Origin: Caulobacter sp. HMWF025
GTDB lineage: Bacteria; Pseudomonadota; Alphaproteobacteria; Caulobacterales; Caulobacteraceae
Direction of reading: 5' to 3'
NCBI RefSeq assembly: GCF_003060965.1
Contig: NZ_QAII01000013.1
Coordinates: forward strand, 1 to 34,432
DNA length: 34,432 nucleotides
Shown: positions 1 through 34,432 of the stretch, piece after piece
Position numbering within the stretch: position 1 is the stretch's first letter
Layout: each line of letters opens with the position of its first letter
Translations under genes and position numbers: made by a program
Notes under the pieces: model-generated
What the model was told of the DNA's origin: nothing
The model's input: the letters and a program-made list of their open reading frames with translations, nothing else
Databases searched by the model: none

Positions 1-1
1 C

Positions 2-2257
2 AACTGGGCCTATGGCTGGGAAAATGCCCGCGACGGCCTCGACGGAATCGCCATCGACCTGCCGCCCCTGCCCGGCCCGGCCGACGGAGCCCTGATCCCG
101 TTGAACATCCAGATCAAGGATCCGATCTGGCCGGGCCGCAACATGATCGATGTCAGCGTCTCGGTGAAACCGGGCGAGGCCCGCACCGTCTGGCTCGACC
201 TGCGCGACCGCATCCTGACCGCCGACAGCCTGTACCTGACCCTGGCGGCCGACAGCATAGCATTTGGTCCCCGGGCCCTGGACGGGACGAAGATCCGCCT
301 GGTGCTGAAAGACCGCGACCTCGCCAAGCGCGAACATGTCGCCGACCGTCTGAACCAGGTGAAGGACAACTGGGCCTTCCTGGTGGAGGAACACACCACC
401 TCAAAGCGCCAGGGCCTCTACCTGCGGCTCTATGCCGACATCAGCGATCTGCTGAAGTTCGATCCCGACAACCGCATCGGCCGCGAATACTGGGGCGACA
501 TCACCTATGGCAGCCAGGGCTGGCCGGCCTTCGAGCAGCCTGTCCCCAAGGATGGAACCCCGCTGTGGGCCTTCCGTCAGACCGAAAACCTCAAGCTGGT
601 CAGCCAGTTCATCACCTGGTGGATCGACGAGCGCCAGGTCGACTACGGCGACTTCGGCGGTGGCATTTCCGACGACAGCGATTTGACCCAGCAATGGCCG
701 GGCGTGGCCCTGATGGGGGTCGATCCGGACAAGATTCGCGACTCGCTCAACCGGCTGACCGACGCCTCGTACCGCAACGGGATGTTCACCGACGGCCTGT
801 CGACGATCGCCGCCGACGAGTTGCACGCCTATGAGGAGGGCATCAATTCCAACAGCGAGGCGATGTATCTCGACTATGGCGATCCCCTTGCGGTCGAGCG
901 CCTGTTCACGACGGTCAAGGCCCTGCCGAAGATCATCACGACCAACAAGGCGGGCCACCTGCACTTCAATACCAACTGGTACAGCGGTTCCCTCTCGTAC
1001 CGCGAAGGCCCCTGGGAGTGGCAGAAGCCCTATTCGTTTGGGGTGGTGCATCCGGCTATCCTGATCGGCGACTACAATCGCGATCCGACGGCGCGCGGCA
1101 TCGTGACGGGTCTGGCCGACGGCTACCTGGCCCATGTGAAGGCCGACGGCTCCTACCCCAATGAAATCCACTGGCCGACGGATGCCGAACGCGGCGGGAC
1201 GGTCCTGCAGGGCTCGGGGGCCAGCGGTCCGTTCCAGATCTTCTGGGCGGCCTGGAAGCTCACCGGCGACACCCGCTATCTGAAGCCGGTGGAATGGCGG
1301 ATCAGCAAGAACGGCCTGAAGTCGCTGGGTGACATCAACGAAAACGCCCTGGCGGCCCTGAAGCTGGATGTCACCAACCGCGAGGCGATCCTCAAGGCCT
1401 CCGGCAAGGGCAGTCCGCTCGAGCGCTACGCCGCCTGGACCCTGACGGGCGACAAGCGGCATCTGGAAAGCCTCTATGCCGACGACATCCAGTGGGCGGC
1501 CCAGCACATGTACATGCACACCGAGGGCCACTGGTGGTCGGATCGGGTGGAGATCCCCAGCGACACGCTGCAGCGCTCACGGCTGGGCGGAATCGCCAAC
1601 AAGCGCGGCCAGATGACACCGGGCCATACGGTCAGCTGGCGCTTCGAAGGCGGGGCAAGGGCCGAGGACGTCGCCATCCTGGTCCGGCCCGCCGGTCCCG
1701 AGGCGTTCAAGGTGGTGGCCTATAACCTCACCGACCGGCCTGTCGTCGCCACCATGACCGGCTGGTCTGTGGCACCCGGCCAGTGGCGGCTGACCCAGGG
1801 CCTCGACACGGATGGCGACGATCGTCTCGACGGCGCGGCCGAGACCCGTTCGGTCGCTTTCGAGCGGACGAAGTCTGTGACCCTGACCCTGGCCCCGCGC
1901 CAGACGACGGTGGTGGACATGGCCCTGGCCACCCCGGGCGATGATCCTGCCGCGCGCGCCGACCTCGGGATCGGACGCGGCGATGCGACCGTCAAGGGCC
2001 GGTCGCTCCAGGTCAGGGTCCATAGCCTTGGAGCCCAGGCCAGTCTGGCCGCCCGGCTGCAACTGGTGGATGGAACGGGCAAGGTGCTGGACACCGCACC
2101 GGTGCCCGCCCTGAAGGCCCCCACCGACCTGCTGCCGAAGGGGACGAGCGTCCGGTTGAAGATCCCCGGCGGCATCAAGACATCGGGCCTGCGCGTGCGT
2201 ATCGTCACCGGACAGCCGCAGATTACCGCCCTGAACGACGCCATCGTCCTGCCCTGA
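2..2257 (+). CDS. Large probable carbohydrate-active enzyme (5' end outside window)
   Basis: The reading frame is open from base 2 and gives 751 residues, so the start codon and any signal peptide lie upstream of the window. I recognise no specific family. The first 100 visible residues look like a beta-rich accessory domain. A long middle part is rich in Trp, Tyr, Asp and Glu (for example WWIDERQVDYGDFGGG, HAYEEG, HMYMHTEGHWW), as in (alpha/alpha)6-barrel glycosidases and polysaccharide lyases. The last 200 residues look like beta-sandwich domains. It ends 23 bases before a small secreted protein on the same strand, so the two may be co-transcribed. A six-hairpin glycosidase or lyase is my inference from composition and layout. 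A catalytic residue cannot be assigned and the substrate is unknown. Confidence 0.6.
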   Translation, partial: NWAYGWENARDGLDGIAIDLPPLPGPADGALIPLNIQIKDPIWPGRNMIDVSVSVKPGEARTVWLDLRDRILTADSLYLTLAADSIAFGPRALDGTKIRLVLKDRDLAKREHVADRLNQVKDNWAFLVEEHTTSKRQGLYLRLYADISDLLKFDPDNRIGREYWGDITYGSQGWPAFEQPVPKDGTPLWAFRQTENLKLVSQFITWWIDERQVDYGDFGGGISDDSDLTQQWPGVALMGVDPDKIRDSLNRLTDASYRNGMFTDGLSTIAADELHAYEEGINSNSEAMYLDYGDPLAVERLFTTVKALPKIITTNKAGHLHFNTNWYSGSLSYREGPWEWQKPYSFGVVHPAILIGDYNRDPTARGIVTGLADGYLAHVKADGSYPNEIHWPTDAERGGTVLQGSGASGPFQIFWAAWKLTGDTRYLKPVEWRISKNGLKSLGDINENALAALKLDVTNREAILKASGKGSPLERYAAWTLTGDKRHLESLYADDIQWAAQHMYMHTEGHWWSDRVEIPSDTLQRSRLGGIANKRGQMTPGHTVSWRFEGGARAEDVAILVRPAGPEAFKVVAYNLTDRPVVATMTGWSVAPGQWRLTQGLDTDGDDRLDGAAETRSVAFERTKSVTLTLAPRQTTVVDMALATPGDDPAARADLGIGRGDATVKGRSLQVRVHSLGAQASLAARLQLVDGTGKVLDTAPVPALKAPTDLLPKGTSVRLKIPGGIKTSGLRVRIVTGQPQITALNDAIVLP

Positions 2258-2280
2258 CGCGACTTCTGGAGCCCTGAACC

Positions 2281-2796
2281 ATGACCCGCTGCAAAGCCCT
2301 GATCCTTGCCCTGACCCTGGCCGCCGCCTCACCGGCCATGGCCCAGACCGCGCCGGGACCCGCCACGACGCCGGCCCCGGCCGCGCCACCGGTCTATCCG
2401 CCCTATGGCCGCTCCGTGACCCTAGCCGAGGCCCGGACAGCCGCAGCCGCCGCCGAAGCCGAGGCCCGCAAGAATGGCTGGAGCATGGTCATCACCGTCG
2501 TCGAGCCGAACGGAGCCCTGGTCCTGAGCCAGAAGATGGACGGCACCCAGTACGGCTCCAATGACGTGGCGCGGCGCAAGGCCGAGACCGCAGCCAACTT
2601 CCGCCGCCCGACCAGCATCTTCCAGGAGGCGGTCAAGAGCGGCACCCTGAACGCGATCTTCACGGGGGCCCTGGCGATCGAGGGCGGTGAGCTGCTGATC
2701 GTGGAGAACCGGATCATCGGGGCGATCGGGGTCTCGGGCGGAACCGGGGCCCAGGACGGACAGGTGGCCCGTGCCGGGGCCGCCGCGCTCAAGTAA
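2281..2796 (+). CDS. GlcG/HbpS-family secreted protein
   Basis: This 171-residue protein starts with a clear signal peptide (about residues 1-21, ending AMA-QT), then a Pro/Ala-rich linker to about residue 40. A GlcG/HbpS-like domain follows: an alpha helix rich in Ala and Glu, the segment MVITVVEPNG, and a Gly-rich C-terminal part GAIGVSGGTGAQDG that is typical of the family. GlcG/HbpS proteins include extracellular heme-binding proteins and many of unknown role, so heme or small-molecule binding is only a possibility here. ATG at 2281 is preceded by CTGGAG about ten bases upstream. Spacing to the upstream gene is 23 bases, which suggests one transcript. Confidence is high for the family and low for the function. 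Confidence 0.85.
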   Translation: MTRCKALILALTLAAASPAMAQTAPGPATTPAPAAPPVYPPYGRSVTLAEARTAAAAAEAEARKNGWSMVITVVEPNGALVLSQKMDGTQYGSNDVARRKAETAANFRRPTSIFQEAVKSGTLNAIFTGALAIEGGELLIVENRIIGAIGVSGGTGAQDGQVARAGAAALK

Positions 2797-2802
2797 GGCT
2801 TT

Positions 2803-3807
2803 TCAGCCAGTCCCTGAACTGGGGATCGTCATCAGACGGGCGGGGTCAGCGAGGGCTCCGCCCGGATCATTCTTGCGCTTCGGTGCAACCTCGTCGTGTC
2901 CGAACACCCGATCCAGGCTGAAGGTCGCGGGGAAGGTCCTGGCCAGATAGAGGCAGAGCCGGGTCAGGGCCTCGAACTGCTCATGACTGTAGGGCAGATA
3001 GATCCCGGCCTTGATGTTGCCGTCCGCTGCGACCTTGCGCACCTCATCGACGCTGTACCACTCATCATTCGCCGAGCGGCGGGTGCAGCGCCCCCGCACA
3101 TCGAGGACCACCTCGCCGTTCGCATCGCGGACGGCATTGAACCAGGGACAGAATACCCCGTCCTCCTGGGCCTCAAAAAGGGGCCCCGGATTGTTCATCT
3201 CGAAGCCGACATAGTAGCGCGAAACGCCCGGTCGACCAGTGACGGGACACTGGCTCTGACCAGCGTGCGACCCCCATTCGCCCCATTCGAAACCCTCGGC
3301 CAGAAAGATCGTCCCGGTTCGACTGATCTCGCCGTAGTGGAAACCGTTCGCCTGCGCCGAGCGCATCATGTCGAGGCTGCGCCGGTCGGAATCCTCCGCC
3401 CCATTGCCTGCCTGGCGAATGCGATAGGCATCAAAATGGACAATCAGGCCCTCAAGACCCTGCGGTCGCAAGCCCTGGACCTTGTGCCGGATCCCGGTGG
3501 CCGTCGTGAAAACTGGCGGGGCATAGTCCCCCAGATGTCTGCGCGGGGGACGATCATCGTCCTCGCCGTCGGCCAGACGCTGGAAGTCGCGGCAGGCACC
3601 GGCCCAGACGAACTGGCCGCCGTCGAGCTCGAACCACTGGCTGACGCCCTGGACCTCTTCGCCGGCGACTGAGCCCCGGATGGCGAAGCGAACGCCCGCC
3701 TCGATCCCGCCCGCACGCGGCGACTGCCTTCGCGGCTTTCCCAGCCGGATATTGAGCCTGCCCGCAGCCTCAACGGTTCCGGGCCCGTTTGGAAAGGGAT
3801 TGGCCAT
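2803..3807 (-). CDS. N-acetylmuramoyl-L-alanine amidase (Amidase_2/AmpD-like)
   Basis: Starting at the ATG at 3807 the protein has 334 residues. An upstream ATG at 3831 is in frame, but the initial MANPFPNGPG looks like the natural N-terminus. Residues 15-70 resemble a bacterial SH3 domain. Residues 115-320 form an amidase_2 domain, the zinc-dependent fold that cuts the bond between N-acetylmuramic acid and the stem peptide. Likely zinc ligands are H124 (in LIVHFDAY), H304 and D314 (in GHDEVAPKRKNDPG, which matches the AmpD pattern with conserved Lys). There is no signal peptide from this start, so it may act on cytoplasmic anhydro-muropeptides, be exported another way, or belong to a phage-like group. 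The gene converges on the GlcG-like gene with a 6-base gap. Confidence 0.85.
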   Translation of the reverse strand: MANPFPNGPGTVEAAGRLNIRLGKPRRQSPRAGGIEAGVRFAIRGSVAGEEVQGVSQWFELDGGQFVWAGACRDFQRLADGEDDDRPPRRHLGDYAPPVFTTATGIRHKVQGLRPQGLEGLIVHFDAYRIRQAGNGAEDSDRRSLDMMRSAQANGFHYGEISRTGTIFLAEGFEWGEWGSHAGQSQCPVTGRPGVSRYYVGFEMNNPGPLFEAQEDGVFCPWFNAVRDANGEVVLDVRGRCTRRSANDEWYSVDEVRKVAADGNIKAGIYLPYSHEQFEALTRLCLYLARTFPATFSLDRVFGHDEVAPKRKNDPGGALADPARLMTIPSSGTG

Positions 3808-3917
3808 GGCAGCCCCGCTCTGACGGATCATTGTCGCGGCCAGGATGTGCGACGACCCAGGATAGCAGAACGGGGACAAAACTCAACCTGAAGGTTTATG
3901 CCAGCAAGACGCTGCCG

Positions 3918-4493
3918 CTATCCGGCAAACTCCCGGGCGAACAGGGATTCATACTCTGCGATCTGGACCACGGCCTCGGGCGCGATCAGGCGCGCCACGG
4001 CGGCCGCGAAACTGACGGGGGCCAGGCCCGACGCACTGACCAGCCGGTCGCTGGAGACAGCCCGGGGGCTGTCCAGATAGAGGGCCTCAGCCCCGTAGGT
4101 CGGAGCCTGGGCCTGCAGCCATTCCAGACCGTTGGAGGTATGGGCCCGACCTTCGAACAGGCGGGCCCGTGCGGCGGCAACCGTTCCGGCGCAGATCGCA
4201 CCGACGATCTTGCCGTCAGCCAGGCTCTGGCGCAGCAGGGCAAAGACGGCCGGGTCATCATAGGCGATCCAGGCATCCGACCCGATCAGCAGGAACACAT
4301 CGGCATCGGCCAGCACGGGGTCATCAAAGCGGTAGTCGGCCGCGGCCAGAACACCGCCGATGGACGTCACGGGCTCGCCGTCCGGGGTGGCGATCTCGAT
4401 CTGGACGCCGAATTCGCGCCGCAACAGCGCCAGAACAGCCCCGGCCTCCCAGTCGGCCCAGTCCGGTTGCAGGAAGGCCACGGCAACAGTCAT
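3918..4493 (-). CDS. DJ-1/PfpI family protein
   Basis: This 191-residue single-domain protein has the class I glutamine-amidotransferase-like fold of the DJ-1/PfpI superfamily. The nucleophile elbow is visible as VGAICAGTVAA with C101. H118 (in AHTSN) and the early acidic residue E16 (in WADWEAG) are placed as in this family. Members include glyoxalase III, proteases, transcriptional regulators and oxidative-stress proteins, so the activity cannot be fixed from sequence. Similarity is closest in style to the ThiJ/PfpI group without an AraC domain. It is divergent from msrB across about 100 bases, and an oxidative or carbonyl-stress link to msrB is inference only. Confidence 0.87.
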   Translation of the reverse strand: MTVAVAFLQPDWADWEAGAVLALLRREFGVQIEIATPDGEPVTSIGGVLAAADYRFDDPVLADADVFLLIGSDAWIAYDDPAVFALLRQSLADGKIVGAICAGTVAAARARLFEGRAHTSNGLEWLQAQAPTYGAEALYLDSPRAVSSDRLVSASGLAPVSFAAAVARLIAPEAVVQIAEYESLFAREFAG

Positions 4494-4597
4494 CGTAAAA
4501 TCCTCACGACAGGCTCAGGGCTGTTCTGCGTAATCGCCGTCGACGCCCGCTTGATCTCGCGTTGCGTCTACCGCATCGCACCCGGACGTCCTACATT

Positions 4598-5086
4598 ATG
4601 AACATGACCGACACCGCCGCCCCTTCGTCGTCAGGCTTCGACCTGACCCCGCCCACCGAGGCCGAACGCGAACGCCTGGAAGCCGACCTCACGGCCGAAG
4701 AAGCTCGGGTTCTGCTGCACCACGGGACGGAGGCTCCGTTCTGCGGTGGCCTTCTGGGCGAGAAGAATACCGGGGTCTATTGCTGCCGCATGTGCGGACT
4801 GCCCCTGTTTCGGCATCAGACCAAGTTTGAAAGCGGCACCGGCTGGCCCAGCTTCTACGCGCCCTATGACGAACGCCATGTCGGCGCGATCAAGGACACC
4901 TCCTACGGCATGGTCCGTATCGAAACGGTCTGCGCCCGTTGCGGCAGCCATCAGGGCCATGTGTTCCCGGACGGCCCGCCTCCGACCCGCCTTCGTTACT
5001 GCATCAACTCGGTTTCGCTGCAGTTCGTGAAAACCGGCGATCCGCTGCCCGACCCGCTGCACCGCGGAGACTGCCTCCCCGACTGA
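4598..5086 (+). CDS. msrB: Peptide-methionine (R)-S-oxide reductase MsrB
   Basis: MsrB reduces methionine-R-sulfoxide in oxidised proteins using thioredoxin. The 162-residue protein has the full family pattern. A zinc site is formed by C63 and C66 (CCRMCG) and C112 and C115 ([12 protein letters not shown]). The catalytic cysteine is C135 in RYCINSVSL. The substrate-binding segment [10 protein letters not shown] is also present. I chose ATG 4598; the ATG six bases later is equally possible, and neither has a strong Shine-Dalgarno. There is no signal peptide, so it acts in the cytoplasm. It is divergent from the DJ-1/PfpI gene and 89 bases ahead of the glutathione-S-transferase-like gene. Confidence 0.96.
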
Positions 5087-5175
5087 CGGGCGGTTGACCT
5101 TCAGGCCTTCCTGACATTCATTGTGCCATAAGTTTCGCAGAACGAACGAAACGGCCCCTGGATGGAAGGACGCCC

Positions 5176-6216
5176 ATGGTAACGACCCAAGCCCAGCCGC
5201 TGGCGCTGCTCGGCGCGGCCGGCTCGCCCTACACCCGCAAGATGCTGGCCCTGCTGCGGTATCGCCGGATCCCCTATGCCATCCACTGGGGCAGTCATCG
5301 CACGCCACCGGCCGGATTTCCGGAGCCCAAGGTCAAGCTGCTGCCGACCTTCTACTTCCCGAAAGACGACGGCTACGAGGCGGTGACGGACTCGACCCCG
5401 ATCATCCGCCGGCTTGAGGGCGACCATGCCGGCCGCTCGGTTCTGCCGGGCGATCCGGTGACCCGCTTCCTCGGCGATCTGATCGAGGACTATGCCGACG
5501 AATGGCTGACCAAGGCGATGTTCCACTTTCGGTGGGCACACCCGGCCGACATCGAAAATGCCGGCCCCATGCTGGTGTTCTGGAACAGTCCGGTCATCCC
5601 GGACGAAATCGCCGGCCGCGCTTCGGCAGAAATCTCGAAGCGGCAGATTGACCGGCTTTACGTCGTTGGATCCAACGCCACCACCGCTGCGACTATCGAA
5701 CAAAGCTACGAACGCGCCATCGACGCGCTCGACACCGTGATTGCGCAGCAGGGCTATGTGCTGGGCACACGGCCCTCCGCAGCTGATTTCGCAATCTACG
5801 GCCAGCTGACCCAACTGGCGATCATCGAGCCGACGTCCGCCGCCATCACCCAGAAGCATTCCCGCCGGGTTCGGGCCTGGCTGGATCGCGTCGAGGATCT
5901 GTCCGGGCTGGAACCGGAAACGGCGGCCTGGACACACCGCGATCAGCTCAAGTCGATGCTGCGCCCCCTGCTCAGTGAAATCGGCCGTGTCTATGTGCCG
6001 TTCCTGCTGGCCAATGCCCGGGCGACGATGGCCGGCCTGCCGCAGTTCGAAACCGAGATCGACGGCCGACCCTGGGCGCAGCCGACCTTCCCCTACCAGG
6101 CCAAATGCCTGGGATGGCTCAGGGAGTCCTATGGCGAGCTTTCGCACGACGACCGCACGGCCCTGGACGACGTTCTCGCGGGAACGGGCTGCGAGCGCCT
6201 GTTCGGCGAGGTTTGA
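5176..6216 (+). CDS. Glutathione S-transferase-like protein
   Basis: The protein has 346 residues, longer than usual GSTs (about 200-230). The N-terminal 85 residues form a thioredoxin-like domain with GSPYTRKMLALL, the region where catalytic Ser/Cys/Tyr lie in GSTs, and a DSTPIIRRLE motif that would bind the gamma-glutamyl part of glutathione. The rest is alpha-helical, with PSAADFAIYGQL in the usual GST C-terminal position (around residue 200) and about 100 further residues. ATG 5176 has AAGGA seven bases upstream. Substrate is unknown. It converges on the TonB receptor gene, and a hairpin in the 69-base gap may terminate both. Confidence 0.85.
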   Translation: MVTTQAQPLALLGAAGSPYTRKMLALLRYRRIPYAIHWGSHRTPPAGFPEPKVKLLPTFYFPKDDGYEAVTDSTPIIRRLEGDHAGRSVLPGDPVTRFLGDLIEDYADEWLTKAMFHFRWAHPADIENAGPMLVFWNSPVIPDEIAGRASAEISKRQIDRLYVVGSNATTAATIEQSYERAIDALDTVIAQQGYVLGTRPSAADFAIYGQLTQLAIIEPTSAAITQKHSRRVRAWLDRVEDLSGLEPETAAWTHRDQLKSMLRPLLSEIGRVYVPFLLANARATMAGLPQFETEIDGRPWAQPTFPYQAKCLGWLRESYGELSHDDRTALDDVLAGTGCERLFGEV

Positions 6217-6236
6217 CGCCAAGCCCGAGGCAACGT

Positions 6237-6269
6237 CAGGAGCGGCCCCGCACCGCGAGGCTGCTCCTG
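6237..6269. terminator. Possible bidirectional terminator hairpin
   Basis: The arms CAGGAGC (6237-6243) and GCTCCTG (6263-6269) are perfectly complementary and enclose a 19-base GC-rich loop. They lie in the short gap between two convergent genes. No U-tract is visible on either strand, so this is a weak call based on position and pairing. Confidence 0.35.
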
Positions 6270-6285
6270 CCGCGGACCGATCTCG

Positions 6286-8646
6286 CTAGAAGTCGGCCGA
6301 AAGGGTGAACTGGATGGTCCTGTGCGAACCCGGACGGAAGGTCGCCAGGGTGTTCACCGTCGTTCCGATCGTGCCCAGATAGTCCGTGTCGAAGATGTTA
6401 TCGACATTGACCCGGGCCTTGACCTGCTCGAACGGCCCGAACCCGAAGCCTTCACCCATATCGACATAGGCGTTCCAGATCATGTAGCCGGCCGTATGCT
6501 CGGTATTGACGAAGTTGGTGAAGCGGTCGTCGATCAGACGCCCCGAAAGGTTGAAAACCAGACCGTCGGTCGGTTCCACCGTGACACCGCCCTGGAAGAT
6601 CCACTCGGGAAAGTCAGGAACCTGCTTGCCCTTGATCGACAGGGTAACCGGAGCGGCTGAGGCGCTGGCCCGGTAATTCAGGACGTTATCCTGGAACTCG
6701 GACTTGTTGTACGAGACGTTGGTGTTGAAATAGACCTTGCCGTCCAGCAGTTCAGGTTTCCACTGGCCGCTGAACTCGACGCCCGAGGCCTCAACCGCAC
6801 CGACATTCTGGAAGAAGCTCTCCACCGTGGTGCTGCCCGGCACGATGCTGTTGAACTGCTGTAGCCGGTTCTTGAACTCGGTCTTGTAGACGACCAGCGA
6901 AGCGTTGAAGGTCGGCCGGTTGGCGCGATAGCCGAGCTCCAGATTGGTCGAGGTTTCGGCCTTGGGCGGTGTCACCGTCGGGCTGGCGGCCGACAGAACG
7001 TCATCGGCACCGCGCGGCAGGGCCATGTTTTCGGAGTAGGACGCGAAGACCTGGTCGCGTGGCCCCACCGAATAGACCAGGCCCACCTGCGGCAGGAAGC
7101 TGTCGGACCAGTTGGTCTGGATCGTCGGCTTGCGGCTGTTGATGTAGTCGGCCGGGTTGCGATAGCCGCTGATCTTGTAGTCGACATCCAGGGTCTTGAA
7201 GCCCAGCTCCAGCTTCAGATCGCCGTCCATCAGGCTCACAGTGTCTTTCAGGAACAGCTGCACCGTCTGGCGGGTCGAGACATAGTTGCGCTGCAGGTGA
7301 ACCGGCTGGTTCAGCAGCGGGGTGCCGTCGGGATCGCCGTTCTCGACATTGTAGCGCGCCTGGGTGCGGTGATAGTCGTCGTCTTCCAGCCAGACGCCGG
7401 CCGAGATCGCATTGATCCCCAGATGCCAGTCGCCCTTGGCGGTGATGCCCTTGCGCGTGCCGTCGATGCCGGACAGGCCGTACTGCAAACCCTTCGGCGC
7501 GGTCAGGCCGGCCACGATCAGCCGCTCGTTATTGTAGCTGGTCAGCGAGGTCGCATAGGCCTCGGGCGAGACGCCGTATCCGCCCTTGTCTTCGTAATAG
7601 GCCGTCGAAGTCAGGTCGATGTCGTCGCCGATAGCGGTCTTGAAGGTCAGGCCGTAGAGGTGGTCCTTCCGCTTGTTGACCGCAAACTTGTAGTACTGGT
7701 TGTAGTTGGCGTTGGAGAACGGGACGCCCGCCGTGGACGGTGCCAATACAGGCACATAGCCCAGATAGGCAAAATCGCGGCCCGAACGACCGAAGAGGTC
7801 ATTGGCGCGACCGTCATACTGGGCCTTGGTGATCGACGGCGAGTCGTAGTCGTAATAGTCGTTGTGGACGGTCTGGAAGGTCAGGCTGCTGTCTTCGCCC
7901 ATGTCCCAGCGCAGCTTGCCCTCATAGTGCTTGCGGTCGATGGTGCCCGGGCCGCGCCACAGGTCGCCCTCGATCCATGAACCGCTGACATAGCCCGAAA
8001 AGGGTCCAACCTTGCCGCTCTCGAGCCGCAGGAAGGTGCGCTTGAGCGCGTCGCTGCCGCGCGTGTAGCTGGCAGAGCCGCCGGCGTCCTCGCTGGGGGC
8101 CTGGGTGAAATAGTCGACGATCGGACCCAGCGAGGCGTAGCTGGGCAACGCCACGTCCCCGGCCCCTGCCGAAGCCGTGACCCGCAACAGGTTCTCATTA
8201 TCCACATAGCGATAGATCGGGCTACCGCCGAACTGGTCGCTGCGCCCCATCGGGATATCGTCCAGCAGGAAACCGATCTGCTGGAAATTGAAGGCCCGGA
8301 CCGAAACCGAGTTGCCGAACTCGTACATGCCCAGTGCGTCATTGGCCTGAACATTGAAACCCGGCAGACTCTCGAGCATTTTCAGACCCGTGACCCCGGC
8401 CGGGGCCGACAGCAGGGCTTCGCGGGTGATCGAGACCGTCGCCGTGGCGTGGTCGGTGCCGATGGCAACGCTGGCCTCGGATACGCGCTTTCCGGTGACC
8501 ACCACGCGATCGACTTCGCTGGATGAGGCTTCCTGGGCCAGAACCGGCGTCGCGACGGCCAGGACCGTGGCCGACAGCAGGGCAAGGCGCAGACGAGGCC
8601 GGGCACCCAGACGGAAACTCAGTGACTTGATCAAGACTATCCCCAT
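6286..8646 (-). CDS. TonB-dependent outer-membrane receptor
   Basis: This is a 786-residue protein with a signal peptide (residues 1-38, cleavage after VLA). A TonB-box-like DRVVVTGKRVS follows, then a plug domain (about 60-180, with LESLPGFNVQ and the Phe/Tyr-rich VSVRAFNFQQIGFLLDDIP). The rest is a 22-strand-type beta-barrel, ending in the canonical C-terminal Phe (FTLSADF) with the preceding RPGSHRTIQF motif. Such receptors import siderophores, vitamin B12, sugars or other large substrates using TonB-ExbBD energy. No substrate gene adjoins it, so the ligand is unknown. Caulobacterales carry dozens of these. The start ATG at 8646 lacks a strong Shine-Dalgarno, but the signal peptide fits. 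Confidence 0.95.
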   Translation of the reverse strand: MGIVLIKSLSFRLGARPRLRLALLSATVLAVATPVLAQEASSSEVDRVVVTGKRVSEASVAIGTDHATATVSITREALLSAPAGVTGLKMLESLPGFNVQANDALGMYEFGNSVSVRAFNFQQIGFLLDDIPMGRSDQFGGSPIYRYVDNENLLRVTASAGAGDVALPSYASLGPIVDYFTQAPSEDAGGSASYTRGSDALKRTFLRLESGKVGPFSGYVSGSWIEGDLWRGPGTIDRKHYEGKLRWDMGEDSSLTFQTVHNDYYDYDSPSITKAQYDGRANDLFGRSGRDFAYLGYVPVLAPSTAGVPFSNANYNQYYKFAVNKRKDHLYGLTFKTAIGDDIDLTSTAYYEDKGGYGVSPEAYATSLTSYNNERLIVAGLTAPKGLQYGLSGIDGTRKGITAKGDWHLGINAISAGVWLEDDDYHRTQARYNVENGDPDGTPLLNQPVHLQRNYVSTRQTVQLFLKDTVSLMDGDLKLELGFKTLDVDYKISGYRNPADYINSRKPTIQTNWSDSFLPQVGLVYSVGPRDQVFASYSENMALPRGADDVLSAASPTVTPPKAETSTNLELGYRANRPTFNASLVVYKTEFKNRLQQFNSIVPGSTTVESFFQNVGAVEASGVEFSGQWKPELLDGKVYFNTNVSYNKSEFQDNVLNYRASASAAPVTLSIKGKQVPDFPEWIFQGGVTVEPTDGLVFNLSGRLIDDRFTNFVNTEHTAGYMIWNAYVDMGEGFGFGPFEQVKARVNVDNIFDTDYLGTIGTTVNTLATFRPGSHRTIQFTLSADF

Positions 8647-8918
8647 TCATCTCGAGCGGCGCGTCGCGGCGGGGAGGCGCCGGACATAGCCGGATTGTTC
8701 CGAAGACTGATGGCCCATGACACGCGGTTTTCCGCTGCGGGGCTGCGCTCAAAATGTCAGGAGGCGCGGCTTGGCCGTGATTGCCCGTGCACTGCGCCGC
8801 TCAACCACCGGGACAGCGATGAACGCTCCAAAAATGAGCGCTTGGCTCTGCCGGCACCTATCGCCGTGGACTGGGGCCCGCGACGCGAACCCGTCTCTGC
8901 CAAGGAATTTAAAGGATA

Positions 8919-9003
8919 TGGTGCGGGCGGTCGGGGTCGAACCGACACTCCTTTCGGAACCGGATTTTGAGTCCGGCGCGTCTACCAGTTTCACCACGCC
9001 CGC
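8919..9003 (-). tRNA. tRNA-Leu (anticodon CAA)
   Basis: The reverse strand gives a complete 85-base class II tRNA including an encoded CCA (8919-8921). The acceptor arm is GCGGGCG paired with CGCCCGC, and the D-arm contains the usual GGTAGAC. The anticodon stem CCGGA/TCCGG encloses the loop CTCAAAA, so the anticodon is CAA and reads UUG. A short variable arm (TTCCGAAAGGA) and the T-arm GTTCGACCC follow. The long variable arm and CAA anticodon identify leucine. The 272 bases between the TonB receptor start and this tRNA hold no gene that I can support. Confidence 0.95.
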
Positions 9004-9106
9004 AAACTTCGCATCGCGCGAAGGGCCGTCTCTCTAGCAGGCACCGAGTCTGAATTCCAGTGCCGAGACGGGCGGGCTAGGGTCTCGGTACACAGGAGAT
9101 TCCCGT

Positions 9107-10111
9107 ATGCCGCGTCCCGGCCCCCGCAATCTGATCACCGACGTCGCCGGCCTGACCGTGGGCTCGGCCCAGGACGACTGCGTACGGTCTGGCGTCACCG
9201 TGCTGCTGTGCCCCGAGGGCTGGAGCGCGGCGGTCGATGTGCGCGGCGGCGGCCCCGGCGTCCGCGAAACCGAGACCCTGTCACCGGAGAACAGCTTCAG
9301 CCGGGCTCACGCCATCTGCCTGTCCGGCGGCTCGGTCTTCGGGCTCGGGGCCGCCGACGGCGTGGCCAGCGCCCTGTCTGTCCGCGAAGTCGGGGTGCGC
9401 CTGGCTGCGGGCTCGCCGGCCATCCCGATCGTTCCGGGCGCCGTGCTGCATGACCTCGGTAACGGGGGCGACAAGGCCTGGGGCCTTGATCCGCCCTATC
9501 GCGCCCTCGGCATTGCAGCCGTCGAGGCGGCCTCCGATCAGTTCGAGCTCGGTGCCGTGGGCGCTGGACGCGGGGCCGTGGCCGGACTGGTCAAGGGCGG
9601 GTTGGGATCCGCCTCGATCGACCTTGGGGGCGGTCTGGTCGTCGGGGCCCTGGTGGCCGCCAATCCGGTCGGCTCGGTCTATATGCCGGACCGAGAGACC
9701 TTCTGGGCCTGGCCCTTCGAAATAGACGGTGAGTTCGGCGGCAAGGTGCCGACCGGGCCGACAAGCGCGACCGATCCGCTCCCCGACGACACAAAGCTGG
9801 GCGCAGCCGGTCGCCTGCGGGCCGGGGCCAATACTACCCTCGCCATTGTCGCCGTCACCGCCGACCTGACCACCGCCGAAGCCAAGCGTGTCGCGATGAT
9901 GGCGCACGACGGCATGGGCCGCGCCGTTCGTCCTGCCCATACCACCTTCGACGGCGACGTCGTGTTTGCGGTAGCATCCGGTGCCGTCGCCCTTGGTGCG
10001 GGACCGACGCGGCCGGTCGACATTACAAGGCTGGGCTCAGCTGCGGCTGACTGTCTGGCCCGCGCCATCGCCCGGGCCGTCTACCGGGCCCGGGACTTTA
10101 CGGAACAATAG
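9107..10111 (+). CDS. P1/S58-family self-processing hydrolase (DmpA/NylC-like)
   Basis: This 334-residue protein has the DmpA/NylC N-terminal-nucleophile fold. These enzymes are made as one chain and cleave themselves; the new N-terminal Ser or Thr becomes the nucleophile for peptide or amide hydrolysis. Visible landmarks are VRGGGPGVRETE (46-57), SGGSVFGLGAADGV (73-86), the ANPVGS segment (185-190), and GANTTL near 240-245. By comparison with NylC, which is cut between Asn and Thr, the cut is probably N242|T243, giving alpha and beta chains. ATG 9107 has CAGGAG ten bases upstream. Its stop overlaps the convergent MarR gene by 14 bases. Likely a D-aminopeptidase or amide hydrolase; substrate unknown. 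Confidence 0.9.
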   Translation: MPRPGPRNLITDVAGLTVGSAQDDCVRSGVTVLLCPEGWSAAVDVRGGGPGVRETETLSPENSFSRAHAICLSGGSVFGLGAADGVASALSVREVGVRLAAGSPAIPIVPGAVLHDLGNGGDKAWGLDPPYRALGIAAVEAASDQFELGAVGAGRGAVAGLVKGGLGSASIDLGGGLVVGALVAANPVGSVYMPDRETFWAWPFEIDGEFGGKVPTGPTSATDPLPDDTKLGAAGRLRAGANTTLAIVAVTADLTTAEAKRVAMMAHDGMGRAVRPAHTTFDGDVVFAVASGAVALGAGPTRPVDITRLGSAAADCLARAIARAVYRARDFTEQ

Positions 10112-10601
10112 TCTCGCCCCCGGCCAACTGGGTGGCCGCAGCCTCGAGGCGCGACAGCAGACGCTTGAGACCAACGACCTCGTTGGGGGCCAGTCCGGAC
10201 AGCAGCGCCGCCTCATAGGCCCGGGCCAGGGGGGCAATCTCGGCAAACAGACGGCGGCCGGCGGCCGTGAGCTCCATCCGGTGCGAGCGGCGGTCGGCGC
10301 GCACCGTCGTGCGGGCCACGAGCCTGCGCTCGACCAGATCCTGCGCCGCCCGGCTCACCCGGACCTTGTCCATGGCGGTACGGGTCACGGCGGCGTGCTG
10401 GGTCAAGCCGCCTTCGGCCAAGACCGACATCAACCGCCACTGCGGGATGGTCAGCCCAAACCGGTCTTCATAGGCGCGAGCGATCAGCCGGCTGACGGCG
10501 CTGGCCGCCGTCGACAGCTGATAGGGCAGATAGTCCGCGAGGCTCAAAGCGTCCTCGGGGGCCTCAGACACTGCCGTCAGGGGAGAGACCGTTGCGGTCA
10601 T
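10098..10601 (-). CDS. MarR-family transcriptional regulator
   Basis: The protein has 167 residues when started at ATG 10601, which has AAAGGGA eight bases upstream; an upstream in-frame start at 10703 lacks these signals. The winged helix-turn-helix covers about residues 40-120: LTIPQWRLMSVLAEGG, then TRTAMDKVRVSRAAQDL as recognition helix, then the wing RTTVRADRRSHRMELTAAG. The dimerising helices lie at both ends. MarR proteins usually repress a neighbouring gene and respond to small aromatics. Here no divergent target gene is seen, because the adjacent upstream gene runs in the same direction, and it converges on the hydrolase. Its target is unknown. Confidence 0.92.
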   Translation of the reverse strand: MTATVSPLTAVSEAPEDALSLADYLPYQLSTAASAVSRLIARAYEDRFGLTIPQWRLMSVLAEGGLTQHAAVTRTAMDKVRVSRAAQDLVERRLVARTTVRADRRSHRMELTAAGRRLFAEIAPLARAYEAALLSGLAPNEVVGLKRLLSRLEAAATQLAGGETIVP

Positions 10602-10803
10602 GACCCATTCCCTTTCGTCCTCCCGGGCGTGATCGCCATTCTGAGGACGACCTTTCGCCAATCCCAAATGCAGTCCGCTGGACCCGAATCGGATCCAGCT
10701 CATTTTCCTGCGCCTCGATGTGGCACGCCGCTCAGCGAAAGCTCAACGCCGGCCCGGCAGGCTAAACGGAAAGACCCGGTTTCGCCTGCTGGTTGTGCAG
10801 ACG

Positions 10804-11643
10804 CTACTCGGCCCGCTCGCCGGAACGGCGCCCCTCCCCGTCACTGCCATCGCCCCGGAAAGGCAGGGTCGCATTCAGCGCCGACTGGCAGGCCTGCAAC
10901 TCCTTCAGGCAATCCCCCCGGCTCCAGAAGTCCGAGACGTCGATCACGGCCATGCGAACCTGCCGGCTATAGTCCTTGTGACTGAGCAGCTTGGGCTCTT
11001 CGGGCTTGTGATCATGGGGCTTGTGATCTGCGGGCTTGTCGGCCGGCGGCGGCGCGGGGGCTGGCGGCGGCGTGATCACGACCGTCTGGGCTCCGACCCT
11101 GGGCCCGACAATGGACAGGCCCGGGGCGGCATGGCCGATCGCAATCACCAGACAGGCCTCGCACTTGCAACCAGTTCCGTGACCGGGATGCCACTCCGGA
11201 TGGGCCTCGGCCTCGCCATGCACCTTGGGCTCGGGCTTGTGGGACCCGTGTCCATGGCCGCCGGAATCAGGCTTGTGCGGCTTGTCTTCCGGAGGTGCCT
11301 TGTCCTCCAGCGCCTTCCGCAGCGAAGCGAGAGCCTTGGCGCACGGCCCCCCGAAGCGGAGCAGCGGCCCGATACGGGCCTCCATTTCCTCGATCAGTTC
11401 CTGGGTCTTCTGCAGCAGTTCTCCCGAGGGCGCGCTGCTGGCGGCGACACAACGGGCCTTGATCGCATCGTGGATGATCTTCGGGACGTTGGTATCTACA
11501 CCGCGCCGGTCCCGCCGCCCCAGCAATCGGCCGGCGGCGAACGCCAGGCCGGCGATCAAGAGGGCGGCAAGGATCAGCCCGACCAGCAAGGTCGGATCGA
11601 ACACAGGCACGGGCTGCTCTACCGGAAACTCCGACTGGTACAC
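10804..11643 (-). CDS. His/Cys-rich single-pass membrane protein, unknown function
   Basis: I do not recognise a family. GTG at 11643 is the best start, because AGGGAGG lies five bases upstream; a longer form from 11673 has no such site. The 279 residues hold one membrane helix (about 17-41). A mainly helical region with coiled-coil-like LLQKTQELIEEMEARIGPLL (75-95) comes next. A His/Lys/Pro-rich stretch (about 119-157) and a Cys cluster (C159, C161, C164 in CKCEAC) follow. A Pro-rich segment (192-200), a second His-rich stretch (H207, H210, H212) and a C-terminal tail with C245 and C252 complete it. The pattern suggests metal binding on one face of the membrane, but that is inference from composition only. 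Confidence 0.75.
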   Translation of the reverse strand: MYQSEFPVEQPVPVFDPTLLVGLILAALLIAGLAFAAGRLLGRRDRRGVDTNVPKIIHDAIKARCVAASSAPSGELLQKTQELIEEMEARIGPLLRFGGPCAKALASLRKALEDKAPPEDKPHKPDSGGHGHGSHKPEPKVHGEAEAHPEWHPGHGTGCKCEACLVIAIGHAAPGLSIVGPRVGAQTVVITPPPAPAPPPADKPADHKPHDHKPEEPKLLSHKDYSRQVRMAVIDVSDFWSRGDCLKELQACQSALNATLPFRGDGSDGEGRRSGERAE

Positions 11644-11727
11644 CCCACCCTCCCTGCAATGCGTCGCGGCCATGATGGCGTGTAGGATGGTTAACGCAAC
11701 CGGCGATCTTGTGAACGCCCTCGCTTG

Positions 11728-11994
11728 CTATCCCTTGCGAGAAATAACGCCCCTCGCGCGAGCACCCTTATCGTAGCGCGAAGCACCACCATAGACGGCC
11801 ACCTCGCAAAGGATGTCGCCACCGGGATCCGCAGCCCAGAGGTAGTTGCGTTCGACTTCAACATTGCGACCGGCCGGCGAAATACCCTCGAACGTGTCGC
11901 CCCAGGGAATCACCTTGGACAGGTCGCGCCAGGTCAGGGTCATGCCGCGCGCCAGTTCGTCCTGCGCCATCGCGTCCAGATCAGGGTCAGTCAT
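11728..11994 (-). CDS. Small conserved-type hypothetical protein
   Basis: ATG 11994 gives an 88-residue acidic protein with no membrane segment or signal peptide. An in-frame ATG further upstream exists but reads through improbable sequence. The body contains MTLTWRDLSKVIPWGDTFEG and a C-terminal Gly/Arg-rich tail. I recognise no domain. It is divergent from the DUF3606 gene across 89 bases that contain a small hairpin (AGCCCG/CGGGCT, near 12040-12057). Confidence 0.65.
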   Translation of the reverse strand: MTDPDLDAMAQDELARGMTLTWRDLSKVIPWGDTFEGISPAGRNVEVERNYLWAADPGGDILCEVAVYGGASRYDKGARARGVISRKG

Positions 11995-12083
11995 CAGAGC
12001 TCTTTCGTAAAACCTCGGCCTGCCCGCCGCCTCGACAAGCCCGCTGGCTCGGGCTACCCCCAAGCCGGGTCGAGGAGACAGTC

Positions 12084-12266
12084 ATGGGCATTCCAAAGGG
12101 CAAGCGCGACTTTCGCGATGAGGACCGGCTAGACCCCCGAGAACGCCACCAGGTGGAATACTGGATGAAGCGCTGGGGCGTAACCAAGGACCAGCTCGTG
12201 GCCGCCCATCGCAAGGTCGGCAATTCGATCAAGGATATCGGCGCAGAGCTCGGCAAGAAGCGCTAG
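12084..12266 (+). CDS. DUF3606 domain protein
   Basis: This is a 60-residue cytoplasmic protein. The pattern DPRERHQVEYWMKRWGV...QLVAAHRKVGNSIKDIG matches the short DUF3606 family seen in many Proteobacteria. The function of the family is unknown; small helical, DNA- or RNA-associated roles have been guessed but not shown from this sequence. A strong Shine-Dalgarno (GAGGAGA) lies seven bases before the ATG. It converges on the 140-residue hypothetical gene at 12311. Confidence 0.85.
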   Translation: MGIPKGKRDFRDEDRLDPRERHQVEYWMKRWGVTKDQLVAAHRKVGNSIKDIGAELGKKR

Positions 12267-12310
12267 CGCCCCTTCCGGCCTGACTGCCGCCGTCAGATCG
12301 CGACCCGATC

Positions 12311-12733
12311 CTAGCGCTTGTCCCTCTGAAAGGCCTTGGCTTCAGCCGCCAGGGATGAGGTTGCCGGGTCGAAGGGTTCCGGCTCGGGTTCGAATGGCAG
12401 GCTGCCGGCCACGCCCCGCAGGGCCAGCCACAGCGGATGGCTGAAATGGCCCAGGATCCGCAGGGGCCGGCGCTTGTCGTCGGTAACGTCCCAGCCTTCA
12501 AGCTCGAACTGGTCCGCCTGGGTCCGCATCGACTTGACGTCGATACCGTCCCAGCCTTCGGGATCCGGGATCAGCGCGGCCTCATCAGCGGTGAGGCCGA
12601 AGGTGTCCCGCGCCAGCTGGTCGATCTCCGGGAAGTCAGCACGCGCCTGGGGCTCGGCAAAGGCCGGCTTCATCAGGGCGCGGTGCTCCAGTTCGGCAAA
12701 GCCCGGCAGGTCGATCAGTCGGCGCAGAGCCAC
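12311..12733 (-). CDS. Hypothetical protein co-transcribed with DUF3297
   Basis: This 140-residue soluble protein has no recognised domain. It is acidic in the middle (EGWDGIDVKSM, EGWDVTDDKRRPLRI), then a partly hydrophobic segment (HPLWLALRGVAGSL), and ends in a charged tail. The start ATG at 12733 lies two bases after the stop of the DUF3297 gene, so translation is probably coupled and the two may act together. I cannot suggest a function. Confidence 0.75.
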   Translation of the reverse strand: MALRRLIDLPGFAELEHRALMKPAFAEPQARADFPEIDQLARDTFGLTADEAALIPDPEGWDGIDVKSMRTQADQFELEGWDVTDDKRRPLRILGHFSHPLWLALRGVAGSLPFEPEPEPFDPATSSLAAEAKAFQRDKR

Positions 12734-12735
12734 GA

Positions 12736-12990
12736 TCAGGCCTGGGAGTCAGCGATGTCGCGGAAATACGGAACGACCTCGCCCTGCAGCTTGATCGTCA
12801 TCGGATTGCCCTTGCGGTCGAGGGTCTTGCCGGCGGTCACGCGCACCCAGCCTTCGCTGACGCAGTACTCGTCTACATTGGTCTTTTCGACGCCCTTGAA
12901 CCGGATGCCCACACCGCGTTCCAGCAGTTCGGCATTGTAGAAGGGGCTGTCCGGGTTGGTGGCCAGGCGGTCGGGAGGGGTGTCGCTCAT
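12736..12990 (-). CDS. DUF3297 family protein
   Basis: The protein has 84 residues and is recognisable by SPFYNAELLERGVGIRFKG, VDEYCVSEGWVRV and KTLDRKGNPMTIKLQGEV, which are typical of the DUF3297 family of alpha- and gammaproteobacterial glutathione-related or stress-linked small proteins; the real function is unknown. ATG 12990 begins MSDTPPDRL, the usual N-terminus. It is the first gene of a two-gene operon with the next gene two bases downstream. Confidence 0.9.
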   Translation of the reverse strand: MSDTPPDRLATNPDSPFYNAELLERGVGIRFKGVEKTNVDEYCVSEGWVRVTAGKTLDRKGNPMTIKLQGEVVPYFRDIADSQA

Positions 12991-13235
12991 GTCATCGGCT
13001 TTCGAAATTCGGTGGGCCAGAGGCCTCAGACGCGGGTGATAGCCACCCCTCGCCCGAAATCCAAGCGCCACGATGCAGCACCCAGCCGTACCGGCCGGGA
13101 TGGGCCCGGGCAGCCACCGCCCGAAATGCAGCTTCCTGGCCCTGATCAGTCCGTCGGGAGCCTGCTGCAGTGCATCAGGGGAGGACAAGTCCTGCGGCCC
13201 CTGCTAGCTACACATGACAGATATCTGGAGCTCGC

Positions 13236-13841
13236 ATGCTGCGTCGTATGTACGATTGGGTCATGGGACTCGCCGCTTCGCGGCATGCCCCGACCAGCCT
13301 TTTCGCGGTTTCGTTCGCCGAGAGCTCATTCTTTCCCATCCCGCCAGACGTCATGCTGGCCCCGATGGTCCTCGCCCGGCCGGACCGCGCTTGGCGTTAC
13401 GCGACAATCTGTACCCTGGCCTCGGTCCTCGGCGGGATCCTCGGCTACTTCATCGGCTTCTTCCTGCGCGACTTTGGCCTGTGGCTGATGGAGATCACCG
13501 GCCATGCCGGCGGCCTTGCGGAATTCAAATGCTGGTATGACAAGTACGGCGTCTGGGTGATCCTGGCCAAGGGCCTGACCCCCATCCCCTACAAGCTGGT
13601 TACGATCGCCTCCGGCATCGCGGCGTTCAGCTTTCCGATGTTCATCATCGCTTCTGTCATCACGCGAGCGGCGCGGTTCTACCTCGTGGCCTACGTGGTC
13701 AAGAAGTTCGGCCCCACACTCCTGCCCGTGATCGAACGGCGCCTCGCCCTCTTTGCCGGCGGCCTGTTTGTCCTCCTTGTTATCGGCTTGACGGCAAGCC
13801 ATTTCATCGGTGGCAGCAGCGGAGGTGCCTGCGCGGTATGA
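13236..13841 (+). CDS. YqaA/DedA-family membrane protein
   Basis: The protein has 201 residues, with about four to five membrane segments (near 20-45, 57-80, 105-130, 130-150, 172-192). The sequence contains FAESSFFPIPPDVMLAP and the family motif KGLTPIPYKLVTIASG, both typical of YqaA, a subset of the DedA/VTT superfamily. DedA proteins act in lipid-carrier or phospholipid scrambling and membrane homeostasis in the inner membrane. ATG 13236 has GGAG six to ten bases upstream. Its stop overlaps the start of dsbB, so the three genes YqaA, DsbB and COQ7 form a tight operon. Confidence 0.93.
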   Translation: MLRRMYDWVMGLAASRHAPTSLFAVSFAESSFFPIPPDVMLAPMVLARPDRAWRYATICTLASVLGGILGYFIGFFLRDFGLWLMEITGHAGGLAEFKCWYDKYGVWVILAKGLTPIPYKLVTIASGIAAFSFPMFIIASVITRAARFYLVAYVVKKFGPTLLPVIERRLALFAGGLFVLLVIGLTASHFIGGSSGGACAV

Positions 13842-14473
13842 CGAGCGAACCTGAAGGTCCGGTGGCAGTCCCGCTTGGGACGGCCGCAACCGAAACGACA
13901 CCGGCATCCGAGGTCCGGGCGACCCTGCTGGTCGAAGCCGAAGTGCAAACGCCCCTGGCGACCGGCCTCACCCTTCTGCCGACCGCCTTGCCAGTCGTGG
14001 CCTTCCTGGCCAGCGCGGCTATGCTGGGCACAGCCCATGCCTTCGAGACCTTCGGCAAGATGGCCCCGTGCAATCTTTGCCTGAAGCAGCGCGAGGTCTA
14101 CTGGGTGGCCTTGACGGTGGCCGGTCTTGCCATTGTCGCCGGCCGCACGCCGTGGGCCCAGAAGCTGCGGCAGCCGTTCAACCTGCTGCTGGCGGCCATC
14201 TTCCTGTTTGGCGCAGGTCTTGCGGCGTTCCATGCCGGTGTCGAATGGAAGTGGTGGCCCGGCCCGACCAGTTGCGTCGGCGGTTCGGCGGCCGTGACCG
14301 GCGACCTGGTGGCGATGCTGAAGGGCGGCGCGATCAAGGCCCCCTCCTGCGACAAGGCGGCCTGGGTGTTCCTGGGCCTTTCGATGGCCGGCTGGAACGC
14401 CCTGGCCTCGCTGGGTCTCGCCGGCATTTCGCTGCTGGCGGGCCTGCGCAAACCGCTCCAGGCGCAGACATGA
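13838..14473 (+). CDS. dsbB: Disulfide bond formation protein B
   Basis: DsbB re-oxidises DsbA and passes electrons to quinones in the inner membrane. The 211-residue protein has four predicted membrane segments (about 48-70, 85-102, 113-132, 174-203). The first periplasmic pair is C78 and C81 in CNLC. The second is C146 (in WPGPTSCVGG) and C171. An unusual N-terminal extension of about 45 acidic, Pro/Thr-rich residues precedes the first helix. The start codon overlaps the YqaA stop (ATGA at 13838-13841), and the gene's own stop overlaps the start of coq7 in the same way. A link of electron acceptor and quinone synthesis follows from the neighbour. Confidence 0.94.
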   Translation: MTSEPEGPVAVPLGTAATETTPASEVRATLLVEAEVQTPLATGLTLLPTALPVVAFLASAAMLGTAHAFETFGKMAPCNLCLKQREVYWVALTVAGLAIVAGRTPWAQKLRQPFNLLLAAIFLFGAGLAAFHAGVEWKWWPGPTSCVGGSAAVTGDLVAMLKGGAIKAPSCDKAAWVFLGLSMAGWNALASLGLAGISLLAGLRKPLQAQT

Positions 14474-15030
14474 CCGGCCCCGCTCCCAGACGTCCGGGTA
14501 CGGGGGCCCCCAAGGCCCGCCTGGCCGAAATCCTGCGGGTCGACCAGGCCGGCGAACTGGCTGCGGTCCATATCTACCGGGGCCAGGCCGCCGTGATGCG
14601 GGTCAGCCCGGGCCGGGCGCACATCGCCGAACAGCTGCAGGAAATGGAAGGCCACGAGCAGGTCCATCTCAGCCGCTTCGATGCCCTGCTGACCGAGCGG
14701 GGCGTGCGTCCGACGCTGATGTCGCCCGTCTGGCGAGCCGCCGCCTTCGCCCTCGGAGCCGGCACCGCCCTGCTGGGTGACAAGGCGGCCCACGCCTGCA
14801 CCGAAGCCGTCGAATCGGTGATCGAAAAGCACTATGCCGGTCAGATCCAGGAACTGACCGACCGCGATCCGGAACTCGCTGCCGAGCTTTCGAAGTTCCG
14901 TGACGATGAGTTGGCCCATCGCGATCTCGCCATCGCCGAAGGGGCCCGCGAAGCGCCCGGCTATGGCCTGCTGTCCGCCGTGATCCAGGCCGGTTGCCGC
15001 GCCGCCATCCGGATCAGCGAGAAGATCTGA
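14470..15030 (+). CDS. coq7: COQ7-family demethoxyubiquinone hydroxylase
   Basis: The 186-residue protein starts at ATG 14470, which shares ATGA with the dsbB stop. Coq7 adds the C6 hydroxyl in ubiquinone synthesis with a di-iron centre. Expected iron ligands are E29 (DQAGELAA), E63 and H66 (EGHEQVH), E115 (TEAVESVIEKHY), and E147 and H150 (DDELAHRD). Typical motifs such as QELTDRDPE are also present. A C-terminal amphipathic helix (about 165-183) would dock to the membrane. Pairing it with DsbB, which needs ubiquinone, makes functional sense, though the pairing could be chance. Confidence 0.95.
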   Translation: MTGPAPRRPGTGAPKARLAEILRVDQAGELAAVHIYRGQAAVMRVSPGRAHIAEQLQEMEGHEQVHLSRFDALLTERGVRPTLMSPVWRAAAFALGAGTALLGDKAAHACTEAVESVIEKHYAGQIQELTDRDPELAAELSKFRDDELAHRDLAIAEGAREAPGYGLLSAVIQAGCRAAIRISEKI

Positions 15031-15098
15031 TCCCGCACCTCTGAGATGAACAAGAGGCGCTTGGCACCCTGATCGGCTAGGCTTACCGATGGCATGTT

Positions 15099-16925
15099 GT
15101 GTCCTGTCCCGGAGTGCGCGCCTTGCTGTTTCGTGATCGTTGCCTGGCCGCTTTCGGCGCGGCGTCCATGCTGGTTCTCGCCTCAGCGGCCGAAGCCCAG
15201 ACCCCGGCCCCGCCCCCGGCTGCTGCGACCGCCACGACCTCGACGCTCAGCTTCGACACCGGAGGTCCCATGCCGCCGGAGCAGGCGGCCCTGGCCTTTG
15301 AACGGGCCGACCTCAGCTTCAAGATCCTGCCGGAGCGCAAGGCTATTGAAGGCAAGGCGGTCCTTACGCTGAAGATGAAGTCCAAGCTGGACCGCATCGT
15401 GCTCGACTTCGACCGGGTCTTTGCCATCCGGGCGATCACCCTCGACGGCAAGCCCCTGAAGCCGTCGGCCTGGAGCAATCCCGAGGGCCGCCTGACCATC
15501 ACGCCGCCACGCGCTCTGACCCGCGACCGCACGGTCGAGGTTGCGATCACCTATGACGGCGTGCCGCATGAGGCCAAACGGGCCCCTTGGGACGGCGGCT
15601 TCGTCTGGAGCAAGACCGAGACCGGCGAGCCCTGGATTGCAACGGCGGTTCAGGGTGAGGGCTGCGACCTGTTCTGGCCCTGCATCGACTATCCGACCGG
15701 CGAACCCGGGGTGGTGGATCTGCATATCTCCGTCCCTGCCCCCCTGGTGGCCCCCGCCAACGGCACCTTCCTGGGTATGACCGAGGCCGACGGCAGGCGG
15801 ACCTATAACTGGCGGGCCCGCACGCCCAATACCTACGCCATCGCCCTGAATGCGGGGCCCTACGAGCAGCTGTCAGAGACCTACAAAAGCCGGTTCGGCG
15901 ACAGCTTTCCGATCCAGTACTGGTACCTGAAGGGCCGCGAGACCAAGGCCAAGGCGCTGTTTGCCGAGTTCCCGCCGATGATCGATTTCTTCGAGGCGAT
16001 GATCGGTCCCTATCCGTTCCGGCAGGAAAAGATGGGCGTGGTCGAGACGCCGCATCTCGGCATGGAGCACCAGACCATCAACGCCTATGGCAACAACTAC
16101 GCCAGGGATGCCTACGGCTATGACTGGCTGCTGCAACACGAGTTCGCGCACGAGTGGTTCGGCAACCAGCTGACCGACCTCGATAATGACGACATGTGGC
16201 TGCACGAGGGGCTCGGCAGTTACATGCAGCCGCTCTATTCCCAGTGGCTGCACGGCGACATGGAGTACATGGCCAGGCTCAACAGCCAGAAGGCCGGCAT
16301 CCGCAACAAGTCACCCATCGTGTCCGGCAAGCCTCTGAAGGAAGACGACGTCTATAACGCTGATCGTGGCCCCGGAAACGACATCTATGCCAAGGCCAGC
16401 AACGTCCTCCACACCCTAAGGACCCTGATCGGCGACGAGGCCTTCTTCAAGGTGACACGCCTGATCGTCTATGGCCGAGACGACCCGCGCCCCGGAAATT
16501 TCAGCCCGCGCTATGCCAGCACCCAGGACTTCGTGAAGGCGGTCAACCAGGTCACGGGCAAGGACTATGGCTGGTTCTTTGATGCGTATCTTTATGAGGC
16601 GATGCCGCCCGAACTGATCGAAGCCCGAGAAGGGCAGGATCTGGTGCTGCACTGGAAAGTGCCGAACAACCGACGTTTCCCGATGCCTTTGGAGGTCAGG
16701 GTCGGCCGCGATGTGGTGACCCTGCCCATGGCCGACGGCACCGGGCGCGTCGCCGTCGGTGATGCCGTGCCGGTGATCATCGACCCGGCCGCGAAAGTCC
16801 TGCGTCGCCAGCCCTATGTCGAAGTCTTCCAGGCCTGGCAGAAGGCCCGGGATGACGCCGCCAAGGCCGCCGCAGAAGCCCGCAAGAAGGCCGAGGAAGA
16901 GGCCAAGGCCGCCAAGCCGCAGTAG
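15099..16925 (+). CDS. M1-family zinc metallopeptidase, secreted
   Basis: The protein has up to 608 residues from GTG 15099; the real start could be GTG 15114, because no Shine-Dalgarno is clear. It has a signal peptide ending near SAAEAQ. An N-terminal beta-domain precedes the catalytic domain with HEFAHEWFGN (zinc ligands H347 and H351, general base E348) and E370 (LHEGLGS) as third ligand. The exopeptidase motif is GMEH (321-324) rather than the GAMEN of classical aminopeptidases. The last 30 residues are a Lys/Ala/Glu helical tail. It should cut amino-terminal residues or peptides in the periplasm or outside. Substrate is unknown. Confidence 0.93.
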   Translation: MSCPGVRALLFRDRCLAAFGAASMLVLASAAEAQTPAPPPAAATATTSTLSFDTGGPMPPEQAALAFERADLSFKILPERKAIEGKAVLTLKMKSKLDRIVLDFDRVFAIRAITLDGKPLKPSAWSNPEGRLTITPPRALTRDRTVEVAITYDGVPHEAKRAPWDGGFVWSKTETGEPWIATAVQGEGCDLFWPCIDYPTGEPGVVDLHISVPAPLVAPANGTFLGMTEADGRRTYNWRARTPNTYAIALNAGPYEQLSETYKSRFGDSFPIQYWYLKGRETKAKALFAEFPPMIDFFEAMIGPYPFRQEKMGVVETPHLGMEHQTINAYGNNYARDAYGYDWLLQHEFAHEWFGNQLTDLDNDDMWLHEGLGSYMQPLYSQWLHGDMEYMARLNSQKAGIRNKSPIVSGKPLKEDDVYNADRGPGNDIYAKASNVLHTLRTLIGDEAFFKVTRLIVYGRDDPRPGNFSPRYASTQDFVKAVNQVTGKDYGWFFDAYLYEAMPPELIEAREGQDLVLHWKVPNNRRFPMPLEVRVGRDVVTLPMADGTGRVAVGDAVPVIIDPAAKVLRRQPYVEVFQAWQKARDDAAKAAAEARKKAEEEAKAAKPQ

Positions 16926-16965
16926 AGAGGCCGGGGCCGGTCATCTTTGGTTGACCGCGTTCCTT

Positions 16966-16980
16966 CACGGAAAATCCGTG
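16966..16980. terminator. Possible terminator hairpin after M1 peptidase
   Basis: Perfect arms CACGGA and TCCGTG flank a three-base AAA loop 40 bases after the M1 peptidase stop codon. There is no U-run. A second hairpin follows 13 bases later, directly before the VanZ-like gene. Confidence 0.35.
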
Positions 16981-16993
16981 CGGGGCGGGCTAG

Positions 16994-17019
16994 TCAGGGG
17001 CTCCAGTGCGAGCCCCTGA
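16994..17019 (+). promoter_or_regulatory. Perfect 10-bp hairpin abutting VanZ start codon
   Basis: TCAGGGGCTC (16994-17003) pairs fully with GAGCCCCTGA (17010-17019), leaving the loop CAGTGC. The next base is the A of the predicted start codon. The stem would occupy the space where a ribosome-binding site should be, and no Shine-Dalgarno is otherwise visible. It could control translation, stop transcription from upstream, or mean the true start is further downstream. Confidence 0.5.
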
Positions 17020-17541
17020 ATGCTGAAGCCCGACCATTTCGTTCTGTCTGCCCGCATCGTGCTCGTGGTCGGCGCGCTTGTCGCCGCGACATTGATGCTT
17101 GGCCCGTTTCAGGGGCTGGAGCAGGTGTTCGGCCTCAGTGACAAGACCGCCCATGCTGTCGCATTTGGGGGGCTGACCGCCCTCGCCTTCCTGGCCTGCC
17201 CCCGGATGCGTCGTGCCGACCTCGCCCTGGCGGCCCTGCTGCTCGGCGGTGGCGTCGAGGTGGCCCAGCTGTTTGGCGGCCGGAGCGCAAGCCTGCTGGA
17301 CTGGCTGGCCGACGGGTTCGGCATCGGCGCGGTTTATGCTGTCAGCCTCGTGGAGGGCTTGCGCAAGATGGCCCGTGAACAGGGCGATATGCCGCTTCAT
17401 GAGATCGCGCGCATGGACCGTCGAAATCATCGCCAGCGGGCCGAAGGGGGGATCCCCCGCCCGACCGTAGGCCAGGATGTCGCCCAGGCGACCTTCGCAG
17501 CCCGGGCGGCGCGGAAGTTTCCGGCCAAGCTGCGGTCCTGA
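17020..17541 (+). CDS. VanZ-like membrane protein
   Basis: The protein has 173 residues with hydrophobic segments near 9-27, 46-60, 67-78 and 95-112. It contains the VanZ-like motifs LSDKTAHAVAFGGLTALAF (His in the first half) and EVAQLFGGRSASLLDWLADGFGIGAV. VanZ proteins have roles in glycopeptide or lipid sensitivity and membrane insertion but their activity is unclear. The C-terminal 55 residues are hydrophilic, Arg/Ala-rich and unusual for the family. It converges on the 65-residue hypothetical gene. The start is the weak point, because a hairpin covers the ribosome-binding region. Confidence 0.85.
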   Translation: MLKPDHFVLSARIVLVVGALVAATLMLGPFQGLEQVFGLSDKTAHAVAFGGLTALAFLACPRMRRADLALAALLLGGGVEVAQLFGGRSASLLDWLADGFGIGAVYAVSLVEGLRKMAREQGDMPLHEIARMDRRNHRQRAEGGIPRPTVGQDVAQATFAARAARKFPAKLRS

Positions 17542-17551
17542 CAGTCCAGGC

Positions 17552-17749
17552 TCAGGACCCGGGGAGCGTCAGTGCTTTCAGGGCGATCTGACCTTCGGGC
17601 GTGATGGTCCAGCCGCCCCGGTCCCGCTGGGCCAGGCCGAGGTCCGTCAGCGCCCTGGCATCGGCGATGTTGATCCAGTCGACATCCTCACCGGCCTGCT
17701 TGCGCGCCAGGTTCGAAAGCGCGAGGCGCTGACCATCGGACAGCGACAC
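17552..17749 (-). CDS. Small hypothetical protein, GTG start
   Basis: This 65-residue soluble protein begins at GTG 17749, immediately after the TAG of the upstream gene, with no gap. It has a helical first half (LALSNLARKQAG) and a segment ALTDLGLAQRDRGGWTITPEG that resembles a winged-helix wing in outline, so it might be a small DNA-binding protein. I cannot name a family. Coupled translation with the 75-residue gene is likely. Confidence 0.6.
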   Translation of the reverse strand: MSLSDGQRLALSNLARKQAGEDVDWINIADARALTDLGLAQRDRGGWTITPEGQIALKALTLPGS

Positions 17750-17977
17750 CTAGCGGGCGTCCAGAGCGACATCGACGACGTCAGCGACATCCTCAAGCGG
17801 TCTGGCCGCTTCGCAAAGCTTGCGCAGTTGCTTGAGCATCGAAGGACCGCTGATCTGGCTTGGAGCGTCGGAAAACCCTTCGGCTTTCAGCTGCTTGCGA
17901 ATGTCAGAGATGGTGGCGTAGCTGCCGGATCGCGCCAGCTCGAAGGCGCGCTCCAGTGTGGTCGGTCGATGGGTCAT
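17750..17977 (-). CDS. Small hypothetical protein, possible helix-turn-helix
   Basis: This 75-residue protein starts at ATG 17977. It contains TLERAFELARSGSYATISDIRKQLKAEGF, which looks like a small helix-turn-helix, and a basic stretch MLKQLRKLCEAAR. Residues 60-75 are acidic. The stop codon touches the GTG start of the next gene, so the two form a two-gene unit. No experimental function is recognisable to me. Confidence 0.65.
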   Translation of the reverse strand: MTHRPTTLERAFELARSGSYATISDIRKQLKAEGFSDAPSQISGPSMLKQLRKLCEAARPLEDVADVVDVALDAR

Positions 17978-18088
17978 GAGCGGAGCCTACAGGAGACAGG
18001 GGCCGACCGCGAGGCGTGTTTCGGGTCGCCCGAAGCGGAACAAGCGCAGTCAGGGCACGTTTCAGGACCTCACCAAGAGGACAATGCC

Positions 18089-18397
18089 ATGACCGACACC
18101 CCTCAATCGCAGGACGGCAGCCAGCCCGGCGTGCTGGGCGACTGGTCGCAGGCCCAGGATCTGGGTCAGCCCGGTCACCCCGAAGACCGCGTCACTGAAA
18201 CCGAGGTCAAGGACGCCTTTCAGACAGAAGTGACGCCGGCCACGCGCCGCGTCGAGCCTCTGCCCGAAGGCGAGACGCACGATCAGTTGGCTGACCACGT
18301 GGATCTGGCCGAAAACCGCCAGGAAGCCCTGATCGACGAAAGCCTCGATGAGAGCTTTCCGGCCAGTGATCCTCCCAGCGCGAAACACATAACCTGA
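18089..18397 (+). CDS. Acidic hypothetical protein with ESFPASDPPS tail
   Basis: This 102-residue, very acidic protein (many Gln, Glu and Asp) starts at ATG 18089 with AGAGGA eight bases upstream. Most of it seems disordered. The C-terminal DESLDESFPASDPPS is a sequence found at the ends of many small alphaproteobacterial stress-type proteins. It is divergent from the two small proteins at 17552-17977 across about 110 bases. No function can be assigned; a general stress role is a guess from the tail only. Confidence 0.75.
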   Translation: MTDTPQSQDGSQPGVLGDWSQAQDLGQPGHPEDRVTETEVKDAFQTEVTPATRRVEPLPEGETHDQLADHVDLAENRQEALIDESLDESFPASDPPSAKHIT

Positions 18398-18405
18398 GCT
18401 TCGGG

Positions 18406-18966
18406 TCAGGCCTCGAGTTCGATGTCCCAGTACAGATAGTCCAGCCAGCTGGCGTGTAGGTGGCCGGGCGGGAACCGGCGACCACGGTCCTGCAGTTCAT
18501 GCATGCTCGGGCGACGGGCGGTGCGATAGGGGATCATGCCCGCCTCTCGCGGCGTCCGTCCGCCCTTGCTCAGATTGCAGGGCGCGCAGGCGGTGACGAT
18601 GTTTTCCCAGGTCGTCCGGCCCCCACGCGACCGGGGAATGACGTGATCGAAGGTCAGATCCTCGGGCGAGCTGCAATACTGACAGGCAAAGCCGTCACGC
18701 AGGAACAGATTGAAGCGGGTAAAGGCCGGCGGCCGGTCCTGCGGGACATACTGCTTCAGTGACACGACACTGGGCAGCTTCATCTCGAACGAAGGAGAAT
18801 GGACGACGTGGTCGTAGGTCGAAACGACGTCGACACGATCCAGAAACACCGCCTTGATCACCTCCTGCCAGGGCCAGAGGGACAGCGGATAATAGCTGAG
18901 CGGCCTGAAATCGGCATTCAGCACAAGCGCCGGCATGCCGGACGGGGGACGGGTCAGAACCTGCAT
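18406..18966 (-). CDS. HNH endonuclease
   Basis: The protein has 186 residues. The HNH core is complete: C95 and C98 (CQYC) and C127 and C130 (CAPC) bind a structural zinc, D107 and H108 (FDHVIPRSRGG) form the active site with H108 the likely general base, and N122 (WENIVTA) completes it. Such stand-alone HNH proteins are widespread in alphaproteobacteria and their role is not settled. The N-terminal 85 residues (LNADFRPLSYYPLSLW) are the usual companion domain. ATG 18966 has GGAGGG about eight bases upstream. It is not next to a methylase, so a restriction system is not indicated. Confidence 0.93.
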   Translation of the reverse strand: MQVLTRPPSGMPALVLNADFRPLSYYPLSLWPWQEVIKAVFLDRVDVVSTYDHVVHSPSFEMKLPSVVSLKQYVPQDRPPAFTRFNLFLRDGFACQYCSSPEDLTFDHVIPRSRGGRTTWENIVTACAPCNLSKGGRTPREAGMIPYRTARRPSMHELQDRGRRFPPGHLHASWLDYLYWDIELEA

Positions 18967-18980
18967 CAGGCCTGCCCTCC

Positions 18981-18996
18981 GGATCCCGGGGGATCC
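18981..18996. repeat. Inverted repeat GGATCCC/GGGATCC
   Basis: GGATCCC and GGGATCC, separated by two bases, lie just upstream of the HNH gene in a 165-base gap before the glycosylase gene. It could be part of a promoter or terminator; nothing further can be said. Confidence 0.3.
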
Positions 18997-19131
18997 CTAT
19001 GAAGCTTGTACGCGATCGGACTGAAGACGGGCCTCCTTCCTACGCATTCTCAGGAATCGCCATTCATTCCCGAACGCTCCGAAAGGATGAGCCATGTCTG
19101 CGACGGAACCAAGACATCTCGCAGGATCGCG

Positions 19132-19779
19132 TCAGAAAGGCGGAATTTCCCGTCGCTTGACCGCGCCATAGCAACGCCACAGCAAATGGGCGGCAGCCGA
19201 CCGGTGCGGGGCCCAGGCCGCAGCCCGCTGATAGGCCTCGACCTGGGAAGGCCGGGCCCCGGCACCATCCACCCAGCGCATGGCCTCCTGCAGGGCGATG
19301 TCGCCACCCGGAAACACGTCAAGACGGCCCTCGCAGAACATCAGATAGGTTTCGGCGGTCCAGCGGCCGATTCCGGTGATGGTCATCAGGGCGGCGGTCG
19401 CGGCCTGGTCGTCCAGTCTGCCGATCTGTTGCAGGTCACACAGGCCTGACACCTGCGCCTCGGCGATCGCCCGGGCATAGCGGACCTTGGGGCGCGAAAG
19501 CCCCAGCCCCTGTAGCTCGGCATCCGAAAGGGCCAGCACCGCGGCCGGCGTGACCTCGCCGAGGCCGCGCTCGACCCGGGCCCAGATGGCCGCCGCCGAG
19601 GCCAGGGACACCTGCTGTTCCACCATCAGCTTCAGGAGACCGGCAAAGCCAGGCTCCCTGACCCGCCAGTCAAAATCCGGCGTAACGGCCTCAATCCGCG
19701 CCAGGGCGGGATCAAGCCGCACGAGGGCGTCCCGCGCGGAGCGGATCTCTTCAGGGGACAGGCCGGTTCGGGTGTGCAC
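19132..19779 (-). CDS. DNA-3-methyladenine glycosylase II-type (AlkA, HhH-GPD)
   Basis: The protein has 215 residues, the length of compact AlkA enzymes. The helix-hairpin-helix is seen as ITGIGRWTAETYLMF (134-148), and the catalytic Asp is D160 in FPGGDIALQEA. N-terminal VEQQVSLASAAAIW (53-66) is the usual family segment. The enzyme removes alkylated bases such as 3-methyladenine. The start at 19779 is GTG and no strong Shine-Dalgarno is visible, so a start at a nearby codon is possible. There is no iron-sulfur Cys cluster, which separates it from EndoIII and MutY types. It is followed by the HNH gene, 165 bases away. Confidence 0.92.
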   Translation of the reverse strand: MHTRTGLSPEEIRSARDALVRLDPALARIEAVTPDFDWRVREPGFAGLLKLMVEQQVSLASAAAIWARVERGLGEVTPAAVLALSDAELQGLGLSRPKVRYARAIAEAQVSGLCDLQQIGRLDDQAATAALMTITGIGRWTAETYLMFCEGRLDVFPGGDIALQEAMRWVDGAGARPSQVEAYQRAAAWAPHRSAAAHLLWRCYGAVKRREIPPF

Positions 19780-19833
19780 CGGCCAAGCTTTGCAGTCCGG
19801 CGGAGGTCCCGCAACCCGAAGCTTGCGGCCGGC

Positions 19834-20313
19834 CTAGCCGATGGCGACGATCTCGACCTCGCCCCCGCCGACCACGGCGGTATCGCCGATCCCCTTGCCC
19901 AGCAGGGCCCGGGCCAGCGGCGAAACATAGGACACCGAGCCCTCGGCCGGATTGGCCTCGTCCTCGCCGACGATGCGGAAGGTCTGCCGACGACCGTCTT
20001 CCCGGTCGAAGGTCACGGCCTGTCCAAAGTGAAGCACGCCCTCCGGTCCGTTGGGTTCGGTCAGCTGGGCACTGGCCCGGCGGGCAGAATAGTAGCGGAG
20101 GTCCCGCGTCGCCCGGGCCATGGCCGTCCGGTCTTCGGCCACGTCGCCCTGGGCCTGGGCGGCGCTGTAGGCCGCACGGGCCTCGGCCAGCCAGGCCTCA
20201 AGTTGGGCCAGGCCACGGGCCGTCACGAGATTGGGATTGGACGAAATCGGCCGGTCCAGCAGATCGGCGGCGAAGGCTTCGCTATCGCCTTCCTTGGTGA
20301 AGGCAACGCTCAT
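19834..20313 (-). CDS. GreA/GreB-type transcription elongation factor
   Basis: The 159-residue protein begins with MSVAFTKEGDSEA and a short N-terminal coiled coil. The acidic tip is present as GDVAED with D57 and E60, which correspond to the Asp/Glu of the GreA tip that hold Mg2+ in the RNA polymerase active site. The C-terminal FKBP-like domain (from about residue 85) contains FRIVGEDEANPAEGSVSYVSPLARALLGK, typical of Gre factors. Gre factors cut backtracked RNA. It precedes the glycosylase on the same strand across a gap of about 54 bases. No second Gre-family gene is visible in this window. Confidence 0.9.
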   Translation of the reverse strand: MSVAFTKEGDSEAFAADLLDRPISSNPNLVTARGLAQLEAWLAEARAAYSAAQAQGDVAEDRTAMARATRDLRYYSARRASAQLTEPNGPEGVLHFGQAVTFDREDGRRQTFRIVGEDEANPAEGSVSYVSPLARALLGKGIGDTAVVGGGEVEIVAIG

Positions 20314-20475
20314 CTGGAAACGGACTGGACGGAATGGGACATGGACTGGAAATCCGGAGACTGACGGGTTGTTCCCGGTGCAGGCCTCGGAAATTCCTGG
20401 CGCAACGGCCGACCTTGCTAGCCCCGGGCAAGGATCGCTTCAAGCGCAAGTGGTTTGGATCGCTGAAGATCGCGG

Positions 20476-20508
20476 CGGCAGGCCGGGCCGAAGCGGCCTC
20501 GCCTGCCG
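20476..20508 (-). terminator. Hairpin after 36-residue gene
   Basis: CGGCAGGC (20476-20483) pairs with GCCTGCCG (20501-20508), and between them GGCCG and CGGCC form a second stem. It lies 20 bases downstream of the minus-strand 36-codon gene. It has no U-run, so it is a moderate candidate for a rho-independent-like terminator. Confidence 0.45.
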
Positions 20509-20528
20509 TACGCGGACACAGGCAGAAA

Positions 20529-20639
20529 CTAGAGGGTCACGCCGGCAACGGCACCCGCCAGGGCGATGGCCAGAACCAGGAAGTAGCCGCCGGCCATACG
20601 GTCAAAGGCGGTTTCGAAGGCGGTGAGCGAACGGAGCAT
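20529..20639 (-). CDS. 36-residue single-pass membrane microprotein
   Basis: A short frame from ATG 20639 to TAG 20529 encodes 36 residues. A short amphipathic N-terminus (MLRSLTAFETAFDRM) is followed by one hydrophobic segment (GGYFLVLAIALAGAVAGVTL). A GAGAG Shine-Dalgarno lies eight bases upstream. A well-formed -35/-10 pair lies about 95-75 bases ahead, and a hairpin follows the stop. It is divergent from a TetR gene, so that regulator probably controls it. Short membrane proteins next to TetR genes can act as stress or efflux modulators, but I know no homologue. The case rests on signals and composition only. Confidence 0.6.
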   Translation of the reverse strand: MLRSLTAFETAFDRMAGGYFLVLAIALAGAVAGVTL

Positions 20640-20696
20640 GGATCAATCTCTCTGGCTATCAGGTTGAGCCCTCCCATCCGGGGTGAAGGCCTGTCC

Positions 20697-20762
20697 GATC
20701 TGGACGGTGTTTAGATAGCATCGATCTGAACGGCGTCAAGATGATCTTTACAGCGTTTGGAT
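20697..20762 (+). repeat. Three direct repeats between microprotein and TetR (candidate operator)
   Basis: Three copies of a 20-base unit start at 20697, 20723 and 20743. Their shared bases are GATCTNNACNGYGTNNNGAT. Copies 1 and 2 agree at 16 of 20 bases, 1 and 3 at 15, and 2 and 3 at 14. Copies 2 and 3 are head-to-tail with no gap. A small palindrome AAGATGATCTT spans their junction (20739-20749). The array covers the divergent promoter region, and TetR autoregulation and repression of the microprotein gene is the simplest reading. Confidence 0.55.
20712..20739 (-). promoter_or_regulatory. Sigma-70-like promoter for the 36-residue gene
   Basis: On the minus strand TTGACG (20734-20739) and TATCTA (20712-20717) are separated by 16 bases. 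This is close to the TTGACA/TATAAT consensus, and would start transcription near 20705 with a leader of about 65 bases. The -10 and -35 elements sit on direct-repeat copies 1 and 2 described separately, so binding there would block transcription. Confidence 0.55.
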
Positions 20763-20787
20763 GAAATTTTAGAAAGGAAGGGCTAGA

Positions 20788-21417
20788 GTGAGATCAATGA
20801 CCATCGCAGCCACCGAATCCCGCCCCTACCACCACGGCGATCTCAGCCGCGCCCTCGTCGACGCCGCGCGTCGCATCCTGGAAAAGGATGGTCCGGCGGC
20901 CCTGTCCCTGCGCGCGGTGGCGCGCGAGGCGGGTGTCAGCCCGGCGGCGCCCTATCACCACTTCAAGGACAAGGGCGAACTGCTCGAAGCGGTCGCCCAT
21001 GAGGGCTGGGTCGCCCTGGACAGCTTCCTGATGGCCTCGCGCGCCCTCGCGCAGAATGCCCGGGACCGGATGACCAGCATCGGCGTCGCCTATGTGCAGT
21101 TCGCGCGGGACAATCCGGCCCTCTACCGGGTCATGTATGACTGCTCGCGCGACAAGGACGCCCTCCCCGACCAGATGAAGGAGGAAGGCGCTTACTGTCA
21201 GGTGCGCAACACCATCGCCGAACAGGCCGAAGGCGGGTTCAGCGACATTGACCTCGAACTGTCGACCATCGCCGCCTGGTGCGCAGGCCATGGCCTGGCC
21301 GAGATGATCAGCTTCAAGCAGTTTGCGCCTCTCAAGGACCTGCTCGGCGGCGAAGACGCGTTCCTCCGCGCCGTGTTCGAACATCTGGGTATGTTCGCGA
21401 AGTTCGACAAGGGCTGA
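20788..21417 (+). CDS. TetR/AcrR-family transcriptional regulator
   Basis: The protein has 209 residues from GTG 20788, chosen because AGGAAGG lies six bases upstream (the ATG nine bases later would be too far). The helix-turn-helix is LSLRAVAREAGVSPAAPYHHF (about 41-61), with GELLEAVAHEGW continuing into the ligand domain. The C-terminal domain (about 90-205) has the WHG-type features of TetR_C_13. TetR proteins bind operators as dimers and leave DNA when a ligand binds. The gene is divergent from a 36-residue microprotein, and gluQ starts five bases after its stop, so they share a transcript. Confidence 0.93.
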   Translation: MRSMTIAATESRPYHHGDLSRALVDAARRILEKDGPAALSLRAVAREAGVSPAAPYHHFKDKGELLEAVAHEGWVALDSFLMASRALAQNARDRMTSIGVAYVQFARDNPALYRVMYDCSRDKDALPDQMKEEGAYCQVRNTIAEQAEGGFSDIDLELSTIAAWCAGHGLAEMISFKQFAPLKDLLGGEDAFLRAVFEHLGMFAKFDKG

Positions 21418-21422
21418 GCCCC

Positions 21423-22274
21423 TTGCCTTTTACGACCCGGTTCGCGCCCTCGCCGACGGGATTTCTGCATCGCGGCCACGCGTTCTCGGCCCTGACAGCC
21501 TTCCAGGCTGCACAGGCGGTCGGCGGCCGGTTCCTGCTGCGCATTGAGGACATCGACGCCACCCGCTGCCGCCCGGACTACGAGGCGGCCCTGCTGGAGG
21601 ATCTCGCCTGGCTGGGCCTGAGCTGGGAAACCCCGGTCCGGCGGCAATCAGAGCACCTCGCCCACTATCACAGCGCCCTTGACGGCCTTCGGGCACGCGG
21701 CCTGATCTATCGCTGCTTCCGGACCCGCAAGGAGCTCGACATCGGTCGGGCCCCGCACGGACCGCAGGCCGCCTTCGAGGGGGCGCCGCTGCCGGAAGCC
21801 GAACAGGCCGAGCGGCTGGCCCGGGGCGAGGCCTTCGCCTGGCGCCTTTCCCTGGCGGCCGCGAAGCAGGCGCTGAACGGTTTCGAGACCCTCAGCTTTG
21901 TCGAGGAAGGCGCCGGTCCCGAGGGCCAGAGCGGCACCATAACCGCAAGACCAGACCTCGCCGGAGACATCGTCCTGGCCCGCAAGGATGTCGGGGTGGC
22001 CTACCATCTGGCCGTCGTGCTGGATGACGCGCTGCAGGGCGTGAGCCATGTGATCCGGGGCGAGGACCTGTTCGAGGCCACCCACATCCAGCGCCTGCTG
22101 CAGGCCCTGCTGGACCTGCCGACGCCGGTCTATCGCCACCACCGTCTGCTGCTCGGTCCGGACGGCAAGCGCTACGCCAAGCGTGACCGGGCCCAGACCC
22201 TGCGGGAACTCCGGGCCGCCGGCCTGACCCCCGCCTCGCTTCAGGCCGAGCTGGGGCTGGCGCTGACCCAGTAG
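21423..22274 (+). CDS. gluQ: Glutamyl-Q tRNA(Asp) synthetase
   Basis: The protein has 283 residues, the short form of glutamyl-tRNA synthetase lacking the anticodon-binding domain. GluQ adds glutamate to queuosine in tRNA(Asp). It starts with the TTG at 21423 (PFTTRFAPSPTGFLHRGHA), which puts the HIGH-like HRGH at 16-19; a KMSKS-like motif is KRYAKRD (249-255). The zinc-binding cysteines of E. coli GluQ are missing: only C98 is in that region (IYRCFRTRKEL). The GVSHVIRGEDLFEATHIQRLL segment is typical. It is five bases after tetR, and its 3' end overlaps the convergent acetyltransferase gene by 34 bases. Confidence 0.93.
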   Translation: MPFTTRFAPSPTGFLHRGHAFSALTAFQAAQAVGGRFLLRIEDIDATRCRPDYEAALLEDLAWLGLSWETPVRRQSEHLAHYHSALDGLRARGLIYRCFRTRKELDIGRAPHGPQAAFEGAPLPEAEQAERLARGEAFAWRLSLAAAKQALNGFETLSFVEEGAGPEGQSGTITARPDLAGDIVLARKDVGVAYHLAVVLDDALQGVSHVIRGEDLFEATHIQRLLQALLDLPTPVYRHHRLLLGPDGKRYAKRDRAQTLRELRAAGLTPASLQAELGLALTQ

Positions 22275-22993
22275 TGATAACGATAGGCCGTCTGAAAGCC
22301 TGCGGCCTGATAGAGGGCGATGGCCGAGGCGTTGTCGGCCTCGACCTGCAGATAGGCCTGCCGGGCCCCGAGCCCCGTGGCCTCGGCCAGCAGGGCCCCA
22401 AGGATCCGCCGGGCCAGACCCATGCGGCGGTGATCGGCCAGGGTCCGCATGCCGAACAGCCCGACCCAGTCACCTTCAACGGCGCAGGCCCCCAGGGCAG
22501 CGGTCTCGCCGTCGATCAGCAGGCCGCCGAACCGGGCCGGGGCCGGAATACGGGCCAGGGTCTCCAGCCGCTCGCGGGCATCGGCCCGATTGCCGCCGGC
22601 CGAGGCGGTGAACACGGCCTCGAAGCGGGCATCGGGCTGCCGCGACAGCTGCACGTCCGGATCAGCCCGCCCCTCGGCCGGCCCGACCATGACCAGGGTC
22701 GACTTGGTCGCGGCGTAGCCCCGCCGGGTCAGGCGATCGGGCAGATCGGCCGGCGCGGTCGCCCCATCAGTCAGCTTGAAGCGTGGCGGCAGGCCCCGGG
22801 TTTGGTACCAGGCCTCGACCGCATCCAGCACAGCCTCCGGGTCGCCGCCGGGATCGGCCAGGGTCCAGCAGGCATTGGTCCGCATCGACCAGCCGTCGGC
22901 GGCGTTCAGCCGCCAGCCGCCCAGCCGGACCTGGTCGCGAGCCGGCCAGGCCCGGTCAGCGACCGGCTCAAGCACGGCCGGGTCGATGATCAC
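22241..22993 (-). CDS. GNAT-family N-acetyltransferase
   Basis: The protein has 250 residues. The C-terminal half has the GNAT core: GAQ-like ALGACAVEGDWVGLFGMRT strands, then the acetyl-CoA loop DHRRMGLARRILGALLAEA (about 187-205) and ASAIALYQAAGFQTAYRYHYWV (about 222-243). The N-terminal 100 residues may form a second, degenerate GNAT-like half. The start GTG 22993 overlaps the tlpA stop (GTGA), so they are co-translated. Substrate is unknown. The 3' end runs 34 bases into gluQ, in antisense. Confidence 0.9.
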   Translation of the reverse strand: MIIDPAVLEPVADRAWPARDQVRLGGWRLNAADGWSMRTNACWTLADPGGDPEAVLDAVEAWYQTRGLPPRFKLTDGATAPADLPDRLTRRGYAATKSTLVMVGPAEGRADPDVQLSRQPDARFEAVFTASAGGNRADARERLETLARIPAPARFGGLLIDGETAALGACAVEGDWVGLFGMRTLADHRRMGLARRILGALLAEATGLGARQAYLQVEADNASAIALYQAAGFQTAYRYHYWVSASPSSA

Positions 22994-23667
22994 TCGGCCA
23001 GCAGCTTTTCGACCAGGGCCCGGGCCTCGGGGCTGGACCAGTCGGCCTCGCCCGACAGTCGGGCCCGCTCGCGGCCCTGCTTGTCGTAGATCACCGTGGT
23101 CGGATAGCCCAAAGCCCGCGGGACCAGATCAAAGGAGAGCCTGTAGGACGGATCCCGGTAGAGCTTCAGCGGCGCATTGGCGGCCATCTCAGCCTGGGCC
23201 AGGTTGAGGTCCGAATCCCGGTCGACACTGACCGGCAGCACCTTCAGCGGCTGGACGGCATAGGCGGCGGCCAGCCTGGCCAGGGTCGGCATCTCTTTCT
23301 TGCAGGGCGCGCACCAGGTGGCCCAGAGGTTCATCACCACCACCTGCCCCTTGAAGTCGGCAAGGGTTACCGGCTTTCCGGTCTCATCGCTAAACACCGT
23401 AGTTGGCTGCGGACCAGGCTGAAAAGGGCTCGGTGGCTTGTCGCCTTCGGTAAAAGCATCAGTCCGCTGCCCCGGCAGGATCAGTTTAGCCAATGACCCC
23501 TTCTTGAATTCATTGAGGTCGGCCGCGCTTGCGGGTTTGAACGAAGCCGCGACCATGACGTATAGAACCGCCGCGACGCCGATGAGCATCGCACCGCCGA
23601 TCGCCCATTTCAGAACACTGCGCTTGCGCGCAACCGTCCCGTTACCCTCCGACTGGATTTCGCTCAT
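22990..23667 (-). CDS. TlpA-like membrane-anchored thioredoxin
   Basis: The protein has 225 residues. It is cytoplasmic-positive at the N-terminus, with one membrane helix at about 21-41, then a linker and a TlpA/ResA-like thioredoxin domain in the periplasm. The active site is C119-A-P-C122 ([16 protein letters not shown]), and the cis-Pro is P189 in [12 protein letters not shown]. TlpA-type proteins reduce periplasmic disulfides, for example in cytochrome c or oxidase assembly. A longer frame upstream of 23667 overlaps argH antisense and is not credible as protein. The start codon abuts the argH start. The GNAT gene follows with a GTGA overlap. Confidence 0.92.
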
Positions 23668-25092
23668 ATGACCGACAACGCCTCCGAAAAACCCGACACC
23701 GCCGGCGGCGGACAGGGTCAAGCCATGTGGGGCGGCAGGTTCTCGGCCAAACCGGCGGAGCTGATGCAGGCGATCAATGTCAGCATCAGCTTCGACAAGC
23801 GCCTGTGGGCGCAGGATCTGGCGGGCTCCCGCGCCCATGCCCGGATGTTGATCAGCCAAGGGGTGATTGCAAGGGGCGACGGCGAGGAAATCCTCGCAGG
23901 CCTGGATCGCATCGAGGCCGAAATCGCGGCCGGGACCTTCCCGTTTCGCGACGAATACGAAGACATCCACATGAACATCGAGGCGCGGCTGCGCGAGCTG
24001 ATCGGCCCGGTGGCCGGCCGCCTGCACACCGCCCGGTCGCGCAACGACCAGGTCGCCGTCGACTTCCGCCTGTGGGTCCGCGAGGCCTGTGACCGCTCGG
24101 CCGCCCAGCTTGAGGCCCTGCAGAAAGCCCTGCTGGCGCAGGCCGAGACTCATGCCGAGGCCCTGATGCCGGGCTTCACCCACTTGCAGCCGGCCCAGCC
24201 GGTGACCTTCGGCCATCACCTGATGGCCTATGTCGAGATGTTCGGCCGTGATGCCTCGCGCTTCCGCGATGCCCGGGCCCGGATGAACGAGTGCCCGCTG
24301 GGGGCCGCCGCCCTGGCCGGCTCGCCCTTCCCGATCGACCGCCACGCCACGGCGGCCACCCTCGGTTTTGACCGCCCGACCGCCAATTCGCTGGACAGCG
24401 TCTCGGCCCGCGACTTCGCGCTGGAAGCCCTGTCGGCCGCCTCGATCACCGCGACCCACCTGTCGCGCCTGGCCGAGGAAATCGTGCTGTGGACGACGCC
24501 GATGTTCGGCTTCATCAAGCTGACCGACGCCTTCACGACCGGCAGCTCGATCATGCCGCAGAAGAAGAACCCTGACGCCGCCGAGCTGATCCGCGCCAAG
24601 GTCGGTCGCATCCTCGGCAGCCTGACCACCCTGACCGTGGTCATGAAGGGCCTGCCGCTGGCCTATTCCAAGGACATGCAGGAGGACAAGGTCCCGACCT
24701 TCGAGGCCTTTGACGCGCTCGAGCTGTCGCTGCTGGCCATGGCCGGCATGGTCGCCGACCTGACGCCCAACACCGAAAAGATGGCCCAGGCGGCCGGGGC
24801 CGGCTTCTCGACTGCCACCGATCTGGCCGACTGGCTGGTGCGGACGCTGAACATGCCTTTCCGCGACGCCCACCACGTGACAGGCTCGGCCGTGAAGCTG
24901 GCCGAAGGCCTGGGCCTTGATCTGGCGGACCTGTCGCTGGAGCAGTTCCAGTCGATCGAGCCCAAGATCACCGAGGCGGTCTATGCCGTCCTCACCCCGG
25001 CCGCCTCGGCGGCCAGCCGCATGAGCTATGGCGGGACCGCCCCCGCCCAGGTCCGCGCCCAGATTGCGCGTTGGAAGGAACTGCTCGCATGA
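23668..25092 (+). CDS. argH: Argininosuccinate lyase
   Basis: ArgH makes arginine and fumarate from argininosuccinate, the last step of arginine synthesis. The protein has 474 residues. It has MWGGRFS near its N-terminus (20-26), [10 protein letters not shown] (120-129), the [14 protein letters not shown] region with H172, and the family signature [12 protein letters not shown] (292-303), whose serine is the catalytic acid/base. A start at ATG 23668 gives an 18-residue N-terminal addition before MWGGRF; an ATG at 23725 would trim it. The start codon of the divergent tlpA gene touches it, leaving no intergenic room for a promoter. The lipoprotein gene starts within its stop codon. Confidence 0.98.
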
Positions 25093-25391
25093 CCCTGCGC
25101 CCCCTCGCCCTTCTGACCCTCGCCGCCCTGACCCTGGCCGCGTGCGGCAAGCAGGCCGAACTCGAGCGTCCCGCCCCGATGTGGGACCCGGTCAAGAAGG
25201 CCGCCTTTGAAGCCCAGCGCCGCGCCGCCTCGGCCCAGGCCAACCAGCCCGCCCGGGCCGGTGGGACCCAGGAGATCATGGACCCGGCCTCCAGCAACCG
25301 CACCGTCCGCGCCGCGCCCCTGGCCGGCACGGCCCCCAACCCGTTCGGCGGTCCGTCGGCGGCAGGGTTCCCCGGCGCGACGCCCAACTGA
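25089..25391 (+). CDS. Small lipoprotein upstream of lysA (LptM-like)
   Basis: The protein has 100 residues. It begins with a lipoprotein signal peptide whose lipobox is LAAC at residues 16-19, followed by GKQAELERP. That CGxxxxLxxP pattern is like the LptM/YifL outer-membrane lipoproteins, which help disulfide rearrangement in LptD. The remaining 75 residues are Ala/Pro/Gln-rich and probably unstructured. In several proteobacteria a small lipoprotein gene of this type lies directly before lysA, as here. The ATG overlaps the argH stop (ATGA), and lysA starts ten bases after its stop. LptM is a likely but not certain identity. Confidence 0.75.
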
Positions 25392-25401
25392 CGGCTCTGA
25401 C

Positions 25402-26667
25402 GTGAACCACTTCGAATACGGCCCCGAGGGCCTGACCTGCGAGGGCGTGCCCCTGGCGAGGATCGCGGCCGAGGTCGGTACGCCGGTCTATGTCTATTCC
25501 CGAGCCACCCTTGAACGGCACTTCACCGTGTTCCGCGACGCCCTGGAACTGGCCGGGGTCGCCGACCCGCTGATCGCCTATGCGGTCAAGGCCAACTCCA
25601 ATGTCGCGGTGCTCAAGGTTCTGGGCGAGCTCGGAGCCGGGGCCGATACGGTCTCGGAGGGCGAGGTCCGCCGCGCCCTGGCGGCCGGCATTCCGGCCGA
25701 GCGCATCGTCTTCTCGGGCGTCGGCAAGGCCCGGCGCGAGATCGAATTTGCCCTGCAGGCCGGGGTCGCCGAGATCAATGTCGAGTCCGAGCCCGAACTG
25801 AACCTGATCGCGGCCGTCGCCGCCGAGCTGGGGGTCCGGGCCAAGGTGGCCTTCCGGGTCAATCCGGATGTCGCGGCCGGCGGCCACGCCAAGATCGCCA
25901 CCGGCAAGGCCGAGAACAAGTTCGGCGTCTCGTTCGCTGAGGCCGCGCGCCTCTATGCCAATGCCAGCAACCACGCCGCCCTCGAGCCGGTCGGGGTGGC
26001 CTGCCACATCGGCAGCCAGATCACCGAGCTGGCCCCGATGCGGGCCGCCTTCAGCAAGATGCGGGGCCTCGTCGAGCAGTTGCTGGGCGAAGGCCTGTCG
26101 GTCGAGCGGCTGGACCTCGGCGGCGGTCTGGGCGTGCCCTATTTCAACCATCCCGAACCGCCCTCGCCGGCCGATTTCGCGGCCATGGTCGGCGAGGTCA
26201 CGGCCGGCCTGCCGGTCCGCCTGGCCTTCGAGCCCGGCCGGGTGATCGCCGCCAATGCCGGGGTGCTGGTCTCGGAAGTCATCCATATCCACGCGCGCCC
26301 GGAAGGCCGCAAGTTCCTGGTCATCGATGCGGCCATGAACGACCTGGTCCGCCCGGCCATGTACGACGCCTTCCACGACATCCGGCCGCTGACCAGGCGA
26401 GATGGCGAGGCGGTCTATGACGTGGTCGGTCCAGTCTGCGAGACCGGCGACACCTTCACGCGGGATCGCGCCTTGCCGCCGCTGGCGGCGGGCGATCTGG
26501 TGGCCTTCATGTCGGCCGGAGCCTATGGCGCGGCCATGGCCAGCGAATACAACACCCGCCCGCTGGTCCCCGAGGTGCTGGTCGACGGCGACCGCTTCGC
26601 CGTGATCCGCGCCCGCCCGACCTATGACGAGATGCTGGCCCGCGATCTGGTGCCGGACTGGGTGTAG
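25402..26667 (+). CDS. lysA: Diaminopimelate decarboxylase
   Basis: LysA makes lysine from meso-diaminopimelate with pyridoxal phosphate. The protein has 421 residues from GTG 25402. The PLP lysine is K63 in YAVKANSN. CHIGSQ (201-206), the phosphate-binding GGGLG (240-244), EPGR (277-280), and C346-E347 in GPVCETGDTF, which shapes the substrate pocket, are all as expected. It is the last gene of the argH-lipoprotein-lysA unit. The following 806 bases hold no gene, whereas lysA is often followed by other genes in close relatives. Confidence 0.98.
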   Translation: MNHFEYGPEGLTCEGVPLARIAAEVGTPVYVYSRATLERHFTVFRDALELAGVADPLIAYAVKANSNVAVLKVLGELGAGADTVSEGEVRRALAAGIPAERIVFSGVGKARREIEFALQAGVAEINVESEPELNLIAAVAAELGVRAKVAFRVNPDVAAGGHAKIATGKAENKFGVSFAEAARLYANASNHAALEPVGVACHIGSQITELAPMRAAFSKMRGLVEQLLGEGLSVERLDLGGGLGVPYFNHPEPPSPADFAAMVGEVTAGLPVRLAFEPGRVIAANAGVLVSEVIHIHARPEGRKFLVIDAAMNDLVRPAMYDAFHDIRPLTRRDGEAVYDVVGPVCETGDTFTRDRALPPLAAGDLVAFMSAGAYGAAMASEYNTRPLVPEVLVDGDRFAVIRARPTYDEMLARDLVPDWV

Positions 26668-26688
26668 CCCCCAGACCTGCCCCCACCT

Positions 26689-26779
26689 GACCTGCTGCGC
26701 AGGTCGTCCGCCCCCAGAGGGGGCGGATAAGTTCATCTTCCCCCTCCGGGGGAGGAGGATGCGCAGCATCCGGAGGGGG
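26689..26779. repeat. Cluster of nested REP-like hairpins
   Basis: Within 91 bases after lysA lie four hairpins with 3-base loops: GACCTGC/GCAGGTC (26689-26705), TCCGCCCCC/GGGGGCGGA (26707-26727), TCCCCC/GGGGGA (26739-26753), and GGATGC/GCATCC (26757-26771). A fifth, larger pairing, CCCCCTCCGG (26740-26749) with CCGGAGGGGG (26770-26779), encloses the fourth and competes with the third. Such clusters are typical of REP/BIME-type intergenic elements in high-GC bacteria. One could also terminate lysA transcription. Confidence 0.65.
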
Positions 26780-27473
26780 CAAGTGACGGCCTTCAGCCAG
26801 ACATGGGGTCTCGGCTTCACGCGGGCGGCCCGCTGAAGGGTGGGGAGGCGGCGGAGCGTCCGGGCCACGCCCGGAATAGCTTTTTGGAGTGGAGTACCGT
26901 TTCGGCCTGGGCCGGAGCGCTCCGCATGACCGATTTTCCGGTGAGCCTTCGGGGCGCGGGGTTTTAACCCGCTCCCGGCAGAGGCCCCCGACGGGCGGAA
27001 GGGATGACGCCCCTCCGGACCGTCCGGGCGATTTCAGCCCGGACCTGCTGCGCGTCGTCGCCGTGGCCGGGCCTTCCGTCGGCGGGTTGGTGACCGATTT
27101 TTCCCGGCGAGACCCTCTGGGGGACTTACACGCCTCGAACCGGTCCCCGCCGGGGACGACATCGACACCGGCCGACGGGCGCTTCCCGCTCGACCACCCC
27201 CACCGCGCATCAGGTCGCCGGCCGGACGCCCTCCCCTGCGACGGGGCGAGGAGAAGTATGCGGCCGGTCTGGCGGGGGCGGACAGGTTTTCGACCGTCAC
27301 GCCGGGTGGCGGTGCCAGGGCGTTGAAATGGCTCGGGATGCGGGGTGGTTATCCCCGTCGGAGAACGGGGATTGGCGGGGTTCGGAGGGCTGCAAGGTCT
27401 GTCCGAAGGCCCTCGCCGCCCGCAGCGCGACGCCGAAACATCACGCCTGCAGGGGCCCCGCCGGGACTAGGTC
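26780..27473. other. Gene-free structured tract between lysA and TonB-like gene
   Basis: I see no credible gene here; the open frames have no start context, and their translations are Arg/Pro-rich with no domain. It contains further hairpins: TCCGGGC/GCCCGGA (27023-27043), GTCCCC/GGGGAC (near 27142), and ATCCCCGT/ACGGGGAT (27351-27372). Two imperfect copies of TGACCGATTTT followed by a C/G-rich tail start at 26927 and 27091. A motif like that of the first REP hairpin (CCTGCTGCGC) recurs at 27044. It may be decayed repeats, degraded coding sequence, or a structured RNA. Confidence 0.4.
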
Positions 27474-27773
27474 CTAGCGGATGCGGATGCGGACCGGGAC
27501 TTCGATGAACGAGCCGGCGCGGCTCTTGCCGTCGGGGCCCAGCAGGTCGACCTGGAACTGGGCGGCCATCTTCAGGGCGGCGTCGCCGACGCCGAGTTCC
27601 GGATTGCTTTCGCCGAGCACGGTGCACGAGGTCAGGTGACCGTCGGACTTGACCAGGCAGTTCAGGACGGCGACGGCCTCACGCGGCTGCGACACCGGGG
27701 TCAGCAGGTCCGACGGGGCCTTGGCGGGCGCGGCGTTCGAGATCATGGCGGCGAGAACAAACGAAGCAATCAC
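27474..27773 (-). CDS. Short secreted TonB C-terminal-like protein
   Basis: The 99-residue protein has a short signal peptide (MIASFVLAAMISNAAPA) and then a single module resembling the TonB C-terminal domain, with C39 and C50 spaced by 11 (VLNCLVKSDGHLTSC) and the continuation VLGESNPELGVGDAALKMA. It lacks the membrane helix and Pro-rich linker of a true TonB. The same Cys spacing occurs in the modules of the larger proteins at 30603 and 31979. It probably sits in the periplasm with a disulfide bond, and its partner is unknown. Confidence 0.8.
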   Translation of the reverse strand: MIASFVLAAMISNAAPAKAPSDLLTPVSQPREAVAVLNCLVKSDGHLTSCTVLGESNPELGVGDAALKMAAQFQVDLLGPDGKSRAGSFIEVPVRIRIR

Positions 27774-27870
27774 GATAACGTCCTGTCATTCCTGGTCGAA
27801 ACCGTCGTGTCCGCGACGGTCCCAAAGTTCTGGTTCAGCGCCCCTCCCGCTGCCTGTGTCCCGATCCGGG

Positions 27871-29247
27871 TCAGACAGTGTGGGTCGCTTTCACCCTTTG
27901 CAGCCCCTGTGCCGCCAGCTCGGTGAGCGAGCGCAAGCCCAGCTCGGAAAACACATCGAACGCGCTGGCCAGGGCGACAGCGGCGCGGTCCAGCCGGCCG
28001 TCGTCGCGCCCGGTGATCTCGACGCGGGCCTCATAGAGGCGGGCGAGATTCAGCTGGGCGACGGCCCAGGCGGCCGGGTCGCGCGCGCCTGGACGCTCGG
28101 CCAGTTCGGACTTGAAGGCCATCTCGGCCGCATCCAGCACCGCCAGGTCGGCCGTCAGTTCGGCGCAGCGGGCCAGGCTGAGGGCGCGGTTGTTGGCCAC
28201 CACGGCGCGCAGGGCCAGGGCGGGCTGCACCTTCAGCACCTGGGTCGCCCGGTCATAGCAGGTCACGGCCTGTTCGAAGGCCCGTTCACTGGTCGTCGCC
28301 TCGCCCACGGCCTGCAGTCCGGCCCCCAGGGCTGCCTGCGACCGGGCCCAGTCCATCGGGCTGTGTTCCATCGACAGGGGCTCGAGCGCCGCCGTCAGGG
28401 CCTCGACCCCGTCAGCAATATTGGTCAGTTCGCCGTCCAGCTCGCCGAGCTGGACCAGGGCCGCGCCACGCAGGCCTTCCAGACGCGACCAGGCCAGGGG
28501 CTCGAAGTCGGGGTCCAGGGCGGCGGCCGCAGTCGTCGCCTCGCTGATGGCCAGATGGGCCAGGGTGCGATCGCGCAGACGGATCGAGCAGGTCAGGATC
28601 AGCTCGATGCGGGCCGCCCGCTGCTCGGCCAGCAGCAGCCGGGCCGAGCCGCCCTTGACGCGCTTGGCCGCGGCCAGGGCCCGCAGCGGGGCTTCAAAGC
28701 CCTGCACGGCCGCCAGGGCCCGGTCGAGATTGTTTTCCGCCAGGCCCGCGCGGCCGTCGAGGCCGGCGATCAGGGCCATGGCCAGGCCGCAACGCTGGCT
28801 GGGCGCGGTGCGGGCCAGGGTCAGGGCGGCCCCGGCCGCCGCATGCAGGCCCTCGTCGCCGAACAGGTCGGCTCCCAGGATGGCGAGAACCGCCTGCTCG
28901 CAGCGCGCCGCCGCCAGGGCGTCGGTCCGTTTTTCGGTCTCGAAGATCTTGCCGGCGGCCTCGGCGTGGGAGGCGGCCTTGCGCAGGGCGGCCGCATCGC
29001 CGGACCGTCGGGCCAGTTCACGCCAGACCACGGCCGCTTCCAGAAGGCGCGAGCCCCGGTCCTTGGTGCCGATCCGGCCGGCGGCCACATCGGCCGAGCG
29101 GGCCTCGTTGGTGAGCAGGCGAATGTCGAGCAGCTCCAGCAGAGAGGTATCCCCGCCGGTCAGCCCCTCGCGGTAGGACGCGCCCTTCGACTCCGCTCCG
29201 GTCTCGACACCGAACAGACGCTTCAGATCCCGACCGAACTCGAACAT
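27871..29247 (-). CDS. Helical-repeat protein of unknown function (TPR/SEL1-like)
   Basis: The 458-residue protein starts at ATG 29247 (MFEFGRDLKRLFG), with GGAG ten bases upstream. The rest is Ala/Leu/Arg-rich helices. Several near-periodic segments of about 35-40 residues (for example DALAAARCEQAVLAILGADLF, RAFEQAVTCYDRATQVL) look like tetratricopeptide or related repeats, but I cannot define each repeat with certainty. No signal peptide or membrane helix is present, so it is a cytoplasmic scaffold. The upstream region holds CtrA boxes, so it may be cell-cycle regulated. I do not recognise the gene and its partner is unknown. Confidence 0.75.
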   Translation of the reverse strand: MFEFGRDLKRLFGVETGAESKGASYREGLTGGDTSLLELLDIRLLTNEARSADVAAGRIGTKDRGSRLLEAAVVWRELARRSGDAAALRKAASHAEAAGKIFETEKRTDALAAARCEQAVLAILGADLFGDEGLHAAAGAALTLARTAPSQRCGLAMALIAGLDGRAGLAENNLDRALAAVQGFEAPLRALAAAKRVKGGSARLLLAEQRAARIELILTCSIRLRDRTLAHLAISEATTAAAALDPDFEPLAWSRLEGLRGAALVQLGELDGELTNIADGVEALTAALEPLSMEHSPMDWARSQAALGAGLQAVGEATTSERAFEQAVTCYDRATQVLKVQPALALRAVVANNRALSLARCAELTADLAVLDAAEMAFKSELAERPGARDPAAWAVAQLNLARLYEARVEITGRDDGRLDRAAVALASAFDVFSELGLRSLTELAAQGLQRVKATHTV

Positions 29248-29330
29248 CGATCCGTACTCCGACAAACCGTCCCGCACCGAGACGTCCGGTGGGGTTCAGC
29301 CTGACAGAAGCAAAGCCGGAGCCAACCGCT

Positions 29331-29356
29331 TTAACAAGTGGTTAAGAGGTATTTAC
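29331..29356. promoter_or_regulatory. Overlapping CtrA boxes
   Basis: TTAACAAGTGGTTAA (29331-29345) is a perfect TTAA-N7-TTAA. TTAAGAGGTATTTAC (29342-29356) overlaps it as TTAA-N7-TTAC. This is the site of CtrA, the master cell-cycle regulator of Caulobacter and relatives. Two more TTAACCAT sites lie at 29363-29370 and 29522-29529. The pair is 84 bases from the helical-repeat gene's start, so it could control that gene, the plus-strand gene, or both. Confidence 0.6.
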
Positions 29357-29435
29357 GAGGCGTTAACCATAGATAGTTGGATTTCGTTAACGCGGAGCGA
29401 TTTTTCCGGCGATTTCCGGCATTTGTGGCCCATTC

Positions 29436-29450
29436 TGGCACAGTTCTTGC
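29436..29450 (+). promoter_or_regulatory. Sigma-54 promoter
   Basis: TGGCAC (29436-29441), five bases, TTGC (29447-29450) match the sigma-54 -24/-12 consensus exactly, including the GG to GC spacing. It points to the plus strand with a start near 29462, about 180 bases before the RNase H-like gene. Sigma-54 promoters in Caulobacter drive late flagellar and stalk or pilus genes. An activator such as FlbD or TacA would be required. Confidence 0.65.
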
Positions 29451-29643
29451 CCGCGCCGGACGGCACCTTCCCGACCTTAACCAGCCCGCTTAAGATCCGG
29501 GTCATAGGTGTAAAAATGACGTTAACCATCAAATTTAACACCTCGTTTACTTTTCGTTCTCCAGCAAGGCCCTGAACGCTCGCCTGCTGCCGACCGAAAC
29601 GAAGCAGGCTAGAACGCTCAAGAGCCAACCCGGGACACCCGCC
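29451..29643. other. Leader between sigma-54 site and RNase H-like gene
   Basis: These 193 bases are unusually AT-rich and hold CtrA-type half sites: TTAA at 29477 and 29490 (N9), TTAACCAT at 29522, and TTAAC at 29535. Together with the boxes upstream they make this 396-base gap a likely regulatory hub. I see no credible gene in it. The minus-strand frame from 29652 to 29353 reads through the regulatory sites and has no domain. Confidence 0.5.
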
Positions 29644-30122
29644 ATGTCGCAAGTCACCCTCTGGATCGCCAGTGTCTGCCAGCCCGACCCGGGCTATGGC
29701 GGCTATGGTTTCGTGCGGATCGAGGGCGAGACGCGGGTGGGCCAGGCCGGCGGCGACCGGCGGACCACCGGCGTGAAGATGGCCCTGACCGGTCTGGTGC
29801 GAGCACTCGAATCCCTGGCCGAGACGCCGGCCGGGGCCCTCGTCACCTGAACGTCGCCGACCCCGACACGGCGCTGGGCCTGCGCCGTCTGCTGGCCGCC
29901 GACCCGGAGTTTGCGCCGGAAGACGAGACCGAGTTCTGGGCCCAGATCCTCACCCTGTCCAAGGCCCGGGCCGGCCGCATCGGCGTCGCCGCCCTGCCCG
30001 CCACGGCCCCGGCGGCCGGCTTCGTCAAGGCCTGGGCCGATTTCGGGGCCGATGCCGCCAAGACCCGCGGTGCCTTCAAGGCCGCGATCCCGCGACCCAA
30101 CCTGCTGAAGTTTCCGGTTTAG
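29644..30122 (+). pseudogene. RNase H-fold protein with frameshift and no catalytic residues
   Basis: The first frame (29644-29850) encodes 68 residues aligning with RNase HI strands 1-4: QVTLWIASVCQPDPGYGGYG against the usual QVEIFTDGSC..NPGPGGYG, and RRTTGVKMALTGLVRALESL against [20 protein letters not shown]. A stop then follows, and the next frame (from 29847) continues as LNVADPDTALGLRR to a TAG at 30120-30122, giving a 159-residue protein if one base were restored (ACCTGAAC instead of ACCCTGAAC). The three catalytic acids are replaced: A9 for D10, A47 for E48, A72 for D70. So it cannot be an active RNase H. The frameshift may be real, an assembly error, or a -1 recoding site. Confidence 0.65.
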
Positions 30123-30517
30123 GGCTTCACGGCAGCCGGCGGAACAATCGCAAAGCCCGGCACGGGGGCAAGCTCGACATGGCCGGAGTGATACATGTCC
30201 ATAAAGACCTGCCGCTCCTTCAGCTCCGCAACGGCGCAGGTCACCTGGTAACCGTCGATGATCGATCCGAACGGCCCGAGCCCATAGCTGCCCATCCGCT
30301 CGAAGGCCGGCGCAGCCCCGTCGCCGCAGCGCAGCCGTGCCAGATAGGCCCGCTGCCCCTCGGGCATGTCAGCCCGCACGGGGTTGTCGCGACTGCCGAG
30401 CGGCGAACGGGCCGCGATATTGACCTTGGCCTGCAGCGCCTTGCCCCGCAGTACGCCGCCCGAACCGGCACATCCCGACAGGGCCAGGGCAATGCCCAGC
30501 ACGACGATCATTCGCAT
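30119..30517 (-). CDS. Lipoprotein, unknown function
   Basis: This 132-residue protein has a lipobox LALSGC (lipidated Cys at residue 16). The mature part holds GSRDNPVRADMPEGQRAYLARL, then RCGDGAAPAFERMGSYGLGPFGSIIDGYQVTC with a pair of cysteines. The family is a conserved alphaproteobacterial lipoprotein whose role I cannot state. It is the last minus-strand gene after the paralogue at 30603 (85-base gap), and its stop overlaps that of the frameshifted RNase H-like gene. Confidence 0.8.
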   Translation of the reverse strand: MRMIVVLGIALALSGCAGSGGVLRGKALQAKVNIAARSPLGSRDNPVRADMPEGQRAYLARLRCGDGAAPAFERMGSYGLGPFGSIIDGYQVTCAVAELKERQVFMDMYHSGHVELAPVPGFAIVPPAAVKP

Positions 30518-30602
30518 AGCTTGCCCCCTACCGCTGATCAGACAGCCTCACCGGGTTCGGGGGCAGGATCAAGGCGCAGATCGAAGTCGATGCGCCCGGA
30601 TC

Positions 30603-31520
30603 CTACTGGCCCCAGTTGATATTGAAGGCGACACGCCGCACCAGTCGCAGGCGATCCACCAGAGCCAGGGTCGCCGCGATCTGGCCACGCGTGGCTCCCG
30701 GCCCGCCGCTGCGGGGCTTGGCGAGACAGGCCTGCAGACGTCCATCCTCCAGCCACCGGCAGGTCAGGGCTACGCCGGTGGGCGAAAGCTTGGCGGTGGA
30801 CACAGGCAAGGCCGGATCCTTCAACACAACGAAAGTCACCGGGGCATTGTCGACCCGTGTGATGAACGGCCTATCGTCGCGTACCTGAAACGACTGCACA
30901 GAGAGCGAAAACTGCACCTCGGGCGGCACGGGCGGCAGTTTTGCCCTGTAACCCCGGGCAGCCAGAGCCAGCGCGGCGGCCTCCAGACCCTGTCCCTGTG
31001 GACCAGCAGATTGCACGGTGCAGTCGGTGAGGGCCCCGCCGCCCGTGAGGGGGGTAAGGCAGGACAGGCTGGCCATCGCGATCGGGTCCGCCCCGGCCGG
31101 ACGATGGGCCTCAATGGCCTCACGTCCCGGCGACAGAACCGCATCACCGGGGGTGTATCCGTCCTGGACCACAAACCCGACCATGAAATGGGCCGGCCGG
31201 CCGGCCACGGCGGGCAGGACATCGGCACGGACCCGGGCGATCCGGGACAGATTCATCGCGCCCCGGCCGAACCCGTACCCCGCAGGCCCCTCGCCAACGA
31301 CCACACAATCCGTCAGGGCCCCGGTCGCGTTCGGAACGCAGCGCAGCCGCGCCCAACCATTGGCCTCCTCGCGCAGGGCCTTGCTGGGATAGAATTGGGA
31401 CGCACTGTCACCCAAGGGTTCGATCGGCGTATCGCCGGGTGGAGGTCCCTGCGCGAAGGCCGGGGACAATGCCCCCATGCCGGCGACCCATGCCAGGCCC
31501 AGAACGACGATCCGACGCAT
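30603..31520 (-). CDS. Secreted protein with three TonB C-terminal-like modules (copy B)
   Basis: Start ATG 31520 has GGGAG five bases upstream; the 305-residue protein has a signal peptide (to about residue 23). Three repeated modules each carry a Cys pair: C61/C72, C154/C167 and C254/C265. The first two have the TonB-C-like pattern L-x-C...L-T-D-C-x-V with GPAGYGFGRGA and GPQGQGLEAA. The C-terminus is LRLVRRVAFNINWGQ, nearly that of the paralogue at 31979. It is downstream of mgsA (64-base gap) on the same transcript. No TonB-type N-terminal anchor exists. Function unknown. Confidence 0.8.
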   Translation of the reverse strand: MRRIVVLGLAWVAGMGALSPAFAQGPPPGDTPIEPLGDSASQFYPSKALREEANGWARLRCVPNATGALTDCVVVGEGPAGYGFGRGAMNLSRIARVRADVLPAVAGRPAHFMVGFVVQDGYTPGDAVLSPGREAIEAHRPAGADPIAMASLSCLTPLTGGGALTDCTVQSAGPQGQGLEAAALALAARGYRAKLPPVPPEVQFSLSVQSFQVRDDRPFITRVDNAPVTFVVLKDPALPVSTAKLSPTGVALTCRWLEDGRLQACLAKPRSGGPGATRGQIAATLALVDRLRLVRRVAFNINWGQ

Positions 31521-31584
31521 GCCCGCTCCCAAGTTTGCTCCGGCAAACTCGAGTGTTCCGCAGCCTGGATCAAGCGCCCAGGGC

Positions 31585-31977
31585 TCAGAAGCCTTGGGCG
31601 ATCAGGTCGGCGGTGGCCGGATTGCAGGCAAACGGAATGTTGGCCAGGGTCGCCATGCGGATCAGCGCCTTGACGTCGACATCGTGCGGCTGCGGCGACA
31701 GCGGGTCGACGAAGAAGATCAGCACGTCCAGCCGCCCCTCGGCGATCAGGGCACCCAACTGCTGGTCACCGCCCAGCGGGCCGCTCTTGAAGCGGGTCAA
31801 ATCGAGGTCCGGCATGGCCTCCAGGATCCGCCCGCCGGTGGTGCCGGTGGCATAGAGCGTATTGCCCTCCAGAAACGCCCGGTGCGCCAGGGCCCAGGCG
31901 ACGAGGTCGGCCTTGCGGTCATCATGGGCCACGAGACCGATGGTACGGGGGCGGGAAGCAGACACTGGTTGGCGCAT
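31585..31977 (-). CDS. mgsA: Methylglyoxal synthase
   Basis: MgsA converts dihydroxyacetone phosphate into methylglyoxal and phosphate. The 130-residue protein has its usual residues: H18-D19 and K22 (AHDDRKADL), the GTTGGRI phosphate loop (45-51), D71 in [13 protein letters not shown]91, H98 and D101 in [18 protein letters not shown]. These match E. coli D71, H98 and D101 almost number for number. The ATG at 31977 is one base after the stop of the TonB-like paralogue, so translation is coupled. Why a toxic-metabolite enzyme sits among secreted paired-Cys proteins is unclear. Confidence 0.95.
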
Positions 31978-31978
31978 C

Positions 31979-32935
31979 CTATTGGCCCCAATTGATATTG
32001 AAGGTCACCCTTCGGACCAGTTTCAAGTCGTCCACCAGAGCCAGCGCCGCCTTGCCTAGATCGCTCGCTACACCAAGATCTGTTTTACAGTCTTTCAGAC
32101 TTCCATCGCCCGTCCAGCCGCAGTTGACATTCACGCCAGAGGGCGAAAAATCGATCAAATCCCGATGCGGGCTTTTTTCTCGCAAATATATCGCTGCATC
32201 GCCCCAATACTGGACCATTCCCATCGCGCGCAACTCGGCCATGCTCCCGTATTTGGGATCAACCCAACGCTCGGCGCGCGCTACAAGACGATCCTTCCTC
32301 ATCTCTGAAAATGAACCGTTGTTGAGGGTAAACGAAAGTCTGGGCTCCAGAGTCTCGATATCGACTTGATATGCGCTCTGCGCCAAAGCCTTAGCGGCGG
32401 CTCCAAACCCCTGCCCCATCGGACCTTCAGCATCTACGACGCAGTCTCGTGCCAGACCCTTGCCGACTGTGGGCGCCTCGCAAGTCAAGGTCGCCATTCC
32501 AATGTCGTCTGCCCCGGCCGGACGAGCGGCCTCAACAACAGCAAGGCTTGGCGGTCTGACAGGCTCGGGAAATACCTTCGAGTCCGGGACTGAGAACCGG
32601 AACGCCTTGTAGATGGGCTGGCCAACCACCTTTTCGAGTTCGGCCCCATTCAGTGCCACGCGAAGTGCGGGGGCTAGCTTCAAGGCCGCCCAGTCGAAAC
32701 CGAAAGCCGGTGGGTTTACCCCCACGACCTCGCAGTCTCCCAGCGTCGCGTCGGCCTTAATGGTGCACCGGATACGTGCCCAGCCGCTGACCTCCATACG
32801 CTGGGCACGATCAGGATAGTAGGCCGACACCTCGACCGTCGAGATAACCGGCACATCCACCCGCGGCTGCTCGGCGCGAGCTGTGTTTGCGGCTGCCAAG
32901 AGAAGCACGACCAATGCCCGCGCAAGAAACTTCAT
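31979..32935 (-). CDS. Secreted protein with three TonB C-terminal-like modules (copy A)
   Basis: The 318-residue protein has a signal peptide (residues 1-21, ending ARA) with GGGAG upstream of ATG 32935. It has three modules with Cys pairs C57/C68, C152/C165 and C272/C283, the same spacings (11, 13, 11) as in the paralogue at 30603, and it ends [15 protein letters not shown]. Base composition in the middle (about 32080-32420) is richer in A+T than the surroundings, so this copy may have a separate origin or be under less codon constraint. It is upstream of mgsA and downstream of prfC. Confidence 0.8.
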
Positions 32936-32970
32936 GGCTCCCTCATTGTCCGCAAAGTAGTGGCTAAACC

Positions 32971-34431
32971 CTAACCCCGTTCCTTCGTCCGCTCGAACTT
33001 CACCTTCGCAAACCGTTCGGCGACATAGCCGATTTCCCAGGACGACTTGCCCAGGAAGACCGGCTGGTTGTCGATGTCCTCGCCCATCTGGGTGCGGTGC
33101 TTGTTCACGAAGTCCTCGACATCGGCGCGCTCGCCGGTCAGCCAGCGGGCCTCGGCATAGGGGCTGGCCTCGAAGATACAGTCGAGCTGGTACTCGTTGG
33201 CCAGACGGTCGGCCATGACCTCGAACTGCAGCTGGCCGACGGCCCCGACGATGAAGTCCGAGCCGATCATCGGGCGGAACAGCTGGGTGACGCCCTCCTC
33301 GGCCAGCCCCTCCAGGGCCTTCTTCAGGTGCTTGGCCTTCAGCGGATCCTTGACCCGCACGCGGCGCAGGATTTCCGGCGCGAAGTTGGGCAGGCCGGCA
33401 AAGCGCAGGGTGCCGCTCTCCGACAGGCTGTCGCCCACCCGCAGCACGCCGTGGTTGGGAATGCCGATCACGTCGCCGGCAAAGGCGTCTTCGGCCAGTT
33501 CGCGATCGCTGGCGAAGAACATGATCGGCGCATTGACGCTCATCGACTTGCCGGTGTTCTGGGCCTTCAGCTTCATGCCGCGCGTGAAGCGGCCGCTGGT
33601 CAGGCGCAGGAAGGCGATCCGGTCGCGGTGATTGGGGTCCATATTGGCCTGGACCTTGAAGACAAAGCCCGAGACCTCGGGATCACCCGGCGCGACATGG
33701 GTCTCGCCCCCCGAACGCAGGGCCCTCGCCGGCTTGGGCGGCGGCGCATAGGCCCCGATGCCGGCCAGCAGTTCGGCGACCCCGAAATGGCGCAGGGCCG
33801 AGCCGAAGAACACCGGCGTCATGTGGCCCTCGAGGAAGCTCTGGACGTCGAACGGCTTGGCGGCCTCGGAGACCAGCATGGCCCCCTCCTCGACCTCGGC
33901 CTGTTCCTCGGGGTCGAGGAAGCGGCTGATGGCGTTGGAGTTCAGGGCGACCGGGTCCGGATGGCCCTCGTCGTCGGTCGAGCTCTTCTTGGCATAGGGA
34001 ATGAACTTCTGGGCCCGCAGGTCCAGCATGCCCTTGAAGCGGCCGCCCGACCCGGCCGGCCAGAACAGCGGCGCGGGGTCCAGGGCCAGCTTGGACGAGA
34101 CCTCGTCCAGCAGCTCGAACGGATCCTGGGCCTCGCGGTCCATCTTGTTGATGAAGGTGATGATCGGAATGTCGCGCAGGCGGCAGACCTCGAACAGCTT
34201 CAGGGTCTGGGGCTCGATGCCCTTGGCGGCATCCAGCACCATGATCGCCGCATCGGCAGCGGTCAGGGTGCGATAGGTGTCTTCCGAGAAGTCTTCGTGG
34301 CCCGGCGTGTCGAGCAGGTTGAACATCAGACCGTCGTGGTCGAAGGTCATCACCGAGGCCGAGACCGAAATGCCGCGCTCGCGCTCGATCTTCATCCAGT
34401 CGGACTGGGTGCGGCGGGTCTGGCCGCGGGC
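32971..34431 (-). CDS. prfC: Peptide chain release factor 3 (5' end outside window)
   Basis: The frame is open to the window edge and gives 486 residues, so about 40 N-terminal residues (with the P-loop) are missing. RF3 is the GTPase that recycles RF1 and RF2 after peptide release. Visible motifs are SDWMKIERERGISV (switch I), the G3 DTPGHEDFSEDTYRTL, and the G4 NKMD. The later parts match RF3 (FRPMIGSDFIVGAVGQLQFEVMADRL, ANEYQLDC), rather than EF-G. It lies upstream of the TonB-like gene at 31979-32935, with a 35-base gap, so read-through is possible. Confidence 0.96.
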   Translation of the reverse strand, partial: ARGQTRRTQSDWMKIERERGISVSASVMTFDHDGLMFNLLDTPGHEDFSEDTYRTLTAADAAIMVLDAAKGIEPQTLKLFEVCRLRDIPIITFINKMDREAQDPFELLDEVSSKLALDPAPLFWPAGSGGRFKGMLDLRAQKFIPYAKKSSTDDEGHPDPVALNSNAISRFLDPEEQAEVEEGAMLVSEAAKPFDVQSFLEGHMTPVFFGSALRHFGVAELLAGIGAYAPPPKPARALRSGGETHVAPGDPEVSGFVFKVQANMDPNHRDRIAFLRLTSGRFTRGMKLKAQNTGKSMSVNAPIMFFASDRELAEDAFAGDVIGIPNHGVLRVGDSLSESGTLRFAGLPNFAPEILRRVRVKDPLKAKHLKKALEGLAEEGVTQLFRPMIGSDFIVGAVGQLQFEVMADRLANEYQLDCIFEASPYAEARWLTGERADVEDFVNKHRTQMGEDIDNQPVFLGKSSWEIGYVAERFAKVKFERTKERG

Positions 34432-34432
34432 C

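Follow-up and report, generated by a model that had tools for sequence, protein, structure and literature searches.

The region between two divergently oriented genes of Caulobacter sp. HMWF025 combines CtrA-type sites with sigma-54-type promoters, which raises the question of which neighbour these sites control and which activator reads them. We analysed this region within a stretch of 34,432 nucleotides (the window), which belongs to a genome of 3.96 Mb in 176 contigs (labelled G000).

Layout and conservation of the control region

The intergenic control region spans positions 29248-29643. On one side the left gene begins on the minus strand, with its start codon at 29247, and on the other the right gene begins on the plus strand at 29644. 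The features of the region and its neighbours are as follows.

27871-29247, minus strand: left gene, encoding a 458-residue all-alpha protein of predicted TPR-like fold (translation, alignment, AlphaFold2 and Foldseek)
29269-29283, minus strand: downstream box GTCTCGGTGCGGGAC, 26 nt past the -12 element of the left promoter, a predicted TacA operator
29310-29324, minus strand: left-facing sigma-54 -24/-12 promoter TGGCTCCGGCTTTGC, one mismatch, conserved, serving the left gene
29331-29345, no strand: perfect CtrA box TTAACAAGTGGTTAA, 6 bp upstream of the left promoter
29363-29370, plus strand: CtrA-type half site TTAACCAT of the proximal cluster, 21 bp (two helical turns) from the TTAA at 29342
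29436-29450, plus strand: right-facing sigma-54 promoter TGGCACAGTTCTTGC, no mismatches
29522-29529, plus strand: CtrA-type half site TTAACCAT of the distal cluster, with an additional TTAA at 29535
29608-29615, plus strand: GCTAGAAC, a match to the housekeeping -10 consensus GCTANAWC, immediately before the right gene
29644-30123, plus strand: right gene, member of a family of about 159 residues, open here for 68 residues (29644-29847) and continued in another frame

The first-pass annotation of the window had described a perfect TTAA-N7-TTAA with an overlapping second site, two TTAACCAT sites and a consensus sigma-54 promoter, and all of these were recovered. TTAACAAGTGGTTAA is the single perfect TTAA-N7-TTAA match in the window (0.04 expected), and the overlapping site pairs the TTAA at 29342 with a degenerate TTTA at 29352. 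The TTAACCAT sites at 29363 and 29522 are two of three in the window, where 0.14 are expected, and TGGCACAGTTCTTGC is its only zero-mismatch sigma-54 match. This perfect site points at the right gene; the left-facing site and its box are additional to it. Sigma-54 matches with up to two mismatches are no commoner in the window than expected by chance (26 seen versus 37 expected), and therefore only the perfect site counts on its own.

On the evidence of sequence comparison, 29248-29643 is a real, deeply conserved control region carrying CtrA and sigma-54 sites, among which the left-facing sigma-54 promoter is the most strongly conserved. In the Caulobacter alignment (29 homologs and the window, compared with 31 homologs and the window in the upstream set), the CtrA box, both sigma-54 sites and the TTAACC half sites stand out from flanks that are mostly unconserved. 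Retention in close relatives had been set beforehand as the test that could refute the first-pass annotation, and the sites are indeed kept in the main Caulobacter clade. Across the genus the outcome is divided: more divergent members keep the left promoter and its box, whereas the right-facing site, searched with a strict or a relaxed pattern, is absent from 10 of 10 divergent loci (L021-L027, L033, L060 and L064). All ten retain the left TTGC and the box, L060 and L064 without the -24 GG. These two loci were omitted from the Caulobacter alignment, the promoter-anchored count and the promoter-spacing count; L021-L027 and L033 were omitted from the Caulobacter upstream set, the alignment and the promoter-spacing count and were checked separately for the right-facing site; and L057 and L061, which have no upstream DNA, were omitted from all sets.

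A box at a fixed distance from the left-facing promoter

The left-facing site lies 62 nt ahead of the left start codon and shows the -24/-12 signature of a sigma-54 promoter, GG-N8-TTGC, in 86 of 89 loci. Upstream of the start codon we found a recurrent box, GTYYC-N5-GRRAC. An alignment anchored on the promoter fixes the sigma-54 anchor by construction, and the version anchored on the box alone is the more trustworthy: it places the end of TTGC 26-28 nt before the box in 42 of 42 Caulobacter-group loci and 46 of 47 Brevundimonas loci. The distance from the box to the start codon, by comparison, varies between 10 and 30 nt. As the spacing is fixed to the promoter and variable to the start codon, the box belongs with the promoter and not with translation.

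The same arrangement extends across the family of the left gene. A profile built from 36 homologs detected the family in 47 of 60 sampled genomes and in 18 of 22 genera. A composite of GG-N8-TTGC, a gap of 25-29 nt and the box reached a score of at least 8 out of 10 in 37 of 42 left-gene loci, compared with 0.33% of resamples (first-order Markov sequences, 50 per locus), a count in which related genomes are non-independent and some loci duplicate sequences of the Caulobacter-group and Brevundimonas count. The spacing is 27 nt in 32 of the 37 loci and 26 or 28 nt in the others, and five of the 42 loci fail the test. Counted by genus, the composite is present at left-gene homologs in 16 of 18, the two that fall short being g27 (two loci) and g18 (one locus, score 7). 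The upstream count omits five of the 47 family members, namely the copy in the window, one located where a contig begins, two divided between pieces and one very weak match.

spmX-type promoters carry the same composite

We located spmX-type genes through their lysozyme domain and scored their boxes slightly more loosely than those of the left-gene loci. All nine Caulobacter genomes carry GG-N8-TTGC followed after 28 nt by a box scoring 9 or 10, and all 12 Brevundimonas genomes carry the composite at 27-28 nt, with two further lysozyme loci lacking it. Outside the family but within the order, four genomes were compared: L141 and L142 have the composite, and it was not seen at L140 or at three loci of G028. 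Lysozyme loci of the family sample score at least 8 in 23 of 29 cases, at spacings of 26-28 nt, versus 0.48% of resamples, and the other six fail; a thirtieth locus, the window genome's own, was read separately.

Searching with the box alone across 17 Caulobacter genomes returned 32 matches, the same number as for the reversed control. Of 30 matches that were read, 13 have a sigma-54 site, all at 26-27 nt, and these are eight spmX and five left-gene promoters; the remaining 17 have no TTGC within 50 nt. In the window's genome, TGGCNC-N5-TTGC occurs at 57 sites (29 for the reversed control), of which only the left promoter has a box (24-30 nt, score at least 8), and therefore no wider regulon is shown. 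The spmX promoter of this genome has a different base before GGC and so falls outside these 57 sites. A broad box regulon was accordingly rejected as a candidate, GTCCC-N5-GGGAC also being rarer than its reversed control (6 versus 36).

spmX is reported as a TacA target (PMC7010744), and its RpoN motif is listed at -26 from the start (PMC4287350), so that the spmX box would fall at roughly +16 to +31. The other named TacA target is staR. Our assignment of the left promoter to the TacA class expresses this likeness to spmX, a box in common at a fixed distance, with the TacA site itself being a predicted one.

Candidate readers of the box

Caulobacter is reported to have four bEBPs, with the GAFTGA motif retained in FlbD and TacA (PMC10274813). 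Sigma-54 activators are present in the window's genome as well: of eight bEBP-family matches, four are full bEBPs, and a GAFTGA-type loop is present in two of these four. The first of the two is FlbD-like and lies on a contig with fliK, and we took the other as TacA-like; the DNA-binding tail of the latter is, by eye, almost identical in the three Brevundimonas genomes compared. Orthologs of ShkA, ShpA, TacA and StaR are reported from Brevundimonas genomes, ShkA and StaR not being found in B. diminuta (PMC5590869). Because there are only two GAFTGA-type bEBPs, and because the box position scores low (5, with no spmX-type box seen) at the sigma-54 sites examined for flagellin and fliK in this genome, the box is more likely to be read by TacA, a name reached by elimination rather than by comparison with the C. 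crescentus protein.

These observations bear on the flagellar interpretation, in which one or both neighbours would belong to the CtrA flagellar hierarchy and be transcribed by sigma-54 polymerase under FlbD. CtrA boxes do adjoin the sigma-54 sites, an FlbD-like bEBP is encoded in the genome, titles cited in PMC3096577 indicate that downstream elements can act at the sigma-54 promoters of Caulobacter flagellar genes, and the right-facing promoter, which has no spmX-type downstream box, could be of this kind. The left promoter, however, has an spmX-type box that scores poorly at this genome's flagellin and fliK sites, and neither neighbour has a flagellar domain, as a gene behind an FlbD class III/IV promoter would be expected to have. 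We consider the FlbD interpretation distinctly unlikely, and the flagellar assignment of the left gene in the first-pass annotation gives way to TacA as the preferred activator.

Another possibility keeps the sigma-54 promoter and takes the box, common to spmX and the left gene, as a repressor operator or an RNA element. The predicted location of the box at about +15 to +31 would be unusual for an activator and natural for a roadblock. In addition, both arms of the box change symmetrically in genus g24 (L302 and L304; GTGTC/GACAC and GTATC/GATAC, with the 27-nt distance unchanged), as they would in a hairpin or in a symmetric protein site. The arms nevertheless vary one-sidedly in both Caulobacter and Brevundimonas, those of the spmX box are poor complements, and no Rfam family matches at gathering strength (one match, E 0.79). 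The arm and Rfam evidence weighs more against an RNA than against a repressor, and an RNA hairpin is disfavoured by the one-sided changes and the Rfam result. Taken as a whole we judge the repressor or RNA explanation unlikely, and we retain an activator site for TacA as the preferred reading.

CtrA-type sites at the left promoter

Genome-wide, TTAA-N7-TTAA has 13 matches and its reversed control has 6. In Caulobacter and in some related genera the left promoter is immediately preceded by CtrA boxes: TTAA-N7-TTAA occupies the slot beside this promoter in 36 of 42 Caulobacter-group loci. From the sequence, the region resembles a CtrA-controlled promoter in that the box lies near the promoter and is kept in relatives. 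In the family-wide sample, TTAA-N6/7-TTAA is found within 60 bp upstream in 10 of 42 left-gene loci, and the CtrA input is therefore narrower than the sigma-54 module. On the right-hand side, the distal GTTAAC lies 70-71 nt past the right TTGC in 29 of 30 regions and 83 nt past it in one. A cassette GTAAAC-N15-ATGGTTAACG (minus strand) is repeated in the two CtrA clusters (29363-29391 and 29522-29550) with equal internal spacing and also occurs in relatives.

No CtrA box was seen at the left-gene homologs of Brevundimonas in the slot used by Caulobacter. Where Caulobacter has its CtrA box, these loci (L068-L114) show an ECF-like GAAC-N16-CGTT that overlaps the left-gene sigma-54 site. GAAC stands at the ECF-type -35 position in 44 of 46 loci and the CGTT columns are conserved at 0.89-1.00; the SigT motif is given as GGAAC-N16-CGTT (PMC4287350), and its first G is replaced by C at a frequency of 0.74. 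A change of input between the genera is possible on this pattern.

The left promoter might also be a CtrA-activated housekeeping-sigma promoter, with an incidental sigma-54 match and the conserved TTTGC lying within a -10 region. Such a promoter would have to account for the persistence of GG-N8-TTGC in genera with no CtrA box in the 60 bp upstream and otherwise unlike sequence, and for its occurrence at spmX; TTTGCT, moreover, matches the -10 consensus poorly. In its favour, the CtrA box is placed as full CtrA boxes are at some activated promoters (PMC4287350), and the ECF-like element of Brevundimonas overlaps the same place. We regard a housekeeping promoter as very improbable.

The right-facing site and the right gene

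The right-facing TGGCAC-N5-TTGC is present, together with the left-facing site, in 30 of 32 Caulobacter regions, L051 and L059 being without it. The two sigma-54 sites are 112-114 bp apart in 30 of 30 regions (113 bp in 25), and some 55 bp of the intervening DNA vary in sequence at constant length, which suggests that a single protein-DNA complex may be assembled here.

Among 42 regions including the window, the right gene accompanies the right-facing site in 30 of 30 (the window copy being frameshifted) and occurs in one of the 12 regions without the site (L051), some of these 12 holding little flanking DNA. The right-facing promoter thus most likely serves the right gene, a co-occurrence that is not strong statistical evidence because close relatives share both by descent. 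A motif scan had indicated loss of the right gene from L036, L037, L039, L040, L044, L056, L058 and L062; tblastn recovered it in all eight genomes, about 0.5 kb further from the control region and with the right-facing site still perfect. We consequently dropped the idea of a right-facing site that serves no gene, and rated the more far-reaching proposal given below as less probable. The gap is filled by opposite-strand reading frames in L036, L044 and, less clearly, L062 or L039 (three clear cases among four examined); in L036 and L044 it holds an opposite-strand frame of 149 residues (MLDLVLA...).

Homologs of the right gene are open over about 156-161 residues in most Caulobacter genomes read, and the frameshift of the copy in this genome, in which 68 residues are followed by the remaining family sequence in another frame, may be a sequencing error. 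No Pfam match was obtained for the right gene. The first-pass annotation had proposed both neighbours as candidates for polar development or motility: the left protein stands as a good candidate for polar or cell-cycle development, whereas we found no tie to either process for the right gene, which remains a possible sigma-54 target.

About 43 nt past the right TTGC lies a GAAC-N3-GTTC inverted repeat (offset 42-43 in 23 of 30 regions and 55 in one; not found in six, the window included), possibly the activator site of the right-facing promoter. A short peptide ORF on the right-facing strand (ATGACGTTAACC, in several genomes) was rejected: by eye, substitutions fall on the first and second codon positions, and elsewhere the cassette recurs with no ATG. 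Beyond the right gene, two minus-strand frames (30603-31532 and 31979-32935) end alike (...RRV.FNINWGQ) and look like paralogs, the former with a weak, sub-threshold TonB_C match.

The left protein

Neither Pfam, its TPR families included, nor NCBIfam gave a match for the left protein, whose best homologs are Caulobacter-named. AlphaFold2 models it as an all-alpha superhelix (mean pLDDT 88.9), and the closest folds detected by Foldseek are the TPR domains of LGN/Pins and Rap, with TM-scores of about 0.4-0.6 and 11-20% identity; the modelled fold is TPR-like. The N-terminus, MFEFGRDLKRLF, is near-invariant in the alignment yet disordered in the model. In G003 (L020/L032) the left gene lies in two frames joined near residue 112 and looks frameshifted.

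A model for control of the left gene

Our data point, with moderate confidence, to a left gene that is controlled by TacA and sigma-54 as swarmer cells become stalked (G1-S), with CtrA superimposed, rather than to flagellar control by FlbD. TacA would bind the downstream box at about +15 to +31, and sigma-54 polymerase would start near 29297. CtrA bound at about -34 to -48 would, in the simplest form of gating, limit firing of the left promoter until CtrA is cleared. CtrA could instead help activation, by analogy with podJ P1, which is reported to carry a full CtrA motif at -49 (PMC4287350), close to the 5' end of the present box at about -48. The left gene would be made together with spmX once TacA is active at G1-S, and is thus probably switched on as swimming cells become stalked cells. 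The right-facing site would drive the right gene, coordinated with the left promoter through the common CtrA sites.

A more far-reaching proposal, which we put forward as speculative and rather unlikely, is that the locus exemplifies a rigid TacA promoter layout in which the activator, docked at a single fixed distance of about 15-31 bp downstream of the start site, contacts polymerase directly rather than by looping from afar. Together with the CtrA array and the second promoter 113 bp away, this layout would make up a single switch, in which a drop in CtrA and a rise in TacA activity yield a sharp G1-S pulse of left-gene expression. The left gene would then be a new component of the SpmX/TacA polarity circuit, present throughout the family and possibly identical with the known spmY.

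The rule that emerges, a sigma-54 core followed after 27 +/- 1 nt by GTNYC-N5-GGGWC, could help to find TacA targets, and the uncharacterised left gene, present in 18 of the 22 sampled genera, is a likely partner in the spmX pathway. If the box is an activator site, it also raises the question of how an enhancer-binding protein acts at the front edge of polymerase. The literature searched, at the level of listings and the openings of abstracts, gave no description of the left promoter, its gene or a downstream TacA box, and part of these findings may already be known.

Comparison with known systems

The closest parallel is the spmX promoter, which, like that of the left gene, combines a GG-N8-TTGC core with a GTNYC-N5-GGGWC-like box 26-28 nt downstream. 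It differs in having no CtrA box directly upstream (130 bp, by eye) and in the poor complementarity of its box arms, whereas the left-gene box is usually a cleaner inverted repeat ending in GGGAC. FlbD-dependent class III/IV flagellar promoters share the sigma-54 core, and some are indicated, at the level of cited titles, to have downstream control elements; none of the flagellin and fliK sites examined showed a box of the spmX type. For the left protein, the likeness to LGN/Pins and Rap lies in the TPR-like alpha superhelix, a resemblance of fold type that implies no common function. Finally, the divergent CtrA-controlled flagellar promoters reported from Rhodobacter sphaeroides (PMC6180460) resemble the present region in their common CtrA sites, although the genes they serve there are flagellar.
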